The notes under the pieces: model-generated
Seen by the model: only the letters and a program-made list of their open reading frames with translations
What the model was told of the DNA's origin: nothing
The model's database searches: none
Part shown: piece after piece, positions 1 to 64,000 of the stretch
How positions within the stretch are numbered: the stretch's first letter is position 1
How the letters are laid out: each line of letters opens with the position of its first letter
Source of the DNA: Paraburkholderia acidisoli
Lineage (GTDB): Bacteria; Pseudomonadota; Gammaproteobacteria; Burkholderiales; Burkholderiaceae
Assembly: GCF_009789675.1 (NCBI RefSeq)
Contig: NZ_CP046913.1
Span: forward strand, 1,364,001 to 1,428,000
DNA: 64,000 nt
Direction: 5' to 3'
Program-made: the position numbers and the translations under genes

Positions 1-666
1 GCCGCGCTCGAAACGGTGGAGCCAGCCGCGGCCGCGCTCGGCGATCTCGAATTCGAGGTGCAGCGTCCCGACTACTGGGACAAGGCGTGCGCCGACCTGG
101 TCAAGCGCGACCGTATCCTCAAGAAGCTGATTCCGAAATTCGGTCCGGTGCATCTGCTGAGCCGCGACGATCCGTTCGTCACGCTCGCGCGCTCGGTCGT
201 CGGTCAGCAGATTTCCACGGCGGCCGCGCAGGCGCTCTGGCAGCGCGTGGAAGCCGCGTGCCCGAAACTCGTGCCGCAGCAGTTCCTCAAGCTCGGTCAC
301 GAGAAGCTGGCGGCGTGCGGTCTGTCGAAGCGCAAGACGGAATACATCCTCGATCTCGCGCAGCATTTCGTCTCGGGCGCGCTCCATGTTGGCAAGTGGA
401 CGAGCATGGACGACGAAGACGTGATCGCCGAACTCACGGCGATCCGCGGCATCGGTCGCTGGACCGCCGAGATGTTCCTGATCTTCAATCTCGCGCGGCC
501 GAACGTGCTGCCGCTCGACGATCTCGGCCTGATCCGCGCGATCAGCGTCAATTATTTCAGTGGCGAACCCGTCACGCGCAGCGAAGCGCGCGAGGTCGCG
601 GCGAACTGGGAGCCGTGGCGAACTGTCGCGACCTGGTACATGTGGCGCAGCCTCGAACCGTCGTGA
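1..666 (+). CDS. DNA-3-methyladenine glycosylase II, HhH-GPD family (5' end outside window)
   Basis: Removes alkylated purines from DNA at the start of base-excision repair. The reading frame is open from base 1, so the true start lies upstream; a GTG at 16 is the first possible start inside the window but probably not the real one. The visible part carries the helix-hairpin-helix segment (IRGIGRWTAEMF, about codons 148-159) followed by LPLDDLGL, which supplies the conserved catalytic Asp of the HhH-GPD superfamily. The early motif SVVGQQIS is typical of AlkA-type enzymes. accA follows on the same strand after 169 bp. Naming it AlkA-like is by family resemblance; the exact substrate range cannot be read from sequence. 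Confidence 0.88.
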   Translation, partial: AALETVEPAAAALGDLEFEVQRPDYWDKACADLVKRDRILKKLIPKFGPVHLLSRDDPFVTLARSVVGQQISTAAAQALWQRVEAACPKLVPQQFLKLGHEKLAACGLSKRKTEYILDLAQHFVSGALHVGKWTSMDDEDVIAELTAIRGIGRWTAEMFLIFNLARPNVLPLDDLGLIRAISVNYFSGEPVTRSEAREVAANWEPWRTVATWYMWRSLEPS

Positions 667-835
667 AGGCGCGCTCCGCCCTGCGTGGCGGTGCGGGCGC
701 CTGTCTTGCTGCATCAGTTTTGAGTTAAGAATAATCCTATCGAACCAGTTGTGTCGATAGTTCTTGGCCGATTTCGGCGACAGCGGTCGCGGTTAGAATA
801 CGCGCTGCCGCAAAGTTGAAGGATTCCCTATCATC

Positions 836-1807
836 ATGAAGACCACGTTTCTGGATTTCGAACAGCCGATCGCTGAGCTGGAAGCGAAGATCGAAGAATT
901 GCGCTTCGTTCAGGACGATTCGGCCGTCGATATTTCGGAAGAAATCGAGCGGCTGTCGAAGAAGAGCCAGCAGCTCACGAAGGACCTCTACGCCAACCTG
1001 AGCCCGTGGCAGGTTTCGCAGATCGCGCGCCATCCGCAGCGTCCGTACACGCTCGATTACGTGCATGAGCTGTTCACCGATTTTCACGAACTCCACGGCG
1101 ACCGCTCGTACGCGGACGACCTGTCGATCGTCGGCGGGCTCGCGCGCTTCAGCGGCCAGCCGTGCATGGTGATCGGCCAGCAGAAGGGCCGCGACACGAA
1201 GGAGCGCGCCGCGCGCAACTTCGGCATGCCGCGTCCGGAAGGCTATCGCAAGGCCGAGCGTCTGATGCGCCTCGCCGAGAAGTTCGGCCTGCCGATCTTC
1301 ACGTTCGTCGACACGCCGGGCGCGTACCCGGGCATCGGCGCGGAAGAGCGCGGCCAGTCGGAAGCTATCGGCCGCAATCTGTACGTCATGGCCGAACTCA
1401 AGACGCCGATCATCACGACGATCATCGGCGAGGGCGGTTCGGGCGGCGCGCTCGCGATCGCCGTGGCCGACACGGTCATGATGCTGCAATTCTCGACCTA
1501 CTCGGTCATCTCGCCGGAAGGCTGCGCGTCGATCCTGTGGAAGAGCGCCGCGAAGGCGCCCGAAGCGGCCGAGGCGCTGGGTCTGACCGCGCATCGTCTG
1601 AAGGCGCTCGGCCTGATCGACAAGATCGTGAACGAGCCGCTCGGCGGCGCGCATCGTGACCCGAAGGGCATGGCCGCGCTGCTGCGCCGCGCGCTCTCCG
1701 ACTCGCTGCGCCAGTTCCAGGGCATGAGCATTGCCGAACTGAAGGAGCGTCGTTACGAGCGCCTGATGGCCTACGGCAAGTACAAGGAAACGACGCCGGG
1801 CGCGTAA
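836..1807 (+). CDS. accA: Acetyl-CoA carboxylase carboxyltransferase subunit alpha
   Basis: Alpha half of the carboxyltransferase that moves the carboxyl group from carboxybiotin to acetyl-CoA to make malonyl-CoA, the first committed step of fatty acid synthesis; it works with AccD, which is not in this window. The 323-aa length is normal for the family. The N-terminus [20 protein letters not shown] is the typical coiled start, and the crotonase-like core has the glycine-rich segment [11 protein letters not shown] around residue 198. A TAGAAT hexamer at 794-799 could be a -10 box, but I see no matching -35. tilS starts 18 bp after the stop and is probably co-transcribed. Confidence 0.97.
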
Positions 1808-1824
1808 CGCACCGCCGTCGCGTC

Positions 1825-3261
1825 ATGCCGACGCCGCATTCCGACCCGCACGCCGGGCGCATCGTTCTCGACGCGCTCGGCGTCGTGCTTTCTGCGCTGC
1901 CATTCGAGGCGCGTATCGCCGTCGCATATAGCGGCGGCCTCGATTCCTCGGTGTTGCTCGACGCCGCCGTGCGGGCGGCGGGCGCGGCGCGCGTGGTCGC
2001 GCTGCATGTGCACCACGGCCTCAGTCCTCATGCCGATGCCTGGCTCGCGCACTGCGCGGCGACCGCGCGCGCCTATGGCGTGAGGTTCGATGCGCGCCGC
2101 GTGGAGGTCGCACGCGACGCCGCGGCGGGTATCGAAGCGGCCGCGCGTGACGCGCGCTACCGGGCGCTCGACGCGATGTGCGCGGAGCACGGCGTCGCGG
2201 CGCTCTGGCTCGCCCAGCATGCCGACGATCAAGCCGAAACCGTGTTGCTGCAATGGTTGCGCGGCGCGGGCCTCGCCGGCCTCGCGGCGATGGCGCCGGT
2301 GCGCGCGGTCGAAGGCGGCGTGCCGCGCATGCGCCCGCTGCTGGGTTTGTTGCGCGCGCAACTGGAGCGCTATGCGCATGCGTACGATCTGCGCTGGATC
2401 GACGACGAATCGAATGACGACACCCGCTATGCGCGCAACGCCTTGCGTCACGACGTGATGCCGGCGCTCGCCGCGCACTTTCCCGGTTATCGCGAGGCGC
2501 TCGCGCGCACAGCGGCCCACGCGGCCGCCTCGCAGCGTTTGCTCGACGACCTCGCGCAGATCGATTTGCGCGAGATCGCGCGCGACGACGGGCGCGCGCT
2601 GTCGCATGCGGCGCTGGTCGCGCTCGACGACGCGCGCGCCTTGAATCTGCTGCGCTACTGGATGCGTTCGCTCGGGCTGCCCGCCGCTTCCACGGCGCGG
2701 CTGAACGACGCGCTGCGCCAGTTGCGCGAGATCGCGCACGGCGACGCGCGGGCCGCCGACACGCCGAACGATCACGCCTTGCGCGTCGATCACGCCGGTC
2801 AGCAGTTGCGGTGTTATCGCGGGCTGGTGTCGTGGGATGCGCCGCGCGCCGCAGTCGATCCGGCGCCGGCGCGCCCGCATGCCGAACTACGCTGGCGCGG
2901 TCAGGAAATCTGGCGCTTGCCCGCGTGGCGCGGCACCTACGTGTTCGCGCCCGCGAGCGCCGACGACGCCGATGCGGTGCCCGAAGCCGTGCTGCTGCGC
3001 GCGCCGCTCGTCGCGCGCGAGCGCAGCGGCGGCGAGCGTTTGCGCGACGAGGCGGCCAACGTGAGCCGCACGCTCAAGAATCTGTTTCAAATGCGCGGTG
3101 TGCCCGCGTGGGAGCGCGATGTGCCGCTGCTGTATCTCGGCGAGACGCTCCTGTTCGTGCCCCGGATCGGCGTGAATCGCTCGGCGTTCGGGGCGCTCGA
3201 CCCGCAGGCGGTCACGGGCTGGCGCCGTATCGAATGGCGCGAGGATCTGACGATCGCGTGA
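1825..3261 (+). CDS. tilS: tRNA(Ile)-lysidine synthetase
   Basis: Converts the wobble C34 of tRNA-Ile(CAU) to lysidine with ATP and lysine, so that the tRNA reads AUA codons and is charged with isoleucine. The PP-loop ATP-binding motif SGGLDS is at residues 36-41, and the segment LAQHADDQAETVLLQWLRG is characteristic of TilS. At 478 aa it is long enough to include the C-terminal TilS domains (ERSGGERLR...NLFQ...VPAWERDVPLL), which contact the tRNA acceptor stem. It starts 18 bp after accA, an arrangement I recall from Burkholderia genomes. The ATG at 1825 places the PP-loop at the usual distance from the N-terminus. Confidence 0.96.
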   Translation: MPTPHSDPHAGRIVLDALGVVLSALPFEARIAVAYSGGLDSSVLLDAAVRAAGAARVVALHVHHGLSPHADAWLAHCAATARAYGVRFDARRVEVARDAAAGIEAAARDARYRALDAMCAEHGVAALWLAQHADDQAETVLLQWLRGAGLAGLAAMAPVRAVEGGVPRMRPLLGLLRAQLERYAHAYDLRWIDDESNDDTRYARNALRHDVMPALAAHFPGYREALARTAAHAAASQRLLDDLAQIDLREIARDDGRALSHAALVALDDARALNLLRYWMRSLGLPAASTARLNDALRQLREIAHGDARAADTPNDHALRVDHAGQQLRCYRGLVSWDAPRAAVDPAPARPHAELRWRGQEIWRLPAWRGTYVFAPASADDADAVPEAVLLRAPLVARERSGGERLRDEAANVSRTLKNLFQMRGVPAWERDVPLLYLGETLLFVPRIGVNRSAFGALDPQAVTGWRRIEWREDLTIA

Positions 3262-3805
3262 TCCAGCGTGATCCAAACCGGACCGGCGGACCTCGGCACG
3301 ACATCGGAACGACATCGGCAGGAATTACCGGCTATCCCTCGGGCTGCGCGCCGCTTTCGTGGCCCTACCTCGGCCGATCTCCCGCAAATCCTTGCCAGGC
3401 AAGTGTTTTTGCCGCCTCGCACGCGAGTTCCGCCTTGTAATTTTGGCGTCATTCGGGTAGGGTAACTCGTTTGTCCAGCCCGCTTTTTCGCGTTCACGGA
3501 CGCCGTCAAAAGCGGTGTCTGCAGTGAAGGCGCGATTTTTCCTTCGAGCGGTATCCGACGGTTGCAGGGACGTCGTAGCGGCATGCGGGCAGGGCGCGTT
3601 TCAAGACATGGGCAGCACACGCTGCGCGCGCGTTTCGTTTCGATCGGGGCCACGGCTCGGGTCGCGAGGCGGCGGATCTTGACGCCCCTGAGGACAATCC
3701 CGCGCGTGCTGCACGCGCTGCATGAAACGGTCGCCAGGCCGCGAAGTCCGGGCGGCGCCGTCTTTCAGTGCGCCAGCGCGGAAACATCTCCAGTTCAGAA
3801 CGACA
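3262..3805 (+). other. Gene-free stretch between tilS and lysC
   Basis: This is 544 bp with no convincing gene. Short open frames on both strands here have no recognisable family or good start signal. No intrinsic terminator with a T-run follows tilS. A TTGACG hexamer at 3679-3684 has no -10 box at normal spacing. The lysC promoter presumably lies here, but I cannot place it. Confidence 0.5.
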
Positions 3806-5056
3806 ATGGCACTCATCGTACATAAATACGGCGGCACCTCGATGGGCTCGACGGAGCGCATCAAGAACGTCGCCAAGCGCGTCGCGAAATGGCACAAGGC
3901 TGGCCACAAGATGGTCGTCGTGCCTTCGGCGATGTCCGGCGAAACGAATCGTCTGCTCGGTCTCGCGAAAGAGATCTCGGCGCAACCGAGTCCGCGCGAG
4001 CTCGACATGATTGCGGCGACCGGCGAACAGGTGAGCGTCGGCCTGCTGTCGATCGCCCTGCAGGAAGCGGGCGTCGACGCCATCAGCTACACGGGCTGGC
4101 AAGTGCCGGTCAAAACCGACAGCGCCTTCACGAAGGCGCGCATCAACGACATCGACGGCGAGCGCGTGCTGGCCGACCTCGATGCCGGCAAGGTGGTCGT
4201 GATCACGGGCTTCCAGGGCATCGACCCCGAAGGCCACATCACGACGCTCGGCCGCGGCGGTTCGGACACCTCGGCCGTGGCCGTGGCAGCCGCGCTCGAA
4301 GCGGACGAATGCCTGATCTATACCGACGTGGACGGCGTTTACACGACCGACCCGCGCGTGGTGGACGACGCGCGCCGGCTCGATCGCATCACCTTCGAAG
4401 AGATGCTGGAAATGGCCAGCCTCGGCTCGAAAGTGCTGCAGATCCGCTCGGTGGAATTCGCAGGCAAGTATCAGGTGAAGACGCGCGTGCTCTCGAGCCT
4501 GACCGATCCGATGATGGACCTCGACGCGGAAATGAAGTCGGGCACCCTGATCACTTTTGAAGAAGACGAGACCATGGAAAAAGCAGTCATCTCGGGTATC
4601 GCGTTCCAGCGCGACGAGGCCCGTATCATCGTGGCGGGTGTGCCCGACAAGCCCGGCATCGCGTATCAGATCCTCGGCCCGGTGGCGGATGCGAACATCG
4701 ACGTCGACATGATCATTCAGAACCAGAGCGTGGACGGCAAGACCGACTTCACGTTCACGGTGCCGCGCGGCGACTATCAACGCGCCGTCGACGTGCTCAA
4801 GAACACCGTGCAAGGCCACGTGAGCGCGGAGAAGGTGCTCGGCGACGCGAAGGTCTCGAAGGTTTCCGTGGTGGGCGTGGGCATGCGCTCGCACGTGGGC
4901 GTGGCGAGCAAGATGTTCCGCACGCTTTCGGAAGAAGGCATCAACATCCAGATGATCTCGACGTCGGAGATCAAGATCTCGGTGCTGATCGACGAGAAGT
5001 ACATGGAACTGGCGGTTCGTGCGCTGCACAAGGCATTCGAACTCGAGCAGGCTTGA
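3806..5056 (+). CDS. lysC: Aspartate kinase
   Basis: Phosphorylates aspartate, the first step toward lysine, threonine, methionine and diaminopimelate. The frame is open further upstream, but the ATG at 3806 gives MALIVHKYGGTS, with the KYGGTS nucleotide-binding motif at residues 7-12, as in monofunctional aspartokinases, and a normal length of 416 aa. The N-terminal two thirds is the amino-acid kinase domain (GRGGSDTSAVA, YTDVDGVYTTDPR). The C-terminal third carries two ACT regulatory domains (from about residue 265), the usual site of feedback inhibition by lysine and threonine. A Met at 4574 could be an internal start for a separate ACT-only beta chain, as known in Bacillus and Corynebacterium; that is inference. 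Confidence 0.97.
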   Translation: MALIVHKYGGTSMGSTERIKNVAKRVAKWHKAGHKMVVVPSAMSGETNRLLGLAKEISAQPSPRELDMIAATGEQVSVGLLSIALQEAGVDAISYTGWQVPVKTDSAFTKARINDIDGERVLADLDAGKVVVITGFQGIDPEGHITTLGRGGSDTSAVAVAAALEADECLIYTDVDGVYTTDPRVVDDARRLDRITFEEMLEMASLGSKVLQIRSVEFAGKYQVKTRVLSSLTDPMMDLDAEMKSGTLITFEEDETMEKAVISGIAFQRDEARIIVAGVPDKPGIAYQILGPVADANIDVDMIIQNQSVDGKTDFTFTVPRGDYQRAVDVLKNTVQGHVSAEKVLGDAKVSKVSVVGVGMRSHVGVASKMFRTLSEEGINIQMISTSEIKISVLIDEKYMELAVRALHKAFELEQA

Positions 5057-5057
5057 G

Positions 5058-5081
5058 CGTCGGTTCGTCGTTCGACCGACG
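5058..5081 (+). terminator. Hairpin just after lysC, weak terminator candidate
   Basis: CGTCGGT (5058-5064) pairs with ACCGACG (5075-5081) two bases after the lysC stop. Only a short mixed TTGTAT follows, so termination strength is doubtful. Confidence 0.3.
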
Positions 5082-5182
5082 TTGTATGACGCGGGGATGA
5101 CGAGGTTTTTCGGTCTTGAAATCAGGGCGCCGCATGGCTTGTGCGGTTGCAGAAAAAAATCTGCAAAAAAGCGTCTTATGAA

Positions 5183-5211
5183 TTGACCGGGGCGTCTTAA
5201 CCCGCTATTAT
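5183..5211 (+). promoter_or_regulatory. Sigma-70-type promoter for tRNA-Ser
   Basis: TTGACC (5183-5188) and TATTAT (5206-5211) are separated by 17 bp, a near-consensus pair. Transcription would start near 5218, about 38 bases before the mature tRNA 5' end. Confidence 0.75.
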
Positions 5212-5255
5212 CTTGGCTTCGTTGCGCTGCCTCCCTGGCGCGAACGAAGTTTTCG

Positions 5256-5349
5256 GGAGACGTGGCCGAGAGGTCGAAGGCACTCCCCTGCTAAGGGAGC
5301 ATCTGGGCCAAAACCTGGATCGAGGGTTCGAATCCCTCCGTCTCCGCCA
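5256..5349 (+). tRNA. tRNA-Ser(GCT)
   Basis: Cloverleaf with acceptor stem GGAGACG pairing with CGTCTCC, anticodon GCT at 5290-5292 inside the loop of a CTCCC/GGGAG-type stem, a long variable arm (class II, as expected for serine), the T-loop GGTTCGAATCC, and CCA encoded at 5347-5349. It reads AGC and AGU codons. A strong promoter precedes it and an intrinsic terminator follows after 14 bp, so it is a single-gene transcription unit. Confidence 0.97.
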
Positions 5350-5363
5350 GAAATGGCGGTGGA

Positions 5364-5400
5364 AACCCCGCAAGTCGAAAGGCTTGCGGGGTTTTTCTTT
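5364..5400 (+). terminator. Intrinsic terminator of tRNA-Ser
   Basis: AACCCCGCAAG (5364-5374) pairs with CTTGCGGGGTT (5383-5393) around an 8-base loop and runs into TTTTTCTTTT. Confidence 0.92.
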
Positions 5401-5823
5401 TGTCCTTCGCGCGACGTGCAAAGGCACGGTGGGCGAGATGCACATGTGATCGCATTGCATGCCGATCAATAGTCAGGAATCCCAGGCATTGTGGCGTGCC
5501 GTGTCCGTTTCGGTGATGCGCGTCGTGGGGCACGCCGTGTGCTCATGTTGCACGGGCGAAAGATTTTCATCCGCTTGCCGATATTGCGTAGAGCTTCGCG
5601 CGTCGGTTCGCAATTCGCGGCAAGCCGCTGCGGTTTCGACGGCACGATGCGGCGAGCAGTGCTATTCTCGCGGCGCCGCAGCCAGCCCGCGTCAGTGTAA
5701 CGAGACGTAACGTCATCGCTCGTGCGCAGTGTTGTGCATCAGTTATTACAAGTTTGAAATACGCCGGCCAAAGTGCCTGCGCTATATTGGCTTCAACAAA
5801 ACATCAACCCGAAAGGTGAGTTC
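5401..5823 (+). other. Gene-free stretch upstream of the small secreted protein
   Basis: This is 423 bp without a convincing gene. A short inverted repeat GACGTAACGTC lies at 5704-5714. A TATATT at 5783-5788 resembles a -10 box, but the nearest -35-like hexamer (TTGAAA, 5754-5759) is 23 bp away, too far for a normal promoter. The reading frame of the downstream gene extends to 5773, but the signal peptide fixes its start at 5824. Confidence 0.5.
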
Positions 5824-6177
5824 ATGAAGTTCCCACGCGTCGTTGCAGTGCTGCTCGGGGGTTTGGCTATTGGTGCGTCGAGCGCTGCCATGGCCCACGT
5901 GAGCGTTGGCGTCAACATCGGTATTCCTGCGCCCGTGTATGTCGCGCCGCAGCCGGTCTATGCGCCGCCGCCTCCGCCGCCCGTCGTCTATCAGCCGGCG
6001 CCCGTGTATGCGGCACCGGCCATCGTGATCGGCTGGCACGGCGACCGTTACTGGGACGGCCGCCGCTACTGGGCGCGTGACGACTGGTATCGCCATCATG
6101 GTGGCGGCTATGGTCGCGGCCCTGGCCCCGGCCGTGGTCACTGGGATCACGGCGGTCCTCCCGGACACTGGCACTAA
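5824..6177 (+). CDS. Small secreted Pro- and Gly/His-rich protein of unknown function
   Basis: A 117-aa protein with a clear signal peptide (residues 1-24, cleavage after AAMA), so it is exported to the periplasm or beyond. The mature part has a Val-Gly-Val start, a run of alternating Pro/Val/Tyr with a six-Pro stretch, an aromatic block containing DRYWDGRRYWARDDW, and a Gly/His/Pro tail ending in GHWH. Similar short aromatic-rich secreted proteins are common in Burkholderia, but I know of no defined function. The start was chosen because AAAGGTGAG lies at the right distance upstream and the signal peptide begins there. It stands alone, closed by a terminator. The His-rich tail could bind metal; that is speculation. 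Confidence 0.8.
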   Translation: MKFPRVVAVLLGGLAIGASSAAMAHVSVGVNIGIPAPVYVAPQPVYAPPPPPPVVYQPAPVYAAPAIVIGWHGDRYWDGRRYWARDDWYRHHGGGYGRGPGPGRGHWDHGGPPGHWH

Positions 6178-6226
6178 GCCGATCCAGCGAGTATTGGCGT
6201 CGCGCGCTTCGCGTGGCGCACAAAAG

Positions 6227-6253
6227 AAAAGCCGCCCAAGGGGCGGCTTTTTT
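6227..6253. terminator. Bidirectional terminator between the secreted protein gene and fabI
   Basis: AAAAGCCGCCC (6227-6237) and GGGCGGCTTTTTT form a tight hairpin with an AAG loop. A-run and T-run flank it on both sides, so it can serve both converging genes. Confidence 0.88.
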
Positions 6254-6305
6254 ATTGCAGCCGTTGCCTGCGCAACGACGCGGATCTACGCAGCGAACAC
6301 CCGTG

Positions 6306-7094
6306 TCATTCGAGTCCGGCCATCCCGCCGACCACGGCGTTGAAGCCCGAATCGACGTGCATGATTTCGGCCGTCACGCCCGACGAAAGGTCGGAGAGCA
6401 GGAACGCGGCCGAGTTGCCCACTTGTTCGATCGTCACGTTGCGTTGGAGCGGGGCGTTCGTTTCGACGAAGTCGAGAATCTTGCCGAAGCCCTTGATGCC
6501 GCTGGCCGCGAGCGTCTTGATCGGGCCCGCCGAAATGCCGTTGACGCGCACGCCTTGCGTGCCGAGCGCGACTGCGAGATAACGCACGCTCGCTTCGAGC
6601 GCGGCCTTCGCGACGCCCATCGTGTTGTAGTTCGGGATCGCGCGCTCGGCGCCGAGATAGGTCAGCGTGAGCAGCGAAGCGTTCGACGAGAGCATCGGCT
6701 TGGCGGCTTTCGCGAGTGCGGGGAAGCTGTAGGCCGAGATGTCGTGGGCGATGCGGAAGTTTTCGCGCGTCATGCCGTCGAGGAAGTCGCCCGCGATCGC
6801 TTCGCGCGGCGCGAAGCCGATCGAGTGAACGAGACCGTCGAGCGAATCCCAGTGCTTCTTGAGGTCCACGAAAAGGGCCTCGATCTGCGCGTCGTCGGCG
6901 ACATCGCAGGGGAACACGAGGTCGCTGCCGAACTCCTGCGCGAACTCCGTGACGCGATCCTTGAAGCGGTCGCCAACGTACGTGAACGCCAGTTCCGCGC
7001 CTTCGCGCTTGCACGCCTGCGCGATGCCGTACGCGATCGAACGGTTCGACAGCAGGCCGGTCAACAGGATGCGTTTGCCAGCGAGGAAGCCCAT
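6306..7094 (-). CDS. fabI: Enoyl-[acyl-carrier-protein] reductase (NADH), FabI type
   Basis: Reduces enoyl-ACP with NADH in the last step of each fatty acid elongation cycle. The 262-aa short-chain dehydrogenase keeps E. coli FabI numbering exactly: Tyr146, Tyr156 and Lys163 (NYNTMGVAK) are all present, and Gly93 in SIGFAP, the residue changed in classical triclosan-resistant mutants of E. coli, is unmutated. The N-terminus [20 protein letters not shown] is the FabI-type nucleotide-binding start. AGGAGAATTC provides a good ribosome site. It is divergent from yejA across a 108-bp gap. Confidence 0.97.
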
Positions 7095-7202
7095 GAATTC
7101 TCCTAAATCAGGTCAATGCGTCGGGCGCCTGTGGGGCGGCGCCGCGAGGTTTGGGTAGAATTCTCTCACAACTGACAAGGCTGCCCGGACAAATCCCTTT
7201 CT

Positions 7203-9095
7203 ATGACGATTCGAACGCTTGGCGGAACGGCGCGTGGCGCGCTTGCGAAGGGGCTGGCGGCGGCGGGCGTGGCGCTCGCGTTCGGGATGGCGACGATGCC
7301 TTCGGCGCACGCCGTCTACGCCATCGCGCAATACGGCGCGCCCAAATACCCGCAGGGTTTCACGCATTTCGACTACGTCAACCCCGATGCGCCGAAGGGC
7401 GGCACGCTCGTGCTCGCGAACCCGGACCGGCTCACGAGTTTCGACAAGTTCAATCCGTTCACGCTGCGCGGTAACGCCGCGCCCGGCCTCGGCATGCTGT
7501 TCGAAAGCCTCACCACGGGCAGCATGGACGAAGTCGCTTCGGCGTATGGTCTGCTCGCCGACGATATCCGCATCGCGCCCGACGCGCTCTCCGTCACGTT
7601 TCACATCAATCCGCGTGCGCATTTCTCGAACGGCGACCCGGTCACCGCCGCCGACGTGAAGTTCTCGCTCGACACGCTGAAGAGCCGCCAGGCCGCGCCT
7701 TCGATGCAAGCCTATTTCAGCGAGATCACGCGCGCGGTGGTGGTCGACCCGGCCACCATCCGCTTCGAGTTCAAGTCGAACAATCGCGAGCTGCCGCTGA
7801 TCGCGGGCGGCATGCCGGTGTTCTCGCACAAGTGGGGCATGCGCCCGGACGGCAGCCGCATCGCGTTCGACCAGCTGGCGTTCGAGCCGCCCATCGGCAG
7901 TGGCCCGTATGTGATCGACCGTTATTCGAACGGCCGCACCATCACTTATCAGCTCGATCCGAACTACTGGGGTAAGGATCTGGCCGTGCGCGTGGGCACC
8001 AACAACTTCACGCGCATCACCTACAAGCTGTATTCCGACGATGTCGCGCGCCTCGAGGCGTTCAAGGCCGGCGAATACGATGCGCTCGTCGAGAACGTCT
8101 CGCGCAACTGGGTGCGGCGCGACGTGGGCAAGCGCTTCGACAGCGGCGAGCTCATCAAGCGCGAATTCCCGCAGCACAACGGCACGGGCATGCAGGGCTT
8201 CGTCATGAATCTGCGCAAGCCCGTGTTCCAGGACGTGCGCGTGCGCCACGCACTCGACCTCGCGCTCGACTTTCAGTGGCTCAACCGCATGCTGTTCTAT
8301 AGCCAGTACCGGCGGCTCGACAGCTGGTTCGCGAATACGCCGTTGCAACCGAAGGGCCTGCCGTCGCCGGGCGAACTGGCGCTGCTCGACCCGTGGCGCA
8401 AGTCGCTCGATCCGGCCGTGTTCGGGCCGCCGCCGGTGCAGCCCGTCACCACGCCGCCCGGTTCGCTGCGTGCGAATCTGCTGCAAGCGCGCCAGTTGCT
8501 CGCCGATGCGGGCTGGACCTACCGCGACGGCGCGCTGCGTAACGCGAAGGGCGAGCCGTTCACGTTCGAAGTGCTCGACGACACGGCCGCCTCCTCGCAG
8601 TGGGCGCCGATCATGGCGCAGTACACGCAGGCGCTCAAGCGGCTCGGTATCCAGGTGAACTACCGGTCGGTGGATTTCGCGCTGTATCAGAAGCGGCTCG
8701 ACGCCTTCGACTTCGACATGACGACCATCAAGTTCCCCGACGTGCAGGTGCCGGGCGCGGAGCAGGTCGACCGCTTCGGCAGCAAGGCCGCCGACGAGGC
8801 GGGCTCGGGCAATCTGATCGGCGTGAAATCTCTCGCCATCGACGCGATCCTCAAGGCGCTCACGCAGGCGCAGACGCTGGAGCAATTGCTCGACGCCACC
8901 CACGCGCTCGACCGGGTGCTGATGCACGGCTACTATGTGGTGCCGCAGTGGTACAGCGCGACGCACCGCGTGGCGTATCGCAACACGCTGGCGTATCCGG
9001 CGAAATTGCCGCTGTACTATGGCGCGGGCGACTGGATCATCTCCACCTGGTGGCGCAAGCCGCAGGCCGCGCCCGCGCAAGCCGCTCAACATTGA
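7203..9095 (+). CDS. yejA: ABC transporter periplasmic substrate-binding protein, YejA-like
   Basis: Periplasmic binding protein for an oligopeptide-type ABC importer. A signal peptide spans residues 1-37 (cleavage after SAHA). The mature protein (about 590 aa) is a family 5 extracellular solute-binding protein, with HFDYVNPDAPKGGTL near the start and FSNGDPVTAADVKFSLDTL further in, both typical of YejA. It heads a four-gene operon with two permeases and a double ATPase in the same order as E. coli yejABEF, which imports microcin C and peptides. Substrate here is unproven. A TAGAAT at 7156-7161 may be part of the promoter. Confidence 0.92.
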   Translation: MTIRTLGGTARGALAKGLAAAGVALAFGMATMPSAHAVYAIAQYGAPKYPQGFTHFDYVNPDAPKGGTLVLANPDRLTSFDKFNPFTLRGNAAPGLGMLFESLTTGSMDEVASAYGLLADDIRIAPDALSVTFHINPRAHFSNGDPVTAADVKFSLDTLKSRQAAPSMQAYFSEITRAVVVDPATIRFEFKSNNRELPLIAGGMPVFSHKWGMRPDGSRIAFDQLAFEPPIGSGPYVIDRYSNGRTITYQLDPNYWGKDLAVRVGTNNFTRITYKLYSDDVARLEAFKAGEYDALVENVSRNWVRRDVGKRFDSGELIKREFPQHNGTGMQGFVMNLRKPVFQDVRVRHALDLALDFQWLNRMLFYSQYRRLDSWFANTPLQPKGLPSPGELALLDPWRKSLDPAVFGPPPVQPVTTPPGSLRANLLQARQLLADAGWTYRDGALRNAKGEPFTFEVLDDTAASSQWAPIMAQYTQALKRLGIQVNYRSVDFALYQKRLDAFDFDMTTIKFPDVQVPGAEQVDRFGSKAADEAGSGNLIGVKSLAIDAILKALTQAQTLEQLLDATHALDRVLMHGYYVVPQWYSATHRVAYRNTLAYPAKLPLYYGAGDWIISTWWRKPQAAPAQAAQH

Positions 9096-9120
9096 CGACA
9101 ACGACGGAACCGATCGAATC

Positions 9121-10158
9121 ATGTGGAGCTACATCGTCAAACGCCTGCTGCTGATGATCCCCACCTTGCTCGGCGTCCTCACGCTGACATTCGCGGTGAT
9201 CCAGTTCGTGCCGGGCGGCCCCGTCGAGCAGGCCGTGCGCGAGCTGCGGCGCGGCGCGGAGCAGGGCATGCCGTTCGGCATGCGCGCGCATTCGGGCGTG
9301 GACGCGCAGCAGATCGCGCAACTCAAGCAGCTTTACGGCTTCGACAAGCCGCCGCTGCAACGCTACGTGCTCATGCTGAGCCGCTTCGCGCGTTTCGATC
9401 TCGGGCAAAGCTATTTTCATCATCAGAGCGTGTGGTCGCTGATCGTCTCGAAGCTGCCCGTGTCGATCAGCATCGGCCTTTGGACCTTCTTCCTCACGTA
9501 TCTGATATCGGTGCCGTTGGGCATCGCGAAAGCAGTGCGCAACGGCTCGCATTTCGATCTCGTGACGAGTCTCGTGGTGCTCGTGGGCTACGCGATTCCG
9601 GGCTTCGTGCTCGGCGTGCTGCTGCTCGTGCTGTTCGGTGGCGGCACCTTCCTGCAACTGTTCCCGCTGCGCAATCTCACTTCGGACAACTGGGACACGC
9701 TCTCGCTCGGCGGCAAGGTGCTCGACTATCTCTGGCATATCGCGCTGCCCGTGACCGCTTCCGTCGTAGGCAGTTTCGCCGTTACGACGATGCTGACCAA
9801 GAACGCCTTCCTCGAAGAGATTCGCCGCCAGTACGTGCTCACCGCGCGCGCGAAGGGCTTGTCGGAGCGTACGGTGCTCTGGAAACACGTGTTCCGCAAC
9901 GCCTTGCTGCCGCTCGTGGTGGGCTTCCCGGCCGCGTTCATCGGCGCGTTCTTCACGGGCAGCCTGCTGATCGAGACGCTGTTTTCGCTCGACGGCCTCG
10001 GGCTGCTCTCGTACGAGTCCGTCGTGCGGCGCGATTATCCCGTCGTGCTCGGCACGCTGTACCTTTTCACGTTGATCGGACTCCTGACCAAATTGATTTC
10101 CGATCTTTGCTACGTGTGGGTCGATCCCCGCATTCAATTCGAACAACTGGAGCGCTGA
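9121..10158 (+). CDS. yejB: ABC transporter permease, YejB-like
   Basis: Inner-membrane permease of the yej-type peptide importer. The frame is open far upstream into yejA, but the ATG at 9121 begins MWSYIVKRLLLMIPTLLGVL, the standard first membrane helix of the OppB/YejB family, giving 345 aa. Several further membrane segments and the EAA-type loop (LTARAKGLSERTVLWKHVFRNAL), which docks onto the ATPase, are visible. It begins 25 bp after yejA and ends 1 bp before yejE, consistent with one mRNA. Confidence 0.93.
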   Translation: MWSYIVKRLLLMIPTLLGVLTLTFAVIQFVPGGPVEQAVRELRRGAEQGMPFGMRAHSGVDAQQIAQLKQLYGFDKPPLQRYVLMLSRFARFDLGQSYFHHQSVWSLIVSKLPVSISIGLWTFFLTYLISVPLGIAKAVRNGSHFDLVTSLVVLVGYAIPGFVLGVLLLVLFGGGTFLQLFPLRNLTSDNWDTLSLGGKVLDYLWHIALPVTASVVGSFAVTTMLTKNAFLEEIRRQYVLTARAKGLSERTVLWKHVFRNALLPLVVGFPAAFIGAFFTGSLLIETLFSLDGLGLLSYESVVRRDYPVVLGTLYLFTLIGLLTKLISDLCYVWVDPRIQFEQLER

Positions 10159-10159
10159 T

Positions 10160-11266
10160 TTGAACCGAGTCCGCGCCGGCGCCGAGCCCGAACTGCGTAC
10201 CGAAAGCGTACGCGCCTTCAAGTCGCCCACGCCCGCGAAGCGCGTGTGGATGCGCTTCAGGCAGCAGCGTCTGGGTTACTGGAGCCTGATCGTTTTTCTC
10301 GTGGCGTTCGCGGCGAGTCTCGCCGGGCCGCTCTGGTGCAACGACAAGCCGCTCGTCGTGCGCTACGAAGGGCACCTGTATTTCCCGCTCTTCAAGGATT
10401 ATCCGGAGACGGCCTTCGGCGGCGATTTCCCCACGCCCGCCGATTACCTCGACCCGTTCATCCGCAAGCGCTTCAACGCGCCGGGCAATTTCGCGCTCTA
10501 TCCGCCGAATCCGTATTACTACGACACGCTCAACTACTTCGCGAAGGTGCCGAACCCGGCGCCGCCGTCGCGCCAGAACTGGCTCGGCACCGACGAAAGC
10601 GGGCGCGACCTGTTCGCACGGCTGCTCTACGGCTTCCGCGTCTCGGTGATCTTCGCGCTCGTGCTCACGTTCATCGGCACGGTGCTCGGCGTGCTCGCGG
10701 GCGCGGTGCAGGGCTACTTCGGCGGCAAGGTCGATATCGTCGGGCAACGGCTGATCGAAATCTGGAGCTCGCTGCCCGAGCTGTATCTGCTGATCATCTT
10801 CGCGGCGATCTTCGAGCCGGGCTTCGTGCTGCTGATCGTGCTGCTCTCGCTGTTCGGCTGGATCGGTCTGTCCGATTACGTGCGCGCGGAATTCCTGCGC
10901 AATCGCAATCAGGATTACGTGCTGGCGGCGCGCGCGATGGGACTGTCGAACTGGCAGATCATCTGGCGCCATGTGCTGCCCAACAGCCTCACGCCCGTCA
11001 TCACGTTCTTGCCGTTTCGTATGAGCGGCGCGATCCTCGCGCTCACGAGCCTCGACTTTCTCGGTCTGGGCGTGCCTGCGCCCACGCCGAGCCTGGGCGA
11101 GCTGCTCGCGCAGGGCAAGCGCAATCTCGACGCATGGTGGATCGCGCTCTCGACCTTCGGCGTGCTGGTCGCCACGCTGCTGCTGCTCACGTTTATCGGC
11201 GACGCGTTGCGCAACGCGCTCGACACCCGCATCTCCGACGCGATGAAGGCCGGAGGCAATCAGTGA
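10160..11266 (+). CDS. yejE: ABC transporter permease, YejE-like
   Basis: Second permease of the yej-type importer, 368 aa. The start is a TTG at 10160, one base after the yejB stop; it gives a cytoplasmic N-terminus ending in RFRQQRLGYWSL before the first membrane helix, matching the layout of E. coli YejE. A long periplasmic loop after helix 1 (YEGHLYFPLFKDYPETAFGG) is characteristic of YejE. The EAA loop is LAARAMGLSNWQIIWRHVLPNSL. The TTG start next to the upstream stop suggests translational coupling. The 3' end overlaps the yejF start by four bases. Confidence 0.92.
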   Translation: MNRVRAGAEPELRTESVRAFKSPTPAKRVWMRFRQQRLGYWSLIVFLVAFAASLAGPLWCNDKPLVVRYEGHLYFPLFKDYPETAFGGDFPTPADYLDPFIRKRFNAPGNFALYPPNPYYYDTLNYFAKVPNPAPPSRQNWLGTDESGRDLFARLLYGFRVSVIFALVLTFIGTVLGVLAGAVQGYFGGKVDIVGQRLIEIWSSLPELYLLIIFAAIFEPGFVLLIVLLSLFGWIGLSDYVRAEFLRNRNQDYVLAARAMGLSNWQIIWRHVLPNSLTPVITFLPFRMSGAILALTSLDFLGLGVPAPTPSLGELLAQGKRNLDAWWIALSTFGVLVATLLLLTFIGDALRNALDTRISDAMKAGGNQ

Positions 11267-12894
11267 GCGCCGTGCCCAACGACATCGCCGCGTCCCCCGG
11301 TGCGCCCTTGCTGTCGATCGAGCACCTCAGCGTGCGCTTCGGCGAGACGCTGGCCGTCGACGACGTCACGCTCGCCATCGGACGCGGCGAGCGCGTGGCG
11401 CTCGTCGGCGAATCGGGCTCGGGCAAGACCGTCACCGCGCTGTCGATCCTGCGGCTCGTGCAGGACGCGCGCACCACGGGAGCGATCCGGCTCGACGGCG
11501 ACGACCTGCTGGCAAAGAGCGAGCGCGCCATGCGCGGCCTGCGCGGCAGCGACATCGCCATGATCTTTCAGGAGCCGATGACCGCGCTCAATCCGCTCTA
11601 CACGATCGGCGAGCAGATCGCGGAAACCATCGTGCTGCACGACGGCGTGGCGAAGAAGGCCGCCTACGAGCGCGCGGTGGCGCTGCTGGAGCGCACCGGC
11701 ATCACGGAGGCGCGGCGACGCGTGTCGAGCTATCCGCATCAGCTTTCGGGCGGGCAGCGGCAGCGCGTGATGATCGCGATGGCGCTCGCGTGCCGTCCAC
11801 GCCTGTTGCTCGCCGACGAACCCACCACGGCGCTCGACGTGACCATTCGCGGCCAGATCGTCGACCTGCTGCTCGAGTTGCAGCGCGAGGAGGCCGAGCG
11901 GCGCGGCATGTCAGTGCTGCTCATCACGCACGATCTCAACCTCGTGCGGCGCTTCGCGCAGCGCGTGGCGGTGATGGAGCAGGGCAAGCTCGTGGAGTCG
12001 GGCGAAGTCGAGCAGATTTTCGAGTCGCCGCAGCACGCGTACACGCAGCGCCTGATCGCGAGCCGGCCCGAGCGTCACGTGCTGCCCGTGTTGCCGATCG
12101 CGCCCGTGCTGCTGCAGGCGCAGGACGTCATGGTCGATTTCGCGACGAAACTGCCGGGATTTCGCGGCTGGTGGCAAACCGGGCGCTTTCGCGCGGTGAA
12201 CGATGCGAGCCTCGCGGTGCGCCAGGGCGAGACACTCGGTATTGTCGGCGAGTCGGGATCGGGAAAAACGACCCTCGCGATGGCGATGCTCGGCTTGCAG
12301 CGCACGGTGGCCGGCAGTATCGAGTTCGAAGGGCGCCCGATCGGCAGTTATCAGGGGCGCGAGAAGCTCACGCTGCGCTCGCATCTCCAGGTGGTCTTTC
12401 AGGACCCGTTCAGTTCGCTTTCGCCGCGCCAGACCATCGAGCGCATCGTGGGCGAGGGGCTCGCGTTGCACCGGCCCGATTTATCGGCGGAAGAACGCCG
12501 CAAACGCATCGTGAGCGTGTTGCGCGAGGTGGGACTCGATCGCACGGCTTTGCAACGATACCCGCACGAGTTTTCCGGCGGCCAACGGCAGCGAATTGCC
12601 ATCGCGCGCACGCTGGTGCTGGAGCCGCGCGTGATCGTACTCGATGAACCGACCAGCGCACTCGACGTTTCGATTCAGCAACAGGTGCTGCGATTGTTGA
12701 CGGATTTGCAACGCAAGTACAACCTGGGCTATGTGTTCATCAGCCACGATCTCGCGGTGATCGGTGCGATGGCGCACCGTGTCGCTGTGATGCAGAACGG
12801 CACTATCGTCGAAAGTGGAGAAGTCTCGAATATCTTCGATAGCCCCGCGCACCCTTACACCCGAAAATTATTGAAAGCCGCATTCGATCGCTGA
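11263..12894 (+). CDS. yejF: ABC transporter ATP-binding protein with two ATPase domains, YejF-like
   Basis: Fused pair of ATPase domains that powers the yej-type importer, replacing the separate OppD and OppF subunits. Start is GTG at 11263, overlapping the yejE stop in GTGA; the frame is open far upstream, but this start gives 543 aa, close to E. coli YejF. The first Walker A GESGSGKT is at residues 49-56 and the second near 329-336. Signatures LSGGQRQRV and FSGGQRQRI, and Walker B strands LLLADEP and VIVLDEP, are intact in both halves. The QHAYTQRLI and AHPYTRKLL ends are of the oligopeptide transporter type. Confidence 0.94.
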
Positions 12895-12973
12895 CCCTTC
12901 CGTGAACTTTAGGGGGCATTTCAGTGAAATTCACCAATGAGGTGCTTATCGCGATTGAATTTTTCTATTTGTT

Positions 12974-13002
12974 TTGACACACAAATACTTACTGGCTAGT
13001 AT
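12974..13002 (+). promoter_or_regulatory. Strong sigma-70-type promoter for the NlpC/P60 gene
   Basis: Perfect TTGACA (12974-12979), 17 bp spacing, TAGTAT (12997-13002), in a locally AT-rich stretch. A transcript would start near 13009 with a leader of about 45 bases. Confidence 0.8.
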
Positions 13003-13054
13003 CGTCCAAACTTTTCTTCTAACTCCCTGATTTACGGGCAATTTCTACCGACCC

Positions 13055-13765
13055 ATGCAGCACCGATACCTGACCCAGGCTTGCGCGCGCACCGTCGCCG
13101 GGATGTTCATCGGCGTACTGATGGCAGCAAGTCAAGGCGCATTCGCCGACGATCTAAGCAGCTTTAACCAGAATGCCTCATTTTCGCCGGGTAACTCGGC
13201 GATCTCCCCGTCGATTCCCGCTATTCAAAACGCGCTTCAGAACGCGAACCAGGCCGCTCCCGCAGCGCCGGTTCCCGCTGAAAGCGGCGCACGATCGTTC
13301 CTTTCCGGCATGGCCGGCAAAGCCGGCGACGTCGTCGTGGGCGCGCTCAACATGATTGGCGTGCGTTATCGCTGGGGCGGCAACACGCCGGACTCCGGCC
13401 TCGACTGCAGCGGTTTCGTGCGCTACGTGTTCCAGGACACGCTGGGCATGTCGCTGCCGCGCCGCGCCGAGGAAATGAGCCGCGTGGGCGAGAAGGTGAG
13501 CATGAGCAACCTCAAGCCGGGCGACCTCGTGTTCTTCAACACGATGCGCCGCAGCTTCTCGCACGTCGGCATCTATATCGGCGACAACAAGTTCGTGCAC
13601 TCGCCGTCCACCGGCAGCACGATCCGTGTCGACGACCTCGACGACAACTACTGGGAAAAGCGTTTCCAGGGCGCGCGCCGTATCGAGGCCTCGTTCACGC
13701 CGGACCAGCAGCAAAATCTCAAGCAGCGCGTGAGCGCCCAGTTCGACCCGAACGGCGGCAACTGA
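13055..13765 (+). CDS. Secreted NlpC/P60 family peptidoglycan hydrolase
   Basis: Probable D,L-endopeptidase that cuts peptide stems of peptidoglycan. The 236-aa protein has a signal peptide (residues 1-31, cleavage after AFA), a low-complexity linker to about residue 90, then the C40 peptidase domain. The catalytic triad is visible as Cys118 (LDCSGF), His170 (SHVGIYIG) and His182 (FVHSP). YRWGG before the Cys is the usual substrate-groove motif. Only one catalytic domain and no separate wall-binding domain is seen. It has its own strong promoter and terminator, so it is monocistronic. Exact bond specificity is not determined. Confidence 0.92.
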   Translation: MQHRYLTQACARTVAGMFIGVLMAASQGAFADDLSSFNQNASFSPGNSAISPSIPAIQNALQNANQAAPAAPVPAESGARSFLSGMAGKAGDVVVGALNMIGVRYRWGGNTPDSGLDCSGFVRYVFQDTLGMSLPRRAEEMSRVGEKVSMSNLKPGDLVFFNTMRRSFSHVGIYIGDNKFVHSPSTGSTIRVDDLDDNYWEKRFQGARRIEASFTPDQQQNLKQRVSAQFDPNGGN

Positions 13766-13831
13766 TCGCGGCGAGGTGTCGGTGTGCGTTGCCGCACGCC
13801 GTCCACCGCTTCGTCGTAGCTTGAGCAAAAG

Positions 13832-13868
13832 AAAAGCCTGCTTCTCGCGAAGCAGGCTTTTTGTTTTT
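13832..13868. terminator. Bidirectional terminator between the NlpC/P60 and patatin genes
   Basis: AAAAGCCTGCTT (13832-13843) pairs with AAGCAGGCTTTTT (13850-13862) around CTCGCG, with T-rich DNA after it and A-rich DNA before it. Confidence 0.88.
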
Positions 13869-13927
13869 GGCGCCCGTAATGAGCGCCAGACCGGAGCGCC
13901 AGACTAGGCCAACGCGCGCGCTGCGGC

Positions 13928-14866
13928 TCAGGCCGTTACGCGCGCCGCGGCGAGCTTGCGCTCCAGCTCCGGCATCATGCGCGCAACCGCTTCCTCGCCC
14001 GCCAGGATCGCCGCATTGCGCTGCGTGAAGTCGCTGCTCGACATCGCGTTGAGACTCGGGCGGATCACGACGTCGGCGTATTTGTCGAGTTCGTAGGTCT
14101 TGATCGTCTGGCCCATGATCGTGAAGGTCTGCATCAGCACGTCGAACTGGCTCAGCGTGGAGGCCGTGTCCGGGCGCGCCGAAATGTCCACGGCGATCAC
14201 GAAGTCGGCGCCCATCTTGCGCGCGAACGCCGCAGGCACGGGGCTCACGAGACCGCCATCCACGTATTCATGCCCGCCGATCTTCACCGGCTCGAAAATG
14301 GACGGCACGCTGCACGAGGCGCGCACCGCGATGCCGGTATTGCCGCGCTGGAACAGGATGGGCTGGCCGTTGCGCAAATCCGTGGCGACCACGCCGAGCG
14401 GTTTCGCCATTTTTTCGATCGGGCGGTCGTGCAGCGTGGTGTTGACGAAGTTCTGCAGCGCCACGCCTTGCAGGATGCCGCGCGTGCGGAACGGCATCGC
14501 CCAGTCGCTGATCGAGGCTTCGTCCATCGTCAGCGCGAGTTTGTTGATCGCGAAACCGTTCATGCCCGACGCATAGAGCGCCGCGATCACCGACCCGGCG
14601 CTGGTGCCCGCCACCAGATCGACCTGGACGTTGCGCGCCTCGAGCGCCTTGATCACGCCGATGTGCGCGAAGCCGCGCGCCGCGCCGCCACCGAGCGCGA
14701 GGCCCACGCGGATCGGCCGTGCGGGTTTCGTCACGGGCGGCGCCGTGGTCGTGGGCGGCGGATTGCCGGCGGTTTGCGTGCCCGCGGTCGTGCAGGCGGC
14801 GAGGACGGTGGAGGCGGCCGCGAGCGAGAAGTGGCGGCGGCTCGATGAGTGCGATGACGGCTTCAA
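13928..14866 (-). CDS. Patatin-like phospholipase family lipoprotein, RssA-like
   Basis: Putative acyl hydrolase of the patatin family. Ser-Asp dyad enzymes of this type carry GxGxxG, GxSxG and DGG; here these are GGGAARG (residues 59-65), GTSAG with Ser89, and VDGG with Asp203. The N-terminus has SRRHFSLAA followed by a lipobox-like LAAC ending at Cys25, suggesting a Tat-exported lipoprotein, then a Thr/Pro linker. So the enzyme is probably membrane-anchored and faces the periplasm; that is inference from the signal. Length 312 aa. No operon partner: it lies between a convergent NlpC gene and divergent gltX. Confidence 0.88.
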   Translation of the reverse strand: MKPSSHSSSRRHFSLAAASTVLAACTTAGTQTAGNPPPTTTAPPVTKPARPIRVGLALGGGAARGFAHIGVIKALEARNVQVDLVAGTSAGSVIAALYASGMNGFAINKLALTMDEASISDWAMPFRTRGILQGVALQNFVNTTLHDRPIEKMAKPLGVVATDLRNGQPILFQRGNTGIAVRASCSVPSIFEPVKIGGHEYVDGGLVSPVPAAFARKMGADFVIAVDISARPDTASTLSQFDVLMQTFTIMGQTIKTYELDKYADVVIRPSLNAMSSSDFTQRNAAILAGEEAVARMMPELERKLAAARVTA

Positions 14867-15331
14867 AAAAGGTTCTCCATGCGGCGCGCGCCGCCGGGGT
14901 CCGGCTGGGGGGCGATGCTCGAAGCGCGCGCGACGCCGCGTGCGGGTGGCGGCGCGCCGACATCATAAGGCAAAGCCGAACGCGTTTTGCGAGCGCGTGT
15001 GTAACGCCATATGTCGCGGGGCTTCGAACTGCATTTCGGGATGTCGGCGGGGTCACGGTGCACGTATCGGCATGCCCGGGGCCGTGTGTCGAAACGCATC
15101 GACAGGTAGCGAGGCGAGCCGGAAAAAGGCGCGAAAGGGCGGCGCACCGGGCCGCGATGTCGCCCCCACCGCCCGGCCGAACCGGGATGCGGCGGGTATA
15201 ATCCGGTCTCGAATTTCCATACTTTTGTGCGCGCGACGTTCGCGCCGCGAACCTCCGCCGTTCACCGCCGCCGTGGCTGCCGTCGTATCGAAGGCAGTGC
15301 GCCGGCCGGCATCGTCTTCGAGTAATCGTCC
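14867..15331 (+). other. Gene-free divergent region between the patatin gene and gltX
   Basis: This is 465 bp holding the promoters of both neighbours. A perfect TATAAT at 15197-15202, 130 bp before gltX, is a likely -10 box, but there is no recognisable -35 at 16-18 bp. Short open frames here look like GC-bias artefacts. Confidence 0.45.
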
Positions 15332-16750
15332 ATGACCCAAACCGTCCGTACCCGCTTCGCGCCGAGCCCGACCGGCTTCATCCACCTCGGCAACATTCGT
15401 TCCGCGCTGTATCCGTGGGCGTTCGCGCGCCGCAACGAGGGCGTGTTCGTGCTGCGAATCGAAGATACCGACGTCGAGCGTTCGACCAGCGAATCCGTCG
15501 ATGCGATTCTCGAAGGCATGCAGTGGCTCGGCCTCGACTTCGACGAAGGCCCGTTCTACCAGATGCAGCGCATGGACCGTTACCGCGAAGTGCTGGCGCA
15601 AATGCAGCAGAACGGCCTCGTGTACCCGTGCTACATGTCGACGGAAGAACTCGACGCGCTGCGCGAGCGTCAGCGTGAAGCGGGCGAGAAGCCGCGCTAC
15701 GACGGCACGTGGCGTCCGGAGCCGGGCAAGGTGCTGCCCACGCCGCCCGAAGGCGTGAAGCCGGTGCTGCGCTTTCGCAATCCGCTCACCGGCGTCGTGG
15801 CGTGGGACGACGCCGTGAAGGGCCGCGTTGAAATCTCGAACGAAGAACTCGACGACCTCGTGATCGCGCGCCCGGACGGCACGCCGACCTACAACTTCTG
15901 CGTGGTCGTGGACGACCTCGACATGCAGATCACGCACGTGATTCGCGGCGACGATCACGTCAACAACACGCCGCGCCAGATCAACATCCTGCGTGCGCTG
16001 GGCGCCGAACCGCCGGTCTACGCGCACTTGCCGACCGTGCTCAACGAGCAGGGCGAAAAGATGAGCAAGCGCCACGGCGCGATGAGCGTGATGGGGTATC
16101 GCGACGCCGGTTATCTGCCGGAAGCGGTGCTCAACTATCTCGCGCGCCTCGGCTGGTCGCACGGCGACGCCGAAGTGTTTTCGCGCGAGCAGTTCGTCGA
16201 ATGGTTCGATCTCGACCATCTCGGCAAGTCGCCGGCGCAGTACGACCACAACAAGCTCAACTGGCTCAACAACCACTACCTCAAGGAAGTGGACAACGCG
16301 CGGCTCGCGGAACTCTCGAAGCCGTTTTTCGCGGCGCTGGGCGTGGACGAAGCCGCGCTCGCGAACGGGCCGTCGCTCGAAGGCGTGGTCGCGCTCTTCA
16401 AGGACCGCGCGAACACGATCAAGGAAATTGCCGAAAGCGCGTTGATGTTCTATCGCGAGCCGCAGCCCGAGGCGGAAGCGCTCGCGCAGCACATCACCGA
16501 CGCGGTGCGCCCGGCGCTGACCGATCTCGCGGCGGCGCTCAAGGCGGCAGAGTGGACGAAGGAGGGCGTCTCGGCGGCCCTCAAGGCGACGCTCGCGACG
16601 CATAAGCTCAAGATGCCGCAACTGGCCATGCCGGCGCGTCTGCTCGTGGCGGGCACGACGCACACGCCTTCGGTGGACGCGGTGCTCGTATTGTTCGGCC
16701 GTGACGCGGTGGTGAGCCGCCTCGAAAAGGGAATTTCGGGCAATAAGTAA
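15332..16750 (+). CDS. gltX: Glutamyl-tRNA synthetase
   Basis: Charges tRNA-Glu with glutamate. The 472-aa class I synthetase shows the HIGH-type motif as HLGN at residues 18-21 ([14 protein letters not shown]) and the KMSKR loop at 243-247. The C-terminal anticodon-binding helical region is complete. It lies directly upstream of a tRNA cluster that includes three tRNA-Glu genes, its own substrates, although the tRNAs have a separate promoter. A hairpin GCTCCGT/ACGGAGC at 16813-16831 lies 62 bp after the stop but lacks a T-run. Confidence 0.97.
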
Positions 16751-16937
16751 ATTTTTTGACGAATTTTTCGCTCAGGCCCTAGCGCTCGGGCGAGAGTTCT
16801 TGTAGTATTCGGGCTCCGTTGAATACGGAGCGCGAGAAACGGCAGACCAGCCGTCAAACTCACGCAAAGAGCCGGAGAATCGGGCAACGAAGTTTGAAGA
16901 AAATTTCGAAGCGCTGCAAAAAACGATTCAAAAGCTC

Positions 16938-16966
16938 TTGACGAAAGCGAAATTGATGTTTAAAAT
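16938..16966 (+). promoter_or_regulatory. Sigma-70-type promoter for the Ala-(Glu-Asp)x3 tRNA cluster
   Basis: TTGACG (16938-16943), 17 bp, TAAAAT (16961-16966). Transcription would begin near 16973, about 12 bases before tRNA-Ala, so it probably drives the whole cluster. A terminator after the first Asp gene may reduce read-through. Confidence 0.75.
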
Positions 16967-16984
16967 CTCGCTTCTGTTCTGCAA

Positions 16985-17060
<76 letters not shown>

Positions 17061-17117
17061 ACAGAACAAGAACAAACGCAGTAAAGTGTAGCAAAGGCAT
17101 TATCTGCAAAGATCAAT

Positions 17118-17193
17118 GTCCCCTTCGTCTAGAGGCCTAGGACATCACCCTTTCACGGTGAGTACAGGGGTTCGAATCCCCTAGGGGACGCCA
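17118..17193 (+). tRNA. tRNA-Glu(TTC), copy 1
   Basis: 76 bases with acceptor GTCCCCT/AGGGGAC, anticodon TTC at 17152-17154, T-loop GGTTCGAATCC, and encoded CCA. The mature sequence is identical to the two later Glu copies. Confidence 0.96.
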
Positions 17194-17279
17194 GACATGA
17201 GCGTCGCCGGTAAGATCGTCATGATCCCGGTGAGGTGGCAGGTGGAAATCAACCAACGTCCATCTGTATGTGTCGAACT

Positions 17280-17356
17280 GGAGCGGTAGTTCAGTTGGTT
17301 AGAATACCGGCCTGTCACGCCGGGGGTCGCGGGTTCGAGTCCCGTCCGCTCCGCCA
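17280..17356 (+). tRNA. tRNA-Asp(GTC), copy 1
   Basis: 77 bases with acceptor GGAGCGG/CCGCTCC, anticodon stem CCGGC/GCCGG with anticodon GTC at 17314-17316, and encoded CCA. Identical to copy 3; copy 2 differs by one D-loop base. Confidence 0.96.
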
Positions 17357-17361
17357 GATAG

Positions 17362-17395
17362 AAGCCCGTTCAGAAATATTGAGCGGGCTTTTTAG
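17362..17395 (+). terminator. Intrinsic terminator after tRNA-Asp copy 1
   Basis: AAGCCCG-TTCA near 17363 pairs with TGAGCGGGCTT (one mismatch or bulge) and runs into TTTTTAGTT. Because two more Glu-Asp pairs follow, it must be partial or those copies must have other promoters. Confidence 0.6.
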
Positions 17396-17436
17396 TTAGA
17401 GTTGTACAGGTGTAAGCCTACGCTTATGTCCATGTT

Positions 17437-17512
17437 GTCCCCTTCGTCTAGAGGCCTAGGACATCACCCTTTCACGGTGAGTACAGGGGTTCGAATCCCC
17501 TAGGGGACGCCA
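17437..17512 (+). tRNA. tRNA-Glu(TTC), copy 2
   Basis: Identical in mature sequence to copy 1 (acceptor GTCCCCT, anticodon TTC, CCA encoded). Begins the second Glu-Asp repeat unit; 319 bp after the start of copy 1. Confidence 0.96.
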
Positions 17513-17596
17513 GATTTAAATGCGGCGCCAAAGCAGTAAGGCGAAGCCGCCAGCGGGATCTAACCGACGCCCGCCGGTGAGTAGTGAAGCAAGACT

Positions 17597-17673
17597 GGAG
17601 CGGTAGTTCAGTCGGTTAGAATACCGGCCTGTCACGCCGGGGGTCGCGGGTTCGAGTCCCGTCCGCTCCGCCA
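17597..17673 (+). tRNA. tRNA-Asp(GTC), copy 2
   Basis: Same as copies 1 and 3 except one D-loop base (GTCGG instead of GTTGG). Anticodon GTC, CCA encoded. Confidence 0.95.
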
Positions 17674-17742
17674 GATTCGAGTTGTCCAGCAGTGTTGGGC
17701 AGCATGTAGTTCAAGGCGCAAGCTAGCGCTTGTGCCTGTGTT

Positions 17743-17818
17743 GTCCCCTTCGTCTAGAGGCCTAGGACATCACCCTTTCACGGTGAGTACAGGGGTTCGA
17801 ATCCCCTAGGGGACGCCA
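17743..17818 (+). tRNA. tRNA-Glu(TTC), copy 3
   Basis: Identical in mature sequence to Glu copies 1 and 2. Begins the third Glu-Asp unit, 306 bp after the start of copy 2. Confidence 0.96.
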
Positions 17819-17898
17819 AATTAAAATGCGGCGCCAAAGCAGCAAGGCGAAGCCGCCAGCGGGGATCTAACCGACGCCCGCCGGTGTAGCAGCAAGCT

Positions 17899-17975
17899 GG
17901 AGCGGTAGTTCAGTTGGTTAGAATACCGGCCTGTCACGCCGGGGGTCGCGGGTTCGAGTCCCGTCCGCTCCGCCA
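17899..17975 (+). tRNA. tRNA-Asp(GTC), copy 3
   Basis: Identical to copy 1. Last gene of the cluster, followed 5 bp later by a strong terminator. Confidence 0.96.
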
Positions 17976-17980
17976 GAACG

Positions 17981-18017
17981 AAGCCCGTTGGATACGTCCA
18001 ACGGGCTTTTTCTTTTT
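17981..18017 (+). terminator. Intrinsic terminator of the tRNA cluster
   Basis: AAGCCCGTTGGA (17981-17992) pairs perfectly with TCCAACGGGCTT around TACG, followed by TTTTCTTTTT. Confidence 0.93.
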
Positions 18018-18167
18018 GCGATTGCATCTCATGCGAGATCGGCAGTCCTACGAGTTCATCGGCGCAATCCTGCCTTCGCTCTCCGGTTCGCGTACGTGCA
18101 AACTGCCATTGTCGGCGGCTGCGCGTTATCGTAGCGTTGTCGAAACTTCGTTTCTCCCGCTGCCGAC

Positions 18168-18632
18168 ATGTTCGCACCGAACGATATCCCGTCGCGTTTC
18201 CAGTTGCGGCGCGCCTCCATGGACGACTTCGAGTTCGCCGAAGCGCTCACGCGCAGGAACATGGGCGGCTACTATCAGCGGCATCATCTCGTCTGGCGCG
18301 GCGATCTCTTTCTCGCGAGCTATCGCGAATCCGAAAACTTCATTCTCGAAGCCGATGGTTGCGCGATCGGCGTCTTGCGCGTGACCGAAGAGGGCGACTC
18401 GCTGCATATTCGCGACGTGCAGATCGCCGAAGGCCATCGCGGCAACGGCGCAGGCACCTTCCTGCTGGACATTTCGCACCGCTGGGCCCGCGAGCGCGGG
18501 CTGCGCGAGTTGCAACTGCGCGTATTCGTCGATAACCCGGCGGCGCGGCTCTACCTGCGCAAAGGCTATCGCGTGGCGGGACCGCGGCTCGCGCGGCTCG
18601 GTTCGATCCGGCACATGACGCGGCTCGTTTGA
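18168..18632 (+). CDS. GNAT family N-acetyltransferase
   Basis: A 154-aa acyltransferase fold protein. The acetyl-CoA phosphate-binding motif is HRGNGAG (near residue 92), after the strand LHIRDVQIAEG and before a helix; LYLRKGYRVAG near the end is the usual motif B. Many GNATs have small-molecule or protein amine substrates; nothing here points to one. The ATG at 18168 was chosen because it precedes the first beta strand (SRFQLRRASMDD). It stands alone after the tRNA cluster and faces a convergent AraC-family gene. Confidence 0.85.
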   Translation: MFAPNDIPSRFQLRRASMDDFEFAEALTRRNMGGYYQRHHLVWRGDLFLASYRESENFILEADGCAIGVLRVTEEGDSLHIRDVQIAEGHRGNGAGTFLLDISHRWARERGLRELQLRVFVDNPAARLYLRKGYRVAGPRLARLGSIRHMTRLV

Positions 18633-18668
18633 TGGGCGCTCAAGCCCGGCTCAGGCGTTGGCGATGAA

Positions 18669-19514
18669 CTAGAAGGTCTCGTCGTCGCGATCGTCGTCGT
18701 GGCGATCGTCGGTGCCGCGCGCGATGAAGGCGCGCGGGCTCTGGCCGAACGCGCGGCGGAACATCGCCGAAAACGCGCTCTGGCTTTGATAGCCGAGTTC
18801 CTGCGCGACGATCGCCATCGGCCGCCCCTGATTGAGCAGCGGAATCGCGCGCGCGAGGATCGCCTGCTGGCGCCACTGCGAAAAGCTCACGCCCAGTTCC
18901 TGGCGAAACAGCCGCGCGATCGTGCGCGTGCTCGCGCCCACGTGCGCGGCCCAGTATTCGAGCGAGCCGGGACCGGCTGGATCGGCGATCAAGGCTTCGC
19001 AGAGCGCACGCAGGCGCTTTTCCTCGGGCATGGGCACGGCGAGCGGCAAGGGCGCGGAACGCGTGATCTCGTCGAGCGCGAGCGCGCCCAGCAGGCGTTC
19101 GCGCGCGGGCGCGATGCCGGGCTCGTCGAGCGCGGCGATGGTCTCGCGCAGCAAGCCCGAGACTTCGACGACGCGGCACGCGTCCAGACCCGGCGGTATC
19201 ACCGATTCGTCGACATAGAGCGTGCGCAGAAATGCGTCCTCGACGATCACAACTTCGTGCGTGACGAGCGGCGGCACCCAGATCGCGCGCGAGGGCGGCA
19301 CCATCCACGTGGTGCCGGGCGTCGCCATGCGCAGCACGCCGCGCGACGCGTAAGCGAGTTGCGCCCACGCGTGCGTGTGCAGGGCGATGCGCACGCCGGC
19401 CGCCATTGGCCGCGAGCGCACGCGGATCGGATGCGCGACCGCGGGCTCGAACTCGGGCGGGATGTCGACGAGTTCGGAGTCGGGCGGCGCGGGCGTGAGC
19501 AGTTCATGAGGCAT
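18669..19514 (-). CDS. AraC family transcriptional regulator
   Basis: Has an N-terminal cupin-like sensor domain (RIALHTHAWAQLAYASRGVLRM) and a C-terminal AraC double helix-turn-helix (residues about 185-270: HVGASTRTIARLFRQELG...ELGYQSQSAFSAMFRRAFGQSP). The frame is open to 19661, with other Met codons at 19571 and 19598; I chose the ATG at 19514 (MPHELLTPAP) because the sequence before it is low-complexity, but no ribosome site is decisive. This gives 281 aa, typical for the class. The C-terminus ends in an Asp/Arg/His-rich tail. Its targets are unknown; the divergent neighbour encoding the gamma-glutamylcyclotransferase-like protein is one candidate. Confidence 0.85.
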   Translation of the reverse strand: MPHELLTPAPPDSELVDIPPEFEPAVAHPIRVRSRPMAAGVRIALHTHAWAQLAYASRGVLRMATPGTTWMVPPSRAIWVPPLVTHEVVIVEDAFLRTLYVDESVIPPGLDACRVVEVSGLLRETIAALDEPGIAPARERLLGALALDEITRSAPLPLAVPMPEEKRLRALCEALIADPAGPGSLEYWAAHVGASTRTIARLFRQELGVSFSQWRQQAILARAIPLLNQGRPMAIVAQELGYQSQSAFSAMFRRAFGQSPRAFIARGTDDRHDDDRDDETF

Positions 19515-19706
19515 GGGCGGCGCGAGAGCGTGGAGGCGTGAAAGCGTGAAATGGCGCGTGGAGCGACTCATTGTAGTCGTGCGCGCGATCGCGTTCATGC
19601 GGGCTCGTGCGGCGTGTCGGAACGCGTACGGGCCGATCGAGCGGGCATAATGCCGAAGCATCTACGGTTATCGGCACGGTTACAGGCATCGAGGAGAAAC
19701 AACGCC

Positions 19707-20114
19707 ATGAAATATGTGTTCGTCTACGGCACGCTGCGCGCGGGCGAAATCAACGACATCAATCTCGCCGCGGAACGCCATGCGATCGCGCGTCCGCGTC
19801 ACGTGGGCGTGACGAAGCTCGCGGGCCGGTTGTTCGACTTCGGCACGTATCCGGGCATGATCGTGGCGAGCGCCACCGATGCCAGCACCGTGATCGGCGA
19901 CGTCTACGAAATCGACGACGCGCTGATCGCCGTGCTCGACGAGATCGAGCAGGTGTATCCGGGCGTGGACGGTTTGTTCGTCTCGAAGGAAGTGAGCGTG
20001 GATGTCGCGGGCGAGCGGGTGGCGTGCCTCTACTATCCGGTTGCCCCCGCCGCGGTGGCGGACAAACCCGAGATCCCGGGCGGCGACTGGGTCGCGCATC
20101 GGCGCGCGCGATAA
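19707..20114 (+). CDS. Gamma-glutamylcyclotransferase / AIG2-like family protein
   Basis: A small (135-aa) protein of the gamma-glutamylcyclotransferase-like fold. The signature VYGTLRAG is at residues 5-12 and the conserved acidic residue lies in LDEIEQVYPG. Family members release 5-oxoproline from gamma-glutamyl compounds (YtfP/GGACT types), but bacterial substrates are mostly unknown. The ATG at 19707 is preceded by GAGGAGAAAC, a good ribosome site, which fixes the start although the frame is open upstream. CATAAT at 19646-19651 may be its -10 box. Confidence 0.85.
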   Translation: MKYVFVYGTLRAGEINDINLAAERHAIARPRHVGVTKLAGRLFDFGTYPGMIVASATDASTVIGDVYEIDDALIAVLDEIEQVYPGVDGLFVSKEVSVDVAGERVACLYYPVAPAAVADKPEIPGGDWVAHRRAR

Positions 20115-20153
20115 CGTTCGCGGCTTCGCGCCGCAACGACCCTCATAAGCGAC

Positions 20154-20187
20154 AAGGCCCGGCGGATTCGCATCCGCCGGGCCTTTT
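20154..20187. terminator. Terminator between the gamma-glutamylcyclotransferase gene and aceB
   Basis: AAGGCCCGGCGGAT (20154-20167) pairs with ATCCGCCGGGCCTT around TCGC, followed by a T-run on the + strand. The minus-strand side has only CCTTGTC, so it is weaker for aceB. Confidence 0.85.
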
Positions 20188-20210
20188 TCATGCACGCGGG
20201 TTCAGCGCGA

Positions 20211-21800
20211 TCAGATCTCTTCGTAGAGCGGCAGCGTCAGGAATTCCACGAAATTGTCGGCCGTCGACATCTCCTCGAAGATTTGCGCGGCGCGCTCGTA
20301 CGGCTTCGTGTCGCCGCCCACCACGCCCTTGACCTTGTCGAGTTCCTGCGGGATCAGTTCGCGCACGAGTTCGGCCGTGACCTTGCGGCCGTCGTCGAGC
20401 TTGCCCTTCGGCGTGCGGATCCATTGCCACACCTGCGAGCGCGAGATTTCCGCGGTCGCGGCGTCTTCCATCAGGTTGTGGATCGGCACGCAGCCATTGC
20501 CCGCGAGCCACGAACCGAGATAGTGGATACCCACGTTGATGTTGTTGCGCAGGCCCGTTTCGGTGATCGGCGCTTCGGGACGGAAGTCGAGCAGATCCTT
20601 GGCCGTCACGTTCACGTCGGCGCGTTGCTTGCCAATCTGGTTCGGTTGATCGCCGAGCACCTTCACGAACTCTTCCATCGCGATGGGCACGAGACCCGGA
20701 TGCGCGACCCAGCCGCCGTCGTAACCGTCGCCGGCGTCGCGGGCCTTATCGGAGCGCACGCCGCCCATGGCCTTGTCGTTCGCGGCCGCGTCGTTCTTGA
20801 TCGGAATCAACGCGCTCATGCCGCCGATGGCCGGCGCGTTGCGGCGGTGGCAGGTCTTGAGCAGTTCGAGCGCGTAGGCGCGCATGAACGGCACCGTCAT
20901 CGTGATCTGCGAACGGTCGGCGAGGCAGAAGTCCTTGTCGTTCTTGAACTTCTTGATCGCGGAGAAAATGTAGTCCCAGCGGCCCGCGTTGAGGCCCGAG
21001 CTGTGCTCGCGCAACTCGTACAGGATTTCGTCCATTTCGAACGCGGCAAGGATCGTTTCGACCAGCACCGTCGCGCGGATCGTGCCGCGCGGCACGCCCA
21101 CGGCTTCCTGCGCGGCCACGAAGATGTCGTTCCACAGGCGCGCTTCGAGATGGCTCTCCAGCTTCGGCAGATAGAAGTACGGGCCGCTGCCGCGCGCGAG
21201 CAGTTCCTTCGCGTTGTGGAACAGGTAGAGCGCGAAGTCGAAGATGCCGCCCGACACGCGTTGACCGTCCACCGTCACGTGCTTCTCGTCGAGGTGCCAG
21301 CCGCGCGGACGCACGATCAGCGTCGCGGTCTTGTCGTTGAGCTGGTACGACTTGCCGTTCTGTTCGAGCGAGATCGTGCGGCGCACCGCTTCCTTGAGGT
21401 TGATCTGGCCGACGATCTGGTTTTCCCAGTTCGGCGCGTTCGAGTCCTCGAAGTCCGTCATGTACGAATCCGCGCCCGAATTCAGCGCGTTGATGATCAT
21501 CTTGCGCTCGACCGGGCCGGTGATTTCCACGCGGCGGCATTCGAGATCCTTCGGCAACGGGGCGATCTTCCAGTCGCCTTCGCGGATCGATTTCGTATCG
21601 GCAAGAAAGTCGGGGCGTTCGCCGGCGTCGAGACGCTTCGTGCGTTCGGCGCGCGTCTTCAGCAGTTCCTGGCGACGCGGCTCGAACGTGCGATGCAGCT
21701 TCGCGACGAGTTCGAGCGCTTCGGGCGTGAGGATCGTGTCGAAGCCGGGCTGGTTGTCAGCCGTGATCTGCATGCCTTGCGGCAGTTGCAACGTTGCCAT
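20211..21800 (-). CDS. aceB: Malate synthase A
   Basis: Condenses glyoxylate with acetyl-CoA to malate, the second enzyme of the glyoxylate shunt, in the cytoplasm. The 529-aa length and the segments FEDSNAPNW, RPRGWHLDEKHV and LLKTCHRRNAPAIGGMSA are diagnostic of malate synthase A rather than G. The haloacid dehalogenase gene lies 72 bp upstream on the same strand and may be co-transcribed. Isocitrate lyase, the partner enzyme, is nearby at 24693-26000 but in a separate unit. Confidence 0.97.
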   Translation of the reverse strand: MATLQLPQGMQITADNQPGFDTILTPEALELVAKLHRTFEPRRQELLKTRAERTKRLDAGERPDFLADTKSIREGDWKIAPLPKDLECRRVEITGPVERKMIINALNSGADSYMTDFEDSNAPNWENQIVGQINLKEAVRRTISLEQNGKSYQLNDKTATLIVRPRGWHLDEKHVTVDGQRVSGGIFDFALYLFHNAKELLARGSGPYFYLPKLESHLEARLWNDIFVAAQEAVGVPRGTIRATVLVETILAAFEMDEILYELREHSSGLNAGRWDYIFSAIKKFKNDKDFCLADRSQITMTVPFMRAYALELLKTCHRRNAPAIGGMSALIPIKNDAAANDKAMGGVRSDKARDAGDGYDGGWVAHPGLVPIAMEEFVKVLGDQPNQIGKQRADVNVTAKDLLDFRPEAPITETGLRNNINVGIHYLGSWLAGNGCVPIHNLMEDAATAEISRSQVWQWIRTPKGKLDDGRKVTAELVRELIPQELDKVKGVVGGDTKPYERAAQIFEEMSTADNFVEFLTLPLYEEI

Positions 21801-21872
21801 TTGCTTGCTCCTTGGTCGGTCAGATGATGAATGCGTGGGTCAGTGATAGTCGAGGCGAGCGATCGCGGCCCG

Positions 21873-22685
21873 TCATGCGCCCGGGCTGGGGCGATGACGG
21901 CCGCGCCGTTCGGCCGCGGCGGTTTCGAGAAAAGCGAGCAGGTCGGTCATGCCGCCGCCGGTGCCGTGCGGCGCGACGCCGAGTTCTTCGGCGGGCAGGC
22001 GCTGGCGGTTGATCCAGAACGTGGTGTAGCCGAACCAGCTGGCGCCCGCGGCGTCCCAGCCGTTCGACGAGACGAACACGATGTCGCGCGCGGCGGCGCC
22101 GAACGCGGCCGTGCCGAGCGCGTAGGCGGCCGCGGCGGGCTTGTAGGCGCGCACGGCGTCTACAGAGAGCACGTGATCGAACAGCCCATGCATGCCCGCG
22201 CTCTTCACGGCGATGTCGAGCATCTGCGGATTGCCGTTCGACAGAATGGCGAGGCCGGGCGCGCCGTTCGCGCCAACGCCGCGCGATTCGCGCAGGCGGC
22301 GCAGTGCAGGCAGCACGTCGGGGAACGCGGAGAGGCACGCGTATTCGTCCATCAGGCGCTTTTCGCCCGCGCCCGAGAGCGCGAGATTCAGCCGGCGCGC
22401 GGCATGGCGCAGCGCGTCGAGCGTGATGTCCCAGAACGGGCGATAACGCGCGCCGGCGGTATCGGCAAGCGTGCGCAACTGCGTGTACTCGATCTGCTTC
22501 GTGCGCCAGAGCTGCGAAAGCGCGTCGCCGTGGCCCGGAAACATTTGTTCGGCGGCCGCGACGACCGAGTGCACGTCGAACAGCGTGCCGTAGGCGTCGA
22601 AAATCACGGCGGCCGGAAAGTCCGTGGCCGGCGTGGCGGGGTTCGTCGCGGTCGTGGTTGCGGTGGTTGTCGTTCTGGCCGACAT
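21873..22685 (-). CDS. (S)-2-haloacid dehalogenase type II, HAD superfamily
   Basis: Predicted to hydrolyse 2-halo acids such as chloroacetate to hydroxy acids. The open frame runs much further upstream, but the ATG at 22685 starts MSARTTTTATTTATNPATP, followed directly by the HAD nucleophile motif FDAYGTLFD. All active-site groups known in type II enzymes can be matched: Asp and Thr in DAYGTL, Arg in LWRTKQIEY, SNGN, Lys and Tyr in YKPAAAAY, and the Ser/Asn/Asp set in SSNGWDAAG. 270 aa. It sits just upstream of aceB and divergent from a LysR gene. Related HAD enzymes can have other substrates, so activity is inferred. Confidence 0.88.
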   Translation of the reverse strand: MSARTTTTATTTATNPATPATDFPAAVIFDAYGTLFDVHSVVAAAEQMFPGHGDALSQLWRTKQIEYTQLRTLADTAGARYRPFWDITLDALRHAARRLNLALSGAGEKRLMDEYACLSAFPDVLPALRRLRESRGVGANGAPGLAILSNGNPQMLDIAVKSAGMHGLFDHVLSVDAVRAYKPAAAAYALGTAAFGAAARDIVFVSSNGWDAAGASWFGYTTFWINRQRLPAEELGVAPHGTGGGMTDLLAFLETAAAERRGRHRPSPGA

Positions 22686-22868
22686 AGCCTTGCACTCCGT
22701 ATTCAGAGGTCGAGGACGATTGTATTCATGAGTGATATGACTGAAAAAGCCGCGATTGATCACTTGATCTTTTACTTTTACATACCTAATCTGTCCAGGC
22801 TGCGCCGTTTTCCTGACTTTTTCGTTTGCCCGCTGCCCACCGCATGAGCGGTTTTCCGTGAGACGCCG

Positions 22869-23771
22869 ATGGATCGCTTCAAGCAGATCGAGACGTTCGT
22901 AACCGTGGCTGCCAAAGGCAGTCTCTCCGCCGCCGCACAGGCCGAAGGCGTCGCGCCCGCGATCATCGGCCGGCGGATCGACGCGCTCGAGGAGCGCCTC
23001 GGCGTGAAGTTGCTCGTGCGCACCACGCGCCGTATCACGCTGACCTTCGAGGGCTCGGCGTTTCTCGAGGACTGCCAGCGCGTCATTCACGACATGCAGA
23101 ACGCCGAGGCCAGCGTCTCCGCGGGCGGCGTGAAGGCGAGCGGGCACCTGCGCGTCTCGGCGCCAGCGGGCTTCGGGCGGCGGCACGTCGCGCCGCTCGT
23201 GCCCGACTTCACGGTCGCGCACCCGGACGTGACGATCACGCTCGATCTTTCGGACCGGCTCGTCGATCTCGTCAACGAAGGTTTCGACTGCGCGGTGCGG
23301 CTTGGCGAGTTGCCCGATTCGTCGCTGGTGTCGCTCAAGCTCGGCGAAAACCGCCGCGTGTGCGTGGCGGCGCCGGCCTATTTGTCGCGGCGCGGCGCGC
23401 CCGAAACGCTCGCCGACCTCGCGCGCCACAATTGCCTCGCGTTCGGTGCGAGCGCGAACCAGCAGCGCGGCTGGGCGTTTCAGCAGGACGACAAGGTCGT
23501 GTCGATCCGCGTGGCGGGCACGATGGAATGCTCCGACGGCGCGGTGTTGCACGAATGGTGTCTCGCGGGCCACGGTCTCGCGTGGCGCTCGTGGTGGGAA
23601 GTGGGCGAGGACATCGCGGCGGGCCGCCTCGTGGCCGTGCTGGAAGCGTTCGCGGCGCCACCCATCGGCATTCACGCCGTGTTCCCGCAGCGCCGTCATT
23701 TGCCGCTGCGCGTGCGGCTCTTTCTCGACTTTCTCAAACATACCTACGGTCAACCCGGTTACTGGGGTTAA
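22869..23771 (+). CDS. LysR family transcriptional regulator
   Basis: A 300-aa LysR-type regulator: winged helix-turn-helix at residues 1-60 (FVTVAAKGSLSAAAQAEGVAPAIIG) and a periplasmic-binding-like effector domain from about 90. It is transcribed away from the haloacid dehalogenase-aceB pair across a 183-bp gap, the classical arrangement for a LysR protein controlling its divergent neighbours. I see no clear T-N11-A palindrome, so the operator is unplaced. The effector might be glyoxylate or a related acid; that is guesswork. Confidence 0.9.
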   Translation: MDRFKQIETFVTVAAKGSLSAAAQAEGVAPAIIGRRIDALEERLGVKLLVRTTRRITLTFEGSAFLEDCQRVIHDMQNAEASVSAGGVKASGHLRVSAPAGFGRRHVAPLVPDFTVAHPDVTITLDLSDRLVDLVNEGFDCAVRLGELPDSSLVSLKLGENRRVCVAAPAYLSRRGAPETLADLARHNCLAFGASANQQRGWAFQQDDKVVSIRVAGTMECSDGAVLHEWCLAGHGLAWRSWWEVGEDIAAGRLVAVLEAFAAPPIGIHAVFPQRRHLPLRVRLFLDFLKHTYGQPGYWG

Positions 23772-23942
23772 GGCGCGCAAACGGGGGGCGCCTGGCGGGC
23801 GTTGGCGCCGTGCGCGAGGAGTGCGAGGCCCGCGGCGCGTTCCATCGGCAGGATTTTTTCGCGCACTACAATCGACGTGACAATGCCCGCGCGCGGCCTG
23901 CGCGCCTCGCTTGACCTGCCGCTGCCGCAACCGGAGGGCGCC

Positions 23943-24377
23943 ATGTTCCAGCACATCCTCGTTCCGACCGACGGCTCGGAGCTGTCGAAGAAAGCGATCG
24001 ACGGCGCGATCGATCTCGCGCGCACGGTGGGCGCGCGCATCACGGCGTACGCGTGTTTGCCGCAATATCCGTACTCGCCGTACAGCGACGTGGTGATCGA
24101 GCCGCCCGGCGATTTCCAGACGCGCAGTGAGCGAGAGGCGCGCGCGCATCTGGACGAGGTCGAAACGGCGGCGCGCGCGGCGGGCGTGACGTGCGAGAGC
24201 CGCACCAGCGTGCATCCGGCGCCGTATCTCGGCATTATCGAAGTCGCGGAACAGGGCGGTTGCGACGTGATTTTCATGGCCTCGCACGGGCGGCGCGGGC
24301 TCGGCAGCCTGCTGATCGGCAGCGAAACGCAGCGCGTGCTGACCCATACGAAGATTCCCGTGATCGTCTATCGCTAG
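23943..24377 (+). CDS. Universal stress protein, UspA family
   Basis: A 144-aa single Usp domain. Start MFQHILVPTDGSELSKKAID has the typical Asp of the nucleotide pocket, and the C-terminal MASHGRRGLGSLLIGSETQRVL is the glycine-rich ATP-binding loop, so it is probably of the ATP-binding Usp class. Such proteins help survival during starvation or stress by mechanisms that are not well defined. The ATG at 23943 follows CCGGAGGGC, a good ribosome site; the frame is open upstream but without family sequence. TACAAT at 23867-23872 could be a -10 box. Confidence 0.93.
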   Translation: MFQHILVPTDGSELSKKAIDGAIDLARTVGARITAYACLPQYPYSPYSDVVIEPPGDFQTRSEREARAHLDEVETAARAAGVTCESRTSVHPAPYLGIIEVAEQGGCDVIFMASHGRRGLGSLLIGSETQRVLTHTKIPVIVYR

Positions 24378-24692
24378 ACGGGTGGCACCGTGGCGTGCAC
24401 GGCGAAGCACGAGGCCCGGCGCGTTCGGCGTGTCGCCGCGCGCGCCGCGAGCCGGATCGTGTCCGGTCCCGCGTGGCCTGTGGCTCTTTTTGATGTGTGC
24501 TACCGCTCCCTTGAACCGCAAGGCCGCGCCGGCTTCGGCACGGCCCTGTCGCCACGGTGCGACGCGCGGGCAAAACGGCGGCAACCAGCGCGCCCCGCCA
24601 AGGACACACGTACCGGCCGCCGCCGTTTTCTCGCTACGTCGCGCTGCCTCACGCGCGAAGCGCAGCCTTCCGTGGCAATCCTGCCGGCGGCG
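24378..24692. other. Gene-free convergent stretch between the usp gene and aceA
   Basis: This is 315 bp between two converging genes. The only structure I see is an 11-bp perfect inverted repeat, AAAACGGCGGC (24572-24582) with GCCGCCGTTTT (24619-24629), with a 36-base loop. It might act as a terminator for either side, but the large loop makes this uncertain. Confidence 0.4.
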
Positions 24693-26000
<1,308 letters not shown>

Positions 26001-26123
26001 GGTGAGCTCCTTCGTTTGCCTGATAAGTGAATCGCTGATCGGTACGTCTGAATCGGTGACTTCGCGCAAGCGGTTCGCCTTCAGGGTCTCGTTCCGGGAC
26101 GTTTCGGGCGTTTCGTTTCGCGA

Positions 26124-26139
26124 ACTCTTATATAAGAGT
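26124..26139. promoter_or_regulatory. 16-bp perfect palindrome, candidate operator of aceA
   Basis: ACTCTTATATAAGAGT reads the same on both strands and lies 124 bp upstream of the aceA start. The size and symmetry suit a dimeric regulator of GntR or similar type. The regulator is not identified. Confidence 0.55.
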
Positions 26140-26337
26140 CTAGGCAAATCGATGAAGCGGCGCGAGGCGCGCACTGAGCTTTTTCTATCTTATTTTATCG
26201 TTATGAATCAATGAATTGTCGATTATATTTCGAGATGTGAAACGGAATTTTCCATGCTGCAATCGCGCGTGTTGTGCCACGCAGCACGATTTTTTACGAA
26301 GCAAAAATTTTTTTCGTATCGTGAAATGCAGGCGGAA

Positions 26338-26375
26338 ATAAAAAAGACCGGTGACAGAGCACCGGTCTTTTTCTT
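26338..26375. terminator. Terminator of the rhlE-like gene
   Basis: AAAGACCGGTG and CACCGGTCTTT form a 10-bp stem around ACAGAG. T-runs flank it on either strand; on the minus strand it lies 57 bp after the helicase stop. Confidence 0.88.
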
Positions 26376-26431
26376 GCCGATCGCCACGGCGAAGCGTCTT
26401 GACGCCTCGCCGTGCGCTATCCACAGGCGAT

Positions 26432-28189
26432 TTAGCTGTCGCGACGCACACGCGGGCCGTCGTTGCGACGCGCGCCGTAGCCGCCATTGCCTTCACGACG
26501 GCCGTAGCCTTCGCGCTGCTGGCCGCCGAAGCCGCCGCGATTGCCGTTGCCTTCGCCGCGCGGGGCGCCATAGCCGCCGCCGTTGCTGTTGCCGTCACGC
26601 GCGCCATAACCGCCGCGCGCGCCTTCCGGCTTGCTGCCCCAGCTGTTGCCGCCACGGTCGCCGCCGTAGCCGCCACCGTTGCCGCGGTCGCCGCCATAGC
26701 CGCCACCGTTGCCACGATCGCCGCCGTAGCCGCCGCCGGTGCCACGGTTGTTGCCATAGCCACCCGGCTTGCCGCTGCCGCTGCCGAAGCGACGGCCGCC
26801 GCCGTTGCCGCCGCCCGGACGGCCGCGACCGCCGAAGCCACGGTTAGCCGGCGCCGACTTGCGCGGCTCGAAGCCTTCGACGACGTTCACCGGCAGCGGT
26901 GCGCGCACGAAACGCTCGATGCGCTTGAGCGCGCCTTGCTCGGCGTGATGCACGAGGCTCACCGCCACGCCCGAACGGCCGGCACGGCCCGTACGGCCGA
27001 TACGGTGGACGTAGTCTTCCGCGAACTTCGGCAGATCGTAGTTGAACACGTGCGTGATGCCGGGAATGTCGATACCGCGCGCGGCCACGTCCGTTGCCAC
27101 GAGCACGCGCACGCGACGCTCGCGCAGCGCGCGAATCGTGCGGTTACGCGCGCCTTGCGGCAGGTCGCCGTGCAGGGCAGCGGTTTCGAAGCCGGCGTCG
27201 GCGAGCTTGCCGGCGAGCTGGTCGGCGTCCATCTTCGTGGCCGTGAACACGATGGCCTGGTCGAGGCTTTCGTTGCGCAGCAGATGGTCGAGCAGACGAT
27301 CCTTGTGATCGCGGTCGTCCACGTAGTGCACGGTTTGCGCGATGTTCGAGTTCGACTCAACCTTGCGCACGATCTCGATACGCTCCGGATCCTTCAGCAG
27401 GCGGCCGGTGATCGACGCGATCTTGCCGTCGAGCGTGGCCGAGAACAGCATCGTTTGACGCGTTTCGGGCGTGGCGGCCACGATCGTGTCGATGTCGTCG
27501 ATGAAGCCCATGTCCAGCATGCGGTCGGCTTCGTCGAGCACGAGCATCTTGAGTTCGGACAGGTCGATACGGCCGCGCTCGAGGTGGTCGAGCAGACGGC
27601 CCGGCGTTGCCACGAGAATCTCGGGATTCTTCGCGAGCAGCATCAGCTGCTGGCCGTAGGCCACGCCGCCGAGAATGCTGACCGTGCGCAGACGGCGCAG
27701 ATGCTGGCCGTACGTCGAAGCGGCCGTGGTCACCTGCATGGCGAGCTCACGCGTGGGCGTGAGGACGAGGAGGCCGGGGCGTGCCACCGGCTGCGGACGG
27801 CGCTGGCGGCGATCCTGCTGGCCTGCGGCGCCTTGCGGACGCGGCTCGCGCGGCTGCGCGGCCTGCGCCTTCTGGATCTGCGCGAAGCGCTCGATCGCGG
27901 GCAGCATGAACGCGGCGGTCTTGCCCGAACCGGTCGGGCTGGAAACCAGCAGATCGCGGCCGGCGATGCCCGCAGGAATGGCGCGTTCCTGCACGGGCGT
28001 CGGTGCCTTGTAGCCCGCTGCGATCAGCGCGGAGACGATCTCCGGCGACAGACCGAGCGCCGCAAAGGCCGAACCGTCGTTGGCGGCGTCGGCGGCTTGC
28101 GCGGGTGCGTCAGCGGCGGCGGCGGCGTCCAGACCGAGGGCTTGGTCGGCGATTGCGTCGAGGGGGCTTTGGGTATTGCTCGAAGTCAT
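26432..28189 (-). CDS. DEAD-box ATP-dependent RNA helicase, RhlE-type
   Basis: Unwinds RNA, likely in ribosome assembly or RNA decay. All core motifs are present: Q motif (GYKAPTPVQ), I (SPTGSGKT), Ia (PTRELA), II (DEAD in LVLDEADRM), III (SAT), V (ATDVAARGID) and VI (HRIGRTGRAG). Start chosen at 28189 (MTSSNTQSPLDAIADQ) because the frame upstream lacks family sequence; AAGGATTTTC precedes it. Length 585 aa. The C-terminal 140 residues are disordered, with several GYGGDRGNGG repeats then Arg/Gly-rich sequence ending RRDS, a likely RNA-binding tail. A hairpin lies in its leader (28280-28304). Confidence 0.93.
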   Translation of the reverse strand: MTSSNTQSPLDAIADQALGLDAAAAADAPAQAADAANDGSAFAALGLSPEIVSALIAAGYKAPTPVQERAIPAGIAGRDLLVSSPTGSGKTAAFMLPAIERFAQIQKAQAAQPREPRPQGAAGQQDRRQRRPQPVARPGLLVLTPTRELAMQVTTAASTYGQHLRRLRTVSILGGVAYGQQLMLLAKNPEILVATPGRLLDHLERGRIDLSELKMLVLDEADRMLDMGFIDDIDTIVAATPETRQTMLFSATLDGKIASITGRLLKDPERIEIVRKVESNSNIAQTVHYVDDRDHKDRLLDHLLRNESLDQAIVFTATKMDADQLAGKLADAGFETAALHGDLPQGARNRTIRALRERRVRVLVATDVAARGIDIPGITHVFNYDLPKFAEDYVHRIGRTGRAGRSGVAVSLVHHAEQGALKRIERFVRAPLPVNVVEGFEPRKSAPANRGFGGRGRPGGGNGGGRRFGSGSGKPGGYGNNRGTGGGYGGDRGNGGGYGGDRGNGGGYGGDRGGNSWGSKPEGARGGYGARDGNSNGGGYGAPRGEGNGNRGGFGGQQREGYGRREGNGGYGARRNDGPRVRRDS

Positions 28190-28672
28190 GAAAATCCTTG
28201 GTACACAGGAAATAGAACGTCGGCGCCAATCGGCATACCCAAGTCGTCTGATTCTGCAAACAAATCGAAAAACGGGGGCAATCCGCCACACACAATGGCG
28301 GATTTTAGTTAGAAGCTGTTTTGGGTGCGGCTCAGGCCGGGATTGGCCAGCCGCCAGCCTGATATTGACAGCCCGGTATGAGGGCCAATGCAGGGGGGGA
28401 CAGGTTCTAAACTGGATTGGAGCTTAACGCAACGAGTCGTTGCACTGATCGAAAAGGCGACCGGAGCGCAACGCAGCGGGCATTATATCTCGTTTTGTTG
28501 CGGCGCGCCAGTGCGGATTTCGCCGGGTTTGCGAGGCCGCCGGGAGGTGGCTCGCGGCGCCGGGCGGGGTGTCGCGAATGACGCCGCGCGATGGCTCGAG
28601 CGGGCCGGAGCGGCCCGCGAACGTTGTCGCGCTGCGCGCCCGGCGGGACGGGAAGGCGCGTCGGGAAGGGCG
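28190..28672. other. Gene-free stretch between the rhlE-like gene and the acyl-CoA-binding protein gene
   Basis: This is 483 bp. Near the helicase start it holds a perfect 9-bp stem, AATCCGCCA (28280-28288) and TGGCGGATT (28296-28304), around a 7-base loop. The rest, 28310-28672, shows no gene family, promoter pair or terminator that I can support. Confidence 0.45.
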
Positions 28673-28942
28673 TTAGCTCGCCGCGCCGCTCTTGAGCGAT
28701 TCGACGAGTTCGACGTACTGCGCCTTGGCGGCTTCCTGCGCCGTGCCTTGCAGCGCCGACCACGCCTCGTACTTGTACTTGCCGACGACGTCGGTGAAGC
28801 CGGGCTTGTCGCCGTGCACGTCGCCTTCGGTGGCTTGCTTGAAGAGCGCATAGAGGCGCAGCAGCGTGAGATTGCCGGGCCGCTCGGGCAGTTGTTGCAC
28901 GTCTTCCTGGGCCTGGGCGAACTGCGTGTTCACATCGCTCAT
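28673..28942 (-). CDS. Acyl-CoA-binding protein
   Basis: An 89-aa four-helix ACBP-fold protein. Diagnostic stretches are LYALFKQATEGDV, the KPGF turn, YKYEAWSAL and the C-terminal helix EAAKAQYVELVESLK; these include the Tyr, Lys and Trp residues that contact the CoA ester in known ACBPs. It probably buffers or carries long-chain acyl-CoAs in the cytoplasm. Bacterial copies are uncommon outside groups such as Burkholderia. Single gene, divergent from tsaB. Confidence 0.93.
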   Translation of the reverse strand: MSDVNTQFAQAQEDVQQLPERPGNLTLLRLYALFKQATEGDVHGDKPGFTDVVGKYKYEAWSALQGTAQEAAKAQYVELVESLKSGAAS

Positions 28943-29235
28943 TGTTTCCTCCGCTTTGATGGTGCTGGATGGTTCGAATGCGTTGCCGTCCGGCGCGGCC
29001 CGCGGGCTGGCTGGCGGGCGCGCTGGCGAGACGAATCAGGACAAATCAGCGGCGATGGTATCAGCGCATTCCCACGAAAGGCTGGAGCGATTCCTCCACA
29101 CGCATCAGGCACGGCGCGGGAAACGAAGTCAAAGCGGAAGTGAAAGCGATGCGGAACCCGGCGGCGAGCGCGCTTCCGGCCGACCGCAATCAAGCGACCG
29201 CTTTCCCGCGCGGGCGGGGCATTACAATAGCGGCC

Positions 29236-30075
29236 ATGACTCAAACCGTGCTGCTTGCCCTCGATACTTCGACCGAATTCTGCTCGGTCGCGCTGCTTCG
29301 CGTCGCCGCCGGCGCCAATTCCGCGCCTTCCACCGTTCCCGCCGATGCCACCCACGCCGCTGCCGCGCCGCGCTCCGAAGTGAGCGTCTGGGTGCGGCAT
29401 GAAGCCACGGGCGCCGTGTCGAGCACGCGGCTGCTGCCCGCGATCGCCGAGCTGTTCGAAGAGGCGGGCCTCGCGCTCGCCGACTGCGACGCCATCGCGT
29501 TCGGCGCCGGTCCCGGTTCGTTTACGGGTTTGCGCACGGCAACCGGCGTGGCCCAGGGGCTGGCCTTCGGTTTGAACATTCCCGTGGTGCCGGTCGGCAC
29601 GCTGCTGGTTTGCGCGGAAAGCGCGCGCCTGCGCGATCCCGCGGCCACGCGCGTGCTTGCCGCGCTCGACGCGCGCATGGACGAAGCCTATTGGGCCGAC
29701 TACGCCTGGGACGCCGAAGCCGGCGACTGGCGCACACTGCAGGCGGCCTCGCTCGACGCGCCCGAGGCGATTCCCGCGCCCGACGCGCCGTTTACGCTCG
29801 TGGGCAATGCGGCCGCCGCGTTCGGCGCGCGTCTGACGGCGGCGGCGAGCGCGCGTGTGATCGACGCCGAAGCGCTGCCGCACGCCTTGCCGCTCGCGCA
29901 CGCGGCGTTGCGCGCGTTTCGCGCGGGCCGCACGCAGCCCGCCGACCAGGCCGCGCCCGAATACGTGCGCAACAAGGTCGCGCAAACCACGGCCGAACGC
30001 ATGGCCGCCAAAGCCGGCGCGCAGGGCCGCGAGGGCGCCGCGAACGTGGGCGAGGGCGGCGGAGGCGGCCGATGA
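29236..30075 (+). CDS. tsaB: tRNA threonylcarbamoyladenosine biosynthesis protein TsaB
   Basis: Partner of TsaD and TsaE in adding threonylcarbamoyl to A37 of tRNAs that read ANN codons. The ATG at 29236 gives MTQTVLLALDTSTEFCSVAL, the ASKHA-fold start of TsaB, with AFGAGPGSFTGLR further on, a hallmark of the family; the frame is open upstream to 28969 without family sequence. 279 aa, longer than E. coli TsaB because of insertions near residues 28-50. A TACAAT at 29223-29228 lies so close to the ATG that the mRNA may be leaderless. First gene of a four-gene overlapping operon. Confidence 0.95.
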   Translation: MTQTVLLALDTSTEFCSVALLRVAAGANSAPSTVPADATHAAAAPRSEVSVWVRHEATGAVSSTRLLPAIAELFEEAGLALADCDAIAFGAGPGSFTGLRTATGVAQGLAFGLNIPVVPVGTLLVCAESARLRDPAATRVLAALDARMDEAYWADYAWDAEAGDWRTLQAASLDAPEAIPAPDAPFTLVGNAAAAFGARLTAAASARVIDAEALPHALPLAHAALRAFRAGRTQPADQAAPEYVRNKVAQTTAERMAAKAGAQGREGAANVGEGGGGGR

Positions 30076-30566
30076 GCGGCGTGCTGATGACCGACCGCTA
30101 TCTCTCGCCGATGACCGAAAGCGATCTCGACGAAGTGGCGATCATCGAGCGCGCCGCCTACGAATTTCCGTGGACGCGCGGCAACTTCGAAGACTCGCTG
30201 CGCAATGGCTATTACGGCCTGTGCATGCGCCACGTCACGGGCACGCTGATCGGCTATTGCGTGCTGATGCCCGTCGTCGACGAAATGCATCTGCTCAATC
30301 TGTGCGTCGCGCCGCCGGCGCAGGGCGCGGGCGCCGGGCTCTCGATGCTGCGCGAAGCCGCGCGCCTCGCGCAGACGCAAGGGCTCGAAGGCCTGCTGCT
30401 CGAAGTGCGGCCGTCGAATCACCGGGCGATCCGGCTGTACGAGCAGTTCGGGTTCGTCACCATCGGCCGTCGCAAAAATTATTATCCGGCGCGCCATCAC
30501 GCACGCGAGGACGCGCTCGTGATGCGCTTTTCATTTGCAGGGGAGGCCGTGAATGGCGCTCGATGA
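30072..30566 (+). CDS. rimI: Ribosomal protein S18 alanine N-acetyltransferase
   Basis: GNAT enzyme that acetylates the N-terminal Ala of ribosomal protein S18. Start ATG at 30072 overlaps the tsaB stop (ATGA); a second Met at 30087 (MTDRYLSPMTESD) is also possible. Family features are ERAAYEFPWTRGNF near the start, HLLNLCVAPPAQGAGAG as the acetyl-CoA loop, and LEVRPSNHRAIRLYEQFGF, all typical of RimI. 164 aa. The tsaB-rimI pairing is widespread in bacteria. Confidence 0.95.
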   Translation: MSGVLMTDRYLSPMTESDLDEVAIIERAAYEFPWTRGNFEDSLRNGYYGLCMRHVTGTLIGYCVLMPVVDEMHLLNLCVAPPAQGAGAGLSMLREAARLAQTQGLEGLLLEVRPSNHRAIRLYEQFGFVTIGRRKNYYPARHHAREDALVMRFSFAGEAVNGAR

Positions 30567-31575
30567 CATCGTGCTCGAAGAACTCGGGCTCGCGCCGCGC
30601 TGGGTGCGCAAGGGCGTTGTGACGGCACCGGCGGTCGATGCTGTCGATGCGGAGCCTGACGCGCCGCGCGTGGCGGCCGAAGTCGCGACGGCGCGGGCAG
30701 GCGCGCCCGCAGCGCCCGTGGCGCGGGCGGCCGACGCGCCGGACGTGTCGCATGCGGATCGACGCGAGGCGCGCACCGCGCCCGCCGAGGCGCGCGAGTC
30801 CGCGCCCATGGCCGCGTTCGAACGCGAAGCGGCGTCATCGCGCCAACCGTCCGCGCCAGCATCGAAACCCGCCGCTTCCCTTTCCTCCGACGAACCGCCG
30901 CCGCTCACCGAAGACGACTTCGCGTGGTTCGACACGATCGCCGAACCCGCGCTGCCTGCCGATATCGATGCCGGCGCAGCGGCCCGTGCGCCGCGCGACG
31001 ACGTCGCGACGCTCGACTGGGACACGCTCGCCGCACGCGTTGCCGATTGCACGCGTTGCCGCCTGTGCGAAAAGCGCACCAACACGGTATTCGGCGTGGG
31101 CGATCGCGAGGCCGACTGGATGCTGATTGGCGAGGCGCCCGGCGAAAACGAAGATCGCCAGGGCGAGCCGTTCGTCGGCCAGGCGGGCAAGCTGCTCGAC
31201 AACATGCTGCAGGCGCTGACGCTCGCGCGCGGCGAGAACGTCTATATCGCCAACGTCATCAAGTGCCGGCCGCCCGGCAACCGCAATCCTGAGCCCGACG
31301 AAGTCGCGCGCTGCGAGCCTTATCTGCAACGCCAGGTCGCGCTCGTGAAACCGAAGATCATCGTCGCGCTGGGCCGTTTCGCCGCGCAAAGTCTGCTCAA
31401 GACCGACGGCAGCATCGCCTCGCTGCGCGGCCGCGTGCATCAGTACGAAGGCGTGCCCGTGATCGTCACGTATCACCCCGCGTATCTGCTGCGCAGCCTG
31501 CAAGACAAGTCGAAGGCGTGGGCCGACCTGTGCCTCGCGCGCGACACGTGGCGCGCCGCCGGCGAAAGCCGGTGA
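30553..31575 (+). CDS. Uracil-DNA glycosylase, type 4 [4Fe-4S]
   Basis: Removes uracil from DNA. Four Cys ligands of the iron-sulfur cluster are visible at 166, 169, 238 and 254; the spacing (3, 69, 16) is close to that of the thermophilic family 4 enzymes. The active-site motif is GEAPGENED (193-201) and the C-terminal substrate motif is HPAYLLR. The N-terminal 155 residues are an Ala/Pro-rich, mostly disordered extension absent from small family 4 enzymes. The start overlaps rimI by 14 bp and the stop overlaps the DUF1853 gene, so it is in the tsaB operon. Confidence 0.93.
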   Translation: MALDDIVLEELGLAPRWVRKGVVTAPAVDAVDAEPDAPRVAAEVATARAGAPAAPVARAADAPDVSHADRREARTAPAEARESAPMAAFEREAASSRQPSAPASKPAASLSSDEPPPLTEDDFAWFDTIAEPALPADIDAGAAARAPRDDVATLDWDTLAARVADCTRCRLCEKRTNTVFGVGDREADWMLIGEAPGENEDRQGEPFVGQAGKLLDNMLQALTLARGENVYIANVIKCRPPGNRNPEPDEVARCEPYLQRQVALVKPKIIVALGRFAAQSLLKTDGSIASLRGRVHQYEGVPVIVTYHPAYLLRSLQDKSKAWADLCLARDTWRAAGESR

Positions 31576-32795
31576 GCGAAGCGCGGGCCGCGGGCGAACC
31601 GGGAGACCCGGACGAGCGGGATGGCCCGAACGCGCGCGGCGGCTCGCACGCCACCGTGCAGGCTGCAACGCCGCGCGCGGCGTCAGCCGCCATGTCGCCT
31701 GTCGACGTGAACGCGGCAGCCGGCTTGCCCGCGCGACTCGCCGCGCACACCGACGCGGCCGTGCGCGATCTCGCATGGCTGCTGTTCAGCGCCGGTTTGT
31801 TGCGCGCGCAACTTCCCTCGGCGCCGCTCGCGCAGCCGTTTCTTCATACCGATGACGCCTCGAACGCGCTCGACTGGCTCGACGCGCTCGATCGCGAGCC
31901 CACGCCGCTGCACGACGCGCTCGCGGCCCAGGCGCCCACGCGGCTCGGCCGTTACGCCGAAACCCTGCTCGGCTGGTTTCTCGCGCACGGTCCTGCGGCG
32001 CGGCTCGTCGCCCAGAACGTGGCGCTGCGCGGCGAAGGGCGCACGCTCGGCGAATGCGATTTCCTGCTCGAAGCCGATGGCGAGAAGCTGCATTGGGAAC
32101 TGGCGGTGAAGTGCTATTTGCATGCGGGCGGCAGTGCGCTGGCGGACTACGTCGGGCCGAATCTGCGCGATCGCTTCGACTGGAAACTCACGCATCTGCG
32201 CGATCGTCAATTGCGCCTGAGCGAGCGCCCGGAACTCGCGGCGCTGGGATTCGCGGGGCCTTGGCGGGCGCAGATGTTCGTCAAAGGCTGGTTGTTTTAT
32301 CGGGCGACGCAAGCGGCCGACACGGCGGAGCCTGGCGCGCCGGAACTCGCCGCCGATCATTTACGCGGCTGGTGGGTCACGCGGTCCGGGTGGGCGGCAT
32401 TTGCGCGCGCCCACGCGGCCGATGGCTGGAGCGTGCTGCCGCGGCTGGCGTGGCTCGCGCCGCGTCGGCTCGGATGCCGTGCCGATGCCACCAACGGCGA
32501 GGATTTGCGAGCCGCGACAAGTCGGCCCGAAGGCGGTGCTGCGGAACACAGCGGCGGTACTAAAGAGGAAGGCGCCGCGCGGTCGTCATCGGCGTGGAAG
32601 GCACGAAGCGCCGTGGCCGGGCCGGTCGATGCGGGCACGCTGATCGACGCTATCGCGGCGAGCGCGCGTCCGGATGAGCCCACCCTGGTGGCCGCTTTTG
32701 TGGCCGATGGCGCGGGCGGCTATCGCGAGCGTTCGCGGGGGTTCATCGTCCCCGACGACTGGCCCGGGCAGGCCGCCGCGTTCGCGCGCGAGTGA
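31572..32795 (+). CDS. DUF1853 family protein, possible PD-(D/E)XK-type nuclease fold
   Basis: Uncharacterised family. The likely start is GTG at 31572, overlapping the glycosylase stop as GTGA (407 aa); an ATG at 31692 (MSPVDVNAAAG) is an alternative. The core (RYAETLLGWFL, GRTLGECDFLLE, LHWELAVKCYLH) looks like a restriction-type nuclease fold, with acidic residues in ECD and WELAVK positioned like metal ligands. I recall DUF1853 being linked to that superfamily, but I cannot verify it. Around residues 310-365 there is a low-complexity insert with more Ser, Thr and Gly. Being co-translated with a uracil-DNA glycosylase, a DNA role is plausible. Confidence 0.8.
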   Translation: MSEARAAGEPGDPDERDGPNARGGSHATVQAATPRAASAAMSPVDVNAAAGLPARLAAHTDAAVRDLAWLLFSAGLLRAQLPSAPLAQPFLHTDDASNALDWLDALDREPTPLHDALAAQAPTRLGRYAETLLGWFLAHGPAARLVAQNVALRGEGRTLGECDFLLEADGEKLHWELAVKCYLHAGGSALADYVGPNLRDRFDWKLTHLRDRQLRLSERPELAALGFAGPWRAQMFVKGWLFYRATQAADTAEPGAPELAADHLRGWWVTRSGWAAFARAHAADGWSVLPRLAWLAPRRLGCRADATNGEDLRAATSRPEGGAAEHSGGTKEEGAARSSSAWKARSAVAGPVDAGTLIDAIAASARPDEPTLVAAFVADGAGGYRERSRGFIVPDDWPGQAAAFARE

Positions 32796-32899
32796 GCGCG
32801 TGTTCGCGCAAGCCAGCTCGACCCACGCCATTCAACGATGATCGACGCGCGCCTGGCTCCGCGCGCATCGTCAGCCGTGAACTCGCGCCCGAGGCGCAT

Positions 32900-33706
<807 letters not shown>

Positions 33707-33829
33707 GGCGGCCTGGAATGCGCTGCGTCCGGTGCCGGGCCAATCGGCCAGCGGCACGCGGGCGCGGGGAAAAAACGATTCAGCGGAATGTCTGGGAAAG
33801 GGGCGGCCCGGGCGCGGCGCGCCGCCGGA

Positions 33830-35140
33830 TCAGTGACCGTGATTTTCGCCGATCAGCGAGACCGAGTCGAACGAACGCTGATTGGCCTGGTGGCGGCGCA
33901 TCACGACCCACATCATCAGACAGACGAACGTGCCGAACAGCACGATGACGATGGTCACCGGCACGTCGAGCCAGACGAGCACGGCATAGAGGCACAGCAT
34001 GACGAGCACCGAGAGGTTCTCGTTGAAATTCTGTACGGCGATCGAGTGACCGGCGGAAAGCAGCACGTGGCCGCGATGCTGGAGCAGCGCGTTCATCGGC
34101 ACGACGAAGAAGCCGGAGAGGCCGCCCACCACCATGAGGAACAGGTAGGCGAAAACGAGGTAACCCGGAATGCGCAGATGGCCGATATGCAGGCCCCAAT
34201 GCGGCGGAAACAGACTGCGCGTGTAGAACGCCATCAGCATGACGGCAACGCCCATGATGATGCCGACGGGCAAGACGGAGAGCGACTTCTTGAGCGGCAC
34301 GCGCGCGGCCGCGATCATCGCGCCGGCCGCCACGCCCACGGCCACCACGGCTTGCAGCACGGCGCCTTCCGAGAGCGACATGCCGAGCGACACTTCGGCC
34401 CACTTCAGGACGATGAATTGCAGCGTCGCGCCCGCGCCCCAGAACAGCGTCGTGACGGCGAGGGAGATCTGGCCGAGCTTGTCGTGCCAGAGCGTGTTGA
34501 AACAGTCGGCGAAATCGGTGATGAGGCGGATGGGTCCGTGCTGCTGGCGCGGGTAGCGCGCGCCGGTGTCGGGAATGCGCAGATTGAACAGCGCGGCCAC
34601 TACGTAGATGCCCATGATCACGAGCATGGCGGCTTCGGCGGGTGTGTTGATCGCGGCAGGCGTGTGCCGGATCACGTGGGCGGCGATGTGGGGACTGATA
34701 AGCGCGCCGCCCAGCACGGTGCCGAGAATGATCGAGCCGACCGTCGTGCCTTCGATCCAGCCATTGGCGGCGACGAGGCGTTCGGGCGGCAGCAGTTCGG
34801 TGAGAATGCCGTATTTGGCGGGCGAATACGCGGCGGCGCCGAAACCGACGATGCCGTAGGCGAGCAAGGGATGCAGACCCGCGAGCATGATGGCGCAACC
34901 CACGACCTTGATCGTGTTCGTGATGAACATCACGCGGCCCTTGGGGCGGGAATCAGCGAAGGCGCCGACGAAAGCGGCAAGAACGACGTAGGACAGGACG
35001 AAAAACAGCTTTAGCAGCGGCGTCATCCAGTTCGGAGCGTGTAAATCTTTGAGCAGTGCAATCGCAGCGATCAGGAGCGCATTGTCGGCCAACGACGAAA
35101 AAAACTGCGCGGCCATGATGGTGTAAAAGCCTTTTTTCAT
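33830..35140 (-). CDS. lplT: MFS transporter, lysophospholipid transporter LplT-like
   Basis: Major facilitator with about 12 membrane segments, 436 aa. The start MKKGFYTIMAAQFFSSLADNALLIAAI and the motif YSPAKYGILTELLPPERLVAANGWIEG are typical of LplT, which flips lysophospholipids inward for reacylation in E. coli. There the partner gene aas follows; here it is absent and thiD follows instead. Transport substrate is thus inferred from similarity. Divergent from alr. Confidence 0.9.
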   Translation of the reverse strand: MKKGFYTIMAAQFFSSLADNALLIAAIALLKDLHAPNWMTPLLKLFFVLSYVVLAAFVGAFADSRPKGRVMFITNTIKVVGCAIMLAGLHPLLAYGIVGFGAAAYSPAKYGILTELLPPERLVAANGWIEGTTVGSIILGTVLGGALISPHIAAHVIRHTPAAINTPAEAAMLVIMGIYVVAALFNLRIPDTGARYPRQQHGPIRLITDFADCFNTLWHDKLGQISLAVTTLFWGAGATLQFIVLKWAEVSLGMSLSEGAVLQAVVAVGVAAGAMIAAARVPLKKSLSVLPVGIIMGVAVMLMAFYTRSLFPPHWGLHIGHLRIPGYLVFAYLFLMVVGGLSGFFVVPMNALLQHRGHVLLSAGHSIAVQNFNENLSVLVMLCLYAVLVWLDVPVTIVIVLFGTFVCLMMWVVMRRHQANQRSFDSVSLIGENHGH

Positions 35141-35359
35141 CTGATGCGATGCTTTCCTCGCTGCGGTCCGTCCGCCCCGGACGGGTGGGAGGCATCCGGG
35201 CTTATTACGTTCGAAATGGGTTGTGCGCAGGGCTTTATATCACGAAAATAGGTGTATTCGGACTAGCACAATCCTTGACCGCCCATCAGGCGGGCCTGCC
35301 GGGCGCTGAAAACACCCTGTAAGCTCCTGATTCGAAAGCGTCTTTGCGAAAAATCTCCC

Positions 35360-36430
35360 ATGCCGCGCCCCCTCTCCGCAACGATTCACACCGCCGCACT
35401 CGCCAATAATCTCGCCGTCGTCCGCAAGTCGGCGCCCAAGTCGAAAATCTGGGCCGTCGTGAAGGCCAACGCCTACGGGCACGGGCTTGCGCGGGCTTTT
35501 CCCGGGCTCCGCGCGACAGACGGTTTCGGCCTGCTCGACCTCGAAGAAGCCGCCAAATTGCGCGAGCTGGGCTGGGCGGGCCCGATCCTGCTGCTCGAAG
35601 GCTTTTTCCGGCCCACCGACATCGACGTGATCGATCGCTACAGCCTCACGACCGTGGTGCATTGCGACGAACAGATGCGCATGCTGGAAATGGCGCGGCT
35701 TTCGAAGCCGGTCAATATTCAGTTGAAAATGAACAGCGGCATGAATCGGCTCGGTTACACGCCGGAGAAGTATCGCGCGGCGTGGGAACGGGCGCGCGCG
35801 GCGGCCGGCATCGGTCAGATCACGCTGATGACGCATTTCGCCGACGCCGACACGCCGCGCGGCATCGGCGAACAGATGGAGACGTTCGAGCGCGGCGCGC
35901 AGGGCATTGCCGGCGCGCGCAGTCTCGCCAACTCGGCGGCCACGCTCTGGCATCCCGCCTCGCATTTCGACTGGGTGCGCCCGGGCATCGTTCTGTATGG
36001 CGCGTCGCCTTCCGGCGTGGCCACGGCGCTCGACGGCGTCGGCCTGCAACCCGCCATGACGCTCGCTTCCGAGATCATCGCCACGCAGCATGTTGCCGAA
36101 GGGCAGACCGTCGGCTACGGCTCGACCTACTCGGCACGCAAGTCCATGCGCGTCGGCGTGGTGGCGTGCGGCTATGCCGACGGCTATCCGCGCGTCGCGC
36201 CCGAAGGCACGCCGGTGATCGTCGACGGCGTGCGCACGCGCGTGGTCGGGCGCGTCTCCATGGACATGCTCACCGTCGATCTCACGCCGGTGCAGAACGC
36301 GGGCGTGGGTACGCGCGTCGAGCTGTGGGGCGCGCATCTGCCGATCGACGACGTCGCGCAGGCGTGCGGCACGATCGGCTACGAACTCATGTGCGCGGTG
36401 GCGCCGCGCGTGCCGGTGCGCGCCGAGTAA
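35360..36430 (+). CDS. alr: Alanine racemase
   Basis: PLP enzyme that makes D-alanine for peptidoglycan. The PLP Lys is Lys35 in [10 protein letters not shown], and the second catalytic base Tyr lies in [22 protein letters not shown] is the characteristic C-terminal motif. 356 aa, as usual for proteobacterial alr. radA starts 116 bp later on the same strand. Confidence 0.97.
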
Positions 36431-36546
36431 GGACGCAAGGGCACGCCCACGAGCATGGGCGCGAGCGCGCGCAGGATGCGGCGCGATCCCCGCATCTCGC
36501 GTCGGCCGATCCGCAAGAACGAATCACGAAATCGCAACAACACCGC

Positions 36547-37935
36547 ATGGCAAAGAGCATGGCGAAGGTCAAGACGCTGTACACCTGTAGCGAATGCGGC
36601 GCGCAGGTGCCGAAGTGGCAAGGGCAGTGCCCCGCGTGCCAGGCGTGGAACACGCTGGTGGAGGGCGTCGCGGAACCCGCGGGCAACCACCGTTTTCAGG
36701 CGCTCGCGAAGAGCGCGCCGGTGCGCCGTCTCGCCGATATCGAGGCGTCGGACGTGCCGCGTTTCTCGACGGGCGTCGGCGAATTCGACCGCGTGCTCGG
36801 CGGCGGTCTGGTCGCGGGCGGCGTCGTGCTGATCGGCGGCGATCCGGGTATCGGCAAGTCGACGCTGTTGCTGCAGTCGCTCGCGCAGATCGCGGCCGAA
36901 CGTCGCGCGCTCTACGTGAGCGGCGAGGAATCGGCGGCGCAGATCGCGTTGCGCGCGCAACGGCTCGCGCTGCTCGATCCGGGCTCGATGGCGAGCGAGT
37001 TGCAACTGCTCGCGGAAATCCAGCTCGAAAAAATCCAGGCGACGATCGAGGCCGAGCGGCCCGACGTGGCCGTCATCGATTCGATCCAGACGATCTATTC
37101 CGAAGCGCTAACCTCGGCGCCGGGCTCGGTCGCGCAGGTGCGCGAGTGCGCGGCCCAGCTCACGCGTATCGCCAAGCAGTCGGGCACGGCGATCATCATG
37201 GTCGGCCACGTGACGAAGGAGGGCAACCTCGCGGGGCCGCGCGTGCTCGAACATATCGTCGACACCGTGCTGTACTTCGAGGGCGATACCCATTCGTCGT
37301 TCCGCCTCGTGCGCGCGTTCAAGAACCGCTTCGGCGCGGTCAACGAACTCGGCGTGTTCGCGATGACCGAGAAGGGCCTGCGCGGCGTGGCGAATCCGTC
37401 GGCGCTCTTTCTCTCGCAGCACGAGACGAGCGTGCCGGGCTCCTGCGTGCTGGTCACGCAGGAAGGTTCGCGGCCGCTGCTGGTGGAAGTGCAGGCGCTC
37501 GTCGATACGGCGCACGTGCCCAACCCGAAGCGCCTCGCGGTCGGTCTCGAACAGAACCGGCTCGCGCTGCTGCTGGCGGTGCTGCATCGGCACGCGGGAA
37601 TCGCCTGCTTCGATCAGGACGTGTTCCTCAACGCGGTGGGCGGCGTGAAGATCACCGAACCGGCCGCCGACCTCGCCGTGCTGCTCTCGATTCATTCGTC
37701 GATGCGTAACAAGGCGTTGCCCAAGGGTCTGATCGTTTTTGGCGAAGTCGGGCTGGCTGGCGAAATCCGGCCGTCGCCGCGCGGACAGGATCGTCTGAAG
37801 GAAGCGGCCAAGCTCGGTTTTTCATGCGCCCTGATTCCCCGCGCCAATGCGCCCAAGCAGCCGATCGAGGGGTTGAACGTCATTGCGGTCGAGCGAATCG
37901 AGGAAGCCATCGACCGCGTGCGCGAGCTGGAATGA
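36547..37935 (+). CDS. radA: DNA repair protein RadA (branch migration ATPase)
   Basis: Processes recombination intermediates together with RecA. Features in order: N-terminal zinc finger (CSECG...CPAC, about residues 14-34), RecA-like ATPase with Walker A GGDPGIGKST, the family-specific KNRFG motif, and a C-terminal Lon-like domain (GEVGLAGEIRPSPRGQDRLKEA). Start ATG at 36547 gives MAKSMAKVKTLYTCSECG; a second Met four codons later is also possible. The frame is open upstream inside alr but without family sequence. 462 aa. Confidence 0.96.
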   Translation: MAKSMAKVKTLYTCSECGAQVPKWQGQCPACQAWNTLVEGVAEPAGNHRFQALAKSAPVRRLADIEASDVPRFSTGVGEFDRVLGGGLVAGGVVLIGGDPGIGKSTLLLQSLAQIAAERRALYVSGEESAAQIALRAQRLALLDPGSMASELQLLAEIQLEKIQATIEAERPDVAVIDSIQTIYSEALTSAPGSVAQVRECAAQLTRIAKQSGTAIIMVGHVTKEGNLAGPRVLEHIVDTVLYFEGDTHSSFRLVRAFKNRFGAVNELGVFAMTEKGLRGVANPSALFLSQHETSVPGSCVLVTQEGSRPLLVEVQALVDTAHVPNPKRLAVGLEQNRLALLLAVLHRHAGIACFDQDVFLNAVGGVKITEPAADLAVLLSIHSSMRNKALPKGLIVFGEVGLAGEIRPSPRGQDRLKEAAKLGFSCALIPRANAPKQPIEGLNVIAVERIEEAIDRVRELE

Positions 37936-38076
37936 AGGCGGGGCGGACGTTTGTTACGTCCAACCTGTCACGTAATGATTAGTAACAACCCTGGTGGACG
38001 CTGTAACCATTTCGCTGCGCGATTTCCCTATCCTGTGCCCGATGTGTAACCCGTATCGAGCGGAAAGGATAGCGAC

Positions 38077-38340
38077 TTGAAACACACTGATACGTCCTTC
38101 GGCGGTCGATCGATCACCGTGCGCGGCTGCCGGGTTTCCGAGCCGCTGTTGCAACCTTGGGGCAGCAGCTGTCGCATCGTCGAATGGATCGACGGCGACG
38201 GCCGCATCTCACGCCGCGTGGTCGCGGAAGACGTGACGGCTGCCGAAGTGCGCAGCACCATCGCGCGTCATGTGGAAGGCCGCAAGCACGTGCTCTACGA
38301 CGACGAGCGCACACCCCGGCAAACGCTGCCACGGCGCTAG
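38077..38340 (+). CDS. Small uncharacterised protein, DUF2866-like
   Basis: An 87-aa protein with no signal peptide or membrane segment. It reads as a small alpha/beta domain (SITVRGCRVSEP, SSCRIVEWIDGDGRISRRVV, TAAEVRSTIARHVEGRKHVLYDD) with a basic end. I recall it as a small Burkholderia family (DUF2866), but this is from memory only. GGAAAGGATAG is a good ribosome site. The upstream gap contains four GTAAC/GTTAC motifs. It is closed by a strong terminator. Confidence 0.75.
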   Translation: MKHTDTSFGGRSITVRGCRVSEPLLQPWGSSCRIVEWIDGDGRISRRVVAEDVTAAEVRSTIARHVEGRKHVLYDDERTPRQTLPRR

Positions 38341-38351
38341 GCCGAAAGCGG

Positions 38352-38389
38352 AAACAAAAATGGGCGCCTCGGAGCGCCCATTTTTGTTT
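38352..38389. terminator. Bidirectional terminator between the small unknown gene and the CoA-transferase gene
   Basis: AAACAAAAATGGGCGC (38352-38367) is the exact inverted partner of GCGCCCATTTTTGTTT (38374-38389), with a six-base loop and T-runs on both strands. Confidence 0.92.
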
Positions 38390-38425
38390 GATCTCGCGAA
38401 GGGTGAAACCGCGGCCGCGAAACCC

Positions 38426-39685
38426 TCAGATCCACGGGTTGTGAAACGGCTTCTTGTGGCCGGGTGTCGGGTTATCGCCGGACTGGCTGGCCTGCTTCGG
38501 TTGCCCCGGCTGATTTTGCTGATAAGGATTGGCCGGATTCACGCCGCCCGGCGCGACTGGCATCTGGCCGCCGAGCCCGGCTTCCTGCGCGCGTTGGCGC
38601 GCCTCCATGTCGTCCATCATCGCTTTCAGGACTTCGGCATTGAATAGCGGATGCCGCGAAGCCTCGCCCGGCGTGAGCACCGGCGAGACGCAGCAGTCGA
38701 TGGCCTCCAGCCGGTCGATCCACGTTTGCAGGTTTTCCGACGCGAACAGGTCGGCGAGTTCGCGCGTGAGCGTGGCCGCGTCGGCTCCGCCGATCGCCTG
38801 GCCGAGGCTCCAGTGACGTTGCGCCCAGTCGTCGCGGCCGATGGCATGGCAAAGCGTTTGCCAGAATTTCAGTTCGAGCGCGCCCACCGCGAGCCAGCGG
38901 CCTTCCTGGGTGCGATACAGGTTGTAGCAGGGCACGCCGCCGTTGAGCAGGCCGCCGCCGGGCTGGAGCGCCGCCGCGTCGTCGTTGGCGAGCGCCACTT
39001 GCGCTGTGACGTTGCTGGCGTAGCTCGCATGCGTCATCGACACATCGACGAAACGGCCTTCGCCGCCGCGCGCGACGGCCCACAGCGCGGCGAGAATCTG
39101 CGTGACCGCGGACAGCGCGCCGCCGAGCAGGTCGGCGATCTGGAAATTGGGCAGCACCGGCGTGCCGTCGCGACTCGCGAGCTGGTCGAGCACGCCCGCG
39201 TAGGCCACGTAGTTGATGTCGTGGCCCGGATGGCCCGCGAACGGGCCGGTCGTGCCGTAGCCCGTGATCGCGCAATAAACCAGCTTCGGATTGATCTCGC
39301 GCAGCACTTCGTAGCCCACGCCCAGCTTGTCCATCACGCCGGGGCGAAAGCTCTCCACCAGCACGTCCGCGTCGCGTGCCAGCGCCAGCAGCACGGAACG
39401 GCCGCTGTCGGTCTTGAGATCGAGCCGGGTCTCGCGCTTGCCGCGGTTGACGAGGCGATAGAACGCGCCGGGGCGCGCGGCCACTTCGTCGGTGGCGCTT
39501 TGCATCATCACGCGCGAGGCGTCGCCGGCACCGGGCGGCTCGATCTTGAGCACGTCGGCGCCCAGCTCCGCGAGCCGCATGGTGGCCACCGGACCCGGCA
39601 ACAGCAGGGTCAGGTCGAGGACGCGTAGGCCTTGCAAGGCGGCGGGTGACGACACTCGTTTCTCCTGGGCGGAAGTCAGTGACAC
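38426..39685 (-). CDS. CaiB/BaiF family (family III) CoA-transferase or alpha-methylacyl-CoA racemase
   Basis: A 419-aa protein of the family III CoA-transferase fold (LRVLDLTLLLPGPVATMRLAELGADVLKIE). It contains GHDINYVAYAG with His155 and IADLLGGA with Asp185; the 30-residue spacing equals that of the His/Asp pair I recall in alpha-methylacyl-CoA racemase, so racemase activity on branched acyl-CoAs is more likely than CoA transfer. The C-terminal 45 residues are Gln/Pro/Asn-rich and look disordered. It has no operon partner on the minus strand within 40 bp. Exact substrate is unknown. Confidence 0.88.
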   Translation of the reverse strand: MSLTSAQEKRVSSPAALQGLRVLDLTLLLPGPVATMRLAELGADVLKIEPPGAGDASRVMMQSATDEVAARPGAFYRLVNRGKRETRLDLKTDSGRSVLLALARDADVLVESFRPGVMDKLGVGYEVLREINPKLVYCAITGYGTTGPFAGHPGHDINYVAYAGVLDQLASRDGTPVLPNFQIADLLGGALSAVTQILAALWAVARGGEGRFVDVSMTHASYASNVTAQVALANDDAAALQPGGGLLNGGVPCYNLYRTQEGRWLAVGALELKFWQTLCHAIGRDDWAQRHWSLGQAIGGADAATLTRELADLFASENLQTWIDRLEAIDCCVSPVLTPGEASRHPLFNAEVLKAMMDDMEARQRAQEAGLGGQMPVAPGGVNPANPYQQNQPGQPKQASQSGDNPTPGHKKPFHNPWI

Positions 39686-39728
39686 GCAGAGATCCGATAA
39701 GCGTACGGGAAGGCGGGCGCCGCGTGCG

Positions 39729-41684
39729 TTAGCCGAGCTGCTCGAGCGCTTCGTGCGCCTCGAGCCACTCGCCTTCGAGCGAGTCGAGCCGCGCCTGCAC
39801 GTCGGCCTGACGGCGGATGGCGTCAGTCAGGCGGCTTTTGTGCTGCGGCTCGTAGCTCGCAGGGTCGGCCACGAACGCATCGAGCGTGCCCTTTTCGGCG
39901 TTGAGCGCATCCATCTCTTTCTCTATCTTGCCGATTTTCGCCTGCAGGGGCTTTTTCAGGTGCGCAACCTTCTGCCGCTGCTCGGCTTCCTGCCGGCGTT
40001 GCTCCTTGCGATTCACGCCGTCGGCCGCGGCCCCGTTCCCGCCCGGTGCCGCATTCGCCGTGCCGGCCGCCGCTTCCTTGAGCGCCGCGCGTTGCTCTGC
40101 CGCATGCTGAAGCAGCCAGTCGCGATAGTCGTCGAGGTCGCCGTCGAACGGTTGCAGGCGATGTTTCGCGACGAGCATGAACTGGTCGGTGGTGGCGCGC
40201 AGCAGATGCCGGTCGTGCGAGACGACGATCAGCGTGCCTTCGAACTGCGCGAGCGCCATGGTGAGCGCGTGGCGCGTTTCGAGGTCGAGGTGATTGGTCG
40301 GTTCGTCGAGCAGCAGCAGATTGGGCTTTTGCCAGATGATGAGCGCCAGCGCGAGACGCGCCTTTTCGCCGCCCGAGAACGGCGCAATGGGCGCGGTGGC
40401 CATTTCGCCCGGGAAGTTGAAGCCGCCCAGGAAGTCGCGCAATTCCTGCTCGCGCGTGTCGGGCGCGAGGCGCGCGAGATGCTGAAGCGGCGTGTCTTGC
40501 GGGCGCAGGGTTTCGAGCTGATGCTGCGCGAAATAGCCGATCTGCAAGCCCTTGCCGGTGCGCGTGTGACCCGCGAGCGGCGCGAGCGTACCGGCCAGCG
40601 TTTTGATGAGCGTGGATTTACCCTGGCCGTTCGCGCCGAGCAGGCCGATGCGCTGGCCGTTCTGGATCGACAGCGCGACACGCTCGACGATGGGCGTCTC
40701 GCTGCCGTCTTCCGCGCGATAGCCGCAGCGCACGTCTTCCATCACGAGCATGGGATTGGGCGCGGAGTCGGGCGTACGGAATTCGAACGTGAAGGGCGAA
40801 GTGGCATGCGCGGGCGCGATCAGCTCCATTTTCTCGAGCGCCTTCACGCGGCTTTGCGCCTGCCGCGCCTTGGTGGCCTGGGCCTTGAAGCGGTCGATAT
40901 AGCTTTGCAGATGCGCGACCGTGCGCTGCTGCTTCTCGTACGCGCTTTGCTGGAGTGCGATCTGCTGCGCGCGCAGGATCTCGAACTGCGAATAGTTGCC
41001 GCCGTAGCGCTTGATCTGCTGATTTTCCAGATGCAGCGTGACGTTGCAGACCGAGTCGAGGAATTCGCGGTCGTGCGAGATCACGACGAGCGTGCCCGGG
41101 TAGCGGTGCAGCCAGTCTTCGAGCCAGACGATGGCGTCCAGATCCAGGTGGTTCGTGGGTTCGTCGAGCAGCAGGAGATCCGAACGGCACATCAGCGCCT
41201 GGGCGAGATTCAGCCGCATGCGCCAGCCGCCCGAAAAACTCGAGACCGGTTGACGCGTTTGCTCCAGCGTGAAGCCCAGGCCGAGCAGCAGGGCTTCCGC
41301 GCGCGCGGGCGCGGTGTAGCCGTCGGCGTCGGCGAAGGCGCCGTGGGCCTCGGCTTCGGCCGCGCCGTCGTGAGCGGCCGAGGCGGCGGCGATGCGTGCC
41401 TCGATTTCGCGCAGGACCACGTCGCCGTCGAGCGCGTAGTCGAGCGCCGTGCGGTCCACGGCCGGGGTTTCCTGCGCGACGTGCGCGATGCGCCAGGTGG
41501 GTGGCAGCGCGAAGTCGCCGCCGTCCGCGTGCAGTTCGCCGCGCAGCACGGCGAACAGGGTCGATTTGCCCGCGCCGTTCGCGCCCACGAGCCCGGCTTT
41601 CTCGCCCGGATTGAGCGTGAACGAGGTCTGGTCGAAGAGCGGCTTGGTGCCGCGGGCAAGACTGAATTGATTGAAGCGGATCAC
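39729..41684 (-). CDS. ABC-F family ATPase, YheS-like
   Basis: Cytosolic protein with two ABC ATPase domains and no membrane segment, 651 aa; ABC-F proteins act on ribosomes. Domain 1: Walker A GANGAGKST, signature FSGGWRMRL, LLLLDEPTNHLD. Linker with QSAYEKQQRTVAHLQSYIDRFKAQATKARQ (the P-site tRNA-interaction helix region, about 245-290). Domain 2: GANGQGKST, FSGGEKARL, LLLLDEPTNHLD. A charged C-terminal coiled coil follows. This layout fits YheS rather than EttA or Uup. Upstream it shares a 143-bp divergent region with glutathione peroxidase. Confidence 0.92.
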   Translation of the reverse strand: MIRFNQFSLARGTKPLFDQTSFTLNPGEKAGLVGANGAGKSTLFAVLRGELHADGGDFALPPTWRIAHVAQETPAVDRTALDYALDGDVVLREIEARIAAASAAHDGAAEAEAHGAFADADGYTAPARAEALLLGLGFTLEQTRQPVSSFSGGWRMRLNLAQALMCRSDLLLLDEPTNHLDLDAIVWLEDWLHRYPGTLVVISHDREFLDSVCNVTLHLENQQIKRYGGNYSQFEILRAQQIALQQSAYEKQQRTVAHLQSYIDRFKAQATKARQAQSRVKALEKMELIAPAHATSPFTFEFRTPDSAPNPMLVMEDVRCGYRAEDGSETPIVERVALSIQNGQRIGLLGANGQGKSTLIKTLAGTLAPLAGHTRTGKGLQIGYFAQHQLETLRPQDTPLQHLARLAPDTREQELRDFLGGFNFPGEMATAPIAPFSGGEKARLALALIIWQKPNLLLLDEPTNHLDLETRHALTMALAQFEGTLIVVSHDRHLLRATTDQFMLVAKHRLQPFDGDLDDYRDWLLQHAAEQRAALKEAAAGTANAAPGGNGAAADGVNRKEQRRQEAEQRQKVAHLKKPLQAKIGKIEKEMDALNAEKGTLDAFVADPASYEPQHKSRLTDAIRRQADVQARLDSLEGEWLEAHEALEQLG

Positions 41685-41747
41685 GACGACGCCAGCAAAA
41701 GGAAACGAAGCGCCATTTTAAACTGTGCCGCACTCGCGCCGGCATCA

Positions 41748-41769
41748 TCCGAACGGCTAGCCGTTCGGA
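41748..41769. promoter_or_regulatory. 22-bp perfect palindrome in the divergent ABC-F / glutathione peroxidase region
   Basis: The half-site TCCGAACGGCT is followed by its exact reverse complement with no spacer. It lies 64 bp upstream of the ABC-F start and 58 bp upstream of the peroxidase start, so it is placed like an operator shared by both genes. The regulator is unknown. Confidence 0.5.
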
Positions 41770-41827
41770 CGAGGTGTGGACGGACCCCGTTCTCACGTAG
41801 ACTGGCGCTTTTCCACGGGAGAGCCAG

Positions 41828-42310
41828 ATGACATCGATCTATTCGTTTTCGGCCGAGCCGCTGGGCGGCGGCGAGCCGGTCAGCCTCGAACGCTACGCGG
41901 GCAAGGTGCTGCTGGTCGTCAACACGGCGAGCGAATGCGGTTTCACGCCGCAGTACGCGGGCCTGCAAAAGCTCTATGAAACCTACGCCGCGCGCGGGCT
42001 CGCGGTGCTCGGCTTTCCGTGCAACCAGTTCGGCAAGCAGGAGCCCGGCGACGCCGCGCAGATCGGCAGTTTCTGCGAAAAGAACTTCGGCGTGACGTTC
42101 CCGGTGTTCGCGAAGATCGACGTGAACGGCGCGAACGCGCATCCGCTGTATCGCTGGCTCACGGGCGAGGCGCCGGGGCTCCTCGGGCTCGAAGCCATCA
42201 AGTGGAATTTCACGAAGTTTCTGGTCGACCGTAACGGCAACGTCGTGAAGCGTTATGCGCCGGTCACGAAGCCCGAGTCGATCGAGGCGGACATCGAAAA
42301 GCTGCTCTGA
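41828..42310 (+). CDS. Glutathione peroxidase (thiol peroxidase of the GPx family)
   Basis: Reduces peroxides. The peroxidatic Cys37 lies in VNTASECGFTPQY, replacing the selenocysteine of animal enzymes; the supporting Gln and Trp residues are in FPCNQFGKQEPG and WNFTKFLVD. At 160 aa it is a normal bacterial GPx, most of which probably use thioredoxin rather than glutathione. Start ATG at 41828 follows GGGAGAGCCAG. The 22-bp palindrome upstream is a possible control site. Confidence 0.94.
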   Translation: MTSIYSFSAEPLGGGEPVSLERYAGKVLLVVNTASECGFTPQYAGLQKLYETYAARGLAVLGFPCNQFGKQEPGDAAQIGSFCEKNFGVTFPVFAKIDVNGANAHPLYRWLTGEAPGLLGLEAIKWNFTKFLVDRNGNVVKRYAPVTKPESIEADIEKLL

Positions 42311-42338
42311 GCTTGACGGCGAGCCGCGCCGCCGCCCG

Positions 42339-43778
42339 CTAGAGGATTGGCGCGAACAGGCGGGCCAGGTGCATCGTGATCTTGCGCCATGCGGGCGCAT
42401 CGCGGTATTCGCTTCGGTCGATTTCCACTGTCAGGTCGAAGTCGCGCAGCAGCATGGCTTCGACCTCGGCCGCAAAGCCATGGTGCACGGTGAGCACCAT
42501 GATCTCGAAGTTCAGGCGGAACGAACGGTTGTCGAGATTCGCGCTGCCGATCGCGGCGGCTACGTCGTCGATCAGCACCACCTTCTGGTGCAGGAAGCCG
42601 GGCTGGTAGCGGAAAATGCGAATCCCGGCGCGTACCGCGTCGAAGGCGTAAAGCGTGGACGCCTCGAACACCACGTAGTGGTCGCGGCGGCTCGGAATCA
42701 TGATGCGCACGTCCACGCCGCGCATCGCGGCGAGCCGCAGCGCCGAAAACACGGCTTCGTCGGGCACGAGATACGGCGTCGTGATCCAGAGGCGCTTTTT
42801 CGCGGCGTTGATCGCCTCGACGAAAAACAGCGAGCAGGTTTCCTGGCGGTCGGCGGGGCCGGTGGGGATCACGAGGCAGTACATGTCGTCGCCGTCGCGC
42901 GGCACCACGCGCGGCGGTTCGCATTCCGGCAATTGCTGCTTGGCCCAGTACCAGTCTTCGGTGAAGGCGAACTGCAGGTTCGCCACGGCCGGCCCGCGCA
43001 GTTCGATATGCGTATCGCGCCACGGCGAAAGCCGCGGGTTCGCGCCGAGATATTCGATTCCTACGTTGTGGCCGCCCACGAACGCCCACTGGCCGTCCAC
43101 CACCACGATCTTGCGGTGGTTGCGGAAGTTCAACTGGAAACGGTTGACGAACTGGCTGGTCGAGAACGGATGCACTTCCACGCCGCCATCCTGCAACTCG
43201 TGAACGTAGCGCGCGGGCAGGTCGAACGAACCGATGCTGTCGTACAGGAAGTACGCGCGCACGCCGCGCTTCGCGCAGGCGATCAGCAGGTCCTTGAGCA
43301 TGTCGCCGAGCGCGTCCGCGCGCACGATGAAAAACTGCACCAGCACGTAGTGCTCGGCGCGCTCGATCGCGTCGAAGATGGCCGAGAAGGTGGCTTCGCC
43401 GTTCGGCAGCGTGCGAACGTAGTTACCGGGCACGAGCGGCATGCCGCCGAGCCGCGAGAGCGTGCGGATCAGGCGCTCGCCGAGGGCGTCGGCGGGCCAG
43501 TCGCCGGCGGGCACGGGCGTGTCTTCGTCGGGGGCGCTCGCGCGGGTGCGCAGCGTTTCGTTGCGCAGGCGCCGGGCGTCGGCGTAGCCCGCGAACTTGC
43601 TGCGGCCGAGGAACAGGTACGGGACGAGCGTGAGGTAGGGCATCGTCGCGAGCGAGACGGCCCACGCGATCGCGCCTTGCGAGGTGCGGGTATTGAGGAT
43701 GGCGTGGCACGCCGCGATCAGCCCGAACAAATGGATGATCGCGAGCAGCGTGCCGAGATGTAGCCAGTCGAAATGCAT
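42339..43778 (-). CDS. cls: Cardiolipin synthase, phospholipase D family
   Basis: Joins two phosphatidylglycerols (or PG with another donor) into cardiolipin at the inner membrane. Two N-terminal membrane helices (residues about 5-60), then two HKD motifs: HRKIVVVDGQWAFVGGHNVG and HQKVVLIDDVAAAIGSANLD. The frame is open to 43847, but the ATG at 43778 gives MHFDWLHLGTLLAIIHLFG, placing the first helix at the usual spot; 479 aa. Which of the ClsA/B/C types it is cannot be decided, though the two N-terminal helices resemble ClsA. Confidence 0.92.
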   Translation of the reverse strand: MHFDWLHLGTLLAIIHLFGLIAACHAILNTRTSQGAIAWAVSLATMPYLTLVPYLFLGRSKFAGYADARRLRNETLRTRASAPDEDTPVPAGDWPADALGERLIRTLSRLGGMPLVPGNYVRTLPNGEATFSAIFDAIERAEHYVLVQFFIVRADALGDMLKDLLIACAKRGVRAYFLYDSIGSFDLPARYVHELQDGGVEVHPFSTSQFVNRFQLNFRNHRKIVVVDGQWAFVGGHNVGIEYLGANPRLSPWRDTHIELRGPAVANLQFAFTEDWYWAKQQLPECEPPRVVPRDGDDMYCLVIPTGPADRQETCSLFFVEAINAAKKRLWITTPYLVPDEAVFSALRLAAMRGVDVRIMIPSRRDHYVVFEASTLYAFDAVRAGIRIFRYQPGFLHQKVVLIDDVAAAIGSANLDNRSFRLNFEIMVLTVHHGFAAEVEAMLLRDFDLTVEIDRSEYRDAPAWRKITMHLARLFAPIL

Positions 43779-44005
43779 AGCGGCGCGCAACGCTCCCGGA
43801 GCCTGAAGGCGTGGCCCGCGCACGATGCGCATGGCCGGAAACGTCAATCTTACCGAAGCGTCATGACGCCGCCCATCGACGAGGGCAGGAGCGTGGCAGT
43901 CCGGATGACAAACCTGGGGGGCGCGAGCCTTGCGTCCGGTGCGCGCGATCGAGTCGGACAGCGGGTCAGACAGCGATCGCGCGGGGCAGATACGACGGCG
44001 TCGAA

Positions 44006-44038
44006 CCGGCCGATCAAACCGGCCGATCAGACGGCCGG
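44006..44038 (-). terminator. Weak terminator candidate and short repeats after prmB
   Basis: CCGGCCG (44019-44025) pairs with CGGCCGG (44032-44038) just after the prmB stop; on the minus strand it is followed only by TTTGAT. A second CCGGCCGATCA copy lies at 44006-44016. Confidence 0.35.
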
Positions 44039-44039
44039 A

Positions 44040-44936
44040 TCAAACGGGCAGGTCGCTCGCCTGGATCAGGAACACCTGGTCGTCGCCGGCGCTCGTCGAG
44101 AGCCAGACGAGGTCGAGGCCGCCGAACGCCGCTTCCACGTTCTCGCGTTCGTTGCCGATCTCGACCACGAGCACGCCTTCGTCGGTGAGCCAGTTGCGCG
44201 CTTCCTTGACGATGCGGCGCACGATGTCCATGCCGTCCTCGCCGCCCGCGAGCGCCATTTCCGGCTCGTGGCGATATTCGGCCGGGAGTGCCTCCATGGA
44301 GGCGGCGTTCACGTACGGCGGATTCGTGATGATCACGTCGTAGCGGCGTTCGGGCAGCGGCGCGAACAGATCGCCTTCGAACAGCGAAATCTGCTCGTCG
44401 AGACCGTGGTCGTGCACGTTGCGCTTCGCCACTTCGAGCGCGGGCGCGGAAAGATCGACCGCGTCGATGTCGGCGTTCGGGAATGCGTGCGCCGCGAGCA
44501 CGGCCAGGCTGGCCGAACCCGTGCAGAGTTCCAGCACCGCGCCGACCTGTTCGGGGTCTTCCACGTAAGGTTGCAGGCCGTCGGCGAGCAGTTCTCCGAT
44601 GAACGAGCGCGGCACGATCACGCGTTCGTCCACGTAGAAACGCACGCCGTGCATCCACGCTTCCTGCGTGATGTAGGCGGCGGGCACGCGCTCGGTCGCG
44701 CGGCGCTCGATCACGCCCAGCACCTGGTCGACTTCCTCGGTGGTGAGGCGCGCGTCGAGGAACGGCTCGAGCAGATCGAGCGGCAGGTGCAAGGTGTGCA
44801 GCACGAGGTACGCGGCTTCGTCGTAGGCGTTGCTCGTGCCGTGACCGAACGAGAGCTGCGCGCCCGAGAAGCGCGAAACGCCGTAGCGCAGCAGGTCGCG
44901 CACGGTGGCGAAGGTGGTGGCAAGCGGATGCGTCAT
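44040..44936 (-). CDS. prmB: Ribosomal protein L3 glutamine methyltransferase
   Basis: SAM-dependent N5-glutamine methyltransferase that modifies ribosomal protein L3. The NPPY catalytic motif is at residues 205-208, the SAM loop is LELCTGSASLAVLAA (135-149), and the N-terminal helical region DEAAYLVLHTLHLPLD distinguishes PrmB from release-factor methyltransferase PrmC. 298 aa. It starts 25 bp after dapE, so the two are likely co-transcribed. Confidence 0.95.
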   Translation of the reverse strand: MTHPLATTFATVRDLLRYGVSRFSGAQLSFGHGTSNAYDEAAYLVLHTLHLPLDLLEPFLDARLTTEEVDQVLGVIERRATERVPAAYITQEAWMHGVRFYVDERVIVPRSFIGELLADGLQPYVEDPEQVGAVLELCTGSASLAVLAAHAFPNADIDAVDLSAPALEVAKRNVHDHGLDEQISLFEGDLFAPLPERRYDVIITNPPYVNAASMEALPAEYRHEPEMALAGGEDGMDIVRRIVKEARNWLTDEGVLVVEIGNERENVEAAFGGLDLVWLSTSAGDDQVFLIQASDLPV

Positions 44937-44961
44937 ATGCAGGACTCCAGGGCGATCGCTT

Positions 44962-46128
<1,167 letters not shown>

Positions 46129-46130
46129 TC

Positions 46131-46170
46131 AATAAAAATGCCGGCGCCGCTGATCGAACAGGGGCCGGCA
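46131..46170 (-). terminator. Intrinsic terminator between the ArsC-like gene and dapE
   Basis: On the minus strand TGCCGGC (46170-46164) pairs with GCCGGCA (46145-46139), an 18-base loop between, followed by TTTTTATT. It would cut the dapC-dapD-arsC-like message before dapE. Confidence 0.6.
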
Positions 46171-46228
46171 ACAGCTTGTCATTCGGGCGTCGCGCGGGAC
46201 TGCGCGCGCGACGCACCATGGCAACACG

Positions 46229-46594
46229 TCAGGCGAACAGCGTTTCGTACTGTTCGGCGGAAAAACCGAGCGTCTTCACGCGGCCATTCACCACGATCAC
46301 GGGCCGCTTGATGATGGACGGCTTGTGGATCATCAGCGCGATCGCGCCCGCGGTCGTGTCGGCTTCCGCCTTGTGCACTTCGGAAAGGCCGCGCCAGGTC
46401 GTGCCGCGCTTGTTGATCAGCAGATCGAGCGACACGTCCTTGAGCCAGTCCTGGACCAGCGCATTCGACACGCCGGCCTTCTTGAAGTCGTGGAATTCGA
46501 ACTCGACGCCGTGCTCTTCCAGCCACACGCGGGCTTTCTTCACGCTGTCGCAGTTCGGAATGCCGTAGACGACGGTTTTCGCGGCCTTCGCCAT
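46229..46594 (-). CDS. ArsC/Spx family protein, YffB-like
   Basis: A 121-aa thioredoxin-fold protein of the arsenate reductase/Spx family. The single Cys is in GIPNCDSVKKAR; the usual ArsC arginine region is present as IKRPVIVVNGRVKTLGF. E. coli YffB has the same form and sits next to dapE, and its role is unclear. Start ATG 46594 overlaps the dapD stop by one base (TGATG), so it is translationally coupled to dapD. Being between dapD and dapE, a link to DAP synthesis is suggested by context only. Confidence 0.88.
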   Translation of the reverse strand: MAKAAKTVVYGIPNCDSVKKARVWLEEHGVEFEFHDFKKAGVSNALVQDWLKDVSLDLLINKRGTTWRGLSEVHKAEADTTAGAIALMIHKPSIIKRPVIVVNGRVKTLGFSAEQYETLFA

Positions 46595-47421
46595 CAGTCG
46601 CCTCGCAGCAGCTCGTTGAGGCCGACCTTGGCGCGCGTCTTGGCGTCGACCTTCTTGACGATCACGGCGCAGTACAGACTGTGCGTGCCGTCCTTCGAAG
46701 GCAGGTTGCCCGCGACCACGACCGAGCCCGCCGGAATGCGGCCGTACGAGATTTCGCCGGTTTCGCGGTCGTAAATCTTGGTCGACTGGCCGAGATACAC
46801 GCCCATCGAAATGACCGAGTTTTCTTCGACGATCACGCCTTCCACGACTTCCGAGCGCGCGCCGATGAAGCAGTTGTCTTCGATGATGACGGGGTTCGCC
46901 TGCAGCGGCTCCAGCACGCCGCCGATGCCCACGCCGCCCGAGAGGTGCACGTTCTTGCCGATCTGCGCGCACGAACCGACCGTGGCCCACGTGTCGACCA
47001 TGGTGCCTTCGTCCACGTACGCGCCGATGTTGGTGTACGACGGCATCAGCACGACGTTCTTCGCGATGAACGAGCCGCGGCGCGCGATGGCCGGCGGCAC
47101 GACGCGGAAGCCGCCCGCGGCGAAGTCTTCGGCCGTGTAGTTCGCGAACTTCGAGGGCACCTTGTCGTAGAACTGCGTGTAGCCGCCGGCGGGCATCGGC
47201 GCGTTGTCTTCCAGACGGAACGACAGGAGCACGGCCTTCTTCACCCACTGGTTGACGACCCAGTCGCCGTCCTTCTTTTCGGCGCAGCGCAGCGTGCCTT
47301 TGTCGAGTTCGGCGATGACGTGGGTGACGGCCTCACGCACGTCGTTCGGGGCGGACTTCGCCGAGAAGTCGGCGCGGTTTTCCCAGGCGGTGTCGATGAT
47401 CTGCTGAAGTTGTTGCGACAT
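46594..47421 (-). CDS. dapD: Tetrahydrodipicolinate N-succinyltransferase
   Basis: Transfers succinyl from succinyl-CoA to tetrahydrodipicolinate, the committing step of the succinylase branch. 275 aa, trimeric left-handed beta-helix enzyme: hexapeptide repeats run through the middle ([35 protein letters not shown]). The N-terminal domain [19 protein letters not shown] is normal. It lies 90 bp downstream of dapC on the same strand. Confidence 0.97.
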
Positions 47422-47511
47422 GGTGTTGGTTTCGCGTGAGTTTGAAGATGAAATCGGCGGTGCGCGCGGCGCGGCCGGTGTAACGCCGGCCCGGCGCGCA
47501 GGAGAGAGGTA

Positions 47512-48735
47512 TTACGGTTTGAGCGAGCGGCAGAACTCGACGACGCGCTTCGCGCCCTCGATGCACTCCTCGACGTCGGCGACGAGCGCGAGGCGCACGA
47601 AGCCCTCGCCCGGATTCGTGCCGTGCGCGGTGCGCGCGAGGAACGAGCCGGGCAGAACCGTCACATTATAGTCGGCGTAGAGACGCTGGGCGAACGCGGT
47701 ATCGGAGAGGCCGGTGCGCGCGACGTTGGCCCAGAGGTAGAACGCGGCGTCGGGCAACTTCACGTCGAGGTGTTCGGCCAACATGGGCGTGACGGTCGAG
47801 AACTTCTGCACATACTTCGCGCGGTTCTCGCGCACGTGGGTTTCGTCGCCCCACGCGGCAATGCTGGCGGACTGCCAGACCGGCGAGAGCGCCGAGCCGT
47901 GATAGGTGCGGTACAGCAAGAACTTCTTGAGCACGGCGGCGTCGCCGGCCACGAAGCCCGAGCGCATGCCCGGCGCGTTCGAGCGCTTCGAGAGGCTGGA
48001 CAGCATGATCAGGCGCTCGAAACCGCGGCCGAGCTGGTGCGCCGCTTCGAGCCCGCCGAGCGGCGGCTTCGATTCGTCGAAATAGATCTCGGAGTAGCAC
48101 TCGTCGGAGGCGATCACGAAGCCGTAGCGATCGGACAGCGCGAAGAGTTCGCGCCAGTCGTCGAGCGTCATGACGGCGCCCGTGGGATTGCCCGGCGAAC
48201 AGACGAACAGCAGTTGCGTGCGCGCCCAGACGGCCTCGGGCACCTGCGAATAGTCGCAGGCGAAGTTGCGGGCCGGATCGCTGTTGACGAAATACGGCTC
48301 GCCGCCGCCGAGCAGCGCCGCGCCTTCGTAGATCTGGTAGAACGGGTTCGGGCAGAGTACGATCGCGCGTTTTGCCGGATCTTTCACGCCCAGCGTGGGA
48401 TCGACCACCGCCTGCGCGAGCGCGAAGAGCGCCTCGCGCGAGCCCGAGACCGGCAGCACTTCCGTGTTGGCGTCGACGGCCGGCAGCGCATAGCGCATCT
48501 TCACCCAGTTCGCGATCGATTCGCGCAGCGCGGGCGTGCCCGCGGTGGCCGGATAGGTCGCCAGCCCGTCGAGCGAAGCCACGACCGCGTCGCGGATCAG
48601 CGCGGGCGTGGGGTGTTTCGGCTCGCCGATCCCGAAGCTGATGTGGCGCAGGCCGGCTTTCGGCGTGACGTCCTGGAAGAGCGCGCGGAGCTTTTCGAAG
48701 GGATAGGTCTGGAGGGTGTCGAGTAACGGATTCAC
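47512..48735 (-). CDS. dapC: Succinyldiaminopimelate transaminase
   Basis: PLP aminotransferase that makes N-succinyl-LL-DAP from the keto precursor. Lys250 in LSSLSKRSN binds PLP; NPTG (183-186) and GMRSGF are fold type I motifs. The frame runs far upstream, but a GTG at 48735 gives (M)NPLLDTLQTYPFEKLRALF, the usual start of this family, and 407 aa. First gene of the minus-strand dap cluster. The GTG start has no strong ribosome site. Confidence 0.93.
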   Translation of the reverse strand: MNPLLDTLQTYPFEKLRALFQDVTPKAGLRHISFGIGEPKHPTPALIRDAVVASLDGLATYPATAGTPALRESIANWVKMRYALPAVDANTEVLPVSGSREALFALAQAVVDPTLGVKDPAKRAIVLCPNPFYQIYEGAALLGGGEPYFVNSDPARNFACDYSQVPEAVWARTQLLFVCSPGNPTGAVMTLDDWRELFALSDRYGFVIASDECYSEIYFDESKPPLGGLEAAHQLGRGFERLIMLSSLSKRSNAPGMRSGFVAGDAAVLKKFLLYRTYHGSALSPVWQSASIAAWGDETHVRENRAKYVQKFSTVTPMLAEHLDVKLPDAAFYLWANVARTGLSDTAFAQRLYADYNVTVLPGSFLARTAHGTNPGEGFVRLALVADVEECIEGAKRVVEFCRSLKP

Positions 48736-49114
48736 TTGGGGCTGGACGGGCGTGGGCGAAAGACGGGGCGCGGCGCCCGGGAACGGCGGGCGGCTGGCGC
48801 GCACGGGCGTTGGTTCATTGCAGGCCGGCCCTGATCGCGAGGAATCGCGCTGCATTTTTGCCGCGATCTCTGCTGCGACGGACGCCGGCTGATTCAGCGG
48901 GCCAATCATGCGCAATCCGTGATTATAGCGTGGGGTGGGGAGCGCCGCCGCGCGTGCTTTTCGGCATTTTGTGGCGTCGCGGCCCCCGAAAGGCCTCAAA
49001 ACCAGGGAAAAAGATGCGGTTTTCGATTCAGACGGTACGGCAGCCGGCGTGGCAGCCTGCACATCAGCCGGTCGGCCAGACGCTGCCCGGCGCTCGCGGC
49101 AACCGGGACGCGCG
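48736..49114. other. Gene-free divergent region between dapC and the EamA transporter
   Basis: This is 379 bp that must hold the promoters of both genes. No promoter pair, palindrome or hairpin stands out. Open frames that extend into it from both sides look like GC-bias extensions. Confidence 0.45.
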
Positions 49115-50110
49115 ATGAGCCAGAATCCCGGTTTGCGCGCGGCGTGGCCGACGCTCGCGATCATGATTGGCGCGTCCGTCTGGGGCTTCGTCTGGTATCC
49201 GTTGCGCATGCTGGCGGCGTTTGGCCTGACGGGCACGGCGTCGAGCGCGGCGACCAGCGCGGCCGGCTGCCTGTTCGTGCTGCTGCTGCGCTGGCGTTCG
49301 ATCGCGACCTTGCGCTGGCACCGCGTCTTGCCGATGCTCGCGCTCGCGGCGGGCGTGACCAACGTGGGTTTTGTGTGGGGCGCGATCCACGGCGAAGTGA
49401 TGCGTGTGCTCCTGCTGTTTTATCTGACCCCGGCGTGGACCGCGCTGTTCGCGCATGTGATCCTGCATGAACGCCTCACGGGGTCGAGCGCCGCGCTTTC
49501 GGCGCTGTCGCTGCTGGGCGCGGTGCTGATGCTCTGGTCGCCGAAGCTCGGCGTGCCGTTGCCCGCCAACGCCGCCGAATGGGCCGGGCTCGCGGGCGGC
49601 ATGGGTTTCGCGATGAGCAACGTGCTGGTCGTGAAAACGAGCCGCGTGCTGCCCGACATGAAGCCGGAGATGCGCACGGCTGTGATCTTCGCGGGCGCCG
49701 CGCTGTTCGGCGCACTCGCCTCCTGCCTCGAGCCGATGTCGATCGCGCCGGTGGGCGAGCATCTCGCCCGCGTCGTGTTGCTGGTGCTCGCGCTCGGCGT
49801 GGTGCTCGGCAGCAACAATATGCTCGTGCAATACGGCCTCGCGCGCGTGCCGGCCAATCGCGCGTCGATCATCATGCTGTTCGAGATCGTCGTCACGGCG
49901 CTCTCGTCCTGGCTGTTCGCCGGCGAGACGCCGGGGCCGCGCGAATGGGCGGGCGGCGCGTGCATCGTGCTCGCCTCGCTGCTGTCGAGCTGGCTGCATC
50001 GCGCCCGCGAGGCAAAACCGCACGACGCGCACGTGAGCGCCGACGCGAGCGTCATGACGCATGCGCAAGCGAGCCGCCTCGACGAATCGGCCGGGGCCAG
50101 GCGGCCCTGA
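49115..50110 (+). CDS. EamA family (DMT superfamily) transporter
   Basis: An inner-membrane protein with about ten membrane segments in two EamA repeats (331 aa). ASVWGFVWYPLRML in helix 1 and a second half beginning near AEWAGLAGGMGFAMSNVLVVK fit the family, which exports metabolites or amino acids. The frame is open to 48935, but the ATG at 49115 gives MSQNPGLRAAWPTLAIMIGA right before helix 1. The C-terminal tail is charged and His/Asp-rich. Substrate is unknown; the dapC neighbour is divergent, so context says little. Confidence 0.87.
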   Translation: MSQNPGLRAAWPTLAIMIGASVWGFVWYPLRMLAAFGLTGTASSAATSAAGCLFVLLLRWRSIATLRWHRVLPMLALAAGVTNVGFVWGAIHGEVMRVLLLFYLTPAWTALFAHVILHERLTGSSAALSALSLLGAVLMLWSPKLGVPLPANAAEWAGLAGGMGFAMSNVLVVKTSRVLPDMKPEMRTAVIFAGAALFGALASCLEPMSIAPVGEHLARVVLLVLALGVVLGSNNMLVQYGLARVPANRASIIMLFEIVVTALSSWLFAGETPGPREWAGGACIVLASLLSSWLHRAREAKPHDAHVSADASVMTHAQASRLDESAGARRP

Positions 50111-50350
50111 GCACGTGCGTTCGCCGCGCCGCGCCGCCTTTGCGTGCGCGGAACGGCGCGCGCGCGATGGTATGATTGCCCCTAATTCCCGTCGCCGGGA
50201 CGCACATCGTGCGTGTTCGCGCGGCGAGCCGTGGCGGCTGCCCCGTACGCAAACCGCCGCCGTGCGATCGATGCCGCGCCTGCGTGGCGCTCCACGGCGA
50301 CGTGCGGCACGAGCGGTCCCGATCACCACTATTCCAACAGCGATATCGCC

Positions 50351-53869
<3,519 letters not shown>

Positions 53870-54034
53870 TCGATCGATACGGTCTAAAGACGGCGCGCGA
53901 CGCGCAGCCGGTGGCGCCACTGCATCGGCCAGCGTGCCGAACGCGGCACGAGGGCGCCGCCGCGCGACTCGCCAGCGCCACCCATACGATGCGCATGTGC
54001 GCATCGTCGAAAAAGAATTGCTGATGGAGCATGC

Positions 54035-55333
54035 ATGGACGAGTTGACTCTCGGGTTGATCGGCGCCGGTGCCGTGGTGGTCGGGGGCGTGGTGGTGTAC
54101 AACGCCTGGCAGGGCGCGAGGGTGCGCCGACGCATGCCGCGGCCTATGCCGGACGAAGCCGTCGAAACGCCGTTGCGCGACGAGTTGCAGGAGCCGAGTC
54201 CGTTCATCGAGCCGGCCCGCGCGCCGTCGCGGCGTGAACCGTCGCTGGCGGGCGGCGCCGAGGTCGAGCGTGTCGAGCCGGGTTTCGCACCGGCCGCGCC
54301 GCTCGACACGCCGGCCGACATCCAGGCCGAAACCACTACGCCGAACGGCATCGTGCCCGCCGAAGCCGGTGGTGAAGCCGGCGCCGAAGCGGCGACCGCG
54401 GGTGCTGCCGCTGCGACCGCCGCTACCGCCGGACAGGAACCGGCCAGCGCGGCCGAGGAAGCCGCGCGCCTCGAACCCGTGATGCCTGCCGCGACCACGA
54501 TTTCGGCTGTGCCGCCGGCGGTGGTCGACCGCCGTATCGACTGCATCGTGCCGGTCCGGCTCGGTGCGCCGGTGGCCGGCGAGCGCGTGATTCCGCTCGC
54601 GCAGCGCTTGCGTCGCGCGGGCAGCAAGCCCGTGCATATCGAAGGCAAGCCCGAAGGCGGCGACGGCTGGGAGCTGTTGCAAAACGGCGTGCGCTACGAG
54701 GAACTGCGCGCGGCGGCTCAGCTCGCAAACCGTGGCGGCCCGCTCAACGAGCTCGAATTCTCGGAGTTCGTGACCGGCGTGCAGCAGTTCGCCGACGCGA
54801 TCGACGGCGCGCCCGAATTCCCCGACATGATGGAAACCGTGGCGATGGCGCGCGAACTGGACGGCTTCGCGGCGCAATGCGACGCGCAGCTTTCGATCAA
54901 CGTGATGTCGGACGGCGCACCCTGGTCGGCCAATTACGTGCAGGCCGTGGCCGCGCAAGACGGCCTGCTGCTGTCGCGCGACGGCACGCGCTTCGTGAAG
55001 CTCGACGCGCGCCAGAATCCCGTGTTCATGCTGCAGTTCGGCGACACGAACTTCCTGCGCGACGACCTCACCTACAAGGGCGGCGAACTCATCACGCTGA
55101 TCCTCGACGTGCCGGTGGCCGACGAAGACATCTTGCCGTTCCGTCTGATGTGCGATTACGCGCGTTCGCTCGCCGAGCGTATCGGCGGCCGCGTGGTGGA
55201 CGATCAGCGCCGGCCGTTGCCGGAGTCGGTGCTGCAGTCCATCGACAAGCAGTTGATGACGCTCTACGCCAAGCTCGAACAGGCCGGCATTCCGGCGGGT
55301 TCGGCGGCCACGCGACGCCTTTTCAGCCAGTAA
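54035..55333 (+). CDS. zipA: Cell division protein ZipA-like, C-terminal FtsZ-binding domain
   Basis: Inner-membrane anchor of the Z-ring. A single N-terminal membrane helix (LTLGLIGAGAVVVGGVVVYNA, split from its start by three residues) is followed by a basic segment, a Pro/Ala/Glu-rich linker (about 40-170) and the FtsZ-binding domain (about 195-425: GWELLQNGVRYEEL, FVTGVQQFADAI). 432 aa. Betaproteobacterial ZipA proteins are divergent from E. coli; the smc-zipA-ligA order supports the call. Confidence 0.88.
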   Translation: MDELTLGLIGAGAVVVGGVVVYNAWQGARVRRRMPRPMPDEAVETPLRDELQEPSPFIEPARAPSRREPSLAGGAEVERVEPGFAPAAPLDTPADIQAETTTPNGIVPAEAGGEAGAEAATAGAAAATAATAGQEPASAAEEAARLEPVMPAATTISAVPPAVVDRRIDCIVPVRLGAPVAGERVIPLAQRLRRAGSKPVHIEGKPEGGDGWELLQNGVRYEELRAAAQLANRGGPLNELEFSEFVTGVQQFADAIDGAPEFPDMMETVAMARELDGFAAQCDAQLSINVMSDGAPWSANYVQAVAAQDGLLLSRDGTRFVKLDARQNPVFMLQFGDTNFLRDDLTYKGGELITLILDVPVADEDILPFRLMCDYARSLAERIGGRVVDDQRRPLPESVLQSIDKQLMTLYAKLEQAGIPAGSAATRRLFSQ

Positions 55334-58264
<2,931 letters not shown>

Positions 58265-58332
58265 TGTCCACAAGCCGCGACAGATGATGACGCGCGGCGG
58301 CGCGCCGCGTTCGATCGTCGCGAAGTGGCAAT

Positions 58333-58366
58333 AAAAAACGGGAGCCTGCTGGCTCCCGTTTTTATT
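58333..58366. terminator. Bidirectional terminator between def and the pseudouridine synthase gene
   Basis: AAAAACGGGAGCC (58333-58345) pairs with GGCTCCCGTTTTT around TGCT; T-run on the + strand and A-run before it serve both converging genes. Confidence 0.92.
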
Positions 58367-58384
58367 CGCCGTGACGTTGCGACG

Positions 58385-60640
58385 TCAGAACGCTTCGTCG
58401 GCGGCGAGGTAGCGCCACTGGCCTTGCGGCAGCGCGCCGAGCTGGATGCGGCCCATGCGCACGCGCTTGAGGCCGACCACCCGCAGACCGACCAGCTCGC
58501 ACATGCGGCGGATCTGGCGTTTCTTGCCTTCGCGCAGGACGAAGCGCAATTGCTCGCCGTTTTGCCATTCGACTTCGGCGGGTTTGAGCGGCACGTCGTC
58601 GAGCGAGAGGCCGTGACGCAGTTGGTCGAGCCGGTCCTGCGGGAACACCTGGTCGACCTCGGTCTCGACGTTGCCGAAGGTCACGCGCACGAGGTATTCC
58701 TTGTCGATGTCCGAGTTTTCGCCAATCAGTTGCTTCGCCACGCGGCCGTCTTGCGTCAGCACGAGCAGGCCGGTGGAGTCAATGTCGAGGCGGCCTGCCG
58801 GGGCGAGCGTGCGCAGATGTTGCGCCGAATAGCGGATGCCCGAGCGATCGCCTTCCCATTGATTCTCGGCGGTGAGCAGCACGGCGGCCGGCTCGTAGCC
58901 GTCTTCCGCCTGACCGGAAACGTAGCCGACGGGCTTGTGCAGCAAGATCGTCACGCGACGCGCCTGGGCACGCAGCGCGGCGGGATCGACCTCGACGCGC
59001 TGTTCCGGCGTGACCTTGGCGCCGAGCGTGTCGACGATCTGGCCATCGACATAGACCCAGCCGTTTTCGATCCATTCGTCGGCTTCGCGGCGCGAGCACA
59101 GGCCGAGTTCCGACATGCGCTTGGACAGACGCAGGGCGTTCTCGCCGTCGACCTCTTCGCGCGCCGCGTGGCGCGGCGCTTCAGACTCGGCCGGGCGTTG
59201 CGCGGATTTTTCGGCGAACTTCACCGGGCGGGCGAATTTGCGTTCGCTGCTTTCCTCGCGGCGCGGGGAGCGGCGATCACTGCTGCCTTCGCGTGCCTGG
59301 AACGGGCGACGCTCGTTGCCTTCGTCACGGCGCGGGAAGCGGCGTTCGCCGCGGTCTTCACGAGCCTGGAACGGGCGACGTTCGCCGCCTTCATCACGGC
59401 GCGGGAATTGACGTTCGCCGCGGTCTTCACGTGCCTGGAAGGGACGACGTTCGCCTCCTTCGTCACGGCGCGGGAATCGGCGGTCACCGCTGCCTTCGCG
59501 TGCCTGGAACGGGCGACGCTCGTTGCCTTCGTCACGACGCGGGAACCGACGCTCACTACCGCCTTCACGAGCCTGGAACGGACGACGCTCGCCGCCTTCG
59601 TCACGACGCGGGAATTGACGTTCACCACGGTCTTCACGTGCCTGGAAGGGGCGACGCTCGTTGCCTTCGTCACGGCGCGGGAATCGGCGGTCACCGCTGC
59701 CTTCGCGTGCCTGGAAGGGACGACGCTCGCCGCCTTCATCGCGACGCGGGAACCGGCGCTCACCACCGCCTTCACGAGCCTGGAACGGGCGACGTTCGCC
59801 GCCTTCGTCACGACGCGGGAACCGGCGCTCACCACCGCCTTCACGAGCCTGGAACGGACGACGTTCACCACCTTCATCCCGACGCGGGAAGCGGCGCTCA
59901 CCGCCATCTTCACGAGCCTGGAACGGACGACGTTCACCACCTTCATCCCGACGCGGGAAGCGGCGCTCACCACCGCCTTCACGAGCCTGGAACGGACGAC
60001 GCTCACCACCTTCATCCCGACGCGGGAACCGGCGCTCACCACCGCCTTCACGAGCCTGGAACGGACGGCGCTCACCGCCTTCATCGCGACGCGGAAACCG
60101 GCGCTCACCGCCATCTTCACGAGCCTGGAACGGGCGCCGTTCGCCGCCTTCATCGCGACGCGGGAAGCGGCGCTCACCGCCATCCTCACGAGCCTGGAAC
60201 GGACGACGCTCACCGCCTTCGTCACGACGCGGGAAGCGGCGCTCACCGCCATCCTCGCGCGCACGGAACGGCCGGCGCTCGTCGCCCTCGGGACGTCGGG
60301 CGAAGCGACGTTCGCCGCCATCTTCACGCGGAGCGCGCGGCGGACGGTCGCCTTCGTCACGGCGCGCAAAGCGACGCTCGCCGCCTTCGTCGCGATTGCG
60401 CGCAAAGCCGCGATGCTCGCCTTCCGGCCGACGCGCGGGACGCTCGCCCGAGCGGGCATTGCCGGGACGCGTCGGTTTCGCAGCCGAACCCGGCCGTTTC
60501 TCCGCCGACGCATCGGCAGGACGTCCCTCGGGACGCCCTTCCGGTCGCACCTGCTTACGCGCCGTCGTGCTGCCACGGCGGACGGGTGCGCGCTCCGGGG
60601 CGGTCGGGCGCGGATGTTTGGCTGTCAGTTTGGCTCGCAT
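58385..60640 (-). CDS. rRNA pseudouridine synthase, RluB/RluE/RluF family, with a long Arg-rich repeat tail
   Basis: Converts uridine to pseudouridine in rRNA. The C-terminal 250 residues hold an S4 RNA-binding domain (LRLSKRMSELGLCSRREADE) and the catalytic domain with nucleophile Asp619 in AGRLDIDSTGLL; GKKRQIRRMCE and the ending ALPQGQWRYL resemble RluF (23S U2604), which I infer as the closest type. The first ~480 of 751 residues are extra: a basic start, then 14 near-identical 23-residue units (pieces ERRFPRRDE and ERRPFQAR), each with about seven Arg, six acidic residues and two Phe. Start ATG at 60640 gives MRAKLTAKHPRPTAPERAP. Confidence 0.9.
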   Translation of the reverse strand: MRAKLTAKHPRPTAPERAPVRRGSTTARKQVRPEGRPEGRPADASAEKRPGSAAKPTRPGNARSGERPARRPEGEHRGFARNRDEGGERRFARRDEGDRPPRAPREDGGERRFARRPEGDERRPFRAREDGGERRFPRRDEGGERRPFQAREDGGERRFPRRDEGGERRPFQAREDGGERRFPRRDEGGERRPFQAREGGGERRFPRRDEGGERRPFQAREGGGERRFPRRDEGGERRPFQAREDGGERRFPRRDEGGERRPFQAREGGGERRFPRRDEGGERRPFQAREGGGERRFPRRDEGGERRPFQAREGSGDRRFPRRDEGNERRPFQAREDRGERQFPRRDEGGERRPFQAREGGSERRFPRRDEGNERRPFQAREGSGDRRFPRRDEGGERRPFQAREDRGERQFPRRDEGGERRPFQAREDRGERRFPRRDEGNERRPFQAREGSSDRRSPRREESSERKFARPVKFAEKSAQRPAESEAPRHAAREEVDGENALRLSKRMSELGLCSRREADEWIENGWVYVDGQIVDTLGAKVTPEQRVEVDPAALRAQARRVTILLHKPVGYVSGQAEDGYEPAAVLLTAENQWEGDRSGIRYSAQHLRTLAPAGRLDIDSTGLLVLTQDGRVAKQLIGENSDIDKEYLVRVTFGNVETEVDQVFPQDRLDQLRHGLSLDDVPLKPAEVEWQNGEQLRFVLREGKKRQIRRMCELVGLRVVGLKRVRMGRIQLGALPQGQWRYLAADEAF
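59291..60256 (-). repeat. In-frame minisatellite: 14 tandem 69-bp units
   Basis: The segment AGCCTGGAACGG or TGCCTGGAACGG recurs every 69 bp on the + strand, from 59294 onward. Units 1-8 (high coordinates) are nearly identical; units 9-14 vary mostly at four or five codons (EDGGE, EGGGE, EGSGD, EDRGE). A degenerate unit lies at each end. The array encodes the tail of the pseudouridine synthase and has no frameshift. Confidence 0.95.
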
Positions 60641-60662
60641 GGATCTGGGTATTTCAAGGTGT

Positions 60663-63242
60663 TCAGACTGCTATCGCGCGCAGCAACTCGGTCTCGACGT
60701 CGATCTGGCGGCGGTTATCGGAGAGTCCCGAGCCGTCGAGCAGAAACACGTCTTCGACACGTTCGCCAAGCGTATTGATCCGCGCCGCATGGACGCCGAC
60801 CTGTCGCTCGGCGAGTACGCGCGAGATGGAATAGAGAAGGCCCGGCCGGTCGTTCGCCGACACGGACAGGATGTAATACTGGCCGCGTTCGTCGGCTCGC
60901 AGGTCGACGCGCGGCGTCACGGGGAAGGTGCGCGAAAGGCGCGACAGACGTCCCTTCGACGGTTCCGGCAGCGCATTGCCCGTCGCGCTCAGGCGCGCCA
61001 CGAGTTCCTGCTCCACGAGATTGGCGATATCGCGGTAATGCACGTCGTCTTCGGTGTTCGCAACGATGAAGTTGTCGAGCGCGTAACCGTGGCGCGTGGT
61101 GCTCACGCGCGCGTCGAGCACCGAAAGACCGCTGCGGTCGAAATACGCGCACATCGTCGCGAACAGATCGGGACGATCCTTCGCATAGACGAGCACCTGC
61201 AACGCTTCGCCGATAGGCGAGGGCCGCGCGCGCACGACCGGCGTGGGCGTTTCGACATGGCGATACAGCACGCGCGTCTGCCAGGCGATATCGGCGGCGT
61301 CGTGACGCAGGAAGTAGCCCACGTCGAGCTTGTCCCACAGCGCACGGTGAGCGTTCTCCGGCACGGTTTCGAGGCGCAGCAGCGCGAGCGCGAGTTCCTG
61401 GCGTGTCTTCAGCTCCGAATGCGCGTCGGGTTTCGCGCCGCCGAGCACGGCGAGCGTCGACCGATACAGGTCTTCGAGCAGCTTGCCTTTCCAGTTGTTC
61501 CAGACCTTCGGGCTGGTGCCGCGAATATCGGCGACGGTGAGCAGATACAGCGCCGACAATCGACGCTCGGTGCCCACGAGATCGGCGAAGCGCTTCACGA
61601 CTTCGGGGTCGGTGATGTCCTGTTTCTGCGCGAACTGGCTCATCGTCAGATGCTGCTGGACCAGCCAGACGATCAGGTCCGCGTCCTCGCCCGCGATGTC
61701 GTGTTCACGGCAAAAACGCCGCGCGTCCGCCATGCCGAGTTCGGAGTGATCGCCGCCGCGGCCCTTGGCGATATCGTGAAACAGCGCGGCCACGTAGAGC
61801 ACCCACGGGCGCTCGAAGTTCGCGATCAACTGGCTGCAGAACGGGTACTCGTGCGCATGCTCGGCCACGGCGAAGCGGCGGATGTTGCGCAACACCATCA
61901 GGATGTGCTGATCGACCGTGTAGACGTGATAGAGGTCGTGCTGCATCTGCCCGACAATGCGGCGGAAATTCAGCAGGTAGCGCCCGAGCACGCTCGTCTG
62001 GTTCATGAGGCGCAGCGCGTGCGTGATGCCCGCCGGCTGCATCAGGATTTCCATGAACAGGCGGCGGTTTTCCGGGTCGCGGCGCCAGTTCCGGTCCATC
62101 GTGTCGCGCGCGTTGTAGAGCGCGCGCATCGTGCGCGCCGAGAGACCCTTGACGCCCGGCACCTGTTCGTAGAGCAGGAAGGCTTCGAGGATCGCGTGCG
62201 GCTCGCGCTCGAACACGTCGTCGCTGACGATTTCGAGCATGCCTTGCTTCTCGACGAAATGATCCGAGAGCGTGCGCGTGATGCCGCTCGTGCTCGGGAA
62301 CAACTGCGCTTCGATGTTCTGGATCAGGATGCTGGCGAGTTGCGTGACGGCTTTTGCGGCCCAGTAATAGCGGCGCATGAGTTGCTCGCTCGCGCGCCGC
62401 GCGCCGCTCGCCGCATAACCGAAGCTTTCGGCCACGGCCGTTTGCAGATCGAAGACGAGAATGTCCTGACGGCGCCCCGCGACCACGTGCAGGCGCGCCC
62501 GCAGCGTCTTGAGAAACGCCTCGTTGCGGCGCAGTTCGCGCGCTTCGCGGTCGGTGATGAGGCCGCGCTGGTCGAGCTCCTTCCAGCTGTTGCCGAACGC
62601 CGCCGCCTGCGTGATCCAGAGGATCAATTGCAGGTCGCGCAGGCCGCCCGGGCTTTCCTTCACGTTCGGTTCGAGCGCATACGGCGTGTCCTGGAAGCGC
62701 GCGTGGCGCTGGCGCATTTCGAGCACCTTCGCCTGGAAGAACGTGCGCGGGTCCATGGCGTCGCGGTAACGCTGCGCGAAGTCGCCGAACAGCGTGGCGC
62801 TGCCGGTGATGCGGCGCGCCTCCAGCAGCGAGGTGCGCACGGTCACGTCGTTGGCGGCTTCTTCGAGACATTGCGACACACTGCGCACGCTGCTGCCGAT
62901 CTCGAGCCCGAGATCCCACGCGAGCCCGATGAAGCGCTCGATCCGCTCTTCGAGCGTCGCGAGCGGTTCGTCGTCGGGCAGCAGCACGAGAATGTCGACG
63001 TCGGAATACGGTGCCAGTTCGCCGCGGCCGAAGCCGCCCACCGCGACGAGCGCGAGCGAAGCGGGCAGTTCGCAGAGACTCCACGCGCGGCGCAGGGTTT
63101 CGTCGGTCGTGCGGGCGAGTGCGCGCATCAGCGCATCGACGTTGGTCGCGCTCCGGAAACGCTCGAGTAACTGGGCCTTGGCGGCCTTGTAGTCGGTCTT
63201 CAGCGACGACGTATCGGGAACGGCGACAGCAGGAACGCTCAT
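60663..63242 (-). CDS. glnD: Bifunctional uridylyltransferase / uridylyl-removing enzyme GlnD
   Basis: Nitrogen sensor that uridylylates PII proteins when glutamine is low and reverses this when it is high. 859 aa. Domains in order: nucleotidyltransferase ([20 protein letters not shown], about 70-90), a linker region, the HD hydrolase domain ([18 protein letters not shown], near 485-500), and two C-terminal ACT domains that bind glutamine (from about 675 and 785). The downstream pseudouridine synthase gene starts 22 bp later and may be co-transcribed. The ATG at 63242 is the only reasonable start. Confidence 0.97.
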
Positions 63243-63512
63243 GGGCTCAGTCTGGAATGAAGCGGGTTGAAGCGGATCGGACGATTGGCCAGGCGGCGCG
63301 ACGCGTGCCAGGAACGGGGTCGAACGGCGCGATCGCCGGGAGGCGGCGCGGTGCGTCCAATATTGCGGTGCCGCTTTGCACTATCTGAATAGCGTCGCGC
63401 CGCGCAAGTCGTTGACACGGCGCAGCCGCTTGTCGCCATATCGACATAAAACCGCACCGGCGGTTCGCCGCGCGGGCGCCTGAACGCACACCGCGCGGGG
63501 CGGGCCGGCCGC

Positions 63513-64000
63513 TTACGCCGCCGTGCCGGCCAGTTGCGCGACGATGGCCGGTTTGGCCGGCGTGCCCGCGGAAACGGTCAGCACGTCGTAGCCGGTTTCG
63601 GTAACGAGCACGGTGTGCTCCCATTGCGCCGACAGGCTGCGATCCTTCGTCTTCACGGTCCACTGGTCGGGCATCGTGCGGATGTCGCGGCGGCCGGCGT
63701 TGATCATCGGCTCGACGGTGAAGATCATGCCGGGCACGAGTTCGATGCCGGTGCCCGGTCGCCCGTAATGCAGCACCTGCGGATCTTCGTGGAACACCGT
63801 GCCGATGCCGTGACCGCAATATTCACGCACCACGCTGTAGCCCTGGCTTTCGGCGTAACGCTGGATGGCGTGGCCGATGTCGCCGAGATGCGCGCCCGGC
63901 CGGATCTGGTCGATGCCGAGCCACATGCATTCATAAGTGGTCTGCACGAGGCGCTTCGCCAGAATCGACCCTTCGCCGACGATGAACATGCGGCTCGTGT
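63513..64000 (-). CDS. map: Methionine aminopeptidase type I (5' end outside window)
   Basis: Removes the N-terminal Met from new proteins. The frame is open to the window edge, so the start is beyond 64000; the visible 162 codons are the C-terminal part, including metal ligands in YCGHGIGTVFHEDP (His), MIFTVEPMIN (Glu), and WEHTVLVTETGYDVLT (Glu). The Met at 63989 (SRMFIVGEGS) is internal. In Burkholderia map precedes glnD, as here, 270 bp apart. Confidence 0.95.
   Translation of the reverse strand, partial: TSRMFIVGEGSILAKRLVQTTYECMWLGIDQIRPGAHLGDIGHAIQRYAESQGYSVVREYCGHGIGTVFHEDPQVLHYGRPGTGIELVPGMIFTVEPMINAGRRDIRTMPDQWTVKTKDRSLSAQWEHTVLVTETGYDVLTVSAGTPAKPAIVAQLAGTAA

Follow-up and report, generated by a model that had tools for sequence, protein, structure and literature searches.

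In Paraburkholderia acidisoli, an enzyme that resembles the pseudouridine synthase RluF has a long N-terminal arm, most of which comes from a minisatellite of 69-bp units. We give a probability of roughly 0.55 to the reading in which this arm, of disorder-type composition, is under selection for its charge and has affinity for RNA or pre-ribosomes. Coordinates are those of the window, the whole 64,000-nt stretch of DNA that was analyzed (assembly GCF_009789675.1, contig NZ_CP046913.1, positions 1,364,001 to 1,428,000 of the forward strand), which carries the following features.

57731..58264, plus strand: convergent ORF downstream of the enzyme gene, presumably peptide deformylase-like
58385..60640, minus strand: RluF-like pseudouridine synthase gene, 751 aa (ORF; Pfam; TIGR00093)
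58496..58948, minus strand: PseudoU_synth_2 catalytic domain, aa 565-715 (PF00849, 56.7 bits)
58784-58786, minus strand: Asp619 of the GRLD motif (G616 R617 L618 D619 invariant in 19 sequences)
58994..59131, minus strand: S4 RNA-binding domain, aa 504-549 (PF01479, 38.8 bits)
59219..59233, minus strand: A-R-P-V-K motif between array and S4, aa 470-474 (xPVK in relatives)
59243..60277, minus strand: 15 in-frame 69-bp (23-aa) units, aa 122-466 (TRF; translation)
60278..60415, minus strand: degenerate repeat copies ahead of the regular array, aa 76-121 (TRF secondary rows to 60424; translation)
60542..60640, minus strand: basic N-terminal peptide, aa 1-33, R-x-K-L-T-x-K-x-P-[RK]-P ... R-[AS]-P-V-R-x-G
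60663..63242, minus strand: glnD, 22 bp upstream of the enzyme gene (NF002837, 1485 bits)

The array is built of head-to-tail copies whose length is a multiple of three, and its 15 units run from 60277 to 59243 in frame and without gaps. TRF gave a period of 69, 15.7 copies, an 86% match, and a score of 1253 at 59244-60328, against a top score of 98 in 100 codon shuffles of the N-terminal region. The in-frame minisatellite that had been proposed from the sequence does lie inside a true RsuA/RluB-family pseudouridine synthase, but the 14 units first placed at 59291-60256 are only a slice of it. In the consensus unit, RRPFQAREGGGERRFPRRDEGGE, there are 7 Arg, 2 Phe, and 5 acidic residues (6 where G is replaced by D), in agreement with the roughly 7 Arg, 6 acidic residues, and 2 Phe per 23 that the preliminary description had counted. 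That description also spoke of a tail, wrongly, since the gene starts at 60640 and is read on the minus strand to 58385, and the array is therefore the N-terminal part of the protein: the repeat arm occupies aa 1-495 and is followed by S4 and the catalytic core. Recent expansion, claimed from near-identical units, does not hold for the array as a whole, because units 1 to 8, though almost the same in protein sequence, have diverged at third positions as DNA (pS, 0.396; pN, 0.018). It survives for a few local neighbors, as each step from unit 4 to 5 to 6 changes 3 of 69 bases and units 7 and 8 are 4 bases apart. An assembly artifact is unlikely, with frames of at least 636 aa in all 16 of the other same-genus genomes of five contigs or fewer.

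The S4 domain, the PseudoU_synth_2 domain, and the GRLD motif, whose Asp619 we take to be the catalytic aspartate of pseudouridine synthases, are all present, and TIGR00093 (RsuA/RluB/E/F family) is matched at 115.9 bits, above its cutoff of 109.3. RluF (NF007784) is the best sub-threshold equivalog at 121.8 bits, and we call the enzyme RluF-like rather than RluF because the cutoff of 318 bits is missed. The RluB model (NF007976) gives the arm-bearing enzyme 85.9 bits, below its cutoff of 290, and the RluB of this genome is another locus, L002, with 296.1 bits; the open frame of L002 is 610 aa by our own reading and 907 aa in the ORF listing. Three other family matches in the genome have RluB, RsuA, and RluE as their best equivalogs. 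By these profile scores, the arm-bearing enzyme is a fourth, RluF-like RsuA/RluB/E/F paralog, and it probably modifies ribosomal RNA. Its neighborhood is shared among relatives: of 105 loci with at least 300 nt upstream of the enzyme gene (window counted in), 100 have the glnD C terminus there and 96 have a homolog of the deformylase-like ORF, the 22-bp spacing to glnD being a figure for the window alone.

How widespread the arm is was assessed in relatives found by a match to the core. Of 165 loci, 118 were kept, window counted in, after 3 with assembly gaps, 10 at contig edges, 25 with identical cores, and 9 less than 57% identical were left out. With one genome per species in the collections, length comparisons are between species. 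Arms of at least 100 aa were found at 114 of the 118 kept loci; the nine distant homologs have no arm of 100 aa, and counting them back gives 114 of 127 (before any filtering, 145 of 165). The arm occurs across most genera sampled from the family. It is absent from all 14 sampled genomes of one genus, g13, where the open frames span 249 to 283 aa (listed lengths matched an independent reading in 25 of 25 loci checked), and the enzyme therefore can work without it.

The arm changes rapidly where it is present. Near-species pairs were defined as loci with cores at least 95% identical in DNA (n = 90), with three L160 pairs left out because their identity of 1.000 came from an empty core, and arm length was unequal in 86 of the 90. 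In one pair, with core identity of 98.4%, arms of 455 and 320 aa differ by three 45-aa units. Among the 85 pairs that allowed the test, 24 had a length difference equal to whole units, give or take 2 aa, against 12.2 expected; the pairs are not independent. The variable array length that had been predicted is thus borne out between species by comparison of homologs. Core identities lower than roughly 60% in these pairwise comparisons reflect ungapped alignment of cores that contain indels. From species to species, the arm changes in sequence, in total length, and in the length of its repeat, and what is kept is the net charge per residue, together with few hydrophobic residues and charges that tend to be mixed.

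Net charge per residue averaged 0.112 with a standard deviation of 0.021 over the 114 arms, measured on the whole arm; omission of the first 30 aa gave 0.101. Acidic and basic contents compensate for one another (rho, 0.91), and when acidic content was shuffled among loci the standard deviation rose to 0.048, with 0 of 5,000 shuffles as tight as observed. The same 0 of 5,000 was obtained with a reduced set of 24 loci, one or few per genus, although such counts overstate independence because the loci are related. Moreover, charges were better mixed than in shuffles in 107 of 113 arms, a modest effect (median z, -1.8), while two of 18 representatives, L151 and L163, were more segregated than shuffles. 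That arms of like charge were rebuilt from different repeats suggests selection on charge rather than on exact sequence. GC pressure was rejected as the source of the Arg content, as core GC and arm length were uncorrelated (rho, -0.02) and a locus with a core GC of 0.52, L165, still has a 374-aa repeat arm. We note that of the two lowest-GC cores, one (L149) has a short arm and the other (L160) has none, so that some GC effect is possible.

In the window protein, the arm carries a net charge of +43 and the core carries -5. Median core charge was -0.5 for arm-bearing loci, +7 for 13 short-arm or armless homologs, and +5 for 10 armless g13 loci; the ranges overlap, with exceptions on both sides (arm-bearing L139 at +4 and L153 at +6, armless L141 at -2), and phylogeny and GC are confounders of this contrast. 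The charge-hydropathy line places each of the 114 arms, but none of their 114 cores, among disordered sequences. An AlphaFold model (mean pLDDT, 39.9) put most of the arm at 31 to 40 with no secondary structure but gives no support for disorder, because most of the catalytic domain was also below 50. Judged by composition, the arm is probably flexible and disordered, and its charge is consistent with RNA binding. Matches to an RDM3_C beta-solenoid (Pfam, 38 bits; cutoff, 35) and, by PDB sequence, to Outer Surface Protein A (E, 8.9e-6) covered the repeats alone and were read as compositional.

The array might have no function in the protein at all. Slippage could have enlarged a tolerated low-complexity region, and unit sequence and arm length do vary freely among close species, with one sampled genus, g13, lacking the arm. 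Differences among units, however, are filtered at the protein level. In the window, 926 of 1,219 unit differences lie at codon position 3, and pN/pS in the coding frame was 0.11 for the first 14 units and 0.14 for all 15, compared to 2.4 to 4.0 in the other forward frames. For the 79 of 118 loci whose repeats span 180 nt or more, the pooled ratio was 0.22 in frame and 1.92 and 2.53 in the other frames; repeat windows were picked by nucleotide identity, with frame controls, since picking by protein identity biases pN/pS downwards. In 78 of these 79 loci, the ones in which an array could be detected, the coding frame had the lowest ratio, and the best repeat offset was divisible by three in all 79. 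For comparison, core medians between species were 0.14 to 0.18. We conclude from the low in-frame ratio and the third-position excess that selection acts on the protein. This purifying selection specific to the coding frame, together with the charge compensation, makes neutral growth very improbable; that none of the 118 loci has a broken frame adds little, because they were picked as open frames. Less probable still, to the point of hardly being credible, is that the array works as DNA or RNA, whether as a recombination signal, an mRNA structure, or an overlapping frame. Several other frames are indeed open across the array, but differences concentrate at the third position of the coding frame, the one minus-strand frame with a low ratio (0.20) has stops, and a genome search with the array protein at E <= 10 matched nothing beyond its own gene and antisense strand.

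More serious alternatives accept an arm that works as protein. The arm might be a soluble, adjustable linker for an N-terminal peptide that docks on the ribosome, RNA polymerase, or another factor, a reading that we hold possible but would not favor. A strict pattern, K[LA][TS].[KR] near the start, found such a conserved tip in 101 of 114 arms; four columns are conserved by construction, as the set was chosen by the pattern, but those outside it (the first R, P, and R..PVR) are 98 to 100% conserved in the 101 loci while the arm turns over. The peptide had a pN/pS of 0.13 against 13 Paraburkholderia, and peptide and arm are missing together from L160 and from 10 armless g13 loci. Outlying genera, judged by eye, have a basic start followed by RPVR-like residues. 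A plain linker, however, would need neither a net charge fixed near +0.11 by acidic and basic compensation nor purifying selection on its units. Moreover, five such peptides matched no Pfam family at E <= 10, and a genome search found no second convincing copy (next best E, 0.036). Alternatively, Arg-Phe stickers and acidic spacers could cluster or phase-separate the enzyme with rRNA, which we consider improbable. In the window arm, all 34 aromatics have R or K at -1 or -2 (expected fraction, 0.52), with Phe regularly spaced beside Arg, and across 113 arms 1,087 of 1,512 aromatics lie beside R or K, against 722 expected. Phe, however, makes up anywhere from 0 to 7.3% of the arm in relatives (composition omits the first 30 aa), several arms are nearly without aromatics, and in some genera Arg adjacency does not exceed chance (2 of 17 in L042; 5 of 17 in L025). 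Charges also tend to be mixed, and in polyampholytes mixed rather than segregated charges weaken self-association. Thus, the condensation suggested by the preliminary description could still occur, but the claim is weakened because Phe is not conserved.

A second motif, xPVK, is present in 73 of 114 arms, no more than 140 aa from the C-terminal end of the arm. In the window, the only in-frame ATG, GTG, or TTG codons between the start and S4 are GTG at aa 31 and at aa 473. An internal start that yields an armless isoform was rejected as a general feature, as 23 of 73 loci use GTG for the xPVK valine (a fraction of 0.32, whereas core valines reach 0.53) and SD-like 4-mers are present in 10 of the 73. 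Single cases may occur among relatives, where in-frame ATG is found in 30 of 114 arms and GTG or TTG in 98 of 114.

How the arm might serve the enzyme follows from the charge-selected reading. As a flexible, net-positive polyampholyte, it could have weak, nonspecific affinity for RNA or ribosome precursors and so keep the enzyme soluble and close to its substrate, while the N-terminal peptide, as a cap, may dock on a specific partner. Tandem duplication would lengthen and renew the arm, with bulk charge rather than exact sequence under selection. Other acidic partners could also be served by a net-positive arm. We speculate further, though we think it unlikely, that the minisatellite is an evolvable charge dial across the whole family, with arm length set by repeat gain and loss. 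If so, arm length would set how strongly the enzyme binds ribosome precursors and how far rRNA or tRNA is pseudouridylated, and net charge and mixing would be selected as the sequence is rebuilt time and again. A common view is that selection on disordered regions concerns bulk properties more than sequence, and we know of few clean natural tests. A stable core with an arm rebuilt genus by genus under compensating charges offers a ready comparative series in which to ask what an enzyme that modifies rRNA gains from a disordered arm and whether the turnover of a minisatellite tunes that arm.

The closest known system is PDB 3dh3, presumably E. coli RluF, the best PDB sequence match at 101 bits. 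RluF makes pseudouridine at 23S U2604 and tRNA-Tyr U35. Both proteins have the S4 and PseudoU_synth_2 core with GRLD, but the 495-aa N-terminal arm belongs to the window enzyme, whereas the extra residues of 3dh3 sit C-terminal to the core, since residues 5 to 228 of its 290-aa chain align. SSB and FtsZ have a variable disordered linker with a conserved tip. The window enzyme likewise combines a folded domain with a rapidly evolving, probably disordered stretch and a short terminal peptide that is conserved; unlike theirs, its arm is N-terminal, net positive, and often made of tandem repeats.

A literature search by titles and the starts of abstracts found no description of the array or arm among the matches listed, and the word "pseudouridine" occurs 0 times each in the available parts of PMC7074383 and PMC1853098 and 0 times in the main text of PMC6821194. 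The available part of PMC12366337 gives a VNTR of Ralstonia solanacearum, L539, with 3 to 6 copies among strains in a gene annotated "pseudouridine synthase"; the part of PMC5775269 available merely lists it. Like the window array, L539 is a repeat in a pseudouridine synthase gene, as annotated in that relative, but its unit, as given there, is 15 bp and encodes no Arg/Asp/Glu repeat of the window type in any of six frames. L539 is probably another gene or site. Finally, prokaryotic RNA-binding and RNA-processing proteins have low-complexity regions enriched in Arg, according to the part of PMC6821194 available. Those regions, as presented there, and the window arm are both Arg-rich, low in hydrophobic content, and carried by RNA proteins; what sets the arm apart is its build from tandem minisatellite units, which differ by lineage and include many acidic residues.

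An arm of repeats kept under selection precedes the core of a pseudouridine synthase in the window. The gene and its array are located as follows.

60640 to 58385, minus strand: pseudouridine synthase gene of 751 codons, a single open reading frame
60277..59243, minus strand: array of 15 units, 69 bp each, in frame and without gaps, within the first 495 residues

The final 250 residues consist of two Pfam domains, S4 and PseudoU_synth_2, and the 751-residue protein passes the TIGR00093 cutoff (115.9 versus 109.3 bits), in support of the enzyme class given in the preliminary description. Residues 1 to 495 are of low complexity, and the array had a TRF score of 1253, compared to at most 98 for 100 codon shuffles. 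The array indeed reads in frame, but it contains 15 units; the coordinates given earlier cover 14 units' length (966 bp) of it. Moreover, it is not a tail as was proposed; because the gene is on the minus strand, the array forms an N-terminal arm.

Which synthase carries the arm is a matter of comparison. The genome (5 contigs, 7.95 Mb) gives three further matches (E ≤ 0.001): L002, which is RluB by NCBIfam (296 bits, above cutoff), and the RsuA-like L003 and RluE-like L004, both under their equivalog cutoffs. The window enzyme occupies the place of RluF but is not classifiable as RluF, because RluF is its top equivalog and top PDB sequence match (3dh3) while the score falls below cutoff (121.8 bits versus 318 required). 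The gene lies 22 bp behind glnD; of the 105 loci for which sufficient sequence was available (window counted), 100 also contained a glnD C terminus. The nearest cores in one homologue search belonged to Paraburkholderia, at 86 to 88% protein identity, making this genus the most likely origin of the window. We note that RluB (L002 1009-2841, minus strand; contig 1 near 1.886 Mb) is also extended at both ends, by a charged N-terminal stretch and by a C-terminal tail rich in Gly, Arg, and Asn, such that two of the four paralogues bear long extensions; its frame is 907 residues as listed and 610 by our own reading.

The arm is widespread among relatives. In the family sample, 134 of 150 genomes (window's counted) had a match at E ≤ 1e-40, and 112 of those had an open frame of at least 400 residues, as did at least one genome in 16 of the 19 matching genera (25 sampled). 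Among the 22 shorter frames, 5 start less than 400 bases from a contig start, 3 are others, and 14 belong to a single genus (g13), all of whose 14 sampled genomes (1.7 to 2.2 Mb) encode arm-less enzymes with frames of 249 to 283 residues. All 25 loci checked by stop-to-stop reading gave the frame that had been listed. Of 94 genomes sampled across the class, 10 matched at 1e-30 (window's counted), and of ten non-window matches in nine genomes, only L139 had an arm of at least 100 residues. Within the genus, 56 of 58 genomes matched at 1e-60 (window's counted). An artefact of short-read assembly, a concern raised in the preliminary description, is unlikely because all 16 other same-genus genomes of five or fewer contigs had frames of at least 636 residues. 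Runs of N were seen inside or beside the arm in L017, L075, and L096, as expected where arrays break short-read assemblies. Pooling gave 165 core-matching loci. Excluding those that had gaps, lay at contig ends, duplicated another core, or were distantly related left 118, of which 114 carry an arm of 100 residues or more; none of the nine distant members left out carries one.

A recent expansion was suggested earlier, but the array is mostly not recent, as differences concentrate at codon position 3 (926 of 1,219 across all 105 unit pairs) and pN/pS is low in the coding frame (0.14 across the 15 units, and 0.11 with the last one left out, versus 3.95 and 2.37 in the two other forward frames). 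The first eight units encode near-identical protein, yet their pS is 0.396. Adjacent units differ by 3 to 14 of 69 bases, and the 3-base steps across units 4 to 6 and the 4 bases between units 7 and 8 may reflect younger duplications. Selection maintains the protein near-identity of the units. The same holds in relatives: for tandem-repeat windows picked by nucleotide identity in 79 loci, pooled pN/pS was 0.22 in frame versus 1.92 and 2.53 out of frame, and the coding frame was lowest in 78 of the 79. Because core medians between species are 0.14 to 0.18, the units are constrained nearly as tightly as the enzyme core.

Sequence and length turn over between species. A tandem repeat of at least 180 nt was detectable in 79 of 118 loci, with a best offset divisible by three in every one (29 values from 12 to 69 residues, some being multiples of a shorter unit). 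The predicted length variability was borne out between species in aligned homologues, as arm length was unequal in 86 of 90 pairs with core DNA identity of at least 95%. At 95 to 100% core identity, arms differed by a median of 46 residues and shared a median of 0.60 of their 5-mers, which fell to 0.03 at 80 to 85%. Of 85 testable pairs, 24 differed in length by a whole number of units to within 2 residues, versus 12.2 expected, although the same loci recur across pairs, which are therefore not independent. In the clearest case, L063 and L067 (core identity 98.4%), arms of 455 and 320 residues differ by three 45-residue units. Repetition looks like how the arm is made rather than its purpose, as 35 of 114 arms have little detectable array.

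What persists is composition. Net charge per residue was 0.112 (standard deviation, 0.021) over 114 arms, and basic content compensated for acidic content (rho, 0.91), with none of 5,000 shuffles of acidic content equally tight; a reduced set of 24 loci, one or few per genus, gave a rho of 0.83 and again 0 of 5,000. For 107 of 113 arms, charge mixing exceeded that of shuffled sequences by a modest margin (median z, -1.8), whereas L151 and L163 showed the reverse. Ile, Leu, Val, Met, and Cys make up 1.8% of arm residues versus 10 to 22% in three other frames. In the window, the arm carries +43 charges and the core -5. Core median charge was -0.5 with an arm, versus +7 across 13 homologues whose arm is short or missing and +5 across 10 g13 loci that lack it (net charges of +3 to +7; among L160 and L178 to L187); arm-bearing cores less than 70% identical to the window's had a median of 0.5, with ranges overlapping the arm-less ones. 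The lower core charge suggests that basic charge located in the core of arm-less enzymes is provided by the arm where there is one, with phylogeny a confounder.

How the arm acts is best read as affinity. A disordered, net-positive arm would draw the enzyme towards RNA or ribosome precursors, a basic N-terminal peptide would cap it and dock, and tandem duplication would lengthen and renew it. The analysis establishes reading frame, selection, distribution, turnover, and charge compensation, whereas disorder within the cell, affinity for RNA, docking, and any effect on modification are inferred. The chief rival holds that the arm is a tether and the peptide its useful part. A pattern search located the peptide in 101 of the 114 arms, in which columns beyond the pattern (R, P, R..PVR) are 98 to 100% conserved, and several of the 13 pattern-negative arms carry a close variant. 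We consider the tether less probable than the affinity arm. Condensation of the enzyme, also proposed earlier, is possible for this species, as the aromatics of the window arm regularly adjoin Arg (34 of 34), but by composition it is not a property across the family, in which Phe ranges from 0 to 7.3% of the arm. An affinity arm with a docking cap is, in our view, the better account.

Other features of the window are listed here.

26432-28291, minus strand: RNA helicase of the DEAD-box type, judging from its sequence, with a C-terminal Gly/Arg tail
17117-17988, plus strand: tRNA-Glu(ttc)/tRNA-Asp(gtc) pair in three tandem copies, period 306
55364-55445, plus strand: isolated tRNA-Glu of 82 nt (ARAGORN)

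The helicase tail has a 30-bp in-frame repeat (GGYGGDRGN-like), making it another RNA enzyme in the window with a repeat-bearing tail. The isolated tRNA-Glu differs from the other calls in placing its anticodon at position 29; it may be an unusual tRNA or a misprediction.

Among the papers listed in literature searches, no title or abstract opening described the arm. A strain-variable repeat occurs in a Ralstonia solanacearum gene annotated as a pseudouridine synthase, (PMC12366337), but its unit is 15 bp, and none of its frames encodes a repeat of the window type. Low-complexity regions rich in Arg are a known class among RNA-processing proteins of prokaryotes (PMC6821194).
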